Below, in pieces: positions 1 to 59,985 of a stretch of DNA of 59,985 nt. The notes under the pieces were generated by a model. The model was not told the origin of the DNA. It made no database searches and saw nothing but the letters and a program-made list of their open reading frames with translations. Position numbers and translations under genes: made by a program. Numbering within the stretch: the stretch's first letter is position 1; each line of letters starts with the position of its first letter. This DNA is from Bacteroidota bacterium (GTDB lineage Bacteria > Bacteroidota > Bacteroidia > Flavobacteriales_E > Vicingaceae). Location: positions 1-59,985 of the forward strand of contig JACPDX010000054.1 in NCBI GenBank assembly GCA_016183805.1. Direction: 5' to 3'.

Positions 1-78
1 GGCATAAAATACTGGGATTGCGAAAACAATATTAAAATTGAACCTCCAAAAGAAATTGGCACAAGAAAATTGAATTAA
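1..78 (+). CDS. 3' end of an unknown protein (partial)
   Basis: Frame 1 is open from the first base to a TAA at 76-78 and encodes 25 residues ending KEIGTRKLN. The fragment is too short to assign to a family. The reading is supported by the position of the stop just before a repeat-rich intergenic region and by codon use like the neighbours. It could be chance, since 25 open codons prove little. Confidence 0.45.
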   Translation, partial: GIKYWDCENNIKIEPPKEIGTRKLN

Positions 79-101
79 CCCCCAATCTGTCTTTAGGTAC
101 T

Positions 102-237
102 GTCATTCAGAGTAAAATTTTACATCCGTCAGCTGACGGATAGTAAAATGCAGCGAAGAATCTTTTTAAATAGTAAAGATGCATCACATCGATTTGTTTC
201 CTCACTATAGTTCGGACAAATCTTCGTTCAGCATGAC
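102..237. repeat. Inverted intergenic repeat with a nested palindrome
   Basis: The left side begins GTCATTCAGAG (102-112) and resumes GCAGCGAAGAATCT (150-163). The right side ends AATCTTCGTTCAGCATGAC (219-237), whose complement reads GTCATGCTGAACGAAGATT. The two arms are recognisable copies of one sequence. The left copy is split by a second palindrome at 117-149, which suggests one small repeat inserted into another. I see no coding potential. Confidence 0.55.
117..149. repeat. GTCAGCTGAC-core palindrome, copy 1
   Basis: Positions 124-141 form a perfect 18-base palindrome around GTCAGCTGAC. It is extended by outer arms ATTTTAC (117-123) and GTAAAAT (143-149), with one unpaired base at 142. 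The same core recurs at 10211-10226 and 26444-26471. It can fold as a hairpin in DNA or RNA. Confidence 0.7.
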
Positions 238-248
238 AAGAACGACCT

Positions 249-283
249 CACCACCCATCACTCACAACCCACCACTCAAATTT
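249..283. repeat. 7-nt-period array (CACNACY type)
   Basis: Five heptads in one register, such as CACCACC and CACAACC, run up to the stop codon of the minus-strand pcm gene. This is the shortest member of the heptad-array family described in the findings. Confidence 0.55.
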
Positions 284-935
284 AATCTTTCCCTCTTTCC
301 TTTAACAAAGGTACAAACCGAAAAACGCCCAATTCTTCTGAGGTATAATTGTTAGCATCTATTTTCACCATTTTTTTCATTATTTGCTCTTTTCCTTCAC
401 CAACTGGAATAATCATCATTCCACCTACTTTTAATTGGGTTAACAAATCTTCCGGTACAAAAGGGGCACCGGCAGTTACAATAATTTTATCGAAAGGAGC
501 AAAAGTGGGTAAACCTGCGTAGCCATCGCCATAAAAAAGTTTAGCAGCAGCATAACCAATACTTGGCAAAAATGTTTTGGTTCGATCGAACAAGGCTTTT
601 TGTCGTTCTATAGAAAAAACTTTAACACCCATTTCCAACAAAACAGCAGTCTGGTACCCCGAACCGGTGCCTATTTCCAATACTTTTTCGCCTGCTTTAA
701 GATTTAATATTTCGGTTTGAAAAGCCACGGTATAAGGTTGTGAAATGGTTTGTCCCGAACCAATAGGAAAAGGTTTGTCTTCGTAAGCATATTTGTGAAA
801 AGCAGTATCGGGTATAAACAAATGGCGGGGAATGGTTTCAATGGCTTTCAAAACTTTTTTGTCTGTAATTCCTTTACCGGCAACAATTTCTGCCAATTGT
901 TTTCTCAATCCTTTATGTCGGTACGTATCAATCAC
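282..935 (-). CDS. pcm: Protein-L-isoaspartate O-methyltransferase
   Basis: 217 residues, the usual length for bacterial PCMT. The enzyme transfers a methyl group from SAM to isoaspartyl residues in damaged proteins as the first step of their repair in the cytoplasm. The family signature GSGQTISQP lies at residues 59-67, and the SAM-binding motif I EIGTGSGYQ at 87-95. The later segment FDKIIVTAGAP is also typical. It starts with ATG and stands alone, transcribed away from the Gfo/Idh gene. A heptad array touches its stop codon. Family assignment is secure; cellular substrates are not visible. Confidence 0.95.
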   Translation of the reverse strand: MIDTYRHKGLRKQLAEIVAGKGITDKKVLKAIETIPRHLFIPDTAFHKYAYEDKPFPIGSGQTISQPYTVAFQTEILNLKAGEKVLEIGTGSGYQTAVLLEMGVKVFSIERQKALFDRTKTFLPSIGYAAAKLFYGDGYAGLPTFAPFDKIIVTAGAPFVPEDLLTQLKVGGMMIIPVGEGKEQIMKKMVKIDANNYTSEELGVFRFVPLLKERGKD

Positions 936-1060
936 TTTCTATTTTTTTTTCACAAATAAAAGCAGATAAATTCAATTTAATGAAAAGAGATTAGCTTCTT
1001 ATTAAACTATGCCTGTTAATAATATTGTTTGTTGTCATACTTTGAAGAATCAATATCATT

Positions 1061-1068
1061 TACTTTTG
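1061..1068 (+). promoter_or_regulatory. Putative -7 box of the Gfo/Idh gene
   Basis: TACTTTTG matches the Bacteroidota -7 consensus TAnnTTTG and lies 16 nt before the ATG at 1085. A TTTG at 1041-1044 is a possible -33 element, with a slightly short spacer of 16 nt. Confidence 0.5.
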
Positions 1069-1084
1069 ATAAAAAATTTGAAAC

Positions 1085-2074
1085 ATGTTGAAAATAGGAG
1101 TAATAGGTGCAGGTCATTTAGGAAAAATACACATCAGGTTATTAAAAGAAATTGACTTGTTTGAATTGGTTGGTTTTTTTGATTTGGATGAAGAAAACCG
1201 AAAAAAAGTGGAAGCCGAATATCAAGTAAGAGCTTTTGCTGATATGGATGAACTGATAAGTGCTGTTGATGTGGTTGATATTGTAACACCAACATTAGCT
1301 CATTTCGATTGTGCTTCAAAAGCCTTAAAATTGTCTAAACATGTTTTTATCGAAAAACCCATTACAAATACGGTTGAGGAAGCCAAACAACTCATTTATT
1401 TATCGGAAGAAGCCAATGTGAAAGTACAAGTGGGGCATGTTGAACGATTTAACCCAGCGTTTACGGCTGCATTACCATACATTAATAACCCAATGTTTAT
1501 TGAAACACACCGATTGGCTCAATTTAACCCAAGAGGAACCGATGTTCCAGTGGTGTTGGATTTAATGATACACGATATTGATATTGTGTTAAGTGTGGTA
1601 AAATCAAATATCAAAAAAATAAATGCCAGCGGAGTTGCTGTTGTTAGTGATACTCCAGACATTGCCAATGCTCGTATTGAATTTGATAACGGATGTGTTG
1701 CCAACTTAACTGCCAGTAGAATTTCGTTAAAGAACATGCGTAAAACCCGTCTTTTTCAAAAAGACGCTTATATTTCTGTTGATTTTTTAGAAAAACAAGC
1801 CGAAATTGTAAAACTTAAAAGTGTGGCTGGCGAACCAGATCCTCTTTCGGTAACTTTAGATTTAGGAAATGGAAAAGGAAAAAAACAAATTTATTTTGAT
1901 AAACCTCAAGTAAATGAAGTAAATGCCATTAAAGAAGAATTGACACAGTTTGCTCACGCTATAAACAATAATACCACACCTTTAGTAAATATTAACGATG
2001 GCTACAATGCCTTGGATGTTGCTCATAAAATCGTCGAAAAATTAAAAATTTCATTGTCATTAATAGAAGATTAA
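1085..2074 (+). CDS. Gfo/Idh/MocA-family oxidoreductase
   Basis: 329 residues. The N-terminal Rossmann fold has the dinucleotide motif GVIGAGHLG (residues 5-13), and the family EKP motif is at residues 90-92 (HVFIEKPIT). The segment VGHVERFNP after it is the usual start of the substrate-binding domain. The family oxidises or reduces sugars or related compounds with NAD(P). The next genes are a lipoprotein and a polysaccharide-initiating transferase, so a nucleotide-sugar role is plausible, but the substrate cannot be read from sequence. Start ATG at 1085 agrees with a TAnnTTTG box 16 nt upstream. No sign of damage. Confidence 0.88.
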   Translation: MLKIGVIGAGHLGKIHIRLLKEIDLFELVGFFDLDEENRKKVEAEYQVRAFADMDELISAVDVVDIVTPTLAHFDCASKALKLSKHVFIEKPITNTVEEAKQLIYLSEEANVKVQVGHVERFNPAFTAALPYINNPMFIETHRLAQFNPRGTDVPVVLDLMIHDIDIVLSVVKSNIKKINASGVAVVSDTPDIANARIEFDNGCVANLTASRISLKNMRKTRLFQKDAYISVDFLEKQAEIVKLKSVAGEPDPLSVTLDLGNGKGKKQIYFDKPQVNEVNAIKEELTQFAHAINNNTTPLVNINDGYNALDVAHKIVEKLKISLSLIED

Positions 2075-2082
2075 TACATTTG
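2054..2082 (+). promoter_or_regulatory. Putative -33/-7 promoter inside the end of the oxidoreductase gene
   Basis: TTG at 2054-2056 and TACATTTG at 2075-2082 are 18 nt apart and fit the Bacteroidota promoter pattern. It would drive the lipoprotein and sugar-transferase pair. The -33 element lies within the preceding coding sequence. Confidence 0.6.
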
Positions 2083-2128
2083 CACAATAATTAATTTGAA
2101 TCTGCGTTAGGGGAGATATTTTAAAACA

Positions 2129-2968
2129 TTGCACAACGTAAAAAATTACATTTTAGTATTAGTAATCTTATTTGCTTACAGTTCCTGCTCTAAAGAAGAT
2201 TTAGAAGCGGAAATACCTTCTTATATCTCTATCGAAAAATTTACTTTAACCACCAATAATACCACAGAAGGAACCAATTCTCACAACATTACTGATGCTT
2301 GGGTGTATGTCGATAACGATTTAGTGGGAGTTTTTGAATTACCAGCTAAATTTCCAGTATTAAAAGAAGGTAATGTTAAGTTAGATGTTTATCCTGGAAT
2401 TAAAGAAAATGGGATAAGCGAAAGACGAGCTAGATATTTGTTTTATGAGGCTTACAGTCAGCAAGTAACCTTAGAAAAAAATAAAACATTGGTCGTAACG
2501 CCCACCACAAAATATACTTCAGGAACTACTTTTTATTGGATGGAAGATTTTGAATCGGCAAGTTTACCTTTTTCATATCATTCCTTATCAGATACAATCG
2601 TTTATAAAACTAGTACCGATGTTTTTGAAGGAGTTTATTCTGCCAAAATTTCATTAATTCCGGGTATGGATTTTTTTGAATGTTATACTCCTGCATTTTC
2701 TACTTTACCAAGAAACGGCAGAACCATTTTTATGGAATTAAATTTTAAATGCAATCAGCCAGTTTTGGTTGGATTATATGCCGATAGTGACCAAATTGGA
2801 ATATTTTATCTAAATACTACTGATACATGGAAAAAAATATATTTAAACTTTACTGAACCCATCATCACAAGACCTAATGCTTCGGAATATAAAATATTTT
2901 TTGGTTTTCAATCCAAAGTTGATTATCCGGAATTTGTTATCGATAATTTAAAAATCGTTCACTTGTAA
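2129..2968 (+). CDS. Lipoprotein of unknown function, likely surface exposed
   Basis: 279 residues starting at a TTG codon; I see no in-frame ATG that keeps the signal peptide. The N-terminus is a lipoprotein signal ending YSSC, followed by SKEDLEAE. Acidic residues just after the lipidated cysteine resemble the Bacteroidota lipoprotein export signal, so surface display is likely. The remainder looks beta-rich, with a jelly-roll-like second half (residues about 130-279). No enzyme motif is visible. Its TAA overlaps the ATG of the polyprenyl glycosylphosphotransferase gene (TAATG), so the two are probably translated together. A promoter candidate lies about 47 nt upstream. A role in polysaccharide assembly is inference from position only. 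Confidence 0.8.
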   Translation: MHNVKNYILVLVILFAYSSCSKEDLEAEIPSYISIEKFTLTTNNTTEGTNSHNITDAWVYVDNDLVGVFELPAKFPVLKEGNVKLDVYPGIKENGISERRARYLFYEAYSQQVTLEKNKTLVVTPTTKYTSGTTFYWMEDFESASLPFSYHSLSDTIVYKTSTDVFEGVYSAKISLIPGMDFFECYTPAFSTLPRNGRTIFMELNFKCNQPVLVGLYADSDQIGIFYLNTTDTWKKIYLNFTEPIITRPNASEYKIFFGFQSKVDYPEFVIDNLKIVHL

Positions 2969-4386
2969 TGAATAAAACGCTACATAGTATAAAATACATT
3001 GTTTTAGATGTACTTGCAGCGATTATTGCTTGGACGTTGTTTTTTATTTTCAGAAAAGTATACATTGAGCCCATAAAGTTTGGTTATGATATTGATGTAG
3101 TTTTTGACGACAACTTTTATTTGGCTTTACTTTTAATACCATTATTTTGGATTGGCTTATATACGCTAACCGGTACTTACAAAAATATTTATCGTAAATC
3201 CAGATTAAGAGAATTTGGTCAAACCTTTTTAACTTCATTAATAGGTTCATTCATCTTATTTTTTGTTATTATTCTTGATGATGAAATAGCATCATATACA
3301 CAATATTATAAGTCGTACTTTATTTTATTTTTAGCTCATTTTTTAATAACAGAATCGTTCAGATTTATACTTACTACTCACACAGGTAATAGGATTAAAA
3401 ACAGGCAAATCGGATTTAATACCTTAATCATTGGTTCCAATCAAAATGCATTAGAATTATATCATGAATTAAATAATCAAAAACATTCTTCAGGCAATAC
3501 TATTGTTGGATTTACACATATAAATGAGGCTAATGAGATTTCTAAACTTGCCGAATTCCTGCCGCATTTAGGTAATTGTATAAATCTTCGTCAAACTATT
3601 GAAGATAATAAAATTGAAGAGGTAATTATTGCTATCGAATCTTCAGAACACAAAAGCCTTGGTAACATTATAACTGTTTTAGAAGGACTACCGGTAATTA
3701 TTAAAATTATTCCTGATATGTATGATATTTTAGCAGGTTCAGTTAAAATGTCTTCTATTTTTGGTACACCATTAATCATTATCACCAAAGAAATAATGCC
3801 ACTGTGGCAACAATCGGTCAAACGCTTGATTGATGTTTTTACAGCTTTGTTTGTGTTGATTGTATTTTCTCCTGTTTATATTGTTACAGGAATAATTGTA
3901 TTGTTTACCACAAAAGGACCGGCATTTTTCTCACAAGAACGAATCGGTATTCATGGAAAACCGTTTATGATTTACAAATTTAGGTCGATGTGTGCAGATG
4001 CTGAAAAAGATGGACCTGCATTGTCTAGCCAAAAAGACATACGAATCACAAAATTTGGTCGTTTTATGCGAAAAGTAAGGTTAGATGAAATACCTCAATT
4101 TTATAATGTTTTAATTGGTGATATGAGTTTAGTTGGACCTCGTCCCGAACGGCAATTTTTTATCGATCAAATAGTTAAAGAAGCACCTCATTATTATCAT
4201 TTGCTAAAAGTTAGACCAGGAATTACATCGTGGGGGCAAGTAAAATATGGTTACGCCGAAAATGTAAAACAAATGATTGAACGATTAAAATTTGATATTC
4301 TTTATATCGAAAATATGTCATTGTTAGTTGATTTTAAAATTTTAATTTATACGGTTTTAATAGTGTTGAAAGGAAGTGGTAAGTAA
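2968..4386 (+). CDS. Polyprenyl glycosylphosphotransferase (initiating sugar transferase)
   Basis: 472 residues. Four to five hydrophobic segments fill about residues 10-125, a Rossmann-like region follows (about 145-260), and the C-terminal bacterial sugar-transferase domain starts at KRLIDVF near residue 283. Catalytic-domain signatures FRSM, RLDEIPQ and SLVGPRPE are intact. Enzymes of this family, such as WcaJ and WbaP, move a sugar-1-phosphate from a UDP-sugar to undecaprenyl phosphate at the inner membrane and so start an exopolysaccharide or O-antigen unit. The donor sugar cannot be read. It overlaps the upstream lipoprotein gene by one base and is followed by a heptad array. Confidence 0.92.
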   Translation: MNKTLHSIKYIVLDVLAAIIAWTLFFIFRKVYIEPIKFGYDIDVVFDDNFYLALLLIPLFWIGLYTLTGTYKNIYRKSRLREFGQTFLTSLIGSFILFFVIILDDEIASYTQYYKSYFILFLAHFLITESFRFILTTHTGNRIKNRQIGFNTLIIGSNQNALELYHELNNQKHSSGNTIVGFTHINEANEISKLAEFLPHLGNCINLRQTIEDNKIEEVIIAIESSEHKSLGNIITVLEGLPVIIKIIPDMYDILAGSVKMSSIFGTPLIIITKEIMPLWQQSVKRLIDVFTALFVLIVFSPVYIVTGIIVLFTTKGPAFFSQERIGIHGKPFMIYKFRSMCADAEKDGPALSSQKDIRITKFGRFMRKVRLDEIPQFYNVLIGDMSLVGPRPERQFFIDQIVKEAPHYYHLLKVRPGITSWGQVKYGYAENVKQMIERLKFDILYIENMSLLVDFKILIYTVLIVLKGSGK

Positions 4387-4497
4387 TGAAGGTAGAAGCC
4401 CTCAGTCCACAGTTTACAAAATTTCTAATCTCAAATAACAAATCTCTAGTCAAAAATCGTAAATCGTCAATCCGAAATCGTATATAACAAACCCAAA
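4387..4497. repeat. 7-nt-period array (TCNNAAA type), 16 heptads
   Basis: From the base after the sugar-transferase stop codon to the A of the next ATG, the sequence divides into 16 heptads in one register. Early units resemble CTCAGTC. Later ones resemble TCGTAAA and TCCGAAA. The start codon completes the last unit. Confidence 0.75.
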
Positions 4498-4929
4498 ATG
4501 AGAACCCTTTTTCCCTTACTTTTAATTTTAGTTCTCTTTGCTTGCACAACAGAAGAAATAGCAAGAATTGATTTAACTAAAACTGAGCCTCAATCTATTT
4601 CAATAAATTGCAAAAAGCATCGTCAAATTGATTTTTATTTAGATGGTGATATGGAGTACAAAGAACTTCCGATAATGGTTTTAGATTTTGAGTTTTATAA
4701 AGGAAATCAGCAAATTTTGAAAGGCGGTTTAGATCCTTTAAATTGTACTTTATTAGAAAATGAATCTAAAACAATTGAAAACGGAATAACTCGTTGGAAA
4801 TTTTATGGCAAACTCGAAGGAAATTTTATTCCACCAAGCGATACTACTTTTACCATTTATCCAACCTTAATAAAAAACAATCATCCGGATTTAAAAATTC
4901 ATAAGTTAGATGTAGTCTTTGTAAGGTAA
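4498..4929 (+). CDS. Small lipoprotein of unknown function
   Basis: 143 residues. The N-terminus MRTLFPLLLILVLFAC is a clear lipoprotein signal with the lipid cysteine at 16, followed by TTEE. The mature part is short and looks beta-rich, with no motif I recognise. It stands between two heptad arrays, one ending at its start codon and one beginning at its stop codon. It probably sits on the outer membrane. It is read in the same direction as the sugar-transferase gene before it and lpdA after it, but the spacers on both sides make a shared transcript uncertain. Confidence 0.78.
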   Translation: MRTLFPLLLILVLFACTTEEIARIDLTKTEPQSISINCKKHRQIDFYLDGDMEYKELPIMVLDFEFYKGNQQILKGGLDPLNCTLLENESKTIENGITRWKFYGKLEGNFIPPSDTTFTIYPTLIKNNHPDLKIHKLDVVFVR

Positions 4930-4971
4930 GTTTTGAAACTTCAAACCTCAAACTTTAAACTTTAAATAGTA
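4930..4971. repeat. 7-nt-period array (AACTTTA type)
   Basis: Six heptads in register, such as AACTTCA and AACCTCA, start at the base after the lipoprotein stop codon. They run into the putative lpdA -7 box. Confidence 0.65.
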
Positions 4972-4977
4972 TCTTCG
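4970..4977 (+). promoter_or_regulatory. Putative -7 box of lpdA
   Basis: TATCTTCG is one base from TAnnTTTG. It lies 42 nt before the lpdA ATG and abuts a heptad array. I find no good TTG at the expected -33 spacing. Confidence 0.4.
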
Positions 4978-5019
4978 CACTTCTGAAATAAGAATAATAA
5001 AAATTAAAAAAACAAGAAT

Positions 5020-6408
5020 ATGAGTTATGATGTAATTGTTGTTGGGAGCGGACCAGGTGGCTATGTGGCTGCAATCAGAGCTTCTCAATTAGGCTTAAAA
5101 GTAGCTATAGTAGAAAGAGCAGAACTAGGTGGTATTTGTTTAAACTGGGGTTGTATTCCAACCAAAGCACTGTTAAAAAGTGCGAGTGTTTTTGAATACA
5201 TTAACCATGCATCCGATTACGGAATTACTGTAAAAAATGCTGATGCTGATTTTCCTGCAATAGTTAAAAGAAGTAGAGATGTTGCTGCAGGAATGAGTAA
5301 TGGTATTCAGTTTTTAATGAAAAAAAATAAAATAGATGTTATTAAAGGAACGGCAACCCTTAAAAAAGGACAAAAAATTGCTGTTGAAGGAGACGATAAA
5401 AAAACAACCGAATTCGAGGCAAAACATATTATTATTGCAACCGGAGCTCGTTCAAGAGAATTACCGAACTTACCCATAGATGGAAAAAAAATTATAGGCT
5501 ATCGTGAGGCAATGACTTTACCTAAATTACCTAAAAAAATGGTAGTGGTGGGTTCTGGAGCAATAGGTTCTGAATTCGCATACTTCTATAATGCGATGGG
5601 TGTTGAAGTAACGTTAATTGAATTTTTACCAAGCATTGTACCTTTAGAAGACGAAGAAGTTTCTAAACAATTGGAGCGTTCGTTCAAAAAAGCTGGAATT
5701 AATGTAATGACTAATTCTGCTGTAGAAAGTGTTGATATCAAAGGAAACGGTTGTAAAGTGTTGGTTAAAACCAAAAAAGGCGAAGAAACCATTGATTGTG
5801 ATGTGGTACTTTCAGCTGTAGGTATTAAAAGAAATATCGAAAACATTGGTTTAGAAGAAGTGGGCATTGTAGTGGATAAAGACATTATCGTAACCAACGA
5901 TTTTTACCAAACCAACATTCCAGGATATTATGCCATTGGTGATGTAACTAAAGGTCATGCATTGGCTCACGTGGCTTCTGCCGAAGGTATTATTTGTGTA
6001 GAAAAAATTGCAGGAGTTCATGTTGAACCTTTGGATTATGGTAATATACCGGGATGTACATACTGCTCTCCAGAAGTTGCTTCGGTGGGTATGACAGAAA
6101 AAATAGCAATTGAAAAAGGGTATGAAATTAAAGTGGGTAAATTTCCATTCTCAGCATCTGGTAAAGCTAGTGCAGCAGGACATAAAGACGGTTTTGTAAA
6201 ACTTATTTTTGATGCTAAATATGGCGAACTATTAGGCGGACATATGATTGGTTACAATGTAACCGAAATGATTGCTGAATTAGTTGCAGTTCGTAAATTA
6301 GAAACTACTGGGCATGAATTAATCAAAACAGTTCATCCTCACCCAACCATGAGCGAAGCTGTGATGGAAGCTGCTGCTGCTGCTTACGGAGAAGTAATTC
6401 ATATGTAA
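5020..6408 (+). CDS. lpdA: Dihydrolipoyl dehydrogenase
   Basis: 462 residues, normal for the E3 subunit of the pyruvate, 2-oxoglutarate and branched-chain dehydrogenase complexes and of the glycine cleavage system. FAD-binding GSGPGG is at residues 9-14. The redox-active disulfide is C40/C45 in GGICLNWGCIPTKA. The NAD-binding motif GSGAIGSEF follows in the middle, and the catalytic histidine motif HPHPT is at 439-443. It is not part of a visible dehydrogenase operon and interrupts the polysaccharide region. Two hairpins directly after the stop, the second a strong terminator, suggest a single-gene transcript. Confidence 0.96.
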   Translation: MSYDVIVVGSGPGGYVAAIRASQLGLKVAIVERAELGGICLNWGCIPTKALLKSASVFEYINHASDYGITVKNADADFPAIVKRSRDVAAGMSNGIQFLMKKNKIDVIKGTATLKKGQKIAVEGDDKKTTEFEAKHIIIATGARSRELPNLPIDGKKIIGYREAMTLPKLPKKMVVVGSGAIGSEFAYFYNAMGVEVTLIEFLPSIVPLEDEEVSKQLERSFKKAGINVMTNSAVESVDIKGNGCKVLVKTKKGEETIDCDVVLSAVGIKRNIENIGLEEVGIVVDKDIIVTNDFYQTNIPGYYAIGDVTKGHALAHVASAEGIICVEKIAGVHVEPLDYGNIPGCTYCSPEVASVGMTEKIAIEKGYEIKVGKFPFSASGKASAAGHKDGFVKLIFDAKYGELLGGHMIGYNVTEMIAELVAVRKLETTGHELIKTVHPHPTMSEAVMEAAAAAYGEVIHM

Positions 6409-6418
6409 TCTTATCGGC

Positions 6419-6438
6419 ATTCCTGCAAAAGCAGGAAT
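6419..6438 (+). repeat. Small perfect hairpin after lpdA
   Basis: ATTCCTGC and GCAGGAAT (8 bp) flank an AAAA loop. It may assist termination or be a common small intergenic repeat. Confidence 0.5.
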
Positions 6439-6447
6439 CTTTTGATA

Positions 6448-6483
6448 AAAAATCCCTTTATCCATTTAGATAGAGGGATTTTT
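6448..6483 (+). terminator. Rho-independent terminator of lpdA
   Basis: A 15-bp stem, 6448-6462 paired with 6469-6483, contains AAAAATCCCT and AGGGATTTTT with one wobble pair. It ends in five T residues and lies 40 nt after the lpdA stop. Confidence 0.8.
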
Positions 6484-6514
6484 GTTTAAACTTACAAAAA
6501 AATATTTAAAAAAA

Positions 6515-7051
6515 ATGAGCGAAGAAATAACTATTCCAGGGGAAATAATCGCTAGTAAAATTTATCAAATTAGAAATCAAAAAGTAATGTTAGATAATGA
6601 TTTAGCAGAGCTTTATCAAGTGGAAACACGACGTTTAAATGAGCAAGTAAAAAGAAACATTAGCCGATTTCCTGATGATTTTATGTTTCAGTTAACTACT
6701 GAAGAATGGGAGAACTTGAAATCGCAAAATGCGACATCAAGTTGGGGAGGAAGAAGAAAATTACCTTATGCTTTTACAGAACATGGAGTACTGATGTTGT
6801 CAAGTGTGTTGAATAGTGAACGAGCAATCACTATAAATATTCACATTATGAGAGTTTACAAAAGAATAAGAGAAATGTTGTTAACTCATAAAGATGTGTT
6901 AATGGAATTAGAAACAATAAAACAAAAAATAGGTTCAAATAGCAATGATATTGAGTTAATATTTAATTACCTAAAACAGTTTGAACAAATTAAACAACAA
7001 GAACTTGACTACCAAAACAGAGAACCAATTGGGTTTAGAAAGCAAAAATAG
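6515..7051 (+). CDS. ORF6N-domain DNA-binding protein
   Basis: 178 residues from the ATG at 6515. An upstream TTG at 6482 is open but lies inside the terminator hairpin, so I reject it. Residues about 10-100 match the ORF6N domain, with the characteristic stretches KVMLDNDLAELYQVETRRLN and SSWGGRRK. The C-terminus is helical and probably coiled coil. ORF6N domains come from phage antirepressors and also occur as scattered chromosomal genes in Bacteroidota. The gene ends 14 nt before the asparagine synthase gene and stands alone, with no other phage gene near it. It is probably a horizontally acquired regulator; the target is unknown. Confidence 0.85.
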   Translation: MSEEITIPGEIIASKIYQIRNQKVMLDNDLAELYQVETRRLNEQVKRNISRFPDDFMFQLTTEEWENLKSQNATSSWGGRRKLPYAFTEHGVLMLSSVLNSERAITINIHIMRVYKRIREMLLTHKDVLMELETIKQKIGSNSNDIELIFNYLKQFEQIKQQELDYQNREPIGFRKQK

Positions 7052-7065
7052 TTTGCTGAATATTT

Positions 7066-8892
7066 ATGTGTGGAATAGTAGGAATTATATCAAAAAACAA
7101 GGAAGATCTCAATAAAATTGAGGCTGCCACACAAACCCTTTCCAAGAGAGGGCCGGATAATCAAAATGTTGTTGTTTATGAACAGCTTGCTTTAGGTCAT
7201 GCCCGGCTTTCTATTATTGATACAACGGAGTCGGCTAATCAACCTTTTACCGACGAATCGGGTAGGTATATCATCGTTTTTAATGGCGAAATTTTTAATT
7301 TTCTCGAATTAAAAGCTGACTTAATAAAACAAGGAATAACCTTTAAAACCAATAGCGATACCGAAGTGTTGCTTTACTTGTTTATAAAGCATGGAAAAGC
7401 TTGTTTGGAGATGCTCAACGGTTTTTTTGCTTTTGTCATTTTTGATAAAAAAAACAACTCCATACTTAGTTTTAATATCGATAAAACTATTGATAGGGTA
7501 AGTTTGTTTAATTATTTTCAGTTCAATTACATTCCTGCCAACAATTCTATTTTTACTAAAGTTAAAAAACTAAAACCGGCACATTTTATTCATTTAACTA
7601 ACATTAATCAATTAACTAAAATACAAGAACATCAATATTATTCCATTCCTTATAACCCAAACAAATACATTTCCAATACGCCAATCAGCTATGAAAATGC
7701 ACAAAAGCAATTGCATAATTTACTCGACGATGCAGTTCAAAAACGCTTGATTTCAGATGTACCTATTGGTACTTTTTTGAGTGGAGGAATTGATTCATCA
7801 GTAATAAGCACAATAGCAAAGCGTTATAAACCAGATTTGAATACCTTTTCGATTGGTTATAAAGATGAACCCTTTTTTGATGAAACCAATTATGCTAATT
7901 TGGTTGCAAAAAAAATTGGAAGTAACCACCATGCATTCTCATTATCGAATAACGATTTGTATGAAAATTTGGATGAAGTATTGGATTACATTGACGAACC
8001 TTTTGCTGATTCTTCGGCTATTGCTGTTTATATTTTAAGCAAATACACCAAAAAACATGTAACAGTAGCTTTATCTGGCGATGGTGCTGATGAGATTTTT
8101 TCGGGATATAACAAACATGCTGCGGAGTTTAGTGTTCGGAATCCTGGTTTAAAAGAATCGTTAATGAAATTTGGGTCTCCTTTATGGAATGTTTTACCGA
8201 AATCCAGAAATCATAAACTAACCAACATCAACCGACAATTGTATAAGTTTAGTTTAGGTGCAAAATTGTCTAACAAAGAAAGGTATTGGCTTTGGGCATC
8301 TATTAATGATGAAAAAAATACCAATGATTTATTTATAAATAATCCAATAAATGAAGCAAATTTCCTGCATAGTTATCATAAGCGAAAAAATATGCTTTTA
8401 AATAATATTACTATTGAAGGTGATATAAATGAAGTGTTTTATACCGACACCAAAATGGTGTTGTTAAACGACATGTTAAAAAAAGTAGATTCAATGAGTA
8501 TGGCGAATAGTCTCGAAATTAGAACTCCTTTTTTGGATTATAGAATCGTTGACTTTGCGTTTTCATTACCCGTTCAATTTAAAATTGACGGGCAATTAAA
8601 GAAAAAAATTCTTCAAGACGCTTTTAGAAAAGAGTTGCCCGAAGAAATTTACAACCGACCAAAACATGGTTTTGAAGTCCCTTTACTATCGTGGTTTAAA
8701 AATGAATTAAAATCAACTATTGAAAATGATTTATTAAGTGATCAATTTATTTTGGAACAAGGAATATTTAATGTAAAAACCATTCAGCAATTAAAAAAAC
8801 AATTATTTTCGAACAATCCAAATGATGCAGCAGCAACGGTTTGGGCATTAATAGTTTTTAATACGTGGTGGAAGAAATATCTTTATAATTAA
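7066..8892 (+). CDS. asnB: Asparagine synthase-type amidotransferase with a missing segment
   Basis: 608 residues. MCGIVG provides the catalytic Cys2 of the class II glutaminase domain, and SGGIDSS near residue 238 is the ATP-binding loop of the synthase domain. The family makes asparagine, or amidates sugars in polysaccharide clusters, from glutamine and ATP. After FDKKNNSIL (to residue 134) the protein goes straight to SFNIDKTID. The almost invariant segment with RDRxGxKPLYY, about 30 residues, is absent and the frame is kept. The glutaminase half is therefore probably not functional as read. The GT4 gene follows after one base. Its position in the polysaccharide region favours sugar amidation, by inference. 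Confidence 0.85.
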   Translation: MCGIVGIISKNKEDLNKIEAATQTLSKRGPDNQNVVVYEQLALGHARLSIIDTTESANQPFTDESGRYIIVFNGEIFNFLELKADLIKQGITFKTNSDTEVLLYLFIKHGKACLEMLNGFFAFVIFDKKNNSILSFNIDKTIDRVSLFNYFQFNYIPANNSIFTKVKKLKPAHFIHLTNINQLTKIQEHQYYSIPYNPNKYISNTPISYENAQKQLHNLLDDAVQKRLISDVPIGTFLSGGIDSSVISTIAKRYKPDLNTFSIGYKDEPFFDETNYANLVAKKIGSNHHAFSLSNNDLYENLDEVLDYIDEPFADSSAIAVYILSKYTKKHVTVALSGDGADEIFSGYNKHAAEFSVRNPGLKESLMKFGSPLWNVLPKSRNHKLTNINRQLYKFSLGAKLSNKERYWLWASINDEKNTNDLFINNPINEANFLHSYHKRKNMLLNNITIEGDINEVFYTDTKMVLLNDMLKKVDSMSMANSLEIRTPFLDYRIVDFAFSLPVQFKIDGQLKKKILQDAFRKELPEEIYNRPKHGFEVPLLSWFKNELKSTIENDLLSDQFILEQGIFNVKTIQQLKKQLFSNNPNDAAATVWALIVFNTWWKKYLYN

Positions 8893-8893
8893 A

Positions 8894-10102
8894 ATGAAAG
8901 AAAAGAAAAAAATAAAAATATTACGTATCATTAACCGCTTTAACTTGGGCGGACCAACCTTTAATGCCGCATATTTAACCAAATACTTGAGTGATGATTT
9001 TGAAACATTGTTAGTTGGTGGAGATAAAGACGATACCGAAGAAAGCTCAACGTTTATTCTCGACCAATTGGGTTTAACACCAATCATTATTCCTGAAATG
9101 AGAAGAGATATTGGGTTTAAAGAAGATAAAATTGCCTATCAAAAATTAAAAAAAATTATTCAAGAATTTCAACCGGATATTGTACATACCCACGCTTCAA
9201 AAGCCGGGACATTAGGCAGGCTTGCAGCATACAAGTGCAAAGTTCCTGTTATTGTACATACTTTTCATGGGCATGTTTTTCATTCTTATTTTGGGAAAAC
9301 AAAAACTTTATTTTTCAAAAATATTGAACGATACTTTGCAAGAAAATCAACAGCAATCATTGCAATCAGCGAAATTCAGAAAAACGAATTAGTTGACATC
9401 CATAAAATTTGTAAAAAGAACAAAATAAAAGTAATACCTCTTGGATTTGATTTGTCAAAATTTCAGGAAAACATTGAAGAGAAAAGAAAATCATTTAGAA
9501 ATTTTTATAAAATAGACGATGATGAAATTGCTATTGGAATAATTGGGCGGTTAGTTCCAATAAAAAATCATCGTTTGTTTATTGATTCATTAAATGAAGT
9601 AAACAAGAAAACATCAAAAAAAATACGTGCTTTTATTATTGGTGATGGTGAAGAAAAGAACATTCTTCTAGACTATTGTGCCGAACTAAAAATTGATTTT
9701 AAAGAATTTACAAAAGAACCAGAAAAAGCAACCATCACTTTTACATCTTGGATAAAGGATATTGATTGGGCAAACGCAGGGCTAGATATTATTGCTTTAT
9801 CATCGTTAAACGAAGGAACTCCGGTAAGTTTAATTGAGGCTCAAGCAGCAAATAAACCAATTGTAACCACAAATGTTGGTGGGGTAGAAAATATTTTATT
9901 ACCCAATATAACTGGGTTGATTGTAAAATCTAACAATTTAATTGAATTTTCTGAAGCTTTATTTAAACTTGTTGATGATGACGAATTAAGGCTGAACATG
10001 AGTAAACAAGGATGGCTTCATGTAAAAGATAAATTTCATTTTACACGTTTAGTAAACGATATGGAGAAGTTGTACGTATCTTTGTTAAACAACTCCAAAT
10101 AA
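8894..10102 (+). CDS. Glycosyltransferase family 4 (GT-B fold)
   Basis: 402 residues. The N-terminal half has the GT4 acceptor-domain pattern (NRFNLGGPT near residue 14, then VHTHASKAG and HTFHGHVFH). The C-terminal donor domain starts around GIIGRLVPIKNH. The donor-site E-x7-E motif EGTPVSLIE lies near residue 306. The family is retaining and uses nucleotide sugars. The enzyme probably adds one sugar to the lipid-linked unit begun by the transferases encoded nearby. It lies one base after the amidotransferase gene, so the two probably share a transcript. Which sugar it uses is not readable. Confidence 0.9.
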   Translation: MKEKKKIKILRIINRFNLGGPTFNAAYLTKYLSDDFETLLVGGDKDDTEESSTFILDQLGLTPIIIPEMRRDIGFKEDKIAYQKLKKIIQEFQPDIVHTHASKAGTLGRLAAYKCKVPVIVHTFHGHVFHSYFGKTKTLFFKNIERYFARKSTAIIAISEIQKNELVDIHKICKKNKIKVIPLGFDLSKFQENIEEKRKSFRNFYKIDDDEIAIGIIGRLVPIKNHRLFIDSLNEVNKKTSKKIRAFIIGDGEEKNILLDYCAELKIDFKEFTKEPEKATITFTSWIKDIDWANAGLDIIALSSLNEGTPVSLIEAQAANKPIVTTNVGGVENILLPNITGLIVKSNNLIEFSEALFKLVDDDELRLNMSKQGWLHVKDKFHFTRLVNDMEKLYVSLLNNSK

Positions 10103-10210
10103 ATTGTGCTTATTAAGCAAGTTTTTAATAAGTTTGTTGACTTATATAGAAATGAAACTATGAAATAGCCATGAACCGAAACCTACAAAAAGTGATGAAG
10201 GTAACATGCT

Positions 10211-10226
10211 TCTGTCAGCTGACGGA
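10211..10226. repeat. GTCAGCTGAC-core palindrome, copy 2
   Basis: TCTGTCAGCTGACGGA differs from copy 1 by one base. It lies 31 nt before the Wza-like gene. Unlike copies 1 and 3, it has no extended complementary arms. Confidence 0.6.
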
Positions 10227-10256
10227 TGGCCGCTTTAAAACAATAAATATCTACAT

Positions 10257-11027
10257 ATGAAATTGAATAAAATTAAAAGCTTACTACTTGTCGTTGTAGC
10301 TTTGTCCATCTATGCTTGTAATGTTAATCCAAGTATAATGATGAGAACTAAAAAAGATTATAAATATGATACAAATCCGGGTGATTCAACAACCGAATAT
10401 AGAATCGGACCCAGCGACATGTTGGATTTTCAATTATATACCAATGAAGGAACACGTTTAATTGATTTAACGGCACTTTCAAATGCTGAAAATAGATTAA
10501 TGGGAACAACCACTACAGATTTATTGGTTGAATATGATGGCAATTGTAAATTTCCTGTTATAGGCAGGATAAATCTTAAAGGCAAAACCATTAAAGAGGC
10601 TGTAGAAATACTTCAAGATGAGTATTCAAAATATTATATCAAACCCTTTGTATTACTTAAAGTTACCAACAGAAGGGTTACTGTTTTTACCGGAATTGGT
10701 AAAGCACAGGTGGTGCCTTTGAACAATCAATATACCACTATTTTTGAGGTTTTGGGAGCTGCCGGAGGATTATTAAAAGAAAGTAAAGCTCATAAAATTA
10801 AATTGATAAGAGGCGATTTAAAAAATCCTAAAGTCTATCTGTTTGATTTTAAAAATATTGAAGGAATTAAAGATGCTGATTTTGTTATGGAAGCAAACGA
10901 CATTATTTATGTTGAACCAAGAAAAAATGTTCTTAGTGAAGCCATTAGAGATGTAGCTCCATTAGTTAGCCTTATTACAAGCACCTTAACCTTAATAATT
11001 GTAATAAATAATTTAAGCAACAATTAA
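10257..11027 (+). CDS. Wza-like polysaccharide export lipoprotein
   Basis: 256 residues. The lipoprotein signal ends IYAC (cysteine near residue 21). YRIGPSDMLDFQLY marks the start of the polysaccharide biosynthesis/export domain, followed by an SLBB-like region (VTVFTGIGKAQVVPL to about residue 200). The C-terminus has a hydrophobic stretch, SLITSTLTLIIVI, that could cross the outer membrane as in Wza. Family members form the outer-membrane channel for capsule or exopolysaccharide. The Wzc-like kinase gene starts 3 nt after it, so the pair forms the usual export and control module. Confidence 0.9.
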   Translation: MKLNKIKSLLLVVVALSIYACNVNPSIMMRTKKDYKYDTNPGDSTTEYRIGPSDMLDFQLYTNEGTRLIDLTALSNAENRLMGTTTTDLLVEYDGNCKFPVIGRINLKGKTIKEAVEILQDEYSKYYIKPFVLLKVTNRRVTVFTGIGKAQVVPLNNQYTTIFEVLGAAGGLLKESKAHKIKLIRGDLKNPKVYLFDFKNIEGIKDADFVMEANDIIYVEPRKNVLSEAIRDVAPLVSLITSTLTLIIVINNLSNN

Positions 11028-11030
11028 TTC

Positions 11031-13451
11031 ATGAGTGATAACCACTTAAATAACCAAAAGAGTGAGGCTATTTCTAATTTTAATACTGAATTAGATATTA
11101 TTCTGTTACTTCAAATTTTCAAGAAAAATTTGCTGTTGTTTATTGCTATTATTCTTGCATGTGTGGTTGTTTCGTTTCTTTACTTAAGATATACCGTCCC
11201 TTTATATCAATCACAATTAGTACTTCAAGTGGGTTCAAAAAACACAGCCGATCAGGTACTTAAAGTGGATAACTTTCAAGAAGATGAAGATGTTGCAAAA
11301 GATGTTGAATTATTAAAATCAAAATTTTTATTAAAACGAGCCTTGGCAAAATTACCTTTAGAGGTTAGTTATTTCAATAAAGGTAAATTTTTAACTTTTG
11401 AGTTGTATAGAAACTCGCCATTAGAAGTGAGTTTTGTTGTTAAAGATTCCAGTATTATAGGTTTGCCTTTTTATGTTGAATTAACTGGAAATAGTAAATT
11501 TAAACTTTATGAAAACGAACTGTTTTTGGGTGAATTTTCAAACAACCAAGAAATTAAGTTATCAAAAGTTAACTTTAAGGTTTTTATAGATGGATACGAA
11601 GAGGTTAAAGCATCACAGTCAAACATAAAAGGCACATCATTATATTTTACCATTAACGATATCGAAAACCTTACCAATAATTACATTTCCAGATTAAATG
11701 TTTACCCTTTAAATCCTTCTGCTAAAACCATAAGTTTATCTTTTCAGGATAATAATGCCGTTAAAACTGCTGATATTTTAACAGCATTAGCTAACGAATA
11801 TATTGTTTATGATATTGAAGAACGTAGTAAAAGTTCTAAAAAGGTAATAGAGTTCTTAGATGATCAATTGGATAAATATTATAACAAAGTAAAATTATCA
11901 GAAAATAGTATCGAAGATTTTCAGAAAACAAACAAGCTTTCTGATATCGATAAATTTTCATCACTTTATGTTGATAGAGTGAATAAACTCGAAAACGATT
12001 TAATAGATTTTGATTTACAAAAAAATGTTTTAACTGAAATTAATAATTCTTTAAAAGGAAAAACAAAAGAAATCAATGTCTATAATTTGTTGCCAATTTT
12101 GTCGGGAACAGAATATGAAACAAGAATAACAGCTTTAATTACTGATTTACAAGATTTATTGGTTCAGCGTCAGAAAATTTTAACTGAATCAACAAAAGAG
12201 AGTGAAACCTTAAAATTACATGACCAACAAATTGAAATTCAGAAAGAAGTGTTGTTCAAATCTATTTCATCGTTAGTAGAAAAACTTGAATATAGAAGAA
12301 AAGAAATTGTCAAGAAGATTGCTGAAATACAAAACAAATACTTAAACGTCCCTGCCAAGGAATTGGAATATGCCCGATTGCAAAGAGTATTATCGATTGA
12401 TGAAAAGTTTTTCACTCTTATTATGGAAAAACGGACGGAATATTCGATTTCTGAAGCAGGATTTGTTCCGCAACACACTATTTTAGACAAAGCTGTTATA
12501 CCGGGATTACCTTTTTCGCCTAATAAAAAAATCATCATAACTACAGGTATTTTATTAGGTATTGTAATTAGTATTATTATTTTAATATTGAGGTATATAT
12601 TAAAGAATACCATTAGCTCAATTGATGAAATTACAAAACATGCAAACGCTCTAGTGGGTATTTTAGGCTCTGTACCAATTTATAGTCGTGAAATACCTGT
12701 TTCGCAATTAGTAATTAATAGGGATCCAAAATCAATTATTTCTGAATCTTTCAGGTCTATTCGAACCAATCTTCAGTTTATTTCTAATGTTGAAGGTAAA
12801 AAAGTAATGGCAATAACTTCGACTATTTCAGGAGAAGGAAAAACATTTTGCACATTAAATTTAGGCGGTATTATTGCCATGTCGGGAAAAAAAGTAATTA
12901 TACTCGATTTAGACATGCGTAAACCTAAAATTCATACTGGTTTTGGAGTCAAAAATGATAAAGGAATGAGTACTATTTTGATTGATAAGGATGATGTAAG
13001 AAGCTGTATTCATCACAGTGAACTTCAAAATCTGGATTTTATAACTTCAGGGCCAATTCCTCCAAATCCTTCAGAGCTTATTATTAGCGGAAAGTTAGAT
13101 GAGGTGGTGGAGGATCTTAAAAAAGATTACGATTTGGTTATCTTAGATAATCCACCTATTGGGTTGGTTTCGGATGCCATGGAAATGCTTAAAAAAGTGG
13201 ATTATCCAATTTATATTTTTAAATGTGAATACTCTAGAAAGAACTTTATCAATAATTTGAATAAATTAATTGTTGAAAATGGCATCAAAAATTTATCAGT
13301 TATTTTAAATGGGGTAGATTTTTCGAATAAATACTATAGCTATGGTTATAATTATAATTATAGTTATGGTAATAAGGATGGTTATTATTACGATGACACC
13401 AAAAAAGAAAACATAGTGAACCGAGTGTTAAAAAGAAAAAAGAAAGGGTAA
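11031..13451 (+). CDS. Wzc-like polysaccharide co-polymerase and tyrosine autokinase
   Basis: 806 residues. An N-terminal membrane segment (about 33-52) precedes the Wzz domain and a long coiled-coil periplasmic region. A second membrane segment lies near 500-520. The cytoplasmic BY-kinase has Walker A SGEGKT (near 600), Walker A' LDLDMRKP, and a Walker B-like segment VILDNPP. A tyrosine-rich tail with about a dozen tyrosines (near 765-785) is the expected autophosphorylation cluster. Such proteins set chain length and control export together with the Wza channel. The gene overlaps rfbC by one base (TAATG). Confidence 0.93.
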   Translation: MSDNHLNNQKSEAISNFNTELDIILLLQIFKKNLLLFIAIILACVVVSFLYLRYTVPLYQSQLVLQVGSKNTADQVLKVDNFQEDEDVAKDVELLKSKFLLKRALAKLPLEVSYFNKGKFLTFELYRNSPLEVSFVVKDSSIIGLPFYVELTGNSKFKLYENELFLGEFSNNQEIKLSKVNFKVFIDGYEEVKASQSNIKGTSLYFTINDIENLTNNYISRLNVYPLNPSAKTISLSFQDNNAVKTADILTALANEYIVYDIEERSKSSKKVIEFLDDQLDKYYNKVKLSENSIEDFQKTNKLSDIDKFSSLYVDRVNKLENDLIDFDLQKNVLTEINNSLKGKTKEINVYNLLPILSGTEYETRITALITDLQDLLVQRQKILTESTKESETLKLHDQQIEIQKEVLFKSISSLVEKLEYRRKEIVKKIAEIQNKYLNVPAKELEYARLQRVLSIDEKFFTLIMEKRTEYSISEAGFVPQHTILDKAVIPGLPFSPNKKIIITTGILLGIVISIIILILRYILKNTISSIDEITKHANALVGILGSVPIYSREIPVSQLVINRDPKSIISESFRSIRTNLQFISNVEGKKVMAITSTISGEGKTFCTLNLGGIIAMSGKKVIILDLDMRKPKIHTGFGVKNDKGMSTILIDKDDVRSCIHHSELQNLDFITSGPIPPNPSELIISGKLDEVVEDLKKDYDLVILDNPPIGLVSDAMEMLKKVDYPIYIFKCEYSRKNFINNLNKLIVENGIKNLSVILNGVDFSNKYYSYGYNYNYSYGNKDGYYYDDTKKENIVNRVLKRKKKG

Positions 13452-13993
13452 TGCAAATTGAAAAAACTGAAATTGATGGATTGTTAATTATTACACCAAA
13501 GGTATTCGAAGATGAAAGAGGTCATTTTTTTGAATCGTTTAATAAAAACATATTTCTTAAAAACGGAATTGATACTGATTTTGTTCAGGATAATCAATCG
13601 TTGTCATACAAAAATGTGTTAAGAGGTCTTCATTTTCAGAATCCACCTTATGCCCAAGCAAAATTAGTTAGTGTTATAAAAGGAGCTGTGCTAGATGTCG
13701 CTGTTGATATTAGAAAAAACTCTAAAACTTTTGGAAAACATTTTAAATTGATTCTATCTGAAAAAAATAAAACAATGCTCTATATTCCTGTTGGCTTTGC
13801 ACATGGGTTTCTAGCTATAGAAGATAATACTGTTTTTTCCTACAAGTGTGGTAATTTTTATCATCAAGAGTCGGAAAATAGTATTTTTTGGAACGATGAA
13901 ACTTTAAATATTGAATGGGGTATAAAAAAACCATTAGTATCAGAAAAGGATAATTCGGCTGTTTCTTTTAAATCGTTTACTAGTCAATTTTGA
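13451..13993 (+). CDS. rfbC: dTDP-4-dehydrorhamnose 3,5-epimerase
   Basis: 180 residues, the usual length. GLRGLHFQNPP-type sequence (here VLRGLHFQNPP) contains the catalytic histidine, and IPVGFAHGF is the second family signature. The enzyme inverts C3 and C5 of dTDP-4-keto-6-deoxyglucose on the way to dTDP-L-rhamnose. rfbA, rfbB and rfbD are not in the window and must lie elsewhere if the pathway is complete. It overlaps the kinase gene by one base and is followed after one base by the WecA-like gene, so it is probably in the same transcript. Confidence 0.92.
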   Translation: MQIEKTEIDGLLIITPKVFEDERGHFFESFNKNIFLKNGIDTDFVQDNQSLSYKNVLRGLHFQNPPYAQAKLVSVIKGAVLDVAVDIRKNSKTFGKHFKLILSEKNKTMLYIPVGFAHGFLAIEDNTVFSYKCGNFYHQESENSIFWNDETLNIEWGIKKPLVSEKDNSAVSFKSFTSQF

Positions 13994-13994
13994 T

Positions 13995-15062
13995 ATGGAA
14001 TTAATTTCTTGGAAACATATTATTTTTTTTATTGGAACAATAATTTTTTCGTTTTTAATCAACTCTATACTTTTAAAATTTGTAAAAACACTAGGTATTA
14101 GAAATCAAAATGAAACTACCATAAGATGGAGTGAACAAGTAAAACCTGCACTTGGCGGATTAAGTTTTTATATTATTTTTTTATTGTCAATTACTTTACA
14201 TCCTTTCATATTTTCGTATAGTGCTTCATCAATCGACTTTCAATTTACCGGTATTATTGGTGCTACTTCGCTTGGGTTTTTAATGGGATTAGCCGATGAT
14301 GCTTATAACACCAAACCATTACTTAAACTAATTACACAAATTTTATGTGGTGTTATTCTGATATATTCCGGAACATACATCACTGTTTTCGATTCGTTAT
14401 ATCTAAACTATTTACTCACCATTGTTTGGGTGGTTGGATTAATGAATTCTATAAATATGTTAGACAATATGGATGGAATTACCACTTCAATTTCTTTAAT
14501 TATTACATTAACCATTTTCGTTATCATGTTGTCAAATCAGGAATTTGATTCTATTGCTATGACAGTAGTAATAGGTTTGTCGGGTACTCTTTTTGCATTT
14601 TTATATTTTAATTGGAATCCATCTAAAATGTTTATGGGCGATACAGGTAGTCAGTATTTAGGTATATTACTTGCCGCATTAAGTATAAATTATTTATGGA
14701 ATCCTGTAACAACAACCGAATTTTCAGTTTCTCGTCAATTTTTAATTCCAATATTATCTTTTATTGTTCCAATTGTAGATACATTAACCGTTGTTATTAA
14801 GCGAGTTGGAAATGGAAAATCGCCATTTATTGGAGGAAAAGATCATACTACCCATCATTTATCTTATTTAGGTTTATCTGAAAAACAAGTTGCAATAATA
14901 GCAGCTTTAATATCAATTGTTTCGTCGGTTTTAGTTGTTTATTTAATCTCTTCAATAAAATATTGGAGTCATGTATATACCATAATATTCTCAAGTTATT
15001 TCTTAATGGTATTTATAACCTTATTCTATATTTCAAAGAAAAATATTGATAAATCAAAATAA
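13995..15062 (+). CDS. WecA/MraY-family undecaprenyl-phosphate sugar-1-P transferase
   Basis: 355 residues with about ten predicted membrane segments. The Mg-binding motif NMLDNMDG lies near residue 153, and the second signature FMGDTGSQYLG near 213. A cytoplasmic histidine motif, GGKDHTTHHLSYLG, near 285 is typical of the WecA branch. The enzyme moves GlcNAc-1-P or a related sugar onto undecaprenyl phosphate. With the other initiating transferase at 2968-4386, this locus encodes two different initiators, so it may serve two glycans or be a fused cluster. A heptad array joins its stop to uvrA. Confidence 0.9.
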   Translation: MELISWKHIIFFIGTIIFSFLINSILLKFVKTLGIRNQNETTIRWSEQVKPALGGLSFYIIFLLSITLHPFIFSYSASSIDFQFTGIIGATSLGFLMGLADDAYNTKPLLKLITQILCGVILIYSGTYITVFDSLYLNYLLTIVWVVGLMNSINMLDNMDGITTSISLIITLTIFVIMLSNQEFDSIAMTVVIGLSGTLFAFLYFNWNPSKMFMGDTGSQYLGILLAALSINYLWNPVTTTEFSVSRQFLIPILSFIVPIVDTLTVVIKRVGNGKSPFIGGKDHTTHHLSYLGLSEKQVAIIAALISIVSSVLVVYLISSIKYWSHVYTIIFSSYFLMVFITLFYISKKNIDKSK

Positions 15063-15103
15063 ATAACAAATCATAAATCCAAAATCTCAAATCGTAAACA
15101 AAA
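15063..15103. repeat. 7-nt-period array (ATCNNAA type), six heptads
   Basis: The spacer from stop codon to the A of the uvrA ATG is exactly 42 nt. It reads as six heptads such as ATCATAA and ATCTCAA. Confidence 0.75.
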
Positions 15104-17953
15104 ATGCTGGGCTCGGAAGAAGAATTTATTGAAGTTGTAGGAGCAAAAGTCCATAATTTAAAAAACATCTCGATTAAAATACCGCGAAACCAATTAGTGG
15201 TAATTACAGGGTTAAGTGGTAGTGGAAAATCATCATTGGCTTTTGACACCATTTATGCCGAAGGGCAACGTCGTTATTTAGAAACTTTTTCTGCTTATGC
15301 TCGTCAGTTTTTAGGAAATATGGAACGTCCGGAAGTTGATAAAATTAGTGGGTTGAGTCCGGTTATTTCTATCGAGCAAAAAACCATAAGTAAAAATCCA
15401 AGGTCAACGGTTGGTACAATAACTGAAATATACGATTTTTTAAGGCTGTTGTTTGCCCGTGCATCTAATGCCTATTCTTATAATACTGGGGAGTTGATGG
15501 TTAAATATTCATCTGCTCAAATTATCGAATTGATTTTTGGTAACTATCAAGATAAAAAAATAATCATTTTATCACCACTGGTAAAAGGTAGAAAAGGTCA
15601 TTACAAAGAATTGTTTCAACAAATAATTAAACTAGGATTTATAAAGGCTCGTGTTGATGGAGAAATAATAAATGTTTCGCCGGGATATTATTTGGATAGA
15701 TACAAAACACACGATGTTGAGGTGGTTATAGACCAAATTAAAGTGAGGGAAGAGGATAGAACTCGAATCAGTAATTCGGTTGACATAGCTTTTAAGCACA
15801 GCAATGGGTCTGTAATGATTTTTGATGTGGAGGAAAATTCGTATGTATTACTTAGTAAAAATTTAATGTGCCCTACAACAGGAATTTCTTATGATGATCC
15901 GGCACCAAATATGTTTTCCTTTAACTCTCCGTATGGAGCTTGTAAAAAATGTAATGGGTTGGGTGAAGTTTCGGAAATAGATTTAAAAAAAATTATTCCA
16001 AACGTAAATTCAACTATTAAAAAAGGAGGAATAGTTCCTTTAGGCGAATACAAAAACAATTGGACATTTCGTCAAATAGAAGCTATTGGTTCTAAACTAG
16101 GTTTTACCATCAATACCCCTTTAAAAGATATATCGGAAGAAGCTATTGATTTTTTATTAAATGGTTCTACAGAGCCTGTCTCTGTTTCTCAAAATATATC
16201 AGGAATTTCAACCGAATACAGTGTTGAATTTGAGGGTATTATTAATATTATCACCAAACAATTCGAAGAAAATAATTCAAAATCGATAGAACGATGGGCT
16301 GAAAGTTTTATGAATAAAGTATCTTGCTCTACTTGTAATGGTTCTAGATTAAAACAAGAGGCGTTGTTTTTTAAAATAGATGAAAAAAATATTGCAGATG
16401 TTTCTGCAATGGATATCTCATCATTATACAATTGGTCTAGTAATATTTTACCAAAATTATCACCTAACCAACAAATCATTGCAAAAGAAGTATTAAAAGA
16501 AATTAATTCTAGACTAAAATTTCTGTTGGATGTTGGATTGGATTATCTATCAATTAATAGAAGTTCTAAAACACTTTCAGGCGGAGAAGCACAACGAATC
16601 CGATTGGCAACTCAAATAGGTTCTCAATTGGTAAATGTATTGTATATTTTAGATGAGCCAAGTATTGGATTGCATCAACGAGATAATCACAAATTAATAC
16701 AATCGCTTAAAGAACTTCGTGATATTGGCAATTCAATAATTGTAGTTGAACACGATAAAGAAATTATGCTCGAATCGGATTATATTATTGATATTGGTCC
16801 GAAAGCCGGAATACATGGAGGCGAAATTATGTGTGCAAATACACCTCAAAAAATACTACTAGATAATTCGGATACTGCAAATTATTTGAATGGTAAAATT
16901 TCGATTGCCGTTCCTAAAAATAGGAGAGAAGGAAACGGTAAATTTATTGAACTATTAGGTGCTACCGGGAATAATTTAAAAAATGTGAACCTAAAAATTC
17001 CTTTAGGAAAATTGGTTTGTGTAACTGGTGTTTCCGGGAGTGGAAAATCCACATTAATTAACGAAACCTTATATCCGATACTAAACAAATATGTTTACCA
17101 TGGGGTAAAAAAACCATTGCCTTATAAGGAAATAACAGGTTTGGAACACATTGATAAAATTATTGATATAGACCAATCACCTATTGGTAGAACACCTCGT
17201 TCAAATCCTGCTACATATACTGCTGTTTTTACAGATATTAGAACACTTTTTAGTGCTTTGCCCGAAGCTCAAATTAGAGGATATAAACCGGGTAGATTTT
17301 CATTTAATGTAAAAGGTGGTCGGTGCGAAACTTGTCAGGGAGCTGGAATAAAAACCATTGAAATGAACTTTTTACCCGATGTTTATGTGGAGTGTGACGA
17401 ATGTTATGGTAAAAGATACAATCGAGAAACTTTAGAAGTCCGGTATAAAGGTAAATCAATTAGCGATGTGTTAAACATGACTATAACCGAAGCACTCGAA
17501 TTTTTCCAAAACATTCCTTCCATTAATTTAAAAATTGTAGCTTTAGCAGAAGTTGGTTTGGGTTACTTACATTTAGGACAACCTTCAACAACTCTATCAG
17601 GAGGTGAAGCACAACGAGTGAAATTGGCGACAGAGTTAGCTAAAAAACAAACAGGGAATACTTTTTATATATTAGACGAGCCATCAACAGGATTGCATTT
17701 TGAAGACATACGGATTTTGCTCGAAGTATTAAACCGACTGGTAAATGTGGGCAATACAGTGCTGGTTATTGAGCATAACATGGACATTATTAAGGTTGCC
17801 GATTATATTATTGATATTGGACCGGATGGAGGGCAGAAAGGTGGCAAAATATTGGCTAAAGGAACTCCTGAAGAAATTATTAATAACACCGAAAGTCATA
17901 CTGCAAAATATTTGAAAAATGAAATTAGTAGATGTATAAATGTGAAAATGTAA
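15104..17953 (+). CDS. uvrA: UvrABC excinuclease subunit A
   Basis: 949 residues, normal length. Two ABC ATPase halves carry Walker A GLSGSGKSS (near 34) and GVSGSGKST (near 643) and signatures LSGGEAQRI and LSGGEAQRV. The C-terminal zinc finger is intact (CETCQGAG and CDECYGKRYNRE). In the first half the expected CPxC pair reads CPTT, so one canonical zinc ligand is missing; I believe this variant occurs in Bacteroidota. UvrA finds bulky DNA lesions and loads UvrB, which is encoded 34 kb away. The last residues (INVKM) are encoded by a heptad array. Start ATG directly follows another array. Confidence 0.95.
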   Translation: MLGSEEEFIEVVGAKVHNLKNISIKIPRNQLVVITGLSGSGKSSLAFDTIYAEGQRRYLETFSAYARQFLGNMERPEVDKISGLSPVISIEQKTISKNPRSTVGTITEIYDFLRLLFARASNAYSYNTGELMVKYSSAQIIELIFGNYQDKKIIILSPLVKGRKGHYKELFQQIIKLGFIKARVDGEIINVSPGYYLDRYKTHDVEVVIDQIKVREEDRTRISNSVDIAFKHSNGSVMIFDVEENSYVLLSKNLMCPTTGISYDDPAPNMFSFNSPYGACKKCNGLGEVSEIDLKKIIPNVNSTIKKGGIVPLGEYKNNWTFRQIEAIGSKLGFTINTPLKDISEEAIDFLLNGSTEPVSVSQNISGISTEYSVEFEGIINIITKQFEENNSKSIERWAESFMNKVSCSTCNGSRLKQEALFFKIDEKNIADVSAMDISSLYNWSSNILPKLSPNQQIIAKEVLKEINSRLKFLLDVGLDYLSINRSSKTLSGGEAQRIRLATQIGSQLVNVLYILDEPSIGLHQRDNHKLIQSLKELRDIGNSIIVVEHDKEIMLESDYIIDIGPKAGIHGGEIMCANTPQKILLDNSDTANYLNGKISIAVPKNRREGNGKFIELLGATGNNLKNVNLKIPLGKLVCVTGVSGSGKSTLINETLYPILNKYVYHGVKKPLPYKEITGLEHIDKIIDIDQSPIGRTPRSNPATYTAVFTDIRTLFSALPEAQIRGYKPGRFSFNVKGGRCETCQGAGIKTIEMNFLPDVYVECDECYGKRYNRETLEVRYKGKSISDVLNMTITEALEFFQNIPSINLKIVALAEVGLGYLHLGQPSTTLSGGEAQRVKLATELAKKQTGNTFYILDEPSTGLHFEDIRILLEVLNRLVNVGNTVLVIEHNMDIIKVADYIIDIGPDGGQKGGKILAKGTPEEIINNTESHTAKYLKNEISRCINVKM

Positions 17954-18029
17954 CAATCTGAAAATGTGTAGATTGGAAACTGATGACTGACAATTGAATA
18001 AAATATAAACTTCAAACTAGAACATAAAT
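17933..18029. repeat. 7-nt-period array overlapping the uvrA 3' end
   Basis: Heptads such as ATGTGAA and AATGTAA begin inside the last codons of uvrA. They continue through GATGACT-like and CTTCAAA-like units to the LOG gene start. The register is kept for at least thirteen units. Confidence 0.65.
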
Positions 18030-18734
18030 ATGGAAAACGATAAAATAAAAGAACGGTTTAGAGATAAAGATTGGAATGAAATAAAATCTAACGATTCGTG
18101 GGCTATTTTTAAAATGATGGGCGAATTGGTGGAAGGTTTCGAAAAATTAGGTAAAATAGGACCTTGTGTATCTATTTTTGGTTCTGCACGAACAAAACCA
18201 GGCTCCAAATATTATCAAATCGGGCAAGAAATTGCTTTTAAGTTAGCTCAAAAAGGATATGGAATTATTACCGGCGGAGGACCGGGTATAATGGAAGCGG
18301 CAAATAAAGGAGCTGCTGAAGCCAAAGGAAAATCAGTAGGTTTAAATATTGATTTACCTTTTGAACAAACTAGCAACCCATTTATTGATAAAGACAAGCT
18401 TATCAATTTCGATTATTTTTTTGTTAGAAAAGTAATGTTTGTCAAATACGCTCAAGGATTTGTAGTATTACCGGGTGGATTTGGAACTTTCGATGAACTC
18501 TTTGAAGCAATAACATTGGTTCAAACCGAAAAAGTGGGTCGATTTCCTATTGTTTTAGTAGGGAAAGGTTATTGGGGCGGTTTAATGGAATGGATAAAAG
18601 CAACAGTAATGGAAGATGCACAAAATATTAGCCCCAAAGACATAGAGCTTTTTGCTTTGGTCGATACTGCCGAGGCTGCTGTAAAAGTGATTGATGACTT
18701 TTACGATAAGTATATGTTGAAACCAAATTTTTAG
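18030..18734 (+). CDS. LOG-family (TIGR00730) Rossmann-fold protein
   Basis: 234 residues. The family signatures are present: GGGPGIMEAANKGA in the middle and PGGFGTFDELFE later. Many LOG proteins are cytokinin riboside 5'-monophosphate phosphoribohydrolases, which split an N6-modified AMP into base and ribose phosphate. Bacterial members may instead act on nucleotide metabolites. This protein is of the longer type, with an N-terminal extension of about 45 residues before GSARTKP. It is probably a cytoplasmic dimer. The previous gene is uvrA, and the spacer is a heptad array; no functional link is implied. Confidence 0.85.
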   Translation: MENDKIKERFRDKDWNEIKSNDSWAIFKMMGELVEGFEKLGKIGPCVSIFGSARTKPGSKYYQIGQEIAFKLAQKGYGIITGGGPGIMEAANKGAAEAKGKSVGLNIDLPFEQTSNPFIDKDKLINFDYFFVRKVMFVKYAQGFVVLPGGFGTFDELFEAITLVQTEKVGRFPIVLVGKGYWGGLMEWIKATVMEDAQNISPKDIELFALVDTAEAAVKVIDDFYDKYMLKPNF

Positions 18735-18819
18735 TTTATTAACATTTTTTGGTTTATAAGTCTTTAGGTAAAATGGGTTCAATAGCCAAATTTATGATAG
18801 ATTTGTCTCGACTAGTAGT

Positions 18820-18837
18820 TATTAACAGTTGTTAATA
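18820..18837. promoter_or_regulatory. Inverted repeat upstream of the envelope cluster
   Basis: TATTAAC and GTTAATA flank AGTT. The site lies 74 nt before the first beta-barrel gene and could be an operator or small hairpin. A TATATTTA sequence just downstream could be the -7 box. Confidence 0.4.
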
Positions 18838-18910
18838 TCTTGCAATAAGTTGTTTTTATATAAAAAAATGTTATATATTTATTGCGAATTTAACTAACAA
18901 ACTATAGTAT

Positions 18911-20102
18911 ATGTTAAAAATTAATACTGTTTTATCTTTTATTTTAGTCCTTGTTTTCACAACTACTGGTTATGGACAAAGTAAATCTTCATCAGAACAT
19001 ATCCCTTCAATAGGCGGACATATAGGTGTTCTGTCTTATATGGGGGATGTTAAGGGTTCAAAAGGTTCTACAATTTACACCTACTGGAAACCTGCTTACG
19101 GATTTTATTTAGAGAAAAAAATAGGAGGTATTTTTGGTGTAAGTCTAAACGGAATGTTTGGGAAAATTTCTAAAAGTCAACTCGACGAAACCACTTTTCG
19201 AAATTTTGAAACATCAATCATGAATTTTGATTTAAACTTATTGTTTGATTTTGATAATGGTAAGTTAATAAATAAAACGTCCGTTTTTGCACCCTATTTT
19301 TCAGTAGGTTTTGGTTACCTAGCTTTTGATCAGAGATTATACTTATGAAACCTCCTTAAAGGATAGTGTAAAGAGTTATGCTAAAACCAGTTTTACATTA
19401 CCGGTTCGATTTGGACTTAAATTTAAACTGGCTCGTAATTTAGACGCAAGAGTTGGTGTTGCATACATTTTAACATTTACTGATTATTTGGATAATTTCG
19501 CTGACGGTGGAAATGATAACATGTTTTACACTTCTTTTGGGTTACAATATAATTTTGCTACATCAGATAGTGATGATAAATATAAAGATTTTGATTTTTC
19601 TAAATTAGATAAAATTGATACTGATGCTGATGGTGTAAAAGATGATGATGATATCTGTCAAAATACTCCAACAGGTGTTAAGGTAGATGATAAAGGTTGC
19701 CCAATAGATACTGATAAAGACGGTGTTGCAGATTATTTAGATAAAGAGCCAAATACTGTTGTTGGAAGTATTGTAAATGCTGAAGGCGTTACATTAACTG
19801 ATGAAATGATTGCATTACGTGAAAGTATGAAAGACTCTATTCAAACCGAAAGAAGAGTATTTAAAGCGGACGATTTATCTCAGGCAGAACTTGATGCTAT
19901 TCAAAAAGAATATGAACAAGCTAATAATGCCTCATTACAAACGGTAGCTATTCCCGAAAAATATATAGCACTTGATTTAGACAAGGATAATTATATTTCA
20001 GCTAAAGAAGTTACCAATGCAATAGACCAATTCTTTGATGGTGAAAATAATTTAACAGCTAAAGATTTACATCAATTAATTGATTTTTATTTTGAGCAAT
20101 AG
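18911..20102 (+). pseudogene. Beta-barrel outer-membrane protein with TSP3 repeat, frameshifted
   Basis: The first frame (18911-19348) gives a signal peptide ending GYGQ and the start of a beta-barrel, then leaves frame after GFGYLAFD. The second frame, from about 19329, resumes with RDYTYET, more barrel strands, a TSP3-type calcium repeat (DTDADGVKDDDD, GCPIDTDKDGVADY) and an EF-hand-like loop DLDKDNYISAKE. In the paralogue at 21488-23548, about 40 residues separate the equivalents of these two ends. The gene here has thus lost roughly 100-120 nt at about 19328-19336 and shifted frame. Both halves otherwise look well preserved, so the loss is recent or an assembly error. It would have been the first gene of a three-gene envelope cluster. 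Confidence 0.75.
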
Positions 20103-20117
20103 TAATTTAATTTTAAT

Positions 20118-21428
20118 ATGATAAAATACGTAATTCTCTTTATCCATTTAATTGGATTGTCAATTTACCAATTATTTTTTGGTGATGTAACTGCCTCTCA
20201 AAAAATACCAAATAAAATAAAAGCTGGAGAAGAGGTTATTGTTGAAATATTAATTTCTAAAGATGATGTTACAGGGTTTGCTAAATTTCAAGAAACAATC
20301 CCTGCCGGTTTTTTAGTTGAGGTAGTTGATGCAAAAGGAGCTACCTTTTCTTTTAAAGAAAATATTGTAAAATTTATTTGGATGGCACTACCGGCTGACA
20401 AAGAATTTAGCATCTCATATAAATTGAAACCAGGTGAAAATATTTCAGGTGAGTTTGATTTTGGTGGTAAGTTTTCTTTTATTTCTGACAACGAAAGAAA
20501 AAATATTGATGTGCCTAATACATCAGTTACTATAACTAAAGAATTAGATGAGCAGGTAGCTGAAAATGTACCTAATCCTAATGTTGTAGAAACGGTAGAA
20601 ACAGAAGTTGAGCCAACAGTAACAGAACCTGTTGCTGAGATTGTAACAGAAACAACTGTGCCTAAAGTTAGTATAAATACTGCTAGAACTATTGAAAATA
20701 TTGGAAATAAGTACAAAGTATCATTAACAATAAATCAAACTAATTTAGAAGGTTTTGCAAAATTTGTTGATGTAATTCCTGCAGGTTTTACTGCATCTAC
20801 CGATAATCCAGAGGGAGGAATTTTTTCTTTTAATGACAATGAAGCTAAAATTTTATGGATGGCGGCACCCAAAAAAGAGCAATATACAGTTTCTTATATT
20901 CTCGAACCAAATTCAGATTTATCTGACGGAAGTTTTGATATTAATGGTACTATATCTTATTTAGAAAATGATGTAACCAGCAAGTATATTATTGATCCGG
21001 CAAACTTTAAACACGAAAGTCAATCAATAGCTCAAGTAGAACCTGAAAAAATAGTTGAGATACCAAAAGATCAAGAAACTACAACAGAAAAACCGGTCGT
21101 TAAACCAACAGAAGAAAAACCTGTAACTTCAACTCCAACTGCTGAAAAGGGGGTAACATACAAAGTGCAAGTTGGGGCTGGTCATCAAAATGTTTCTAAA
21201 AATTATTTTGCTTCAAAATTTAATGTATCTGATGCAATTGCAATTGAATCACATGAAGGTTGGATTAAATATGTAATTGGGAAATTTAATGAGTATAAAG
21301 AAGCTAGAGATAAAAGAAATGATGTAAGAAATAATATTAAAACTGCATTTGTTACAGCATATAATCAGGGCAGAAGAATAACAGTTCAGGAAGCATTGAT
21401 GATTTCTAATCAAAAATGGTATCAATAA
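20118..21428 (+). CDS. Envelope protein with two repeated beta domains and a SPOR-like C-terminus
   Basis: 436 residues with an N-terminal hydrophobic signal segment. Two related domains follow: residues about 25-140 contain FAKFQETIPAGF and about 195-300 contain FAKFVDVIPAGF, each with a later IWMA or LWMA segment. A Thr/Glu/Pro-rich linker (about 305-345) leads to a SPOR-like domain starting YKVQVGAG and ending near ITVQEALM. SPOR domains bind glycan strands of peptidoglycan lacking stem peptides. The protein is probably periplasmic or cell-surface. It lies 15 nt after the broken barrel gene and before the barrel-SPOR gene, so the three likely act together in the envelope. The exact function is unknown. 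Confidence 0.75.
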   Translation: MIKYVILFIHLIGLSIYQLFFGDVTASQKIPNKIKAGEEVIVEILISKDDVTGFAKFQETIPAGFLVEVVDAKGATFSFKENIVKFIWMALPADKEFSISYKLKPGENISGEFDFGGKFSFISDNERKNIDVPNTSVTITKELDEQVAENVPNPNVVETVETEVEPTVTEPVAEIVTETTVPKVSINTARTIENIGNKYKVSLTINQTNLEGFAKFVDVIPAGFTASTDNPEGGIFSFNDNEAKILWMAAPKKEQYTVSYILEPNSDLSDGSFDINGTISYLENDVTSKYIIDPANFKHESQSIAQVEPEKIVEIPKDQETTTEKPVVKPTEEKPVTSTPTAEKGVTYKVQVGAGHQNVSKNYFASKFNVSDAIAIESHEGWIKYVIGKFNEYKEARDKRNDVRNNIKTAFVTAYNQGRRITVQEALMISNQKWYQ

Positions 21429-21487
21429 TTCACTTAATTGTATCTTTACGTTTCATTTTACGTACAAGGCACAGTTTAACAAGCTAA

Positions 21488-23548
21488 ATGATTAATAAAA
21501 TTTTATCGTTTACATTAATTATCATCTTTTCAAATACATTGTTATTTGGACAGGGGATTGATTCTGTTGAAACCAAAAAAGAAAAACCAAAACAAAATTT
21601 TTTTTCACCATCGATAGGTTTGGGTGTTGGTATGTTTAAATTTTATGGTGATGTTTTACAAGCAAATAGGGGTAATGGCTTAATTAGTAACATAGGTTAT
21701 GATTTACATGTAAAACAACAATTAAACTCTTTTTTGACAGTTAAATTTTATGTTTTATTTGGTTCATTAAGTTCAAATGAACGTTCTGCCGAAAGAAACC
21801 TGAATTTTAAATCAAAAATTACTACAGGTGGGTTTGCCTTAATGTATAATTTTGACCATATTTTACCAAAAGAACGTATCATTAATCCCTTTATTTCATT
21901 AGGTATTGAATCCGTTGAATTTCATTCAAAAACTGACTTGTATGATGAGTATGGTAATAAATACAATTATTGGTCGGATGGCTCGATTAGAAATTTACCA
22001 GAGGATGATATAAATGCAATGGATGCTGTTGTTATACAACGTGATTACACCTATGAAACAGATTTGAGAGAATTGAATTTAGATAATAAAGGTAAATATT
22101 CGGAAAGAACATTTGCCATTCCTTTGGGAATAGGTGCTCAAATGCATTTAACTAAAAATATTGATTTCACTGTTGGGACAACTATGCATTTTACTTTTTC
22201 AGATTTAATTGATAATGTAACTGCTGAAAGTTCTGGAGAGAGAATAGGAACATTAAAGGCTGATGGTAATAATGATAAATTTTTAATGAGTTCCATCGCA
22301 ATCAGTTATAATTTTCAAAATCATAAGAAAGAATCAGGAGTTAAAGATTTTGATGAATTTATTGATTATTTAGCGTTTGATAGTGGAGATGAAGATAGTG
22401 ATGGAATAATTGATTTTGTGGATGAATGCCCTAATACTCCTCCCGGAGTTGAGGTTGATGAAAAAGGGTGCCCATTAGATAAAGATGTTGATTTTGTGCC
22501 TAATTACAGAGATGATGAATTAGAATCCAGACCTGAAGTTCCTGTTTCGCCTCAAGGAGTTGAGTTAACTGACGATATGATTTATGAAGCATATCAAAGG
22601 TATATTGACTCAACCGGAATGTTTGCCCAAACAGAAACTAAACTGATAACTGCACAAAAACGACCTAAGAAAAACTATCGGGTACAAGTTGGTGCTTTTA
22701 CCGAAGCTATTGATGCTGAGTTAGTTGATAAATTTTTGAGCATTCCTGATGTCGAAATTAAAACTTTTGGAGATTCACTAACCATAATTGCTGTTGGTAA
22801 TTATGATAACTTACCGGAAGCTTTAAAAAGAAAAATACAGTTAACTAAAGAGGGTTTTGATGCGGCAATAGTTGTAACAGAAGAAAAGGACGGAACATTT
22901 AAATCGGTTGGTGACGAAGCCAATAACATGGCAGTTGAGAATGTTGGTTCTAGTGAAAATTCCAATGAATTATTGTTTAGAGTTCAGTTAGGAGCATTTT
23001 CTAAAAAACTACCTCCGAATAGTTTTAATGGCTTAAAAAATATTATTGAAATTAAAGCTGACGATGGATTGTACAAATATTTATATAATGGAGCATACAA
23101 AACCATGCAAGAGGCTGCAAGCAAGAAAGTAGATTTGGCTATCGATTATGGAGTAAAAGATGCATTTGTTGTTGCTTTTAAAGATGGCAAAAGAATATCA
23201 TTAAATGATGCAGGTGTTGTAACTACTCAACAAGAAATGGATATTAAAGCCCCAAAAGTTGTAAACTACAATAAAGAGAACATTAAATTTAAAGTTCAGA
23301 TAGGAGTTTATAAAAATCAACTACCAACAGAAGTCCTTACTAAGTTTATGGCAATTGGTAATATTGATCAAAAAACTGTTGAAAATGGTTTGACCAGATA
23401 CACTACCGGTGAATTCAAATCATTAGAAGAAGCTGAAAACTTTAAACAAGAAATGATAAATAAAGGTTTGGGAGGTGCATTTGTAATTTCTTTACACAAT
23501 GAAGAACTTATTCCAATTAATAAAGCAATAGAAATATTAGAGAAATAG
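21488..23548 (+). CDS. Beta-barrel protein with TSP3 repeat and three SPOR-like domains
   Basis: 686 residues. A signal peptide (to LLFGQ) precedes an outer-membrane beta-barrel of about 260 residues, which contains QRDYTYETDLREL as in the broken paralogue. A calcium-binding TSP3 stretch follows (DEDSDGIIDFVDECPNTPPG). The C-terminal half holds three SPOR-like units starting YRVQVGAF, FRVQLGAF and FKVQIGVY. The arrangement would tie an outer-membrane barrel to peptidoglycan by a route other than the OmpA domain. It is complete and is the template that shows what is missing in the gene at 18911. A heptad array links its stop to the convergent rluD-type gene. Confidence 0.8.
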   Translation: MINKILSFTLIIIFSNTLLFGQGIDSVETKKEKPKQNFFSPSIGLGVGMFKFYGDVLQANRGNGLISNIGYDLHVKQQLNSFLTVKFYVLFGSLSSNERSAERNLNFKSKITTGGFALMYNFDHILPKERIINPFISLGIESVEFHSKTDLYDEYGNKYNYWSDGSIRNLPEDDINAMDAVVIQRDYTYETDLRELNLDNKGKYSERTFAIPLGIGAQMHLTKNIDFTVGTTMHFTFSDLIDNVTAESSGERIGTLKADGNNDKFLMSSIAISYNFQNHKKESGVKDFDEFIDYLAFDSGDEDSDGIIDFVDECPNTPPGVEVDEKGCPLDKDVDFVPNYRDDELESRPEVPVSPQGVELTDDMIYEAYQRYIDSTGMFAQTETKLITAQKRPKKNYRVQVGAFTEAIDAELVDKFLSIPDVEIKTFGDSLTIIAVGNYDNLPEALKRKIQLTKEGFDAAIVVTEEKDGTFKSVGDEANNMAVENVGSSENSNELLFRVQLGAFSKKLPPNSFNGLKNIIEIKADDGLYKYLYNGAYKTMQEAASKKVDLAIDYGVKDAFVVAFKDGKRISLNDAGVVTTQQEMDIKAPKVVNYNKENIKFKVQIGVYKNQLPTEVLTKFMAIGNIDQKTVENGLTRYTTGEFKSLEEAENFKQEMINKGLGGAFVISLHNEELIPINKAIEILEK

Positions 23549-23597
23549 TTTATAGTTTTCAGTTTACAGTTATGAATCTTCCGTCTTCGTACTTCTA
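23549..23597. repeat. 7-nt-period array between convergent genes
   Basis: Seven heptads (49 nt) fill the gap from one stop codon through the stop codon of the opposing gene. They begin as TTTACAG-like units and change to TCTTCGT-like units without losing register. Confidence 0.7.
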
Positions 23598-24641
23598 ACT
23601 TTCGCCTAACTCTCTATTAGCAACATATCCTTCCCATTTAGCAAGAACATTAGTCATGTCTTCCGGTAAATCGGAGTTAAATTGAAGCCATTTTTTAGTA
23701 ACTGGATGTGTAAACCCTAATGTTTTGGCATGTAATGCTTGTCGAGGTAAGATTTCAAAACAATTATTAATAAATTGCTTGTATTTTGTAAATGAAGTTC
23801 CCTTTAAAATTTTATCGCCACCATACTCATTATCATTAAACAAATTATGACCAATGTGTTTCATGTGAACACGTATTTGGTGGGTTCTTCCTGTTTCTAA
23901 TTTACATTCAATTAGCGTAACATAACCAAATCTTTGTAACACTTTGTAATGAGTTACAGCATGTTTACCATAATCTCCTTCAGGAAAAACATCCATCACT
24001 TTTCTGTTTTTCAAACTTCTTGCAACATTTCCGGTTACTGTTCCTTCATCTTCTTCAAAATCGCCCCAAACTAAGGCATTATACCTTCTTTCGGTAGTAC
24101 GTTCAAAAAACTGGTTGGCTAAATGTGTCATGGCATACTCATTTTTAGCAATAACCATTATTCCGGAGGTATTTTTATCCAAACGATGAACCAAACCTGG
24201 TCTGTTATTCATACTACCATTAGGAAGGTTATTGAAATGATAAATTAATCCATTCACCAATGTACCTGTATAATTTCCATATCCGGGATGAACAACCAAA
24301 CCGGCTTGTTTATTAATTACCAAAACATCATCATCTTCATAAACGATATTTAGCGGAATATCTTCAGCAATTAACTCAATTTCACGTGGTGGATAGGGAA
24401 GTACAATCGAAATTTCGTCGAACGGCTTAACCTTGTAATTCGATTTTACAGCTTTTTTATTTACCAAAATATTGCCGGAAGTTGCAGCTACTTGAATTTT
24501 ATTTCGAGAAGTATTGGCAAGCCTATCCATCAAAAATTTATCGATACGTAAAAACTCTTGACCTTTATCGGCGGTAAATTTATAATGTTCGAAAAGTTCT
24601 TGTTCTTCGTCTAGTGGGTCGTCTTCAATAAATTCTTGCAA
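23595..24641 (-). CDS. rluD: RluA/RluD-family 23S rRNA pseudouridine synthase
   Basis: 348 residues. An S4 RNA-binding domain covers about residues 28-90 (RIDKFLMDRL). The catalytic domain follows with VHRLDKNTSG, which holds the catalytic aspartate, and GRTHQIRVH near the end of the core. The enzyme isomerises uridines, in E. coli RluD at positions 1911, 1915 and 1917 of 23S rRNA. The symbol is by family resemblance; RluC is less likely given the S4 arrangement. It is the last gene of the PASTA - T9SS - rluD operon, starting 8 nt after the T9SS gene. Its last codons run into a heptad array. Confidence 0.9.
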   Translation of the reverse strand: MQEFIEDDPLDEEQELFEHYKFTADKGQEFLRIDKFLMDRLANTSRNKIQVAATSGNILVNKKAVKSNYKVKPFDEISIVLPYPPREIELIAEDIPLNIVYEDDDVLVINKQAGLVVHPGYGNYTGTLVNGLIYHFNNLPNGSMNNRPGLVHRLDKNTSGIMVIAKNEYAMTHLANQFFERTTERRYNALVWGDFEEDEGTVTGNVARSLKNRKVMDVFPEGDYGKHAVTHYKVLQRFGYVTLIECKLETGRTHQIRVHMKHIGHNLFNDNEYGGDKILKGTSFTKYKQFINNCFEILPRQALHAKTLGFTHPVTKKWLQFNSDLPEDMTNVLAKWEGYVANRELGES

Positions 24642-24649
24642 AATGGCTG

Positions 24650-26509
24650 CTATTTGGAAATAATTATTTTCTCAATTTGAGATTGATTGTTATTGTAAAT
24701 GTTTAAGAAATAAATACCATTTGATAATACTGACAAGTCGATTTTATTATAAATCCCTTTTGGCAGTTCCACTATTTTTTTTCCGGATACATCAAAAACT
24801 ACCACTTGTAATGGAGAATTGCTGTTTAGATATACAATTCCTGTACTTGGGTTTGGATAAATTAAAGTATTGGTATTTTTTTCGGCTAATTCATTTACAT
24901 TTACCACAACTTCATCATATTTAAAAACAGGATGAATCATTAATGAACCGGCATAGTTTGAATTTTCCCAAATTCCTTCGGTATTCATAAATATTCTGTT
25001 GCTGTTATCGTTATTTAAATCGTAGCCTGTGGTTAAAAAATCTTCGGTAATGTTTTCATAACCAAAATAATAGGTGCCGGCAGGTAAATAAATAGGGTAA
25101 TCAAGATTAAATGTTACTAATTCGTTGGTAAACGAATAAATAGGATTGTAATAACTACTTTGTTGATAAACAACTACTTCCGGCGATAAGCTCGACCAAA
25201 TTTTGAGTCGAAACGACTTAGCACTTTGAATGTAAGTAACAGGATTAAAATAAATATCTAAAGCTACCAATGTATCACTTAGTTTTATATTAAATTGATT
25301 AGCAACTTTTGAACCTATACCAAATACCCCATATCCTGCTTCGGCACTTCCATCATCGTAAGCATAATAATTACCAAATACTTGATAGGAATAAACGGTA
25401 TCGTTATTTTGGTTGAAATCGGTAATACTTCCATTAGTTAAATTGAAATAATTTTTTATTTGATACACTTTTGTTTTTGCAGTATCGTCAACAGGAAAAT
25501 AGAAATCATTTAATGGTAAATTATATACAGCATGAGATATTAATTTGCTGGAATATGGATCTACATCTTGAGTAGAAGTCCCCGTTGGATATTCTTCGAT
25601 ACTGGCTCCAGCACCACCATCATCAAAAACTTCATATTTGTAATATACATTACGAAGTGTATCGGAGTTATTTTTATATTCTACAGCAATTGATGTAGCC
25701 ATATTCCCAATAGAATCTAATTTGTAATGTGTGTAAGGCATGGCGGTAAATTCGTTTAACATGTTGTAAAAATCACGTGTTAATGCAACATCATTTAAGG
25801 CAGTATCCGCATGGTTCCTGTTGTCGTTTAAGTACACATAATCCAAATTCCAATGATCGACATTACCCGAAAGTGTAGCGAAATTTTTAAACCGAAACTG
25901 AAAAGCATCGTTTTGGAAAGAAGTATCAACAGGAATCATCACTTTTTTAAATGGAGCTAAAGCCGAACCTATAACTGCCCATTGTCGAACCCAAGTGCTA
26001 TCCGATTTTCTAAAAAATTCCAATCGTAAACTATCTTTTGGTTCTGGTTGATTTCCAATACCTTTTGGTTGGTAATAAAAGCTTAGAAAAACACTATCGG
26101 TTACTACGGTTAAATCTATTGTTTTAGAGGTTAAATAATCGGCAACTCCCCACGAGGTGGGATTTAAAAAATCATAAGGATAACCGGTAGAATCTAAACC
26201 ATCAAATGTTGCAACACCATAAGAAATAGGGTTTACTGCATAATTTGTATTGATGTATACATTGTTATCCATCCATTTCGATGCGTTGGGGTAAAAATGC
26301 TGTTGCGAAAAATCATCAACAAAAGGTAGTGCAAGAGCTTTTTTAGAAGTCGTATTTCCTTTACCGGTTTTAAAAATTTGGTAATCTTCTGTTGTAGAGT
26401 ACTGGACTAATTTTTTGTTAAAACCTAAATCCACCAAAGTATCTTTTTGTCCGTCAGCTGACAGACAAAAACTAAAAATTAGTATGACGAAGATAAAAAA
26501 CTTGTCCAT
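24650..26509 (-). CDS. Secreted protein with T9SS type A sorting domain
   Basis: 619 residues. An N-terminal signal peptide is followed by beta-rich sequence. The C-terminal 80 residues form a T9SS sorting domain: NTLIYPNPSTGIVYL, VFDVSGKKI, LSNGIYFLNIYN and a final KIIISK. It should cross the inner membrane by Sec and the outer membrane by T9SS. No catalytic motif is visible in the body; a fibronectin-like or jelly-roll stretch is likely in the middle. It lies one base after the PASTA gene. The palindromic repeat copy 3 lies inside its coding sequence and encodes LSADGQ at the probable signal-peptide cleavage site. Confidence 0.85.
   Translation of the reverse strand: MDKFFIFVILIFSFCLSADGQKDTLVDLGFNKKLVQYSTTEDYQIFKTGKGNTTSKKALALPFVDDFSQQHFYPNASKWMDNNVYINTNYAVNPISYGVATFDGLDSTGYPYDFLNPTSWGVADYLTSKTIDLTVVTDSVFLSFYYQPKGIGNQPEPKDSLRLEFFRKSDSTWVRQWAVIGSALAPFKKVMIPVDTSFQNDAFQFRFKNFATLSGNVDHWNLDYVYLNDNRNHADTALNDVALTRDFYNMLNEFTAMPYTHYKLDSIGNMATSIAVEYKNNSDTLRNVYYKYEVFDDGGAGASIEEYPTGTSTQDVDPYSSKLISHAVYNLPLNDFYFPVDDTAKTKVYQIKNYFNLTNGSITDFNQNNDTVYSYQVFGNYYAYDDGSAEAGYGVFGIGSKVANQFNIKLSDTLVALDIYFNPVTYIQSAKSFRLKIWSSLSPEVVVYQQSSYYNPIYSFTNELVTFNLDYPIYLPAGTYYFGYENITEDFLTTGYDLNNDNSNRIFMNTEGIWENSNYAGSLMIHPVFKYDEVVVNVNELAEKNTNTLIYPNPSTGIVYLNSNSPLQVVVFDVSGKKIVELPKGIYNKIDLSVLSNGIYFLNIYNNNQSQIEKIIISK
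26444..26471. repeat. GTCAGCTGAC-core palindrome, copy 3, within a coding sequence
   Basis: A 28-base palindrome with one mismatched pair (26452/26463). Outer arms are TTTTTGT and ACAAAAA, different from the arms of copy 1 but again complementary. It is read in frame as part of the T9SS protein's signal region. Confidence 0.65.
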
Positions 26510-26510
26510 T

Positions 26511-27323
26511 TTAATTTGGTAAATTTAATGAATCTGATCCGGATGGAGGGTTATAATTTATTTTTGATGCCTCATTGGTCAGCCAAACATCAACAGAAGC
26601 ACCCATATTTATGGTGTTTCCATCATTTGGAGTTTGCCGGTAAACCCTGGCACTTGCAGAGTCGGCTTTTGTTTTACAATCTTCATAAATTTCAGCACCA
26701 ATATTTAAAAATGTTTCTTGTAGTTTAGCAATAGCTTCATCTTTTGTTAAATTAACCAAATAAGGAACCAGTACTTGCTCATTACTGGTACCACTTCCTA
26801 ACGTTAAGTTAACAGTTGAGCCTTTTGCAATCAAATCTTCGGGAAAAACTTGTTTTCCTCTCACACTCATTTTTACCACGCAATTTAAACATTCGGAAGG
26901 GGTGTAATCTAACCGTCCTACTTTTAAACCATAACTTTCTAACTTAGCTACAGCAAGGCGTTGCGACATATCAACCACATCGGGCAAACTTATTTTTGGA
27001 GGAGTTATTTTTGATACAGTAATGTAAATGGTTCTATTTTCCTTTACTAAATCATTGCCTTCCGGAGATTGTTCGAGTACAACACCTTTCTGGGCTTTCT
27101 CCAAATATACAGAGTCTAAAATTTCGTAACTTAAATTTTTATCTTTTAGTAACTCCTCAACTTCTGTAACAGTGAGCCCTTCAAGCAATGGAACTGTTAT
27201 GGTTTGCCCATTGTGTGTGTATCCATCAATAAATTTTAAGATGCTCCAAATTAGTATCGACACCACAACAATGGCAAGTGCCAATTGTACTAAAAAAGTT
27301 TTGCTCAATAAAAATTTAATCAT
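26511..27323 (-). CDS. Membrane-anchored PASTA-domain protein without a kinase
   Basis: 270 residues. One membrane segment (about 11-32) anchors an extracytoplasmic part with three PASTA units: VPLLEGLTVTEVEELL, LPDVVDMSQRLAVAKL and VPYLVNLTKDEAIAKL. PASTA domains in Firmicutes and Actinobacteria bind peptidoglycan or beta-lactams and sit on Ser/Thr kinases or PBPs. Here no kinase or transpeptidase domain is present; the cytoplasmic part is only about ten residues. It is the first gene of the three-gene operon, with a good -7 box upstream. A role in cell-wall sensing or synthesis is inferred from the domain. Confidence 0.88.
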   Translation of the reverse strand: MIKFLLSKTFLVQLALAIVVVSILIWSILKFIDGYTHNGQTITVPLLEGLTVTEVEELLKDKNLSYEILDSVYLEKAQKGVVLEQSPEGNDLVKENRTIYITVSKITPPKISLPDVVDMSQRLAVAKLESYGLKVGRLDYTPSECLNCVVKMSVRGKQVFPEDLIAKGSTVNLTLGSGTSNEQVLVPYLVNLTKDEAIAKLQETFLNIGAEIYEDCKTKADSASARVYRQTPNDGNTINMGASVDVWLTNEASKINYNPPSGSDSLNLPN

Positions 27324-27356
27324 GGAATAGTATTACAAACTATAAATAACGTATGG

Positions 27357-27364
27357 CAAATATA
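27357..27364 (-). promoter_or_regulatory. Putative -7 box of the PASTA operon
   Basis: The minus strand reads TATATTTG, a full match to TAnnTTTG, 33 nt before the ATG at 27323. Confidence 0.55.
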
Positions 27365-27393
27365 TAAATTATCTAGGAGTAAATTTATTAATG

Positions 27394-27443
27394 AACAAAT
27401 TGATAATTGATATTTGACAATTGATAATTACTTTTGCAACCTT
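27394..27443. repeat. 7-nt-period array (TGATAAT type) carrying the mtaB promoter
   Basis: Heptads TGATAAT, TGATATT and TGACAAT run from 27394 into the -7 box TACTTTTG (27429-27436). A TTG at 27407-27409, supplied by the array, is 19 nt from that box. The box ends 7 nt before the ATG. Confidence 0.65.
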
Positions 27444-28757
27444 ATGATTTCGAACAAAAAAGTTTCCTTATACACATTGGGTTGTAAACTTAATTTTTCA
27501 GAAACCTCGTCCATTGCACGAATGTTTGAAGAAGAAGGTTTTGCACGAGTGGAGTTTGAAGAAACTCCGGATGTTTATGTCATTAACACTTGTTCGGTTA
27601 CCGAAAATGCTGATAAAAAATGTAAACAATTGGTAAACAAAGCGTTGAAAATTAACCCCGATGCTTTTATTGCCATCATTGGTTGCTATGCCCAACTAAA
27701 ACCCGAAGAAATTGCCAAAATTTATGGCGTTGACTTGGTGTTGGGAGCATCAGAAAAATTTAAAATTTTAGAACATTTTTCGAATGTACAAAAGCGAGAA
27801 CAAACCGAAATACATGCTTCAAAAATTAATCAAGTCAACGAATTTATACCTTCTTATTCGAAAGGGGATAGAACCCGTTCGTTTTTAAAAATACAAGACG
27901 GTTGCGATTACTTTTGTACGTTTTGTACCATTCCATTAGCACGAGGTAAAAGTAGAAACGATTCGATAGCAAAGACTATAAACGTGGCACGTGAAGTTGC
28001 TAAAACTGACGTGCATGAAGTAGTTTTAACAGGAGTAAATATTGGCGATTTTGGTCAGGGCAACGAGGAGAACTTTTTTGAATTAATCAAGCAATTGGAT
28101 AATATTGAGGGGATTGAACGGTTTAGAATTTCATCCATTGAGCCTAATTTGCTGACCAATGAAATTATTTCGTTTGTGAGTAAATCGAACAAGTTTATGC
28201 CTCATTTTCATATTCCTTTACAGTCGGGCTCTAATAAAATATTAACCTTGATGAAAAGAAAATACCTCAAGGAATTGTATGTAGATAGAGTTCGTCAAAT
28301 CAAACAGTTGATGCCACACACCTGTATTGGCGTTGATGTTATTGTTGGTTTTCCGGGAGAAACTGAAGAAGATTTTTTAGAAACTTATCAGTTTTTAAAC
28401 GAATTGCCTGTTTCTTATTTACATGTGTTTACTTATTCTGAACGACAAAATACTACTGCAAATAAAATGAGCGAAGTGGTTCCAAAAGAAGAACGAAGCA
28501 AGAGAAGTAAAATGCTTCACATTTTATCAGAAAAAAAACGCCGACAATTTTATTCCGAACATATTGGAGCTACTTATAATGTATTGTTCGAAAGCGAAAA
28601 TCACGAAGGTTATTTACATGGGTTTACCGAAAACTATATAAAAGTAAAAGTTCCTTATGATACAGCTTTGGAAAACACTATTCAAACCATGAAATTATTA
28701 CACGTTGATGCCGAAGGAATTGTAAATGTAACCATGTGTAAATTAGCAAATGTGTAA
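27444..28757 (+). CDS. mtaB: tRNA t6A37 methylthiotransferase MtaB
   Basis: 437 residues from ATG 27444; a TTG at 27414 is open but lies inside the promoter array. The N-terminal MTTase domain has TLGCKLNFSE (first Cys), NTCSVTE and GCYAQ, the three cysteines of one iron-sulfur cluster. The radical-SAM motif CxxxCxxC is GCDYFCTFC near residue 155. A TRAM-like C-terminus follows. The KLNFSE form rather than QMN points to MtaB rather than MiaB. It converts t6A to ms2t6A at tRNA position 37. The final residues (NVTMCKLANV) are encoded by a heptad array, so the end is longer than needed. Confidence 0.92.
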   Translation: MISNKKVSLYTLGCKLNFSETSSIARMFEEEGFARVEFEETPDVYVINTCSVTENADKKCKQLVNKALKINPDAFIAIIGCYAQLKPEEIAKIYGVDLVLGASEKFKILEHFSNVQKREQTEIHASKINQVNEFIPSYSKGDRTRSFLKIQDGCDYFCTFCTIPLARGKSRNDSIAKTINVAREVAKTDVHEVVLTGVNIGDFGQGNEENFFELIKQLDNIEGIERFRISSIEPNLLTNEIISFVSKSNKFMPHFHIPLQSGSNKILTLMKRKYLKELYVDRVRQIKQLMPHTCIGVDVIVGFPGETEEDFLETYQFLNELPVSYLHVFTYSERQNTTANKMSEVVPKEERSKRSKMLHILSEKKRRQFYSEHIGATYNVLFESENHEGYLHGFTENYIKVKVPYDTALENTIQTMKLLHVDAEGIVNVTMCKLANV

Positions 28758-28809
28758 ATGTGAGAATTATTAAATCGTAAATCAAAAATTGTAAATCAAA
28801 AATCTAACC
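28719..28809. repeat. 7-nt-period array from the mtaB 3' end to the lgt start
   Basis: Exactly 13 heptads (91 nt) end at the base before the lgt ATG. The first six units lie in mtaB coding sequence or its stop codon. Later units are of the TCNNAAA type, as at 4387. Confidence 0.7.
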
Positions 28810-29964
28810 ATGTTTCCATTCTTATCAGATCTTATTAATTACCTTTTCGGAACAAGTATTATGCTTCCGTTTCCAATGTTTGGATTTATGGTGGCATTGG
28901 CTTTTATTGCAGCACACTACTTTTTTGTGTTGGAAATGAAACGTAAAGAACAACTGGGGTTGTTGTCCCCATTTAACGAAACCGTTGTAAAAGGAGCAAA
29001 GGCAAGTGTAATGGAATTAGCAAGTAATGCTTTGTTTGGATTTATTTTAGGATTTAAGTTACTGGAAGCTGTTTTACATTATGATGAGTTGACGGCAAAC
29101 CCTCAAACATTTATCTTATCTGCCAGAGGAAATTGGTTGGGAGGACTATTGTTAGCAGCCATTTTAACCTACTTAAAATACCGAGAAGCAGAAAAAAACA
29201 GGTTGCCGGAACCTCAAAAAGTAGTGGAGAAAGTTCATCCGTTTCAATTGGTGGGTACAATGACTTTTATTGCTGCAATTGGTGGTATTTTAGGTGCCAA
29301 ACTTTTTGATATGGTAGAAGATTTACCACGTTTAATTGAACACCCCATTGATACCATAATGTCAGGAAGCGGATTGAGTATTTATGGTGGCTTAATTGTA
29401 GGAGGTGGTTCTGTACTTTATTATGCCCGAAAAAAGGGGTTAAAGCCTATACACGTTGCTGATGCTTGTATGCCTGCATTAATGATGGCTTATGGTATTG
29501 GTCGTATTGGTTGTCAGCTTTCTGGTGATGGCGATTGGGGAATGCCAAACGATGCACCCATGCCACAGTGGCTAAGTTTTTTACCAGATTGGATGTGGGC
29601 TTTTGATTATCCTGGAAATGTTTTAGGAATTAATTTACAAGAAGATTTTACTCGAATGGGTTTGGTAAGCATTACCGGAAAAGCATGGCCAACACCGTTT
29701 TATGAAACCGTAATGGCACTCATCATTTTTGGTATTTTATGGGGTTTCAGAAAAAAAATACATGTACCGGGTGTAATGTTATCGTTGTACCTTATTTTTA
29801 ACGGAATAGAACGACTAATTATAGAACAAATCAGAATTAACCCAAAATATGATGTCTTTGGTTTAGCTGCAACTCAAGCCGAAATTATAGCGACTCTATT
29901 TTTATTATTAGGGTTGTTTGGGGTTTATTATTTCACAAAAAAACACAAACAAAGCATTGTTTAA
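28810..29964 (+). CDS. lgt: Prolipoprotein diacylglyceryl transferase
   Basis: 384 residues, longer than the E. coli enzyme (291) but typical of Bacteroidota. Seven or more membrane segments are predicted. The Lgt signature lies in GLSIYGGLIVGG and in RIGCQLSGDGDWG, which holds the conserved arginine and asparagine-region equivalents. The enzyme moves diacylglycerol from phosphatidylglycerol to the lipobox cysteine and so matures all lipoproteins seen in this window. It follows mtaB in the same direction across a heptad array. No damage is seen. Confidence 0.92.
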   Translation: MFPFLSDLINYLFGTSIMLPFPMFGFMVALAFIAAHYFFVLEMKRKEQLGLLSPFNETVVKGAKASVMELASNALFGFILGFKLLEAVLHYDELTANPQTFILSARGNWLGGLLLAAILTYLKYREAEKNRLPEPQKVVEKVHPFQLVGTMTFIAAIGGILGAKLFDMVEDLPRLIEHPIDTIMSGSGLSIYGGLIVGGGSVLYYARKKGLKPIHVADACMPALMMAYGIGRIGCQLSGDGDWGMPNDAPMPQWLSFLPDWMWAFDYPGNVLGINLQEDFTRMGLVSITGKAWPTPFYETVMALIIFGILWGFRKKIHVPGVMLSLYLIFNGIERLIIEQIRINPKYDVFGLAATQAEIIATLFLLLGLFGVYYFTKKHKQSIV

Positions 29965-30087
29965 TTTTGTTGAAAAATCAATATTCACTTGACAACATAT
30001 CCCAAAAGAAATTCATATTTTGTGGCTGATTAAATTTAAGTTAAATCCCGATTAATCCCCATAACTATTGGGAGGGGTAAATAAGAG

Positions 30088-30549
30088 ATGAATATATTAA
30101 AAGAGGGCGATAAAGCACCGGATTTCGACGTGAAAGACCAAGATGGAAAACTTCATCTGTTATCAAATTATAAAGGAAAAAAAATTATTCTTTATTTTTA
30201 TCCCAAAGATTTAACACCAGGTTGTACCAACGAATCGTGTAATTTGAGAGACAACTATGCTGTGTTAAAAAAGAAAGGTTTTGAAGTGATTGGTGTTAGT
30301 GCTGATACAGAAAAAAAACACCTGCAATTTATCGAGAAACATGATTTGCCTTTTTCGCTTTTAGCAGATACCAACAAAAAAATAATCAATGCTTATGGAG
30401 TTTGGGGACCAAAGAAGTTTTTAGGAAAATCGTACGAAGGAATAAACAGAACTACTTTTGTTATTGATGAGAAAGGCATTATTATAAAAAAAATTGATAA
30501 AGTAGAAACAAAAAATCATGCAGCACAAATATTAGAAGCATTAAATTAA
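30088..30549 (+). CDS. bcp: Thioredoxin-dependent thiol peroxidase (Bcp/PrxQ)
   Basis: 153 residues. The peroxidatic cysteine is C46 in TPGCTNESC, and C51 is the usual PrxQ resolving cysteine. The peroxiredoxin fold is otherwise complete (FYPKDLTPG, VIGVSADT). It reduces hydrogen peroxide and organic peroxides with thioredoxin in the cytoplasm. The upstream stretch has CCCC and GGGG runs that can pair around the unusually good purine-rich GGGAGGGG, about 20 nt before the ATG, so its translation may be structure-sensitive. recA follows after 19 nt. Confidence 0.93.
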   Translation: MNILKEGDKAPDFDVKDQDGKLHLLSNYKGKKIILYFYPKDLTPGCTNESCNLRDNYAVLKKKGFEVIGVSADTEKKHLQFIEKHDLPFSLLADTNKKIINAYGVWGPKKFLGKSYEGINRTTFVIDEKGIIIKKIDKVETKNHAAQILEALN

Positions 30550-30568
30550 ATAATAAATATATACAAAG

Positions 30569-31533
30569 ATGAGCGACGTAAAGACAGAAAAGCTAAAAGC
30601 ATTACAACTTACAATGGATAGGTTAGAAAAAACCTATGGAAAAGGAACTATCATGAAATTAGGTGATGCACCCGTTATTGAAGTGGATGTTATTCCATCG
30701 GGTTCATTAAGCCTTGATATTGCTTTAGGTGTTCATGGTTATCCAAAAGGAAGAATTATTGAAATATACGGCCCGGAATCATCAGGTAAAACAACTTTGG
30801 CTTTACATGCCATTGCCGAATGTCAGAAAAAAGGCGGTATTGCAGCTTTTATAGATGCAGAACATGCTTTTGATCAAACTTATGCAGCAGCATTAGGTAT
30901 TGATGTAGAAAATTTATTAATGTCGCAACCGGATAATGGTGAGCAGGCTTTAGAAATTGCCGATAATTTGATTCGCTCAGGGGCAATTGATATTATTGTT
31001 ATTGACTCTGTTGCCGCATTAACTCCAAAAGCAGAGATAGAAGGCGAAATGGGTGATTCTCAAATGGGTTTACAAGCCCGTTTAATGTCGAAAGCACTTC
31101 GTAAATTAACGGGTTCAATCAATAAAGCAAATTGTACGGCTATTTTTATTAATCAATTGAGAGATAAAATAGGAGTAATGTTTGGAAACCCTGAAACCAC
31201 AACCGGTGGTAATGCTTTGAAATTTTATGCATCTATTCGTATTGATGTTAGAAGAGCCACTCAAATTAAAGATGGCGAAGAAGTTACCGGTAACAGAACC
31301 AAAGTAAAAATTGTGAAAAACAAAGTTGCTCCACCATTCAGAAAAGCTGAATTTGATATTATGTATGGCGAAGGAATTTCTAAAATTGGTGAAATCATTG
31401 ATTTGGGAGTTGATCATAATATTATCAAAAAAGAGATGCCGTAAAACAAATTTTACTTGACAATCCTGAATTAATGAGTGAATTAGAGCATAAAATTGTG
31501 GACATTTTAAATAAGGTTCCTGTTTTAGAATAA
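30569..31533 (+). pseudogene. recA: RecA recombinase, internal deletion and frameshift
   Basis: Residues 1-288 are a good RecA: Walker [10 protein letters not shown], Walker [11 protein letters not shown], loop 1 and loop 2 regions ([26 protein letters not shown]). After DHNIIKK the frame meets EMP and a TAA at 31442-31444. The next frame, from GAT at 31435, reads [19 protein letters not shown] and on to a TAA at 31531, which is the normal RecA C-terminus. The segment that should join them, SGSWFSY to GQGR, about 16 residues, is missing. The deletion is about 46 nt, leaving two bases. As read, the protein is truncated and probably inactive in recombination and SOS control. Assembly error must be excluded. 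Confidence 0.85.
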
Positions 31534-31604
31534 GACCGAAGTCCGAAGCCCGAAGTCGGAAGTTTTTCTTCCGTCTTCGGGCTTCCATCTTCAAACTCCC
31601 AATT
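31534..31604. repeat. 7-nt-period array forming a long hairpin (GAAGNCC / CTTCNGG)
   Basis: Ten heptads run from the recA stop to the TPR gene. The first half is GNCCGAA-type and the second half is its complement. An 18-bp stem with one mismatch (31545-31562 with 31568-31585) closes on a TTTTT loop. It may act as a terminator. Confidence 0.75.
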
Positions 31605-32630
31605 ATGAGATTTTTAAGTACAATTAGTATTTTAAGTATTGTTTTTTTGTTTTCCTGCAAAGGAGAAGTAAAACAAGTGGAAGAAATCAATCACCCACAA
31701 GATTCTGTTGAGTTGGCAAAATCTATTGATTTTGAATCCATCAACAATGAATTAAAAGCTGATCCGGATAATGCCATGCTTTACATCAAAAGAGCAAGAT
31801 TGTATCAGCAATATAACGATATTCCAATGGCAATTGAAGATATTGATCGAGCCATTAAAATAGATTCATTAGTTCCCGATTTTTATTTGTTGAAAGCCGA
31901 GTTTTATAAAAAAGAAGGTGGTTATGCTGAAGCCAAACGTACACTCGATAAATGTATGCTGATTGACAATAATAATGTTCAGGCAAGAATAGAATTAGGC
32001 TGGCTGGCATTTCTAATTCAAAACTATAAACAAGCGTTAGAATATGCTGATGCAGCTTTAAAATTGAATGTTTATGCTGCCGAAGCTTACTATTTAAAAG
32101 GAATGATTTTTTATGAAAAAAATGATACAGCAAAAGCTATTTCAAGTTACATCACAGCTGTAGAACAAGAAAAAAATTATTACGATGCCTATATTCAGCT
32201 AGGGTTACTGCATTTAAACCAACCCAATACGTTGGCAAAAGAATATTTTAAAAATGCACTAACTATTAAACCAAAAAGTGGAGAGGCTTTATACAATTAC
32301 GGTTATGCTTGTCAGTTAAGAGGCGAATACGACGAAGCTATTTTGACTTACGAAAAAATGATTGCTATTCAACCTTTTCGTGAACCCCTTTATAACATTG
32401 CTTACATTAATCAAGAATATTTTCAAAAATACGATGTCGCTATTGATTATTATTCCAGAGCAATAGAAATTTCGCCATTATATTACACGGCAATTTATAA
32501 TCGGGGATTATGTTTCGAAAAATTAGGGGATTTAAAAAATGCTGAAAACGATTTTAGAAAGACCTTAAAAATAAAATCCGATTACGACTACGCTGCTTTG
32601 GCTCTCGAAAGAGTATTGAAAGGAAAGTAG
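31605..32630 (+). CDS. Lipoprotein with tetratricopeptide repeats
   Basis: 341 residues. A lipoprotein signal ends FSC (cysteine at 17), followed by KGEVKQVEE. The rest is a series of about seven to eight TPR units of 34 residues; the best are AEAYYLKGMIFYEKNDTAKA and GEALYNYGYACQLRGEYDEA. TPR lipoproteins serve as scaffolds in the envelope, but no partner can be named. It lies between two heptad arrays, after recA and before the ABC-F gene. The gene is intact and its ATG follows the recA-side hairpin by one base. Confidence 0.85.
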   Translation: MRFLSTISILSIVFLFSCKGEVKQVEEINHPQDSVELAKSIDFESINNELKADPDNAMLYIKRARLYQQYNDIPMAIEDIDRAIKIDSLVPDFYLLKAEFYKKEGGYAEAKRTLDKCMLIDNNNVQARIELGWLAFLIQNYKQALEYADAALKLNVYAAEAYYLKGMIFYEKNDTAKAISSYITAVEQEKNYYDAYIQLGLLHLNQPNTLAKEYFKNALTIKPKSGEALYNYGYACQLRGEYDEAILTYEKMIAIQPFREPLYNIAYINQEYFQKYDVAIDYYSRAIEISPLYYTAIYNRGLCFEKLGDLKNAENDFRKTLKIKSDYDYAALALERVLKGK

Positions 32631-32701
32631 GTGTCAGTTATTAGTTCACAGTTCACAGTCTTCAAAATCCCAAATCAAAAATCGTAAATCGGAAATCAAA
32701 A
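32631..32701. repeat. 7-nt-period array filling the whole spacer, ten heptads
   Basis: The first 70 nt after the TPR stop codon are exactly ten heptads. Four of CAG-ending type (TTCACAG) lead into AATCNNN type. The ABC-F ATG continues the last A-run. This is the clearest case of two unit types sharing one register. Confidence 0.8.
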
Positions 32702-34585
32702 ATGAATTATTTATCAGTAGAAGAAGTTACCAAATCATACGGAATACGAACGTTGTTTGACAAAATTACGTTTGGTATCGACAAAGGGCAAAAAGTAGCT
32801 TTTATCGCCAAAAATGGAACTGGTAAGTCAACCTTTTTAAAAATTTTGGCAGGGTTTGAAACACAAGATTCAGGTAATGTAGTTTTCCGAAAAGGAATCA
32901 AAGTAGGTTATTTACACCAAACTCCTCAATTTGTACCCGAACATACTATTTTTGAGACTATTTTCAAAGCTAATTCTCCTGAAATAAATGCCATAAGATT
33001 TTATGAGGAAGCATTGTTACATCCTGAAAACAATGAAAAAATGCAACTTGCATTTGACAAAATGGATGAATTAAAAGCCTGGGATTACGAAACAAGAATT
33101 AAACAAATTTTAGGTCAGTTAAACATTCATCACCTCGAACAAGTAGTTGGAGAGCTTTCAGGTGGGCAGCAAAAACGTATTGCTTTAGCACAAGTATTAA
33201 TTGAAGAACCCGATTTTATTATTCTCGATGAACCTACTAATCATCTGGATTTAGACATGATTGAATGGTTAGAAAATCATCTTTCGAAAGAAAATACTAC
33301 GCTGTTAATGGTAACTCACGACAGGTATTTTTTAGAACGGGTATGTAACGAAATTATTGAATTAGACAACGAAACACTTTACCGATACAAAGGTAATTAC
33401 AGTTACTTTCTAGAAAAAAAACAAGAACGAATAGAAATTTTTGAAGCCAATGTGGATAAGGCTCAAAATCTTTACAGAAAAGAGTTGGAATGGATGCGAA
33501 GAATGCCAAAGGCTAGAAGTACCAAAGCAAAATCGCGTGAAGATGCATTTTATGATACCGAAAAAACTGCCCATCAACGTTTAGATAAAACCAAAGTTGA
33601 TATTGCAGTAAATGTTACAAGATTAGGAAGCAAAATTTTAGAACTTCACCATTTAAAAAAATCATTTGGCGATTTAAAAATTTTAGATGATTTTAGTTAC
33701 GTTTTCAAGAAAAACGAACGCATCGGTATTGTCGGGAAAAACGGAGTAGGCAAAACCACTTTTTTAGACATTATTATGGGTTTACAAGAGGTGGATGCCG
33801 GAAAAGTAAGCGTTGGTGAAACGGTTGTTTATGGCTACTATACTCAGGGTGGAATAAACCTTAAAGAGGATAAAAAAGTAATTGAAATCATTAAAGATAT
33901 TGCTGAATTTATTCCGCTAACCAAAGGTAAAACAATGACTGCTGCTCAGTTGTTGGAGAAATTTTTGTTTACCCGCGACATGCACTACAATTTTGTGGAG
34001 AAATTGAGTGGTGGTGAAAAAAGAAGGCTGTATTTGTTGACTATTTTAATGAAAAACCCCAATTTTTTAATTTTAGATGAACCCACCAACGATTTAGACA
34101 TTGTAACGTTAAATGTGTTGGAAAATTTTTTAGAAGACTTTCAAGGGTGTTTAATTGTGGTAACCCACGATCGTTACTTTATGGATAAGTTGGTGGATCA
34201 TTTGTTTGTGTTTGAAGGTGATGCCAAAATAAAAGATTACACGGGTAGATATTCTGATTATCGATTGGAACTAAAAGAAAAAGAATCGTTAGAAAAACAA
34301 GCAGAAAAACAGGCTGAAAAATTGAGGAATGCTTTGCCTGAGGTTCAAACTACTGTGGTAGAAAAAACTAAAAATAAGCTCTCCTACAAAGAAAAATTTG
34401 AGTTGGAACAACTCGAAAAAGAACTGCCTAAGTTGGAAGAGCAGAAAAATCAATTAACTGAGCAGTTGAACTCGAACATTACCAACCACGAAGAGCTCAT
34501 AAAAGTAACTCAAAAGCTGGGTTATGTAACCAAACAACTCGATGAAAAAACAGATCGTTGGTTAATACTTTCGGAGATGAATTAA
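32702..34585 (+). CDS. ABC-F family ATPase (Uup-like)
   Basis: 627 residues with two ABC domains in one chain and no membrane part. Walker A motifs are AKNGTGKST (near 38) and GKNGVGKTT (near 348). Signatures are LSGGQQKR and LSGGEKRR, and both Walker B segments read IILDEPTNHLD or LILDEPTNDLD. An interdomain linker (about 230-300) is rich in Arg and Lys, and the C-terminus (about 530-627) is a coiled coil as in Uup. ABC-F proteins act on ribosomes or stalled translation; resistance-type members also exist, but nothing here marks one. It starts right after a heptad array. Confidence 0.9.
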   Translation: MNYLSVEEVTKSYGIRTLFDKITFGIDKGQKVAFIAKNGTGKSTFLKILAGFETQDSGNVVFRKGIKVGYLHQTPQFVPEHTIFETIFKANSPEINAIRFYEEALLHPENNEKMQLAFDKMDELKAWDYETRIKQILGQLNIHHLEQVVGELSGGQQKRIALAQVLIEEPDFIILDEPTNHLDLDMIEWLENHLSKENTTLLMVTHDRYFLERVCNEIIELDNETLYRYKGNYSYFLEKKQERIEIFEANVDKAQNLYRKELEWMRRMPKARSTKAKSREDAFYDTEKTAHQRLDKTKVDIAVNVTRLGSKILELHHLKKSFGDLKILDDFSYVFKKNERIGIVGKNGVGKTTFLDIIMGLQEVDAGKVSVGETVVYGYYTQGGINLKEDKKVIEIIKDIAEFIPLTKGKTMTAAQLLEKFLFTRDMHYNFVEKLSGGEKRRLYLLTILMKNPNFLILDEPTNDLDIVTLNVLENFLEDFQGCLIVVTHDRYFMDKLVDHLFVFEGDAKIKDYTGRYSDYRLELKEKESLEKQAEKQAEKLRNALPEVQTTVVEKTKNKLSYKEKFELEQLEKELPKLEEQKNQLTEQLNSNITNHEELIKVTQKLGYVTKQLDEKTDRWLILSEMN

Positions 34586-34600
34586 TCCAAATTTTCTTAT

Positions 34601-34619
34601 CAAAAAACAATCTTTTTTG
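34601..34619 (+). terminator. Possible terminator after the ABC-F gene
   Basis: CAAAAAA and TTTTTTG flank a five-base loop, 15 nt after the stop codon, and are followed by more T residues. The stem is almost all A-T, so it is weak. Confidence 0.45.
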
Positions 34620-34720
34620 TTGTTTTTACCACAAGCTATACTATGTTAAGCTTGCGGCAGCAAAGGGGCATATTTGAATAATTTATTGCATAAGTTTATT
34701 TTTTTCCATCAATCTTACCT

Positions 34721-36547
34721 TTAACTATTTGCCACTTTTTTCAGAGAATCAATTATTTCACTAAAATTATTAAACCGGTCTTTCTTTAATTTCATAATGA
34801 TTAATCGTCTAAAATCTTTGACGAGATTTGGTAAGGACAATAATGTTTTTTCAATAGATTTCTTATTGTATATTCCACTATGTTCTACAAAATTTCTCTG
34901 TTCGTATGTTTCAGTGAGGAGATTAAGATAAAAATTATACGCAAGTTTAGTTTTTTCCTCGTTGGTGGTAGCTACAAACCATTCCATTTCCTTGGTTATG
35001 TAAGGATGACTAATTACTTCCTTTAATCTTTTGAAATTTATATTGTCAATTAGTTTGGGCTGCAATAAATTTCTTAACTCGTCATCTGTAATATTTAGAA
35101 AGGCGTTTCTGCCGCTTTTATCTTGTATTGATTTAATAGGTCTAAAATATGCTGTATTTAAAACTTGTCCAGCTAAATTAAAATGATTAATTGCAAGAGT
35201 TGAAATAACATTTTGGCTTAATATTTTACTGACAGTCTTTTTAATGGCATCGCTATTATAATTCTCCGCCTCAAAAAATGATTCAATATACCGCCAATAA
35301 TTCACTACCTTAATTTCTTTCAAATCAGAATTTAGAGTTTGGAAGTAGATGGAGTCAAGTTTCAAAAACCTTTCTATCAGATAATCATTGTCCCTATTCA
35401 GTATTTCATACGCATTATGTTCATCAAATTTTTTTGTATCTTCTGGATGGATTACTTTAGTAAAACCAGTATGCCTTACATTATTATCATCGTCTTTAAT
35501 AATAAAATCGTCCACTTCTATGCTTGCTTCTTTTTCCAATGTCACATTAAGATAATTTAGTGCATTACTAATTTTTAGAATTGCATTGGTTTTTCCTACT
35601 TCATCGTTGTTCTCTTTAATTGTAACTTGTGCAAACAACTTTCCTTTTCCGTTAAAAAACTCTCTATATTCTTTTCGGGTATTTCCTCTTTTTACATACT
35701 TTTTTCTGAACTGATTTGAAAATATAACTCCGTCATAATTTAGAGATACTGGTTTGAAGGAATTAACATTGGACAAGCGAAATAAATAGGTTTTATCCTT
35801 TAAAGAATTTTTAAAGAGGTTGTAAATTCCCTCAAACTGTTGTTTCAAAGACCTATTTTTCAGGAAGTTATTTACTGCATTATAAAATACATCAGGTTCA
35901 TTTTGAGGATTATTTTTTATCTCCAGTAACGATTGAGGTAAAGGGGCATCAGTCCGAACTTTATTATTTTCAAACTCCACATCTTTTACAAGGATTTTAT
36001 CAAATAATTTTTGTAAATCTTTTTTTGGAAAGCCAGCAAAAATAAATTCACTAACTATTATAGGAGTGTAGTATTGAAAAATATTAATGTGATTATGTTT
36101 ATCTAACGGATGCTTACAAAGTATTGCGGAAATAAGATTATTAAGTGCATTTTCAAATAATGAGGCATCTAATTTTTTAATAAACGTTTCAATTTCACTT
36201 TTTAACTCATTTCTTTTGACAGAATTTTTAAAATCACTAAAAACATTTTGTTTTAGCATATTGATTTTTTTCCAATCATCGGAGTAATATTCATTAATTA
36301 GCCAATCTTTTTTGGTCAGGTAAACATTCTTGAAATAGTGTTTAATGTATTGTTGAGAATGTTGAGAAAAATTATCAAGCTGAAATTTAATTTTTTCTAA
36401 AAGGGATTTATGATTTTCTAATTCTTGAAACTTTGGTCTTCCATAATTGATAAGGGTAAAATCAAAAATATCAGCAAAGAAATTTACTTTATCTGAAACA
36501 TTTTTATCAGGGTGTGTTATTTGATGTTTAAAATGATAAATTGTCAT
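34721..36547 (-). CDS. HEPN-motif protein partnered with a type IIG restriction enzyme
   Basis: 608 residues; I do not recognise the N-terminal 400. The C-terminal 180 are helical and resemble Apea-like HEPN domains: a first part NYWRYIESFFEAENY and a second with YEQRNFVEHSG. R551 and H556 form the R-x4-H motif typical of HEPN ribonucleases, with the usual polar Asn after the Arg. The middle (about 240-420) is beta-rich and may be a sensor. The start overlaps the stop of the restriction-methylation gene as ATGA, so translation is coupled. I infer a defence RNase or toxin whose activity depends on the partner. The HEPN call rests on motif and helix pattern only. Confidence 0.6.
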   Translation of the reverse strand: MTIYHFKHQITHPDKNVSDKVNFFADIFDFTLINYGRPKFQELENHKSLLEKIKFQLDNFSQHSQQYIKHYFKNVYLTKKDWLINEYYSDDWKKINMLKQNVFSDFKNSVKRNELKSEIETFIKKLDASLFENALNNLISAILCKHPLDKHNHINIFQYYTPIIVSEFIFAGFPKKDLQKLFDKILVKDVEFENNKVRTDAPLPQSLLEIKNNPQNEPDVFYNAVNNFLKNRSLKQQFEGIYNLFKNSLKDKTYLFRLSNVNSFKPVSLNYDGVIFSNQFRKKYVKRGNTRKEYREFFNGKGKLFAQVTIKENNDEVGKTNAILKISNALNYLNVTLEKEASIEVDDFIIKDDDNNVRHTGFTKVIHPEDTKKFDEHNAYEILNRDNDYLIERFLKLDSIYFQTLNSDLKEIKVVNYWRYIESFFEAENYNSDAIKKTVSKILSQNVISTLAINHFNLAGQVLNTAYFRPIKSIQDKSGRNAFLNITDDELRNLLQPKLIDNINFKRLKEVISHPYITKEMEWFVATTNEEKTKLAYNFYLNLLTETYEQRNFVEHSGIYNKKSIEKTLLSLPNLVKDFRRLIIMKLKKDRFNNFSEIIDSLKKVANS

Positions 36548-39500
36548 TTTTCCTTCACAATTTTAATTTCATCATCTGTTAAATCATATAGCTTATAAAC
36601 TAATTCGTCTATTTTCTTTTCCTGTTCGATGCTATCTTTGCCTTGTTGTTTAAGTGAAATGATTTTGTCAGATAGTTTAATGATATTTAATTGCTGATTG
36701 GATGATACGGTTGGTAATGGAAATGTTTTAATATCCTCAACAAGAATTTTTGGAAATGCACCCTTTGTTGCTTTTGGAGAAGAATTGAAATGATAAAAAG
36801 TAGCAAGTTTGGAATTTAAAATTGCTAACAGAGTTTTTAATTCAAAGCCTCCTTTTTTGTTTTTAAGAATATTAATTATTGCAGGGTCGTTATAACCTTC
36901 TTCATCTGTATATCCAGCAAATATTTTTGGATTTGTGATTTCTCTTACTAAAATTCTTTCTCCTTTGAAATATTTAGGATCTCTGGGATTGGCAATGCCG
37001 TCAGAATAATTAATATATTCTTTACCATTCCATTTTACTGAATAAGGAGTGATATCTTCACCCCAAAGCCATTTTTTCCAACCCGCTTGTTTTGTAGTTG
37101 AATGGAAAATTCTATTTTTTATAGTAAATTCATCTTGTCCTTGATACTTATCATAAGCGATTAAGCCTTGACTAAATTCGGGAAAATAGTTTTCTAAGGA
37201 CTTTTTATTTGATTTAATTTTGGAAACCAACTGCAAAACATCAGAGCTAAGTTTAAACACAAGTGCCCAATTTTGATTATTTTCAAGTAATATTGTTTTT
37301 GTTGTTTTATTTTGCTTTCTCTCTTTAAGTTCATCAAACGAAGAAACATTTGCTGTTGGACGATAATAAACTATATCATCAGATTTTTTATTAATGAATT
37401 GGGTGATTATACACCTAACAGTAGCCGAGCCTTCAAAAACATTAAAATCCGTGCAATCCAATATTTCTTGAATTTGCCAATTTTGAAAAAGATTTTCTCG
37501 GTAATTTTTTGCAAAAACATTGAACAAAATAGTATTAGGAATAATGTAAGTTTTTATTCCATTTGGTTTCAAAAGGGACTTTGAAAGATTTATAAAAAAG
37601 TAATAAATCTCATAATCTGGAACTTTCGATAATTTATTTACTATAGCTTCACGTAGGTTATCTTTTAAAGAAACACCATAAGGGGGATTGCCTATAATCA
37701 AATCGAAACCGCCAAATTCACCTTTGTTATTAAGCACTTCTGGAAATTCAAAACGCCATTCAAAAGCATTTTTATAGATTACACTATTATTAATATCGTC
37801 AATAATCTTTTTCTGAGCTGCAACTTGTTCTTCTAAAGATTTCCTGTCCTTTTTCTGTGCAGCAGATAAGTTTGATGAAAATAATTTGTTTGAGAAATAT
37901 TTATTGAATAATTCCTCGCTTAATTTATCCAGTTTCTTTTGCTCTTTGCTTTCTCTTCCAACATAAGTTTTAAAATCTGCTTTAATGCTATCAATAATTT
38001 TTTGCAATCCTCTTTTTACATCACGATTTTTCTCGTTTTTGTAGTCATTCACAAAACCTCTGTATGCTTTTATGTTATATTTAATACTTTTCAGAGCTTT
38101 ACTCAAATCGGCATCTATAGCAAAACGGCTCAACAAACTGTTACCGCATTTTATGTTGATGTCAATGTTTGGAAGTGTTTCAAGTTCATTGTATTCCGTT
38201 TCTTTGTAGTAAGCATTTTTTAAAAGCTCAATCCACAAACGCAAACGGCATATAAGAACCGATTTTGAGTTGATGTCAACACCAAACAAACAGTTCTCAA
38301 TAATAGTTTGCTTTTGATGAAACAGTGTTTTTTGTAAACGTTGAACTTCTCTGCTTATTGGTTTGCCGTTTTGCAGTTTGTATTCAACAGGGTTTCCTTG
38401 TTGGTCTGTAATTATCAGTTCATCATTTACGATTTCAATTTCATAACCGTTTAGGTTATTACCTTTTTCGTCTGCTAAAATTCCTAACTCTGCTTTAATA
38501 GCAATAATTTCATTAAGGGCTGAAACTAAAAAGTGTCCTGAACCTACGGCAGGGTCACAAATGTGTAGTGAGTTGATGATTTCATTTGCCTTTAAAACTT
38601 CTTCTGTTTTGAAAAGCCGTGAAGTATAGTTTTTAATATCGTCAAACTTGTCAAACAGTTTTTTGTCTTTGTCGGCTAAAACTTCGTTGAACTTTTCTAC
38701 AACTGCCAATCGGATTGATTGACGACACATATACATTGTGATAAATGCAGGTGTGAAAATAGAACCGTCACGGTAGCCATTTATTTTTTCAAATACTTTA
38801 CCAAGCACAGAAGCATTTATTAGTTGCTTGTTGTCTTTCTGCCAATCTTCTGTTCCCTCACTTGCAAAATCGTAAGCATCTAAAAACTGAAACAAATAAT
38901 CCAAAGAAGGCAGCGAAGCTGCCTTCTTTTTGATTTCTTTTAAAATGGATGTATTTATCAGTTCAAGTTGTCCATCATTTTCAAGCGAATTGATTTTGAT
39001 GGTTTGGTCTTCCAGTTCGCTGATTTCAAAGAGAGAACTATTCAAATAAGGAACACGGCTATACTTTGATTTTATAGCGTCCGTTCTGTCGGGAATATTT
39101 ACAGCTAAAACTTTGTGAAAGAGTTTAAAAAGTTCGTCAAAGTCGTGAATAGTTTCTGAATTCAAGAAACGGTAATCATTGTTCCCTTGATGGTAGGAAA
39201 TGAGTTGTCCTTCCAACAATTTCAAAAACAAAATTCTATTTATCCAAGTGATACAAAGTTCAAGAGCAATGTTGAAAGTTTGTTCCTCTTTGTTGTCTCC
39301 ATAAACTTTGATGTCGAGAATGCGGTGAAAAGTATCTTCGGTTTTTAATGCTTCTATGGTTAGTTCAATTAGCGAAGCGAAATTTTTATTTTCTTTTTTT
39401 CGTCTAATTACATTTTTAGCTCCTTCTTTTGCTTCTTCGAGTCCGATGATGTGAAGCAACTCTTTGTAAAATTTTTCATTTAGCGTGTTGCTGTCGTTTG

Positions 39501-40224
39501 GTGTTACTATTTTTAAAAGATGCTGAGGCGAAAGAATTTTATAAAGTGCAACAAGTTCTTTGTCGTCATCAGTTTTGGTGTTGCGTAGAATTTTATCGTA
39601 AACTCTGATGTCAAAATATGTGCAAGGAATTTCAATCTCAATTTTGGAAACGATTTTTGCAATTTCTTCATAAAACCAAGGATTATCTTTCTTGTCGCTT
39701 ACTTTGGTTTCGTAAAGTTTCCGTATTTGTGTGTTTCGGTAAATATGTTTGTCAAAATAGTTTGCATCAATAATGAACCATTGGTTGATGTCGGTTACAA
39801 CAAGTTGTTTTAGCTGAATATTTTCTTTTGAGGTTCGCTCGGTCAGATAATAAAGTATGAGTTCGTGCAATGCTTTTTTATTAGCATTGTCAGCTGAAAC
39901 CATTTCATTTTTATTGGAAGGTCGTTTAGCTTCAATAATTACAGCTACATCAGTGTCGGTTGACTTACCAATGTGAATTACCAAGTCCTTTTTGTCTTTG
40001 GTATTTATGGCGTTGCTGTCAATGTAATAAGTGTCACGAAGGAAGTCACGGAGATTGTTTTTCAAGTGTTCTTCGCTTTCGTCTTTGGGTTGCTTTTCAA
40101 TAACACTAATTTTGTCAAGCAGAGTAATTAAGTTGTTTTTAAACTTATCCCTTTCGCTTTCCGAAGGTCGTTGCTTCAAGAATGCTTTAAGTGCTTTTTT
40201 CGGTGATTGTGTTATTAATTTCAT
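36544..40224 (-). CDS. Type IIG restriction-modification enzyme (Eco57I/TaqI-like)
   Basis: 1226 residues from the ATG at 40224, next to an open TTG at 40227. The N-terminus has a PD-(D/E)xK nuclease pattern, TDVAVIIEAKRPS, with E99 and K101. A helical connector leads to an adenine-specific methyltransferase core: motif I DPAVGSGHF near 558 and motif IV NPPYGV near 846. The C-terminus resembles a TaqI-type recognition domain (LLAILNSKLATFYH, FPLPTVS). One chain therefore both cuts and N6-methylates DNA at a site I cannot predict. The minus strand reads TATATTTG directly against the ATG. The HEPN gene follows with an ATGA overlap. Confidence 0.85.
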   Translation of the reverse strand: MKLITQSPKKALKAFLKQRPSESERDKFKNNLITLLDKISVIEKQPKDESEEHLKNNLRDFLRDTYYIDSNAINTKDKKDLVIHIGKSTDTDVAVIIEAKRPSNKNEMVSADNANKKALHELILYYLTERTSKENIQLKQLVVTDINQWFIIDANYFDKHIYRNTQIRKLYETKVSDKKDNPWFYEEIAKIVSKIEIEIPCTYFDIRVYDKILRNTKTDDDKELVALYKILSPQHLLKIVTPNDSNTLNEKFYKELLHIIGLEEAKEGAKNVIRRKKENKNFASLIELTIEALKTEDTFHRILDIKVYGDNKEEQTFNIALELCITWINRILFLKLLEGQLISYHQGNNDYRFLNSETIHDFDELFKLFHKVLAVNIPDRTDAIKSKYSRVPYLNSSLFEISELEDQTIKINSLENDGQLELINTSILKEIKKKAASLPSLDYLFQFLDAYDFASEGTEDWQKDNKQLINASVLGKVFEKINGYRDGSIFTPAFITMYMCRQSIRLAVVEKFNEVLADKDKKLFDKFDDIKNYTSRLFKTEEVLKANEIINSLHICDPAVGSGHFLVSALNEIIAIKAELGILADEKGNNLNGYEIEIVNDELIITDQQGNPVEYKLQNGKPISREVQRLQKTLFHQKQTIIENCLFGVDINSKSVLICRLRLWIELLKNAYYKETEYNELETLPNIDINIKCGNSLLSRFAIDADLSKALKSIKYNIKAYRGFVNDYKNEKNRDVKRGLQKIIDSIKADFKTYVGRESKEQKKLDKLSEELFNKYFSNKLFSSNLSAAQKKDRKSLEEQVAAQKKIIDDINNSVIYKNAFEWRFEFPEVLNNKGEFGGFDLIIGNPPYGVSLKDNLREAIVNKLSKVPDYEIYYFFINLSKSLLKPNGIKTYIIPNTILFNVFAKNYRENLFQNWQIQEILDCTDFNVFEGSATVRCIITQFINKKSDDIVYYRPTANVSSFDELKERKQNKTTKTILLENNQNWALVFKLSSDVLQLVSKIKSNKKSLENYFPEFSQGLIAYDKYQGQDEFTIKNRIFHSTTKQAGWKKWLWGEDITPYSVKWNGKEYINYSDGIANPRDPKYFKGERILVREITNPKIFAGYTDEEGYNDPAIINILKNKKGGFELKTLLAILNSKLATFYHFNSSPKATKGAFPKILVEDIKTFPLPTVSSNQQLNIIKLSDKIISLKQQGKDSIEQEKKIDELVYKLYDLTDDEIKIVKEK

Positions 40225-40402
40225 CAAATATATAAGTCAATTTTTAAAGTCGCTAAGTTACGTTTTTAACCTTCGTTTTCGTCAAAGTTGTCGTCAAGTT
40301 TTCCAATGTTCGCCAGTCGGGTGGTGGGTGCGGTTGGTAAATTTGGCTCTTTTGGTTTTGCGTTGGGTTGGTTTGAGTCTCGGGCAAAACCAAATGTCCC
40401 CT

Positions 40403-40457
40403 GTAATCGCTAAGCTGAAGCGTTGGTATTTTAGCAAAGGGCTTAGTGATAAATTAC
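40403..40457. repeat. Inverted repeat upstream of the defence module
   Basis: GTAATCGCTAAGC (40403-40415) and GCTTAGTGATAAATTAC (40441-40457) pair with one mismatch and a three-base bulge. The adjoining 40296-40390 is G/T-rich on the plus strand, unlike its surroundings. It could be a leader hairpin or a remnant of the element that brought in the module. Confidence 0.45.
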
Positions 40458-40470
40458 CCAAACCCTTAAT

Positions 40471-41793
40471 TTAAGGAAAAGTAATACCACGATAATTGCC
40501 AACTATAGCAGGGCGAAGTGTTGAACCGAAACTGGCATTAATTACATTGATAAATTCGTTGGCTATCAGGGCATTTCCTCTGCTGTTGGTGTGTAAACCA
40601 TCTAACGAATAGGCACCACCTTCAATAAATACTGCTGTTAATGCAATACCATCGTAAGTTACCCCTGCATTTAGCTTTTCCATAAAAGCATACATATCTA
40701 CCACAGGATAACCGTAGGCGGCAGCAGCAGCATAAATTTGGGCATTTAATTGTTGTATGTGGTTTCGTGCAATAATTACTTCGTCTTTATCCAATACTTG
40801 CTGATGGGGTAGAGGGTTGGCTTGAGTTAATCCATCGCCTTTTGCAATTAAACTGGATGCAGAAAGTAATATTAAATCTTCAGGCACGGCTTTACGGATA
40901 ATAGTGGTATCGGCACCTTCTTTAATCCAGATGTCTTTTTTTACTTTTTCTAAGGTAACTGTTGTAAACAGCGGGCTTTTGGTAAAATCATGTATGTTTG
41001 CACAAACGCCTTGTGCCCCCATTTTTTGAAATGCTGCTAGAATGGTGTCGTATTTTTCTCTAAACTCTATAGGGTTGGTTTGCTCTGATGAACCACTCAC
41101 CGCATCACCACCACTTTTGGCCCAACTCATGGCATCGTTTACACCTAACCAATTGGTAAAAAAAGTTGCATTACTGCTTTTTACATGGTCGATGTATTCT
41201 ATACGATTGTTTATGTTACCAAAATTTAAAAATCGACCATAAGAGCTTATCGGCTGTCCACCAACACCATTCCATGCAAGCACACCTTGCGAAACGTGTG
41301 TAGTTCCTAAATAAGTATGATATTCTAAGGCTTGGGTAAGGTTTTTAGAAACTACGTTTCGAACATTTAAACCTCCCACACCTAAATTATTATAAGTTAC
41401 AGTGGTATCAGCCCAGTAGTTATAACTTGGGTCATAATGTATGGCTTCCGGGTCGTTATCAGTAATATCGTCATTATATGCTTTAATTACCTCAATTTTT
41501 TCATTTCTGTATGCCAGGTGCATATAGCCGGAACCGGTTCCCGAAACTAAAGGCTGAACAAACGGAGTTCCCATTTGCTTGGCAATAATGGCAGGAAATG
41601 AATTTTCCTGCTGACCATATTCGTTGTGTAAACCTCCGTCTTGCAGTCCTTGAGTATATGAATCGCCTACAGATACAAATTTTGAAAAATTGGCACTTCC
41701 GGTAGTGGTTTCAAATTCATCGAAATCTGTTTTTAAACAGGAATTTAAAAGGATGGCGGCAGCAAAAATCGAAAGGTATTTTAATGTTTGCAT
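40471..41793 (-). CDS. SGNH/GDSL-family hydrolase lipoprotein (copy 2)
   Basis: 440 residues. The lipoprotein signal ends NSC with cysteine at 19, followed by LKTDFDEFE, an acidic stretch suiting surface export. Block I of SGNH hydrolases is SVGDSYTQG (nucleophile Ser). The NWLGVNDAM segment gives block III Asn, and DGLHTNSRGNALIA gives the catalytic Asp-His of block V. Such enzymes cleave esters of lipids or sugars. It starts 12 nt after FadL and is a paralogue of the protein at 43973-45304. I infer that it releases fatty acids outside the cell for FadL to import. The substrate is not readable. Confidence 0.85.
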   Translation of the reverse strand: MQTLKYLSIFAAAILLNSCLKTDFDEFETTTGSANFSKFVSVGDSYTQGLQDGGLHNEYGQQENSFPAIIAKQMGTPFVQPLVSGTGSGYMHLAYRNEKIEVIKAYNDDITDNDPEAIHYDPSYNYWADTTVTYNNLGVGGLNVRNVVSKNLTQALEYHTYLGTTHVSQGVLAWNGVGGQPISSYGRFLNFGNINNRIEYIDHVKSSNATFFTNWLGVNDAMSWAKSGGDAVSGSSEQTNPIEFREKYDTILAAFQKMGAQGVCANIHDFTKSPLFTTVTLEKVKKDIWIKEGADTTIIRKAVPEDLILLSASSLIAKGDGLTQANPLPHQQVLDKDEVIIARNHIQQLNAQIYAAAAAYGYPVVDMYAFMEKLNAGVTYDGIALTAVFIEGGAYSLDGLHTNSRGNALIANEFINVINASFGSTLRPAIVGNYRGITFP

Positions 41794-41805
41794 AGAGAAA
41801 TGTAA

Positions 41806-43086
41806 TTAATTAGCGGTTGGCGTTGCTTCTTTTGCTTTACAACTAAAATTAATGTTAACACCAATACCATAAACATTCACTTTTCTGTTGTATTTTGCTG
41901 TGAAATTTGCAGCATCAAGGCTTGATTCACGCTCAGCACTTTGTCGGATGTATGAAAAATCAATAGAAATAGTTTCGTTTATTTTATAACCTAATCCGGC
42001 GGTGTAGGCCAATTGTGTCATGTCGGGTAATTCAGGGCTTAAATAGCCTTCTTTAACCGGTGAATTATCGTAATAAGCACCAATTTTGGCACTGTATTTT
42101 TGTTTGTAGGTAAAATCTAATCCAAAACGGTGAGTGATTGCATTTTGCCAATCTTTTGTAGTTTTAGAATCGGGAGTGTCGTTGTTTGCAAAATCGAAAT
42201 TTAAAGTATCATAACTCGACCAAGCGGTATAGTTAAAATCGTAAGCAAACTCCAACGAATAGTTGCCTTTGGTATGTTTAACACTCAATCCGGCAGTAAA
42301 AACCGAAGGCAAGGTAATTTTTGAGACAAAGGTTGTTGTAGCAGGAAATTTTTCCTGTAAAGAAACCGGTATATCGGTAAACTTAACTTCACCATTAGGT
42401 AAGTCAACTGCAATTTGTGAACGATAACTAACTCCCAATCTAAAATCGGTAGTTGAAGTTTCCTTTTTTAACGAGTAAATATTCGAAAACAGACCAATGT
42501 TATAACCAACACCATCACCACTTCCGCTTAAAGTTGCTTTGCCTTCGGTTGTTGAAGCAGAACCAACAGGTACCGCTTTTTCGGTACTAAAACTACCGTA
42601 GGTATATACAAAACCTCCACCAACAAATAATTTGTCGTGTATTTTATACGACATGGTAGGTTGAAACATAAACGTTTTTAAAGAAATATTTTGAATAATG
42701 TATCTTCCTTGCCAATCGTCATCAAAAGAAGAAGTGGAACCAAACTGGTTGTTTACCAAAAATCCGAATTTCATTTTTTCGTTTAATTCTCCCGAATAAT
42801 AAAAATGAAAAGGAGTAGCGTTTGGCGATGTTTGATTAATGTTAGCCGTTTCCGGGGTTTGAAGTGAAACTGAAGGGGTAACGTAATTAATACCCGCAGT
42901 AAAATTATGCCCCAATAGATTATTCATTCCGGCAGGATTAAAAAACACGGTACTTGCATCAGAACCCAATCCGGTAAATGCACCGCCCATTCCAACACCT
43001 TTTATTCCTTGTAGATTTAATTGAAATCCTCCTGCAAAAGTGAATACCGGAGTTAATGCTAATGTGGCTATAATTATTCGTTTCAT
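41806..43086 (-). CDS. OmpP1/FadL-family outer-membrane transporter
   Basis: 426 residues. The signal peptide is followed by GFQLNLQGIKGVGMGGAF, which resembles the FadL N-terminal hatch, and then by a 14-strand barrel pattern. NPAG near residue 52 is the conserved FadL-family motif (STVFFNPAGMNNL). The family passes long-chain fatty acids and other hydrophobic compounds across the outer membrane. It lies between the two SGNH hydrolase genes, after a hairpin that may end transcription of the broken T9SS gene. The pairing with esterases supports lipid uptake. The gene is intact. Confidence 0.9.
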   Translation of the reverse strand: MKRIIIATLALTPVFTFAGGFQLNLQGIKGVGMGGAFTGLGSDASTVFFNPAGMNNLLGHNFTAGINYVTPSVSLQTPETANINQTSPNATPFHFYYSGELNEKMKFGFLVNNQFGSTSSFDDDWQGRYIIQNISLKTFMFQPTMSYKIHDKLFVGGGFVYTYGSFSTEKAVPVGSASTTEGKATLSGSGDGVGYNIGLFSNIYSLKKETSTTDFRLGVSYRSQIAVDLPNGEVKFTDIPVSLQEKFPATTTFVSKITLPSVFTAGLSVKHTKGNYSLEFAYDFNYTAWSSYDTLNFDFANNDTPDSKTTKDWQNAITHRFGLDFTYKQKYSAKIGAYYDNSPVKEGYLSPELPDMTQLAYTAGLGYKINETISIDFSYIRQSAERESSLDAANFTAKYNRKVNVYGIGVNINFSCKAKEATPTAN

Positions 43087-43104
43087 AAACAGAGGTTGTT
43101 GAAA

Positions 43105-43135
43105 TTAGCCCCGCAAGATACACTTGCGGAGCTAA
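43105..43135 (-). terminator. Hairpin between the T9SS gene and fadL
   Basis: TTAGCCCCGCAAG pairs with CTTGCGGAGCTAA as a 13-bp stem with one wobble and a five-base loop. It lies 17 nt after the old stop codon of the T9SS gene (43153). It could end or attenuate transcription before fadL. Confidence 0.6.
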
Positions 43136-43152
43136 ATTTATAAATTTTGATA

Positions 43153-43917
43153 TTATTTGTTTACAATAAATCTTTTTGTAATAGAAGTATTGTTGTAGTT
43201 GATTTGGTAAAAATACATTCCGTTAGAGAGTTTTGAAGCATCTAACTCCAAGGTATTTTTTCCTTGTTATGCAGCGGTATTTTCGGTATAAATCAATTCA
43301 CCTAAAATGTTTCTCACATCAACAGTAACCTTTCCGGCTGCAGGAACAGCATACTCGATGGTTGAATTTGAACTGAATGGGTTTGGTGAGTTTTGTTTTA
43401 CTGAAAAACCAGTTTTTGATAATTCTTCGACACCTGTTGCAGGCATAATAACCAATGAATAATAATCTACATTAAAAGGTTGTGAGGTTGGAGCTCCAAA
43501 AACAGTTGCCCAAGATAAGCCGGATACTGTTAATGGATAAGTTCCCTCTTGTCCGGTTGTAGCAGTTCCGGTAATTCTCATACAACTGGTTGAGCCACCC
43601 GGAAATACAAAATTTAAGTTGTTCTCGTTTAAAGAAACCACATTAAATCCGGCAGGTAATCCTGAAAAATTATCAATTACAACACTATCAATCGGAATAA
43701 CAGTACAAGGAGGGAAAATTAAAACAATACAAGTGTCAACGGGTGTAATTGTTGTTATGGTTTCATCATACGGTAATCCAACATAAGCAGGAGCTAATCC
43801 TGTTGCACTATCTGGATAAACACCCGGAGCAGTATATTGTGGGTCAGGTGTACAATTTTGAGCAAATGCAATACTTACAGCAGCAAATGCAATTAAAGAA
43901 AGTAAGGTTTTTTTCAT
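43153..43917 (-). pseudogene. T9SS-secreted protein interrupted by an in-frame stop
   Basis: The signal peptide (to AFAQ) and a body of about 150 residues lead to the start of a T9SS type A sorting domain: SVKQNSPNPFSSNSTIEYAV, VDVRNILGELIYTENTAA. A TAA at 43267-43269 then stops translation. In the same frame the next 37 codons give QGKNTLELDASKLSNGMYFY, then a final KRFIVNK and a TAA at 43153, the normal end of the domain. One base change therefore removes half of the sorting signal. The truncated protein could reach the periplasm but should not be sorted by T9SS. The gene lies among lipid-hydrolase genes; its own function is unknown. Confidence 0.85.
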
Positions 43918-43972
43918 AATTAATGGTTTTTTAAGTTTGGTTTATAATTTAAGTTTACTGTTTTTTATTGTT

Positions 43973-45304
43973 TTAAGGAAAAGTAATTCCTCTATAATTT
44001 CCAATCGGAACGGTTGGTATGTTTGAACCGTAAAATTGATTGATAACACGAATAAATTCGTTAGCAATGATGGCGTATCCTTTCGAATTAGGATGAACTC
44101 CATCTAATGAAAAAACTCCTCCCTCAATGTATTTAGGAGAGAATTCAACGCCATCAAAAGTTAATCCGGTGTTGGTTAAAGTTTTCATAAATTGATTCAT
44201 GTCGGCTAAGGCAAAACCGTGTTGATTAACTAAAGTTCGTATGGCACTGTTAATTTCGTTGGTTCTGTTTTGAACAATAGCAATTTCATTTTCATCCAAA
44301 GCAAAAGTATGGGGTAGTGGGTTTGATTGGGTTAATCCTATTCCTTTAGCCATTTGATCGGATGCAGTAAGTAATAATAAATCTTTGGTAGTGGCTTTTC
44401 TTATTATATTAGTATCCGCCCCTTCTTTAATCCAAACATCTTTTCCTATTGCTTCTAAAGTAACGGTGTTAAAATAGGGTATAGAAGTTACATCGGGCAA
44501 AGTTGCACAAACTCCTTTTGCTCCCATATTGGTAAATGCAGTTAAAATAGAATCGTATTTATATCTAAATTCATCAAGGTCGGATAATTGAGATAAAAAT
44601 AGACCGGGAACAGAAATTCCGGCATCATTTACCACCGGTTCATCATCCCCTCCGGCAGTTGACCAAGCCAATACATCATTGTTTCCCAACCAATTGGTAA
44701 AAAAAGTAGCTTTACTTGCTTTAACATGATCTAAATAAGTAATGGGATTAGTTTCGCTTCCAAAATTTAAAAAACGCCCGTTTGGGTTTAATGAATTTTG
44801 TAAAAGATTAAAGCTAAGAGTAGTGTTCCTTCCTCCTGAAAGACAATTTACCAGTTTAATTCCGGAAACACCCAGGTTGTTGTATTTTTTAGTCGTATCG
44901 CCCCAAGTTTCCCAAGCAATATCATTATGGATAGCTTCAGGATCATTATCGGTAATATCTTCATCGTAAGCTTTAATTACTTTAATTTCCCCATTTCTGT
45001 AAACCAAATGCATATAAGCTGATCCTTGTCCTGAAATGGTTGGTTGAACAAAGTTTAAACTTGGATTAGCCAGTTTCATTTGTCCGGCTATAATGGCAGG
45101 GTAAGAACTTTCTTGTTGCCCGAGTTCGTTGTGCAAACCACCATCCTGATAACCTTGTGTTAATGAATTACCCACAGCCACGTAATTGCTGAAATCGGCA
45201 TTTCCTTGTGATGGTTCAAAACTTTCAAACTCCGTTTTCAAACACGATGTTAAAACTATTGTTAACGAAAATAGGACGATTCTAAGGGGTAAAGTTCTTG
45301 TCAT
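43973..45304 (-). CDS. SGNH/GDSL-family hydrolase lipoprotein (copy 1)
   Basis: 443 residues. The lipoprotein signal ends TSC, followed by LKTEFESFE. SGNH blocks are AVGNSLTQG (here Asn replaces the Asp of GDS), NWLGNNDVL and DGVHPNSKGYAIIA. The Ser nucleophile and the Asp-His pair are present. It shares long stretches with the copy at 40471-41793, including AYDEDITDNDPEAIH-like sequence and the last residues GNYRGITFP, so they arose by duplication. It is likely surface exposed. It is the first gene of the set SGNH - T9SS - FadL - SGNH, which I read as a lipid-scavenging unit. Confidence 0.85.
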   Translation of the reverse strand: MTRTLPLRIVLFSLTIVLTSCLKTEFESFEPSQGNADFSNYVAVGNSLTQGYQDGGLHNELGQQESSYPAIIAGQMKLANPSLNFVQPTISGQGSAYMHLVYRNGEIKVIKAYDEDITDNDPEAIHNDIAWETWGDTTKKYNNLGVSGIKLVNCLSGGRNTTLSFNLLQNSLNPNGRFLNFGSETNPITYLDHVKASKATFFTNWLGNNDVLAWSTAGGDDEPVVNDAGISVPGLFLSQLSDLDEFRYKYDSILTAFTNMGAKGVCATLPDVTSIPYFNTVTLEAIGKDVWIKEGADTNIIRKATTKDLLLLTASDQMAKGIGLTQSNPLPHTFALDENEIAIVQNRTNEINSAIRTLVNQHGFALADMNQFMKTLTNTGLTFDGVEFSPKYIEGGVFSLDGVHPNSKGYAIIANEFIRVINQFYGSNIPTVPIGNYRGITFP

Positions 45305-45357
45305 AAATGTTGTATAAAAAAAACTAAATTAGACTTTTTTTTAAATTCAAGCAATTG

Positions 45358-46215
45358 TTAAATAATTTCAATTCTATCTTTTACGGAAGGTTGTATGCTT
45401 AAAACAGGAATTTCAGAATTATTAATTACTTCTCGTGCCTGAGAGCCAATAAAAAATTCTTTGATGTCTTTTTCCTGTTGGGTCATTATCATAATTAAAT
45501 CGGCATTGTTTTTTTGGGCATAAGATATTACAGCGTTACTCAATTTATCTTCTTTTTTTAGAATTTTAACCATTTCAGCGGTACATTTTACACCGTTTTT
45601 TTCGATGTATTTTTTCACTAAAATCAATTGATCTTTTAATGCACTTACCACATCTTCTTTGCCTGTCATTAAAATAGAGACAGCATAAATATCGGCTTGA
45701 AATATTTTGGCGAATGCTATGGCTTTATTTACTTTGTCGCTGGTTTCTTTGGTTAAATCGAGTGGTAATACAATTTTACTACAACCGTCATTGTGTTTTT
45801 TACCTTTAATGGTAATAACAGGACATGGTGCAGTTTTTACCACTTTTAAAGCATTGCTTCCAATAAATTTTGAATGTTCATTTCCTTTGGTTCCCATTAC
45901 AATAAAAGTGGCTTTTAGTTTTTCGGCAACCTCATTTATTTTGGCATAAATTTTTCCTTCTTCAACCAAAGTAGATATCGATAACCCTGTTTCTTTTTGC
46001 TTGTCTTCAGCCAAATTTTTTAAATTTGAACTAACGGCACTTTTAATTTCATCCAAACCTTTGATAAACATCTTTACCATAGGATTTACGTCTTCAATTA
46101 CGTAGAGTAAAATAACTTTGGCATCTATTTTTTTTGCGAGATTGTACGATTGAGATAGTGCTATTAAAGATTGTTCGGAAAAATCAATCGGTACTAATAT
46201 TTTGTTAGCTGACAT
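45358..46215 (-). CDS. Universal stress protein, two UspA domains
   Basis: 285 residues in two tandem UspA domains, about 1-138 and 147-285. The first contains ILVPIDFSEQS and the nucleotide-binding-type end VMGTKGNEHSKFIGSNALKVV. The second ends MTQQEKDIKEFFIGSQAREVI. Tandem Usp proteins are common in Bacteroidota and are induced by starvation or stress; the biochemical role is rarely known. It is divergent from the nucleoside phosphorylase gene, and the minus strand has a TAAATTTG box 29 nt before its ATG. It is intact. Confidence 0.9.
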   Translation of the reverse strand: MSANKILVPIDFSEQSLIALSQSYNLAKKIDAKVILLYVIEDVNPMVKMFIKGLDEIKSAVSSNLKNLAEDKQKETGLSISTLVEEGKIYAKINEVAEKLKATFIVMGTKGNEHSKFIGSNALKVVKTAPCPVITIKGKKHNDGCSKIVLPLDLTKETSDKVNKAIAFAKIFQADIYAVSILMTGKEDVVSALKDQLILVKKYIEKNGVKCTAEMVKILKKEDKLSNAVISYAQKNNADLIMIMTQQEKDIKEFFIGSQAREVINNSEIPVLSIQPSVKDRIEII

Positions 46216-46243
46216 TTGGTTATTTTTGAAGAAAATTGATGTC

Positions 46244-46251
46244 CAAATTTA
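46244..46251 (-). promoter_or_regulatory. Putative -7 box of the universal stress gene
   Basis: The minus strand reads TAAATTTG, a full match to TAnnTTTG, 29 nt upstream of the ATG and 10 nt from the divergent phosphorylase start. Confidence 0.5.
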
Positions 46252-46260
46252 CATATTCAA

Positions 46261-47133
46261 ATGAAAAAAATTGCCGAATCAGAACTTATTTTAAATAGCG
46301 ATAAAAGCATTTATCATCTTAAATTACAACCTCATCAAATTGCAACCGATATTATTGTGGTTGGCGACCCAAATCGTGTTAAATTAATCTCTGATAAATT
46401 TTCGAGCATCGAACATGTTGTTGAAAACAGGGAGTTTATTACCCATACGGGCTATTTCAATAACAAGAGGATTTCGGTTATCGGAACAGGTATCGGTACT
46501 GATAACATTGACATCGTTTTAAACGAATTAGATGCTTTGGTGAATATTGATTTAGACGAAAAAGTTGTTAAGAATAAGTTAACTTCGTTAAATATTGTTA
46601 GAATTGGAACATGTGGGGCTTTACAAGAACACATTAATGTGAATGATTTTGTAGTTTCGGAATACGCTTTGGGTTTAGATGGGTTGATGAATTTTTATGA
46701 AATGGATTACACACCAAAAGAACAAACTATTTTAAAGGAATTTTATACTCAAACCAATTATTCCAAACAACTTACTCAACCCTATATTGTTAAAGGATCG
46801 AGTCGTTTGCACCAACTTTTTGCAGCAGATTGCCACTCGGGAATAACTGCTACCGCTTGTGGTTTTTTTGGCCCGCAAGGTAGAGAGTTGCGACTAAAAC
46901 TTAAAGAGCCTCAGTTAAATGATAAACTTCATCAGTTTGGTTTCGAAGATTTAAAAATCAATAATTTTGAAATGGAAACCTCCGCTATTTATGGTTTGTC
47001 AAGGCTTATGGGGCATCAGGCATGTACTGTTTGCGTGGTTGTTGCCAACAGGTATAACAAATCTTTTACTAAAGATTATCATCCTGCAATGGAGCAACTG
47101 GTTGATTTGGTGTTGCAAAAGTTAACACAGTAG
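46261..47133 (+). CDS. Nucleoside phosphorylase (uridine phosphorylase-like)
   Basis: 290 residues. Residues about 30-40 contain VVGDPNRV, the phosphate-binding loop of the NP-I family. RIGTCGAL lies in the middle, and NFEMETSAIYGL near 230 carries the ribose-contacting Met-Glu pair. Family enzymes split nucleosides with phosphate to base and ribose-1-phosphate. The pattern is closest to uridine phosphorylases, but the base preference is not certain. It is divergent from the universal stress gene with a 45-nt gap. Nothing nearby suggests a pathway operon. The C-terminus FTKDYHPAMEQL is also family-like. Confidence 0.85.
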   Translation: MKKIAESELILNSDKSIYHLKLQPHQIATDIIVVGDPNRVKLISDKFSSIEHVVENREFITHTGYFNNKRISVIGTGIGTDNIDIVLNELDALVNIDLDEKVVKNKLTSLNIVRIGTCGALQEHINVNDFVVSEYALGLDGLMNFYEMDYTPKEQTILKEFYTQTNYSKQLTQPYIVKGSSRLHQLFAADCHSGITATACGFFGPQGRELRLKLKEPQLNDKLHQFGFEDLKINNFEMETSAIYGLSRLMGHQACTVCVVVANRYNKSFTKDYHPAMEQLVDLVLQKLTQ

Positions 47134-47181
47134 CGTTAATAACTAGATTTTTTTCGTGAGCATCTAATTTCATTATCCTCC

Positions 47182-47189
47182 TATATTTG
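47182..47189 (+). promoter_or_regulatory. Putative -7 box abutting the SirB1-like gene
   Basis: TATATTTG ends 3 nt before the ATG at 47193. If used, the transcript has little or no leader. Confidence 0.5.
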
Positions 47190-47192
47190 GAC

Positions 47193-48029
47193 ATGATGAA
47201 ACGTGAATTAAACGCACTCATTAGTTTACTGGACGACCCGGATGATAACATCTATAACGAAATTAAATCAAAAATAATTTCGTACGGCGATGATGTTATT
47301 CCTCATTTAGAAAATGCCTGGGAAACTACCTTCGACCAACTTCTCCAACAACGTATTGAAAACATTATTCATTTTTTGCAGTTTTCGAGCATCAAAAACG
47401 GGTTGGAATTATGGAACAAATCACCGAATCAAAATTTACTTGAAGGAGCTCTTGTTGTTGCAAAATATCAATATCCCGATTTGAATGCTAAAACAGTTAC
47501 CGATTATATTGATAAACTAACTCAGGAAGTTTGGTTGGAACTTACTGATAACTTAACGGCTTTAGAAAAAATTAAGGTGGTAAACAAAATTATTTTCGAA
47601 TTACACGATTTTAACGGCAACACCAAAAACATTAATTCTCCTCAAAACTCCTACATCAATAATGTAATTGAAACCAAAAGGGGCAATCCTATTACTTTAG
47701 GAATTATTTATCTTTCGGTTTGTCAGCGATTAAATATTCCCGTTTATGGAGTAAATGTTCCTGCACACTTTATTTTGGCTTATGCCGAACAAAAAAATGA
47801 TGTATTATTTTACTTAAACATTTTTAATAAAGGGTCGATATTTTTTAAGAAAGACATAGATAAATTTTTAGAACAACTAAAAACGGAACCTAAAAAAGAA
47901 TTCTACATTCCTTGCAACAATAAAACCATCATCAAACGTTTGATCCAACACTTGGTTTACACTTACGATAATCTTGGATATCTCGATAAAAAAGAAGAAT
48001 TATTAGAGTTACTTGCCATTTTAGAATAA
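47193..48029 (+). CDS. SirB1-like transglutaminase-fold protein
   Basis: 278 residues from ATG 47193; ATG 47196 is also possible, and a TTG at 47187 lies inside the -7 box. The family core is RGNPITLGIIYLSVCQRLNI near residue 165-185, followed by VNVPAHFILAY. The Cys in the first and the His in the second are the likely transglutaminase-fold catalytic pair. The N-terminal 90 residues are helical, HEAT-like. Family members are widespread, but the biological reaction is not established. The gene stands after the phosphorylase gene in the same direction and probably has its own promoter. Confidence 0.8.
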   Translation: MMKRELNALISLLDDPDDNIYNEIKSKIISYGDDVIPHLENAWETTFDQLLQQRIENIIHFLQFSSIKNGLELWNKSPNQNLLEGALVVAKYQYPDLNAKTVTDYIDKLTQEVWLELTDNLTALEKIKVVNKIIFELHDFNGNTKNINSPQNSYINNVIETKRGNPITLGIIYLSVCQRLNIPVYGVNVPAHFILAYAEQKNDVLFYLNIFNKGSIFFKKDIDKFLEQLKTEPKKEFYIPCNNKTIIKRLIQHLVYTYDNLGYLDKKEELLELLAILE

Positions 48030-48060
48030 TTGTTGTAGGGCACATTAAAAATTATAGGGA

Positions 48061-49458
48061 TTAACTCAATACAATTCGTTTAGTTATTCCATTGATTTTC
48101 AAAAAATAAACACCTTCTTGTAAATTTTGTAAATTGATGGTAGTTTCTCCTTCTAAAATTAAATCAACCACGATTTGACCTACCACACTAAAAATTTGAA
48201 CATTTTTACCTTTTAAATTAGCTCCTTTTATAGTTAACAATCCATTTGTTGGATTTGGAAACACATTAAAATTATTGAATTCATATCGTTCAATACCAAC
48301 ACCAGTAACAGTGTAAGGAGCAGAAGTTTTACTGCAACCATTGGCATAAGATACTTCTACTACATAATTGCCATTTGAAGTAATTGGAATAGTTACTGAA
48401 TTACTACTCGAAATTGGATTTCCGTTTAAAAACCATTGGTAACTTGTTCCTGTTTCTGATGAAGTTAATGAATTTCCATTGTCAACAATAACCGGTGTTG
48501 GATTAACCGCACAGGCTTGTAAATGAGAAATACGGGTAGAGTTCGCCAATGAATCCTGGAAATAATCGAAAGCATTGCAATCGCCTTTGAGCATATAGTC
48601 TAACCAAAGGTTGGTCAAATCTTGAGCAATGTCTTGTTGTTCTTCTCTGGTAATTGAAATTCCTGTAGATGAAGTACTTTCACCAAAATCACAATTGGTA
48701 TTGGTGTTTGCAAAATAACAATGTCCGCCACCCAATACATTAACAAATGTTTTACATGAAGATGCTAAATTATTGTACATGGGTGTATGATGGTCAACAG
48801 CCGGAGTTACCCCATCGTTGCTACCTGAAAAAACTACCGAAGGAACAGTAACACTTAAAGCTGAATTTATGGAAGATACTCCATTGGTTGATGATTCTGC
48901 CGGAGCGTACCCGACCAATGTTTTGAAATTTGTATTTCCGTTCGAACACAACGAATCTGCTGCTAAAAAGGAAGCTCCCCCGCCCATAGAATGTCCCATT
49001 AAAGCAGTTTCCGGGGCTACACCATTAAAAAATATAGATGACGGAAGGTTATTTTCTGCCTGAATTGCTCCAACTAAAAATTGTAAATCCCAACCAAATT
49101 GTTGGTGGTCGGTACCTGTAATATTTCCTTCAGTCCTTGGAAACATCATGATATAACCACGAGGCACATACGATTCCCACAAATTTTGATAAGCACTCCA
49201 TGCCATTACAAAACCATGTCCGAAAACAATTACCGGATATTGACCGGCAACCATCGAAACATCATCGCCGGTTGTAGAAGCCGGATAATAAATTTCTGTT
49301 TGAATTGCCCGATTACTTCTTGCGGGGTCAGTAAAAGTAATTTGGGTATGTCCGACTTGGTACTGAGCAAACATTTTGGAGGCAACAAACATCATGGCAA
49401 ACAAAATAACAAACATGATGATTTCTTTTGATCCTTTTTTGATGATACTTTTTTCCAT
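48061..49458 (-). CDS. Secreted alpha/beta hydrolase with T9SS sorting domain
   Basis: 465 residues. A signal peptide with an atypical charged N-terminus (to MFAQ) precedes a hydrolase of the chlorophyllase or PAF-acetylhydrolase type. The nucleophile elbow is GHSMGGG, and GGGHCYF holds a likely catalytic His. An Ig-like segment (about 320-385: SYQWFLNGNPISSS) follows. The T9SS type A domain ends it (NFNVFPNPTNGLLTI, GVYFLKINGITKRIVLS). The protein is therefore exported to the surface or medium as an esterase or lipase. It is divergent from the next gene, with a shared symmetrical promoter region. It is intact, unlike the T9SS gene at 43153. Confidence 0.85.
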   Translation of the reverse strand: MEKSIIKKGSKEIIMFVILFAMMFVASKMFAQYQVGHTQITFTDPARSNRAIQTEIYYPASTTGDDVSMVAGQYPVIVFGHGFVMAWSAYQNLWESYVPRGYIMMFPRTEGNITGTDHQQFGWDLQFLVGAIQAENNLPSSIFFNGVAPETALMGHSMGGGASFLAADSLCSNGNTNFKTLVGYAPAESSTNGVSSINSALSVTVPSVVFSGSNDGVTPAVDHHTPMYNNLASSCKTFVNVLGGGHCYFANTNTNCDFGESTSSTGISITREEQQDIAQDLTNLWLDYMLKGDCNAFDYFQDSLANSTRISHLQACAVNPTPVIVDNGNSLTSSETGTSYQWFLNGNPISSSNSVTIPITSNGNYVVEVSYANGCSKTSAPYTVTGVGIERYEFNNFNVFPNPTNGLLTIKGANLKGKNVQIFSVVGQIVVDLILEGETTINLQNLQEGVYFLKINGITKRIVLS

Positions 49459-49482
49459 GGTTCTAAGTTTAAATTTTTACAA

Positions 49483-49533
49483 TGATAAAAGTATCTTAAC
49501 TTTTTGTTAAAAAAAATTCTCGTACTTTTATCA
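49483..49533. promoter_or_regulatory. Symmetrical divergent promoter region
   Basis: TGATAAAAGTA (49483-49493) and TACTTTTATCA (49523-49533) are a perfect 11-bp inverted repeat. Each arm contains a near-consensus -7 box, TACTTTTA, for the gene it faces. The 29-nt centre would hold both -33 regions, or an operator. Confidence 0.6.
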
Positions 49534-49548
49534 AAATAAGATGGAAAA

Positions 49549-50994
49549 ATGAGTTTTATTATTGAAAAAGTAATTTCAATTGCTGCACCAAATCAACTCA
49601 GTTTGTTTCAAAAATTTTTAGCTTCCCGAAATTACCTCTTACCCTTATCTCTAATAAAAACCATAGAAAAATTCCCTAACGAAACCTCTTTATTTTATTC
49701 CAAAAAAATATATGGAAACGAAAAGCCGGAGTCGTTAAAAAACTTGAACCAACTGGCTCACCATACTTTTAAGCTAAGTGCTTTTTTAAGTCAGAATTTC
49801 CCTAATTATCTGTTCAATCAATTTCAATTAATCGATTTATTGTTGTTTGAGAATAAAAAAAGTGAAGCCCTCGAAGTAATTACCCAACTTTTAGACGTTG
49901 CCCAAAAACTGGAAGATTTCACTACGCTGACTAAACTTTACGAAATTATTCAACAACACTTCCTTGCTTATTCCAGAACGCTTCCAAAAAATCATTTGCA
50001 AGACGCCTTTAAACATCAGGAAATACTGCTATCCATCATAAAAACACAAGACGATTTAGTACGAAACACAGAACATTCTTCGACCAAAAACATACAAAAA
50101 GAGCTGGCTTTTTTTAAACAACATTTTAGCTCGAAATCAAAATCTGTTCAACTTATTGCTAAACAATCGTATTTAAATCTGTTAAGCCATTTCAACCACA
50201 AAGAATTCTACTTAAAAGAAACGCTCCACCTTATCAAATCTACATCAAAGGAAATCGAAAATCATCCATACTTATTGATTACAAAGTATTCAGAAAAGAT
50301 GATGACCTTGGATTATATGTATTTGAAGCACACCCGTTTGGTGTTGGACGAAAAAGAAATGAATGCCGCATGCTCAAAAATTATTCGAAAATGGCGTACA
50401 GTTTATAGTACAGAAAACAGAATAGACACCGGCCTGTTTTTGGCATTAAGCATACAAGGCAGCTACCTTATTACCAATTACTACTATAATAAAATAAACT
50501 CAACGTTTACGCAGAATATTAACGAAACCGTTGATTTATGCGAATCGCTACTTCATAAAATTGATTGGGATAAAGAAGGATTTTTAAAACACATCAACTT
50601 TTGCAATGTTTATGCTATTTTTTTAATCCTGTCGAATCAGGATAAAAAAGCGATTAAGTTAATAGAATCGATGCTACACCAATACCAGCAAAAATCGTTT
50701 AAAAAATTGTACGATGGTTTGTTCGTGATTTTAATTATGGGTTATTTAAAAACCAAACAATTTGATGAGGTGGTAACCACCTATAGCCGATATAAAAAAT
50801 TAACCAAAGATGAAATTAGTATTGTTGAAAATGATTTAATTATTAAGTCGATGTATTACGTTTCGCAACTTAAAATACAAAAGAAAAAACAATTTCAACA
50901 AAAATTGGATAGCGTAATTGCTGAACTAAGAACCGATGCTAAACTTAAAAACAATTTATTGTTGGTGGAGAGAATCATAAATGCTATAATTTGA
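49549..50994 (+). CDS. Helical-repeat protein of unknown function
   Basis: 481 residues, almost wholly alpha-helical by pattern, with TPR- or HEAT-like helix pairs such as NKKSEALEVITQLLDVAQKL. There is no signal peptide or membrane segment, so it is probably cytoplasmic. Unusually many Lys and Gln residues mark the surface. I recognise no family, but the protein at 56479-58023 has a similar build and length. It is divergent from the T9SS hydrolase, with which it shares a symmetrical promoter. The start at ATG 49549 is chosen over a nearby out-of-frame ATG at 49541. Confidence 0.7.
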   Translation: MSFIIEKVISIAAPNQLSLFQKFLASRNYLLPLSLIKTIEKFPNETSLFYSKKIYGNEKPESLKNLNQLAHHTFKLSAFLSQNFPNYLFNQFQLIDLLLFENKKSEALEVITQLLDVAQKLEDFTTLTKLYEIIQQHFLAYSRTLPKNHLQDAFKHQEILLSIIKTQDDLVRNTEHSSTKNIQKELAFFKQHFSSKSKSVQLIAKQSYLNLLSHFNHKEFYLKETLHLIKSTSKEIENHPYLLITKYSEKMMTLDYMYLKHTRLVLDEKEMNAACSKIIRKWRTVYSTENRIDTGLFLALSIQGSYLITNYYYNKINSTFTQNINETVDLCESLLHKIDWDKEGFLKHINFCNVYAIFLILSNQDKKAIKLIESMLHQYQQKSFKKLYDGLFVILIMGYLKTKQFDEVVTTYSRYKKLTKDEISIVENDLIIKSMYYVSQLKIQKKKQFQQKLDSVIAELRTDAKLKNNLLLVERIINAII

Positions 50995-51007
50995 CACCAT
51001 AAACCAC

Positions 51008-51038
51008 TTGACTTTATCAAAAAAATAGACTACCTTCG
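51008..51038 (+). promoter_or_regulatory. Putative promoter of the gene at 51097
   Basis: TTG (51008-51010) and TACCTTCG (51031-51038) are 20 nt apart. The second differs from TAnnTTTG by one base. Confidence 0.4.
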
Positions 51039-51096
51039 TTTATCAACCGAATCTATCGCATTGAAACGCGACATAGACAGGCGTTATAGCTAATTA

Positions 51097-51717
51097 ATGA
51101 AAATAATAATTGTTATATTTCTTTCGAGTTTTGCGACCATTTGCTTTTCTCAATCAACAGAAATTGTTCCAGAATTATACATTCCAGACTCTACAGACAT
51201 CTTCTTTTCAAGTCATAATGACTTACTAAAAAGCACTAAACAAAAAGATTTAAAATATGGTACAGATTCAATAGAAATTAGACTATGGAAATCTACATTG
51301 TGGTCAGTAAATGAAATGTATGTATTGCAAAATAGAAATAACCAATGGAGTTCTTATCTGATCAGGTACGGTACAGTTATCAAAACACGAAGATATTTTG
51401 GTGTTAAAATAAGTAAAAAAGAAGTCGATTTTTTGGCTAAAATAGAACTTGAACCAATTGAATCTTGGAACAAAATTGATAGTATATTATCAAGTTGTAA
51501 AGTTTTCGAAATTAGAGATCAGTCAAAACTTGACAATGCAAGAGATTTTAATATCGATGATGGAATTACATACACCATCGAGGCAGCCTCAAAAAATGAA
51601 TACAGGTTTATAACTTGGACTAATCCTAAACATTCACCTAAAAAATATTGGGATTCAGAAGCAGTTATTAGATTAAGTGAAATGCTAAAAAATGAATTAA
51701 AAGAAAAAAATCTATAA
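51097..51717 (+). CDS. Small secreted protein of unknown function
   Basis: 206 residues. The N-terminus MKIIIVIFLSSFATICFSQ is a signal peptide with cleavage near residue 19; the Cys is not in a good lipobox. The mature part is mixed, with no motif I recognise. The gene is set apart by GTTATAG just before it (51083-51089) and CTATAAC at its stop codon, and by a hairpin-rich spacer after it. That pattern, with a lone unknown gene, suggests recent arrival as a single-gene unit. Base composition is as AT-rich as the neighbours. Confidence 0.7.
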   Translation: MKIIIVIFLSSFATICFSQSTEIVPELYIPDSTDIFFSSHNDLLKSTKQKDLKYGTDSIEIRLWKSTLWSVNEMYVLQNRNNQWSSYLIRYGTVIKTRRYFGVKISKKEVDFLAKIELEPIESWNKIDSILSSCKVFEIRDQSKLDNARDFNIDDGITYTIEAASKNEYRFITWTNPKHSPKKYWDSEAVIRLSEMLKNELKEKNL

Positions 51718-51923
51718 CAAAACCTATATGTAAAGCTATGAACTGACAATAATTGAAACGTCAGCAGTTTCTAACCGCAAAACTTCGTTTTGCTTTCTTT
51801 TACTTTTCAATACTTCACCTGCCGGTGCGAGTTTAACGAAGTGTAACTCGTTCCGTTTATAACTCAAACAAATGCCCTAATATTGCCATCATGTCTTTTG
51901 TCTTATTTGCTTAATTTTGCCGC
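51718..51923. other. Hairpin-rich spacer before uvrB
   Basis: 206 nt without a gene. It holds CTGAC and GTCAG around a 12-nt loop, GCAAAAC and GTTTTGC around TTC, and CGAGTT and AACTCG around an 11-nt loop. The middle is richer in GC than the surroundings. I cannot assign it to a known element. Confidence 0.4.
51912..51919 (+). promoter_or_regulatory. Putative -7 box of uvrB
   Basis: TAATTTTG is a full consensus match and ends 4 nt before the uvrB ATG. Transcripts would be nearly leaderless. No well-spaced -33 TTG is evident. Confidence 0.5.
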
Positions 51924-53933
51924 ATGGCGTTTCAACTCATATCCGACTTTAAACCTACCGGCGACCAACCCGAAGCTATTCAACAATTGGTTGAGGGGTT
52001 GAACACCGGTTCTAAAGCACAAACTTTATTGGGGGTAACCGGTTCCGGTAAAACATTTACCATTGCCAATGTTATTGAACAGGTTCAACGACCAACTCTT
52101 ATTTTAAGCCACAACAAAACCTTGGCTGCCCAATTGTATGGCGAGTTCAAACAGTTTTTTCCCAACAATGCCGTTGAATATTTTGTTTCGTATTACGATT
52201 ATTACCAACCCGAAGCCTATTTGCCCGTTACCGACACCTACATTGAAAAAGACATGTCGATTAACGACGAAATTGAGAAGTTGCGTTTAAGTACTACTAC
52301 TTCGCTGTTATCGGGCAGACAGGATGTAATTGTGGTGGCTTCGGTTTCGTGTATCTACGGTATTGGTAACCCTGCCGATTTTCAAAAAAATATTGTCAAA
52401 ATTAAAGTGGGCGATGTAATTGCCAGAAACAAATTTTTACTTCAACTGGTTCAGAGTTTATATTCCCGAACTGAAAACGATTTTCAACGAGGTAATTTCA
52501 GGGTAAAAGGTGATACCGTTGATGTTTATCCTGCTTATGCTGAAATTGCTTACCGCATTTTCTTTTTTGGTGACGAAATTGAAGAAATAGAATCGTTCCA
52601 TCCCATAGATGGAAGTAAAATTGAAGGGTTTGACCATCTTAATATTTACCCTGCAAATATTTTTAATACCACCAAAGATTCGATGTTTGATGCCATTCAT
52701 GAAATTCAAATCGACCTTGGTAAACAAGTGGAATATTACAAAGAAATTGGCAAACATTTAGAAGCCAAACGGTTGGAAGACCGTGTAACTTACGACATGG
52801 AAATGATGCGTGAGTTGGGTTATTGTTCGGGCATCGAAAACTATTCGAGATATTTTGATAAACGTGCCCCGGGTTCTCGCCCGTTCTGTTTGTTGGATTA
52901 TTTTCCGAAAGACTTTTTAATGGTGATTGACGAAAGCCACGTTACCGTTTCTCAAATTGGTGCTATGTATGGAGGCGACCGTTCCCGTAAACAAAATCTG
53001 GTTGAATATGGTTTCCGTTTGCCTTCGGCCATGGACAACCGACCGCTTAAATTTGAAGAATTTTACTCCATTTTAAATCAAGTGATTTATGTAAGTGCCA
53101 CTCCTGCCGATTTCGAATTGAACGAAAGTGAAGGAATTGTGGTAGAACAAGTGGTTCGTCCAACGGGTCTGCTAGAGCCGATTATTGAAGTCCGACCGAG
53201 TTTAAATCAAATAGATGATTTGATGGAAGAAATTACCGTACGAGCCGAAAAAGATGAACGAGTTTTAGTTACCACTTTAACCAAACGAATGGCAGAAGAA
53301 TTGGATAAATATTTTGATAACAACGGTATTCGTTGTCGCTACATCCATTCGGAAGTTGATACTTTAGAACGTGTAGAAATTCTTCGGGATTTACGTTTAG
53401 GATTGTTTGATGTATTGATTGGTGTAAATTTATTACGAGAGGGGTTGGATTTGCCCGAAGTATCGTTAGTAGCCATTTTAGATGCCGATAAAGAGGGTTT
53501 TTTACGTTCGGAACGTTCGCTTACACAAACTGCTGGAAGAGCTGCCAGAAATATAGAAGGAAAGGTAATTATGTACGCCGACAAAATAACCAAGTCGATG
53601 CAAAAAACCATAGATGGAACCGATCGAAAACGTGAAAAACAAATCAAATACAACCTCGACCACAATTTAATTCCAACAGCTTTGAATAAATCTAAAAACG
53701 AGATTATAGGCCAAACTAAAGTAGTGGATGATGTGTATGATTACAACAACATTGATACTCAGCCCGGAATTGCAGCCGACCCAATTGTTCAGTACATGAA
53801 CAAAGACCAACTCCAAAAACTATTGGAAGAAACTCAAAACAGAATGAAAAAAGCTGCCAAACAAGAAGATTTTATGGAAGCTGCCCGTTTGCGGGATGAA
53901 ATGATGGAGATTGGTAGGATGATAAAAAAATAG
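51924..53933 (+). CDS. uvrB: UvrABC excinuclease subunit B
   Basis: 669 residues, usual length. Walker A GVTGSGKTFT is at residues 37-46. The lesion-probing beta-hairpin region has YYDYYQPEAYLP near 92-103. Helicase motifs DESH, YVSATPADFE and QTAGRAARN follow, and a C-terminal UVR motif (KAAKQEDFMEAARLRDEM) binds UvrC or UvrA. UvrB verifies damage handed over by UvrA, encoded at 15104, and recruits UvrC. The gene stands alone, with a -7 box almost touching its ATG. A heptad array separates it from the convergent rhomboid gene. No LexA-type box was looked for beyond the eye. Confidence 0.96.
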   Translation: MAFQLISDFKPTGDQPEAIQQLVEGLNTGSKAQTLLGVTGSGKTFTIANVIEQVQRPTLILSHNKTLAAQLYGEFKQFFPNNAVEYFVSYYDYYQPEAYLPVTDTYIEKDMSINDEIEKLRLSTTTSLLSGRQDVIVVASVSCIYGIGNPADFQKNIVKIKVGDVIARNKFLLQLVQSLYSRTENDFQRGNFRVKGDTVDVYPAYAEIAYRIFFFGDEIEEIESFHPIDGSKIEGFDHLNIYPANIFNTTKDSMFDAIHEIQIDLGKQVEYYKEIGKHLEAKRLEDRVTYDMEMMRELGYCSGIENYSRYFDKRAPGSRPFCLLDYFPKDFLMVIDESHVTVSQIGAMYGGDRSRKQNLVEYGFRLPSAMDNRPLKFEEFYSILNQVIYVSATPADFELNESEGIVVEQVVRPTGLLEPIIEVRPSLNQIDDLMEEITVRAEKDERVLVTTLTKRMAEELDKYFDNNGIRCRYIHSEVDTLERVEILRDLRLGLFDVLIGVNLLREGLDLPEVSLVAILDADKEGFLRSERSLTQTAGRAARNIEGKVIMYADKITKSMQKTIDGTDRKREKQIKYNLDHNLIPTALNKSKNEIIGQTKVVDDVYDYNNIDTQPGIAADPIVQYMNKDQLQKLLEETQNRMKKAAKQEDFMEAARLRDEMMEIGRMIKK

Positions 53934-54052
53934 TCCTCAGTCTACAATTCTCAGTCTGCAAAATACAAATACGTGACTGAACACTGTGAACTGAAGATTG
54001 TGGACTGTGAACTGAAGACTGAAGACTGAAGACTGTGGACTGAGAACTACTT
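53934..54052. repeat. 7-nt-period array between convergent genes, 17 heptads
   Basis: This is the best array. From 53976 to 54045 ten consecutive heptads start ACTG (ATTG once), such as ACTGAAG and ACTGTGG. The first units are the complementary CAGTC type, so TTCTCAGTC and GACTGAGAA can pair across the array. It covers the last codons of the rhomboid gene. Confidence 0.85.
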
Positions 54053-54940
54053 CCTACTTGCATCAAACAAAATAGCTTTTTCCTCGCCGGTTAAACTATC
54101 GTAACCCGATTTGGAGATTTTATCTAAAATAGCATCAATTTTTTGTTGATTGGCTTTTTTCTGAGCGTTAAATGCCGCATCATCTCTCGATTTTGGCGAT
54201 TTATAGACCACCTTCATCTTGCGTTTAAACGAAAACAAGTTCTTTAAATAATCTAAAAACCGGTTAAACCCTGCTGTAAAATCGTTGCCTCGTTGCAATT
54301 GTAAAATATAAATAAAACCGAACAATGCACCGCCTAAATGAGCAATGTGTCCACCGGCATTACCTTTTGGAATACTTATCATATCCAACACCACATAAAC
54401 TAACGCAATGTATTTTAATTTTACGTTTCCTAAAAAGATTAAACGAACCACAAAATTTGGTACATACGTAGCGGCAGCAATCAGCACTGCCATTACCGAA
54501 GCCGAAGCTCCTAAAGCAACCGATAACGGAGAAATTTGTTCAAAAACCGGGAGCACATTAAACAATAATACGTACAACAAACCGCCGGAAAGCCCACCCA
54601 ACAAATAAGTAGAAACTAATTTTTTATTGTTTAAAAATTGTAAGAAAATTTGTCCGCCAAAGTACAATACCAACATGTTAAACAGCAAATGAAAAATCTC
54701 TTCGTGCAAAAACATGTAGGTAAGCACCGTCCATGGTTGGTATAGCAACTTAGTAACATCAGAAGGTAACGCCAACCAATTGATTACTTGACCGATACCA
54801 TTTTCAACATTGAAAAAATACAACAACAAACCAATAACATTTACTACTAAAAACACTGTTACATTAATAAAAATTAATTTGATTAATGCTGAACCGTTTT
54901 TGTATTGGTTTTTTAAATCTGCTATAAAAGGGTTGGTCAT
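54047..54940 (-). CDS. Rhomboid-family intramembrane serine protease
   Basis: 297 residues from ATG; an upstream TTG at 54961 falls in the -7 box TAATTTTG. Six membrane segments are expected. HEEIFHLLFNM holds the conserved His and Asn of the second segment. GASASVMA gives the catalytic serine; the second Gly of the usual GxSG is Ala. GHIAHLGGALFGF holds the catalytic histidine. The cytoplasmic C-terminus of about 90 residues is Lys-rich. Rhomboids cut membrane proteins within the bilayer; the substrate is unknown. The gene is convergent with uvrB. Confidence 0.88.
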   Translation of the reverse strand: MTNPFIADLKNQYKNGSALIKLIFINVTVFLVVNVIGLLLYFFNVENGIGQVINWLALPSDVTKLLYQPWTVLTYMFLHEEIFHLLFNMLVLYFGGQIFLQFLNNKKLVSTYLLGGLSGGLLYVLLFNVLPVFEQISPLSVALGASASVMAVLIAAATYVPNFVVRLIFLGNVKLKYIALVYVVLDMISIPKGNAGGHIAHLGGALFGFIYILQLQRGNDFTAGFNRFLDYLKNLFSFKRKMKVVYKSPKSRDDAAFNAQKKANQQKIDAILDKISKSGYDSLTGEEKAILFDASRK

Positions 54941-55035
54941 ACGTTTGTTTTTGTAAAGCAAAATTAACCATTAATCAAGATTATTATAGACGATAGAAAA
55001 ATATTGATTGTTAAAAAGAATTAATTTTACCAACC

Positions 55036-56304
55036 ATGAGTTTACAAGAAAAAGACCGACAATACATTTGGCATCCGTTTACCCAAATGAAAAATGCCAA
55101 CAACATTTTACCTGTTGTAAAAGCCGAAGGTCTTTATTTATATACCGAAGACGGCAGGAAAATTATGGACGGCGTTTCATCATGGTGGACTAACCTTCAC
55201 GGACATTCGCATCCATATTTAGCAAAGGCAGTTGCTGAGCAATTTAACACCTTAGAACATGTTATTTTTGCCGGTTTTACTCATCCAAAAGCCATTGAGT
55301 TGGCTGAACGAATTATAGGAAAACTCCCTTATTTAGACAAAGTTTTTTTCTCCGACAACGGCAGTACTGCTGTTGAAGTGGCACTAAAAATGGCTTTTCA
55401 ATATTGGCACAACAACAATCAGCCTAAGACAAAAATTATAGCTTTTAAAGACGCTTACCATGGCGATACGTTTGGGTCAATGAGTGTGGGTGGAAGAAAT
55501 GCATTTAACCAACCTTTTTTTCCTTTTTTGTTCGATGTCGAATTTATTGATGTTCCAACTAAAGGAAATGAAGAAAGAACACTTTTTCAACTAAAAAATT
55601 TAGTGGAGAAAAAAGATGTTGCTGCATTTATTTTTGAGCCGTTAGTACAAGGTTCAGCAGGAATGGTGATGTATGCCCCAGAAATTTTAGAAAAACTGGT
55701 AAAACTCTGCAAAACAAATCAGGTATTAACCATAGCCGACGAAGTAATGACAGGATTTGGCAGAACAGGTAAATGGTTTGCTACGGACTACATCACCATT
55801 AAACCTGATTTGGTATGTTTATCGAAAGGATTAACAGGCGGGGCAATGCCACTTGGGTTAACCATATGCACCGATGAAATTTACAATGCATTTTTATCAA
55901 ACAACCACAGCAAAACTTTTTTTCATGGACACTCGTTTACAGGTAATCCTTTAGCGTGTGCAGCTGCTTGTGCAAGTTTAGATTTGTTGGAAAAACCAAC
56001 TACTTGGGAACAAATTGAAATGATTGTAAAATCTCACCAAGTTTTCAAATCAAAAATAGCATCCAACCCCAAATTAAAAGAAGTCCGACAAACTGGAACC
56101 ATTTTAGCATTAGAATTTAAAACCGAAGAAAATTCGTCATACTTTAATCATCTTCGAGACAGGCTCTACCAATTCTTTTTAGATAAAAACATCTTACTTC
56201 GTCCTTTAGGAAACGTACTGTATATTTTACCACCATATTGTATTCAGGAAGTGGAGTTGATGGTTATTTATCAAGCCATTGAAGATTATTTGGACAAAAA
56301 ATAA
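55036..56304 (+). CDS. bioA: Adenosylmethionine-8-amino-7-oxononanoate aminotransferase
   Basis: 422 residues. The N-terminus DRQYIWHPFTQMKN and SSWWTNLHGHSHPYL are BioA-specific within the class III aminotransferases. ADEVMTGFGRTGK and the PLP lysine in LSKGLTGG (near 270) complete the active site. The enzyme makes 7,8-diaminopelargonate from KAPA with SAM as amino donor in biotin synthesis. No other bio gene is in the window. A TAATTTTA box lies 7 nt before the ATG, so the leader is short. The 174 nt after it show nothing beyond AT-rich sequence. Confidence 0.94.
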   Translation: MSLQEKDRQYIWHPFTQMKNANNILPVVKAEGLYLYTEDGRKIMDGVSSWWTNLHGHSHPYLAKAVAEQFNTLEHVIFAGFTHPKAIELAERIIGKLPYLDKVFFSDNGSTAVEVALKMAFQYWHNNNQPKTKIIAFKDAYHGDTFGSMSVGGRNAFNQPFFPFLFDVEFIDVPTKGNEERTLFQLKNLVEKKDVAAFIFEPLVQGSAGMVMYAPEILEKLVKLCKTNQVLTIADEVMTGFGRTGKWFATDYITIKPDLVCLSKGLTGGAMPLGLTICTDEIYNAFLSNNHSKTFFHGHSFTGNPLACAAACASLDLLEKPTTWEQIEMIVKSHQVFKSKIASNPKLKEVRQTGTILALEFKTEENSSYFNHLRDRLYQFFLDKNILLRPLGNVLYILPPYCIQEVELMVIYQAIEDYLDKK

Positions 56305-56478
56305 AATTATTTTTTCAAAACACGTTTTTAGTACCTTTAATTGAAAAAAACGACCGTTCCCTAAATCAAACTACCTTTTTAGTGGGATATTGAAATCCTA
56401 TTAATACTTTTATCTCCGTTATTTAAAATAATTTTATTACATTTATATCATAATTTGCACGTTTAGTATTGAATTGCT

Positions 56479-58023
56479 ATGAAACCTTCTACCGAACTAT
56501 TTCAATTGATTAAGTCATTAACTAAGTCTGAAAAGCGATATTTCAAGCTAACTTCTTCGTTACAATCGGGCGAAAAAAATTATTTAAAACTGTTTGAAGC
56601 CATTGAATTACAAGAAGAATACGATGAAGATTCAATAAAAGAGCAATTTAAGGCTGAAACTTTTATTAAACATTTACCTTCCGAAAAAAACCATTTATAC
56701 AACCTTATTCTTAAAAGCCTAAGAGGGTTTTATGCCGATAATTCGGCTGCTGCCATTTTACAGGAACACCTCCGAAATATTGAATTGCTATATAATAAAG
56801 CATTGTATAAAGAGTGTTCGAAATACATTACAAAAGCAAAAACCATTGCTTACAATTTTGAAAAATATTATTTCTTACTAGACCTGATTAATTGGGAAAA
56901 AAAGCTGGTTGAAGAAGGTTATCACCGCGGAGTTTTTGAAGCTGATTTAAACAAATTAGTAGATGAAGAAACGGATTGTATTGAAAAACTGAGAAATATT
57001 GCTGAATATCAAATGCTTTATTCTCAAATTAATTCTGTTATGCGAAAAGGTGGTTATACCAGAAACCCTGAGGAAGCAGAATTAGTTAAAAATATATCCA
57101 ATCACCCCTTAATTGCAGGAAAAAATACTGCACAAACATTAAAAGCGGCAACGGCTTGTTTTTCTATTAAAGCCATGTGTTTTATTGCAAATGGAGATTA
57201 TAATTCAGCATTTGAACACTTGCAAAAAGTAATCAGGATAATGGAATCTAATTCTTTTATCATGAAGGAACTTCCAAAAAGATATATTAAAGCATTAAAT
57301 AGTACAATGTACGCCTACTTGAATAACAATGATATTGATAACTGTTTACTGTACGTTGAAAAAATTAAAGCATTAACTGAACTACCGGGATTTGAAAGTA
57401 TCGATATTCAGTTAAATTTATTTTCTTTGCCTAACAATGCCGAATTGTTGGCTTATTGTTATTCAGGAGAATACAAAAAAGCCATAGAGGAAGTTGTACC
57501 TGCAACCCTACAAGGAATTGAAAAGTATGATGGTAAATTGAGTAATGAAAGTGTGTTACTATTGTATTACAACATCTCTAGAGTTTATTTTGGTGCCGGA
57601 GAATATAAGTTGGCCTTAAAATACAATAATATGGTATTAAATAGCAATGAGCCTATCCTTCGTCAGGATGTATTTACTTTTGCAAGATTGGTAAACCTGA
57701 TTATCCATTACGAATTAGGCAACTATGATTTGCTGGAATACACCATAAAATCGACAAAACGTTTTGTTGCTAAAAACCAACGCAATTACCGGTTCGAAAA
57801 CGTGTTCTTAAAAAATATTAAAAAATTAGTTAGAGCTAAAAACCCTGATGATACCATGAAGTTGTTTACTCATTTTAAAGTAGATTTGATTCATGTGATG
57901 GAAGACCATTATGAAAATGCCGCAACCAGATATTTCGATTTCATGACTTGGATTGATACTAAAATTCAGAAGAAATCATACGCTGATGTATTAAAAACTA
58001 AAAAAAGAACCTTATCCATTTAA
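56479..58023 (+). CDS. Helical TPR-like protein of unknown function
   Basis: 514 residues, alpha-helical throughout. The N-terminus ELFQLIKSLTKSEKRYFKL is conserved among long Bacteroidota proteins that I know only as hypothetical. TPR-like pairs include YNSAFEHLQKVIRIM and GEYKLALKYNNMVL. There is no signal peptide, so it is probably cytoplasmic. It resembles the protein at 49549-50994 in build, but I see no long matching stretch. Its 3' end overlaps the convergent rlmB gene by 12 nt. No function is proposed. Confidence 0.75.
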   Translation: MKPSTELFQLIKSLTKSEKRYFKLTSSLQSGEKNYLKLFEAIELQEEYDEDSIKEQFKAETFIKHLPSEKNHLYNLILKSLRGFYADNSAAAILQEHLRNIELLYNKALYKECSKYITKAKTIAYNFEKYYFLLDLINWEKKLVEEGYHRGVFEADLNKLVDEETDCIEKLRNIAEYQMLYSQINSVMRKGGYTRNPEEAELVKNISNHPLIAGKNTAQTLKAATACFSIKAMCFIANGDYNSAFEHLQKVIRIMESNSFIMKELPKRYIKALNSTMYAYLNNNDIDNCLLYVEKIKALTELPGFESIDIQLNLFSLPNNAELLAYCYSGEYKKAIEEVVPATLQGIEKYDGKLSNESVLLLYYNISRVYFGAGEYKLALKYNNMVLNSNEPILRQDVFTFARLVNLIIHYELGNYDLLEYTIKSTKRFVAKNQRNYRFENVFLKNIKKLVRAKNPDDTMKLFTHFKVDLIHVMEDHYENAATRYFDFMTWIDTKIQKKSYADVLKTKKRTLSI

Positions 58024-58755
58024 ACGCTGTTTAACCACTTCGTACATTACCATTCCTGCTGCAACCGAAACATTTAACGAAGCTATTTCTCCTATCATTG
58101 GTATCTTTCCCAAATCGTTGCTGTTTTTAAGCAGTTGGTTAGCAATGCCTGTTTCTTCGCTACCCATGATAATTGCAGTTGGTTTAGTAAAATCTACGGC
58201 AGAAATCAATTGGTCTGTTTTTTCGGTACAAGCCACCACATTTATACCACTGTCTTTAAGCATAAAAACCGTGTCGGTTAAATTATCCACCTTACAGATT
58301 GGAATCCGGTAAATTGCTCCTGATGATGTTTTAATAGCATCTTCGTTGATTTGAGCTGATTCTCGTTTAGGAATTACAATTGCATGAACACCTAAACATT
58401 CGGCAGTTCGTGTAATTGCACCAAAATTACGTACATCAGTAACTCTGTCTAAAATTAAGATTAACGGAACTTTTCCTTCTTCAAACAATTGAATAACAAC
58501 CGCTTCAATATCTTGAGTAGTAATTGGAGAAATAAATCCGATAACTCCTTGATGATTACCTTGTGTGTATTTGTTTAAACGTTGAACCGGAACATGAGAA
58601 AAAGGAACTTTCGATTTTTTAATTACATTTCTCAATTCAGTTAATCCTTGCCCTTGAATGTCTTGTTGAATGTATATTTTATCAATTTCTTTACCCGATT
58701 TTATGGCTTCAATAATTGGATGGATTCCAAAAATGATGTTTTCTTTTTCTTTCAT
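58012..58755 (-). CDS. rlmB: 23S rRNA 2'-O-methyltransferase, RlmB/TrmH family
   Basis: 247 residues. An N-terminal substrate-binding domain (IFGIHPIIEAIKSGKEI) precedes a SPOUT domain. SPOUT motifs are VTDVRNFGAITRTAECLG, IMGSEETGI and the knot SLNVSVAAGMVMYE. The family symbol follows RlmB, which methylates G2251 of 23S rRNA. TrmH-like tRNA targets are less likely given the N-terminal domain. It overlaps the convergent helical-repeat gene by 12 nt. The minus strand reads TAATTTCG 7 nt before the ATG, a near-consensus -7 box. An inverted repeat lies between it and the GWxTD gene. Confidence 0.92.
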   Translation of the reverse strand: MKEKENIIFGIHPIIEAIKSGKEIDKIYIQQDIQGQGLTELRNVIKKSKVPFSHVPVQRLNKYTQGNHQGVIGFISPITTQDIEAVVIQLFEEGKVPLILILDRVTDVRNFGAITRTAECLGVHAIVIPKRESAQINEDAIKTSSGAIYRIPICKVDNLTDTVFMLKDSGINVVACTEKTDQLISAVDFTKPTAIIMGSEETGIANQLLKNSNDLGKIPMIGEIASLNVSVAAGMVMYEVVKQRLNG

Positions 58756-58798
58756 GTTGCGAAATTAGATGTTATTCACATTAAAAACACAATGTTAT

Positions 58799-58870
58799 GA
58801 CACTAATTTCACTAAATAATTAAACCAACTATTGCAATTACTTATTACTCTAATTGGTGTAATTCGTGTC
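58799..58870. repeat. Inverted repeat between the GWxTD gene and rlmB
   Basis: GACACTAATTTCACTAA (58799-58815) and TTGGTGTAATTCGTGTC (58854-58870) pair at 14 of 17 positions around a 38-nt loop. It lies 8 nt after the GWxTD stop codon and could end its transcript, or be a dispersed repeat. Confidence 0.5.
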
Positions 58871-58877
58871 AATTTTA

Positions 58878-59985
58878 TTAAAAAATCCGACCACTTCGCC
58901 ACGTATCAACTGCTCTGTACCAGGTAGATTTATAAATAGACGAACGACTCAAACTATAATCATTATGTGTGAGGTAATTTTTAACTTTATAAAACACAAA
59001 ATTCATGGAAGTAATGTTGTTTTCTTCACCATAAATCCAGTTTTCATACTCTTTATTTTTATAAACAACATTTGGTGGACCATAAATGATATAAATCAAT
59101 CCACGGTCGGATTTCCAACCTTCTAAATAACTGGTGAAATATATATTTGCAAGTTCCACTCTGTTAAAATATTCCTTGATTAAAGTTCTTGCCCGTTCTG
59201 CTCCTCCGGCTGTGGTTAACCAAAACTCATCCATGGCAAACTTTTTATCTTCCGCTTCCAACAAATTGGTATATTCTTCTCTGGTAGTAATGTAACGCAT
59301 GGGTTCAATCATGTTTTCTACATCTTTTATTTCTGGAAAATTATTTTGAAAACTAAAAAATGTAGGACCTTCATTTATGCCATTGCTTGTTTGCATAAAA
59401 TACAATCCTTTGGCAGGAATCTCGAAACTAACCATATCTAATGAATCAAAAGTAAAATTTGCTGTCGAATCGGGATTAAGCACTACATTTTCTACTTTTT
59501 CAGCCTCCGAGAATGGCGGTTTTGCAATAGGTTGACTTACAAAAAAATATTTTAAAGTAATATCGCTACTGGGGTTTACTTTACTTTTTTGAACAACAAC
59601 TTTTTCGTTTAATGCTAAATAATTTTTGTAAATAACATTGCCAATAGAGTCTTTGGCTAAAAAGTTTTGGGCACTATGTACTGAAGACCTGTTGATGACC
59701 ACCTTCTTTTTAAGGTAGTTATCTCTATTTGTATCATAAAATGAAATCAATACGTTATAATTTTTGTTCATTTCAGTTTTTATAGGCACAATGCCTTCCA
59801 AAAATTTCTTTTGATTGTTTTGTCCGTAATCCACAAAATAGATGGTTGCACTATCCAGAAATTTTTCTTCTTCATCCATCAATTCGTATTTTACCTGAAC
59901 ATTTGCCGTAAAAATGGTATCGGTTCTTTTTTTGGTGTACAACAGGTTTTCAGATTTTAATCGAAAATAGATGTTGGTAAGTGTA
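58878..59985 (-). CDS. GWxTD-domain protein (partial, 5' end beyond the window)
   Basis: At least 368 residues; the frame is open to the window edge, so the internal TTG at 59942 need not be the start. The C-terminal domain holds SYLEGWKSDRGLIYIIYGPP, the sequence that gives the GWxTD family its name (here GWKSDRG), followed by YENWIYGEEN. The N-terminal part is beta-rich with a repeated domain pattern. GWxTD proteins are found mainly in Bacteroidota and related phyla; they are exported, and their role is unknown. The signal sequence must lie outside the window. Confidence 0.85.
   Translation of the reverse strand, partial: TLTNIYFRLKSENLLYTKKRTDTIFTANVQVKYELMDEEEKFLDSATIYFVDYGQNNQKKFLEGIVPIKTEMNKNYNVLISFYDTNRDNYLKKKVVINRSSVHSAQNFLAKDSIGNVIYKNYLALNEKVVVQKSKVNPSSDITLKYFFVSQPIAKPPFSEAEKVENVVLNPDSTANFTFDSLDMVSFEIPAKGLYFMQTSNGINEGPTFFSFQNNFPEIKDVENMIEPMRYITTREEYTNLLEAEDKKFAMDEFWLTTAGGAERARTLIKEYFNRVELANIYFTSYLEGWKSDRGLIYIIYGPPNVVYKNKEYENWIYGEENNITSMNFVFYKVKNYLTHNDYSLSRSSIYKSTWYRAVDTWRSGRIF

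Follow-up and report, generated by a model that had tools for sequence, protein, structure and literature searches.

A 30-residue in-frame gap, private to one genome among those compared, in an AsnB-superfamily amidotransferase gene of a Bacteroidota bacterium

Amidotransferases of the TIGR03108 type (WbpS, or eps_aminotran_1) belong to polysaccharide and linking-sugar pathways, as exemplified by PGN_1234 of P. gingivalis (PMC7468200). In the better known asparagine synthetases, the side chains of Val-141 and Arg-142 of the human enzyme (ASNS) project into the ammonia tunnel, with Arg-142 proposed as its gate, and E. coli AS-B has an isoleucine at the position cognate to Arg-142 (excerpt of PMC11615228); the arginine side chain itself is thus not essential to the family. 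The titles and opening lines of abstracts that we searched held no natural deletion in the glutaminase domain of an asparagine synthase or synthetase.

Here, we describe an AsnB-type gene with such a deletion in a 59,985-nt stretch of contig JACPDX010000054.1 (assembly GCA_016183805.1; Vicingaceae), hereafter the window. The account that we favour, with reasonable but not full confidence, is that the gene for an AsnB-superfamily amidotransferase of a polysaccharide locus, probably WbpS-like, recently lost 90 nt in frame, in this lineage alone.

An AsnB-type gene in a polysaccharide gene block

The gene (positions 7066 to 8892, forward strand) is recognised by Pfam and NCBIfam models as an AsnB-like glutamine amidotransferase and encodes 608 residues that begin with MCGIVGI. 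Its synthetase domain (7711 to 8868, forward strand; residues 216-601) is uninterrupted, contains the SGGIDSS motif, and matches PF00733 (Asn_synthase) at 308.3 bits against a cut-off of 21. The protein also scores 415.1 bits with TIGR01536 (asparagine synthase, glutamine-hydrolysing), above the curated cut-off of 267.1. By E-value its best NCBIfam model is TIGR03108, at 436.4 bits, which is below the cut-off of 816.9; three intact relatives likewise fall below it (494.3 for the intact sister, 494.3, and 524.9).

The part of the class II glutaminase domain that precedes the gap (7066 to 7461, forward strand) keeps Cys2, directly after Met1, together with Arg47, Asn73-Gly74-Glu75, and Asp98, all of them invariant columns of our alignment and presumably catalytic or binding residues of the domain. 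A complete class II glutaminase domain, with its RDxxGxxP segment, is not present, and the Pfam glutaminase matches end early (GATase_6 at position 104 of 130 and GATase_7 at 91 of 123).

Downstream, the gene is followed by a GT4-type glycosyltransferase gene (8894 to 10102, forward strand), which adjoins asnB in four relatives too, and then by genes for a Wza-like export protein, a Wzc-like kinase, RmlC (rfbC), and a WecA/MraY-like transferase (10257 to 15062, forward strand), in an order kept in four relatives. The metagenome-assembled genome Flavobacteriales bacterium H5_BAC5 (JABTUP010000001.1; our loci L049 and L040) has the same order as the window, namely lpdA, asnB, GT, wza, wzc, rfbC, wecA, and uvrA, with an asnB ortholog that, unlike the window gene, contains the 30-residue segment. 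Between lpdA and the AsnB-type gene, the window carries an ORF6N-domain gene (6482 to 7051; PF10543, 134.7 bits), for which no match was found at E 1e-8 in the corresponding regions from four relatives. H5_BAC5 has no match to it and instead has three other ORFs in that slot; the small ORFs occupying the slot in the sister genome were named by eye as nucleotidyltransferase-like, acetyltransferase-like, and unknown. On the basis of sequence and gene order, we classify the window gene as an AsnB-superfamily amidotransferase within a conserved polysaccharide gene block. By analogy, its family and neighbourhood suggest that the enzyme is probably WbpS-like and may form the amide of a uronic acid in a surface polymer.

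The missing segment and its distribution among homologues

A previous sequence-only reading of the window had proposed that the gene lacks, in frame, about 30 residues including the RDRxGxKPLYY segment. Alignment with the nearest relative in the genome collections searched, the H5_BAC5 ortholog L049, confirms this and sets the loss at exactly 30 residues, with 500 of 607 aligned residues identical and only one other gap, of a single residue at the extreme C-terminus. In the window protein, S-I-L (residues 132-134; 7459-7467) leads directly into SFNIDKTID. MAFFT places the junction, at which 30 codons (90 nt) of the compared relatives are missing, between S132 and I133 (7461/7462, forward strand), a position that could shift by about three residues at most. 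Beyond it lie the C-terminal edge of the glutaminase domain and the linker (7462 to 7620, forward strand; residues 133-185, drawn from the L049 alignment and the AlphaFold2 models with the end set by choice).

In a 40-row alignment, 109 columns are invariant in the 39 rows other than the window gene, which keeps 101 of them and substitutes none; the remaining eight (R, D, R, G, K, P, F, and S) fall in the gap. In the AlphaFold2 model of an intact relative, the segment comprises strands at 132-137, 146-149, and 154-157 together with a short helix at 160-163, and the counterparts of Val-141 and Arg-142 of human ASNS lie within it, as mapped by alignment with the numbering checked. The model of the window protein has a mean pLDDT of 87.9, with values below 50 at residues 131-136. 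Over residues 1-130, the mean of the 10-residue blocks is about 83 for the window protein against about 95 for the intact relative, and the blocks covering 171-190 score 85 and 81 against 96 and 93. The synthetase halves score 91.0 and 91.7, respectively (39 blocks, counted from residue 211 in the window protein and from 241 in its relative, with the last partial block excluded). Predicted confidence therefore falls mainly in the glutaminase half, a result to be read with the caution that AlphaFold is no stability test, cannot prove misfolding, and still builds a glutaminase-like half.

Is the gap a family trait? The window protein was searched against its own genome, 60 relatives (its own genome included), 46 family genomes, and, in one scan, the GTDB species genomes (80 loci kept of 81). 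These sets overlap, the 46 family genomes being largely the same as the 60 relatives and some GTDB loci coming from the same genomes again. ORFs were extracted for the best-ranking of the matches listed in each search, which samples the distant paralogues without exhausting them. This gave 113 distinct homologous ORFs, the window gene among them. Of the 112 others, three do not reach the gap site and 109 cover it, among them five paralogues encoded in the same genome as the window gene and a few ORFs truncated where a contig ends; all 109 of these best matches have the segment with RDRxGxxP, and none has the gap. Eight more distant ORFs, chosen because their match to the query spanned the gap site in one piece, have the segment as well, with [RK]DxxGxxP in seven. 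The eighth, from a distant AsnB relative (L138, on contig C41 of genome G018), reads RDRFSIKP, with serine in place of the usually invariant motif glycine. Of three other genomes of the genus in the collections searched, two have a segment-bearing ortholog and the third gave distant matches only among the matches listed.

The gap is thus present in one of 118 covering sequences, that of the window gene alone, and we describe it as private to one genome among those compared. Being that rare and spanning eight otherwise invariant columns, it is not ordinary family variation. The same gap in close homologues from several genomes would have pointed to a true AsnB subfamily, a possibility that the sequence-only reading had raised against itself; it was looked for and found in none of the 109 best-match ORFs from the overlapping searches and none of the eight added ones. 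Within the genomes searched, we set aside a gap-defined subfamily, to which we give almost no credence.

Age, origin, and reality of the deletion

How old might the deletion be? Selection was assessed with a codon model on five sequences with very long branches and saturated synonymous sites (NG86 dS of about 2.1), which makes for a weak test; in the glutaminase part, some branches lay at the bound. Over the whole gene and subject to that saturation, omega on the window branch is below 1 (2dlnL 19.3 against omega = 1) and does not differ from that of the other branches (2dlnL 0.72). When the synthetase half is taken alone, omega is estimated at 0.044 on the window branch and 0.012 elsewhere, which is not a significant difference (2dlnL 2.83), and support for a value below 1 on the window branch is weak (2dlnL 4.02). 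Where three outgroups agree, the window branch has 17 amino-acid changes and the sister branch 13. With omega below 1 and no difference between branches, decay, if any, is recent. An old pseudogene under relaxed selection was considered and rejected, as no relaxation was seen over the whole gene in this saturated and weak test (2dlnL 0.72). The selection data would suit an artefact or a protein still under constraint as well as a deletion that is young relative to the species split, and do not separate these.

The sequence-only reading had further suggested that the flanking LS-F codons are the fused ends of a short direct repeat, and this part did not hold up. In seven of the 20 closest relatives, an exact run of 4 nt at the 90-nt spacing lies only a few bases from the junction, with no longer run there in any of the 20. 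Longer runs at that spacing (5-8 nt) lie about 20 nt upstream in eight of the 20 relatives, and their use would have removed DKKNNS, which is retained in the window protein; one relative has a 6-nt run 27 nt downstream of the junction. Within the window itself, no direct repeat of at least 8 nt was found between 7350 and 7600. A direct-repeat origin is thus not supported by these comparisons, which leave room for an ancestral repeat private to the lineage.

As the main rival account, the deletion might lie in the contig rather than in the organism, whose gene would then be full length, with the 90 nt lost through an assembly or consensus artefact or through the assembler's choice of a minority or strain allele. 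The genome is a draft of 109 contigs, the gap is private among the compared homologues, and the remainder of the gene is conserved and, by the saturated and weak whole-gene test, under purifying selection, all of which would suit such an artefact. Against it, a clean in-frame loss of 90 nt, with no direct repeat found around it in the window and none above 4 nt at the junction in the 20 relatives, is, in our judgement, unlike the usual assembler collapse, and 11 of 12 neighbouring genes align to the sister genome without a gap (the other has 3 gapped positions), which speaks against generally poor sequence. We consider an artefact or minority allele unlikely, if far from negligible, and a real allele more likely than an artefact.

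Relocation of the segment and an intact second copy of the gene were also considered, and neither was found in the draft assembly (95.92% complete, such that absence is no proof). There, the window DNA matches itself alone. A 62-residue stretch of the relative matches five paralogues (40-52% identical), both halves of the window gene, and otherwise gives weak matches, the best being on contig C15 (E 0.03, within a 635-aa frame). The window protein itself has a weak match on contig C89 (61676-61879, E 4.5e-6). No fewer than five other AsnB-family genes, each retaining an intact RDRxGxKP-type segment, lie on contigs C33, C49, and C89 (loci L002 to L010), two of them adjacent on C89.

Likely consequences and comparison with described enzymes

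If the deletion is real, what might the enzyme still do? From sequence and models, we propose that the deletion probably abolishes glutamine use. Loss of three core beta-strands and of residues at the tunnel mouth would leave the glutaminase half misfolded or the ammonia undelivered; glutamine-dependent amidation would be lost, with at most an ammonia-dependent activity left in the synthetase half. The polymer of this strain might then bear the acid rather than the amide form of one sugar, a change that could be tolerable, or, alternatively, one of the intact paralogues may cover for the lost activity.

One further reading is of a functional variant, in which the enzyme is ammonia-dependent or is supplied with ammonia by a separate glutaminase, its N-terminal remnant serving as a scaffold. 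The uninterrupted synthetase domain, the absence of change at any other invariant residue, and the assay of human ASNS with ammonia as nitrogen source (excerpt of PMC11615228) are in keeping with it. The in-frame length of the deletion (expected by chance in one case of three) and the absence of further damage would equally be expected of a functional variant, and count to that extent against the reading that we favour. Yet the gap occurs in no compared relative, hence no conserved subfamily is seen, and every other conserved glutaminase residue has been retained, although an enzyme long settled on ammonia alone would have no need of them. We regard a functional variant as improbable, and its stronger form, a natural AsnB-type enzyme that has lost its tunnel-mouth strands and retains only a vestigial glutaminase domain but is still selected for ammonia-dependent amidation of a sugar, as more improbable still.

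Our preferred account of a recent private deletion matters mainly for annotation, in which the window gene deserves a flag as an enzyme that probably does not depend on glutamine. A real and expressed allele would offer a natural test of how large a part of the class II glutaminase core can be lost from an AsnB-type synthetase before it ceases to work with ammonia.

Set against described enzymes, the window protein shares its two-domain fold with the hydroxyamidotransferase TsnB9 (PDB 7ylz), E. coli AsnB (1ct9), and human ASNS (6gq3). Among solved structures, these are its best matches in both sequence and model comparisons, and the model of the intact relative likewise finds TsnB9 and AsnB/ASNS as its best folds; TM-scores to 7ylz_B (by target length) are 0.76 for the window model and 0.82 for that of the relative. 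With WbpS and eps_aminotran_1, the window gene has in common a setting among polysaccharide genes, and its protein differs from them by the missing glutaminase segment. What we have confirmed looks like a private deletion in a known enzyme family, an ordinary mutation (or an assembly flaw) rather than a new kind of enzyme.
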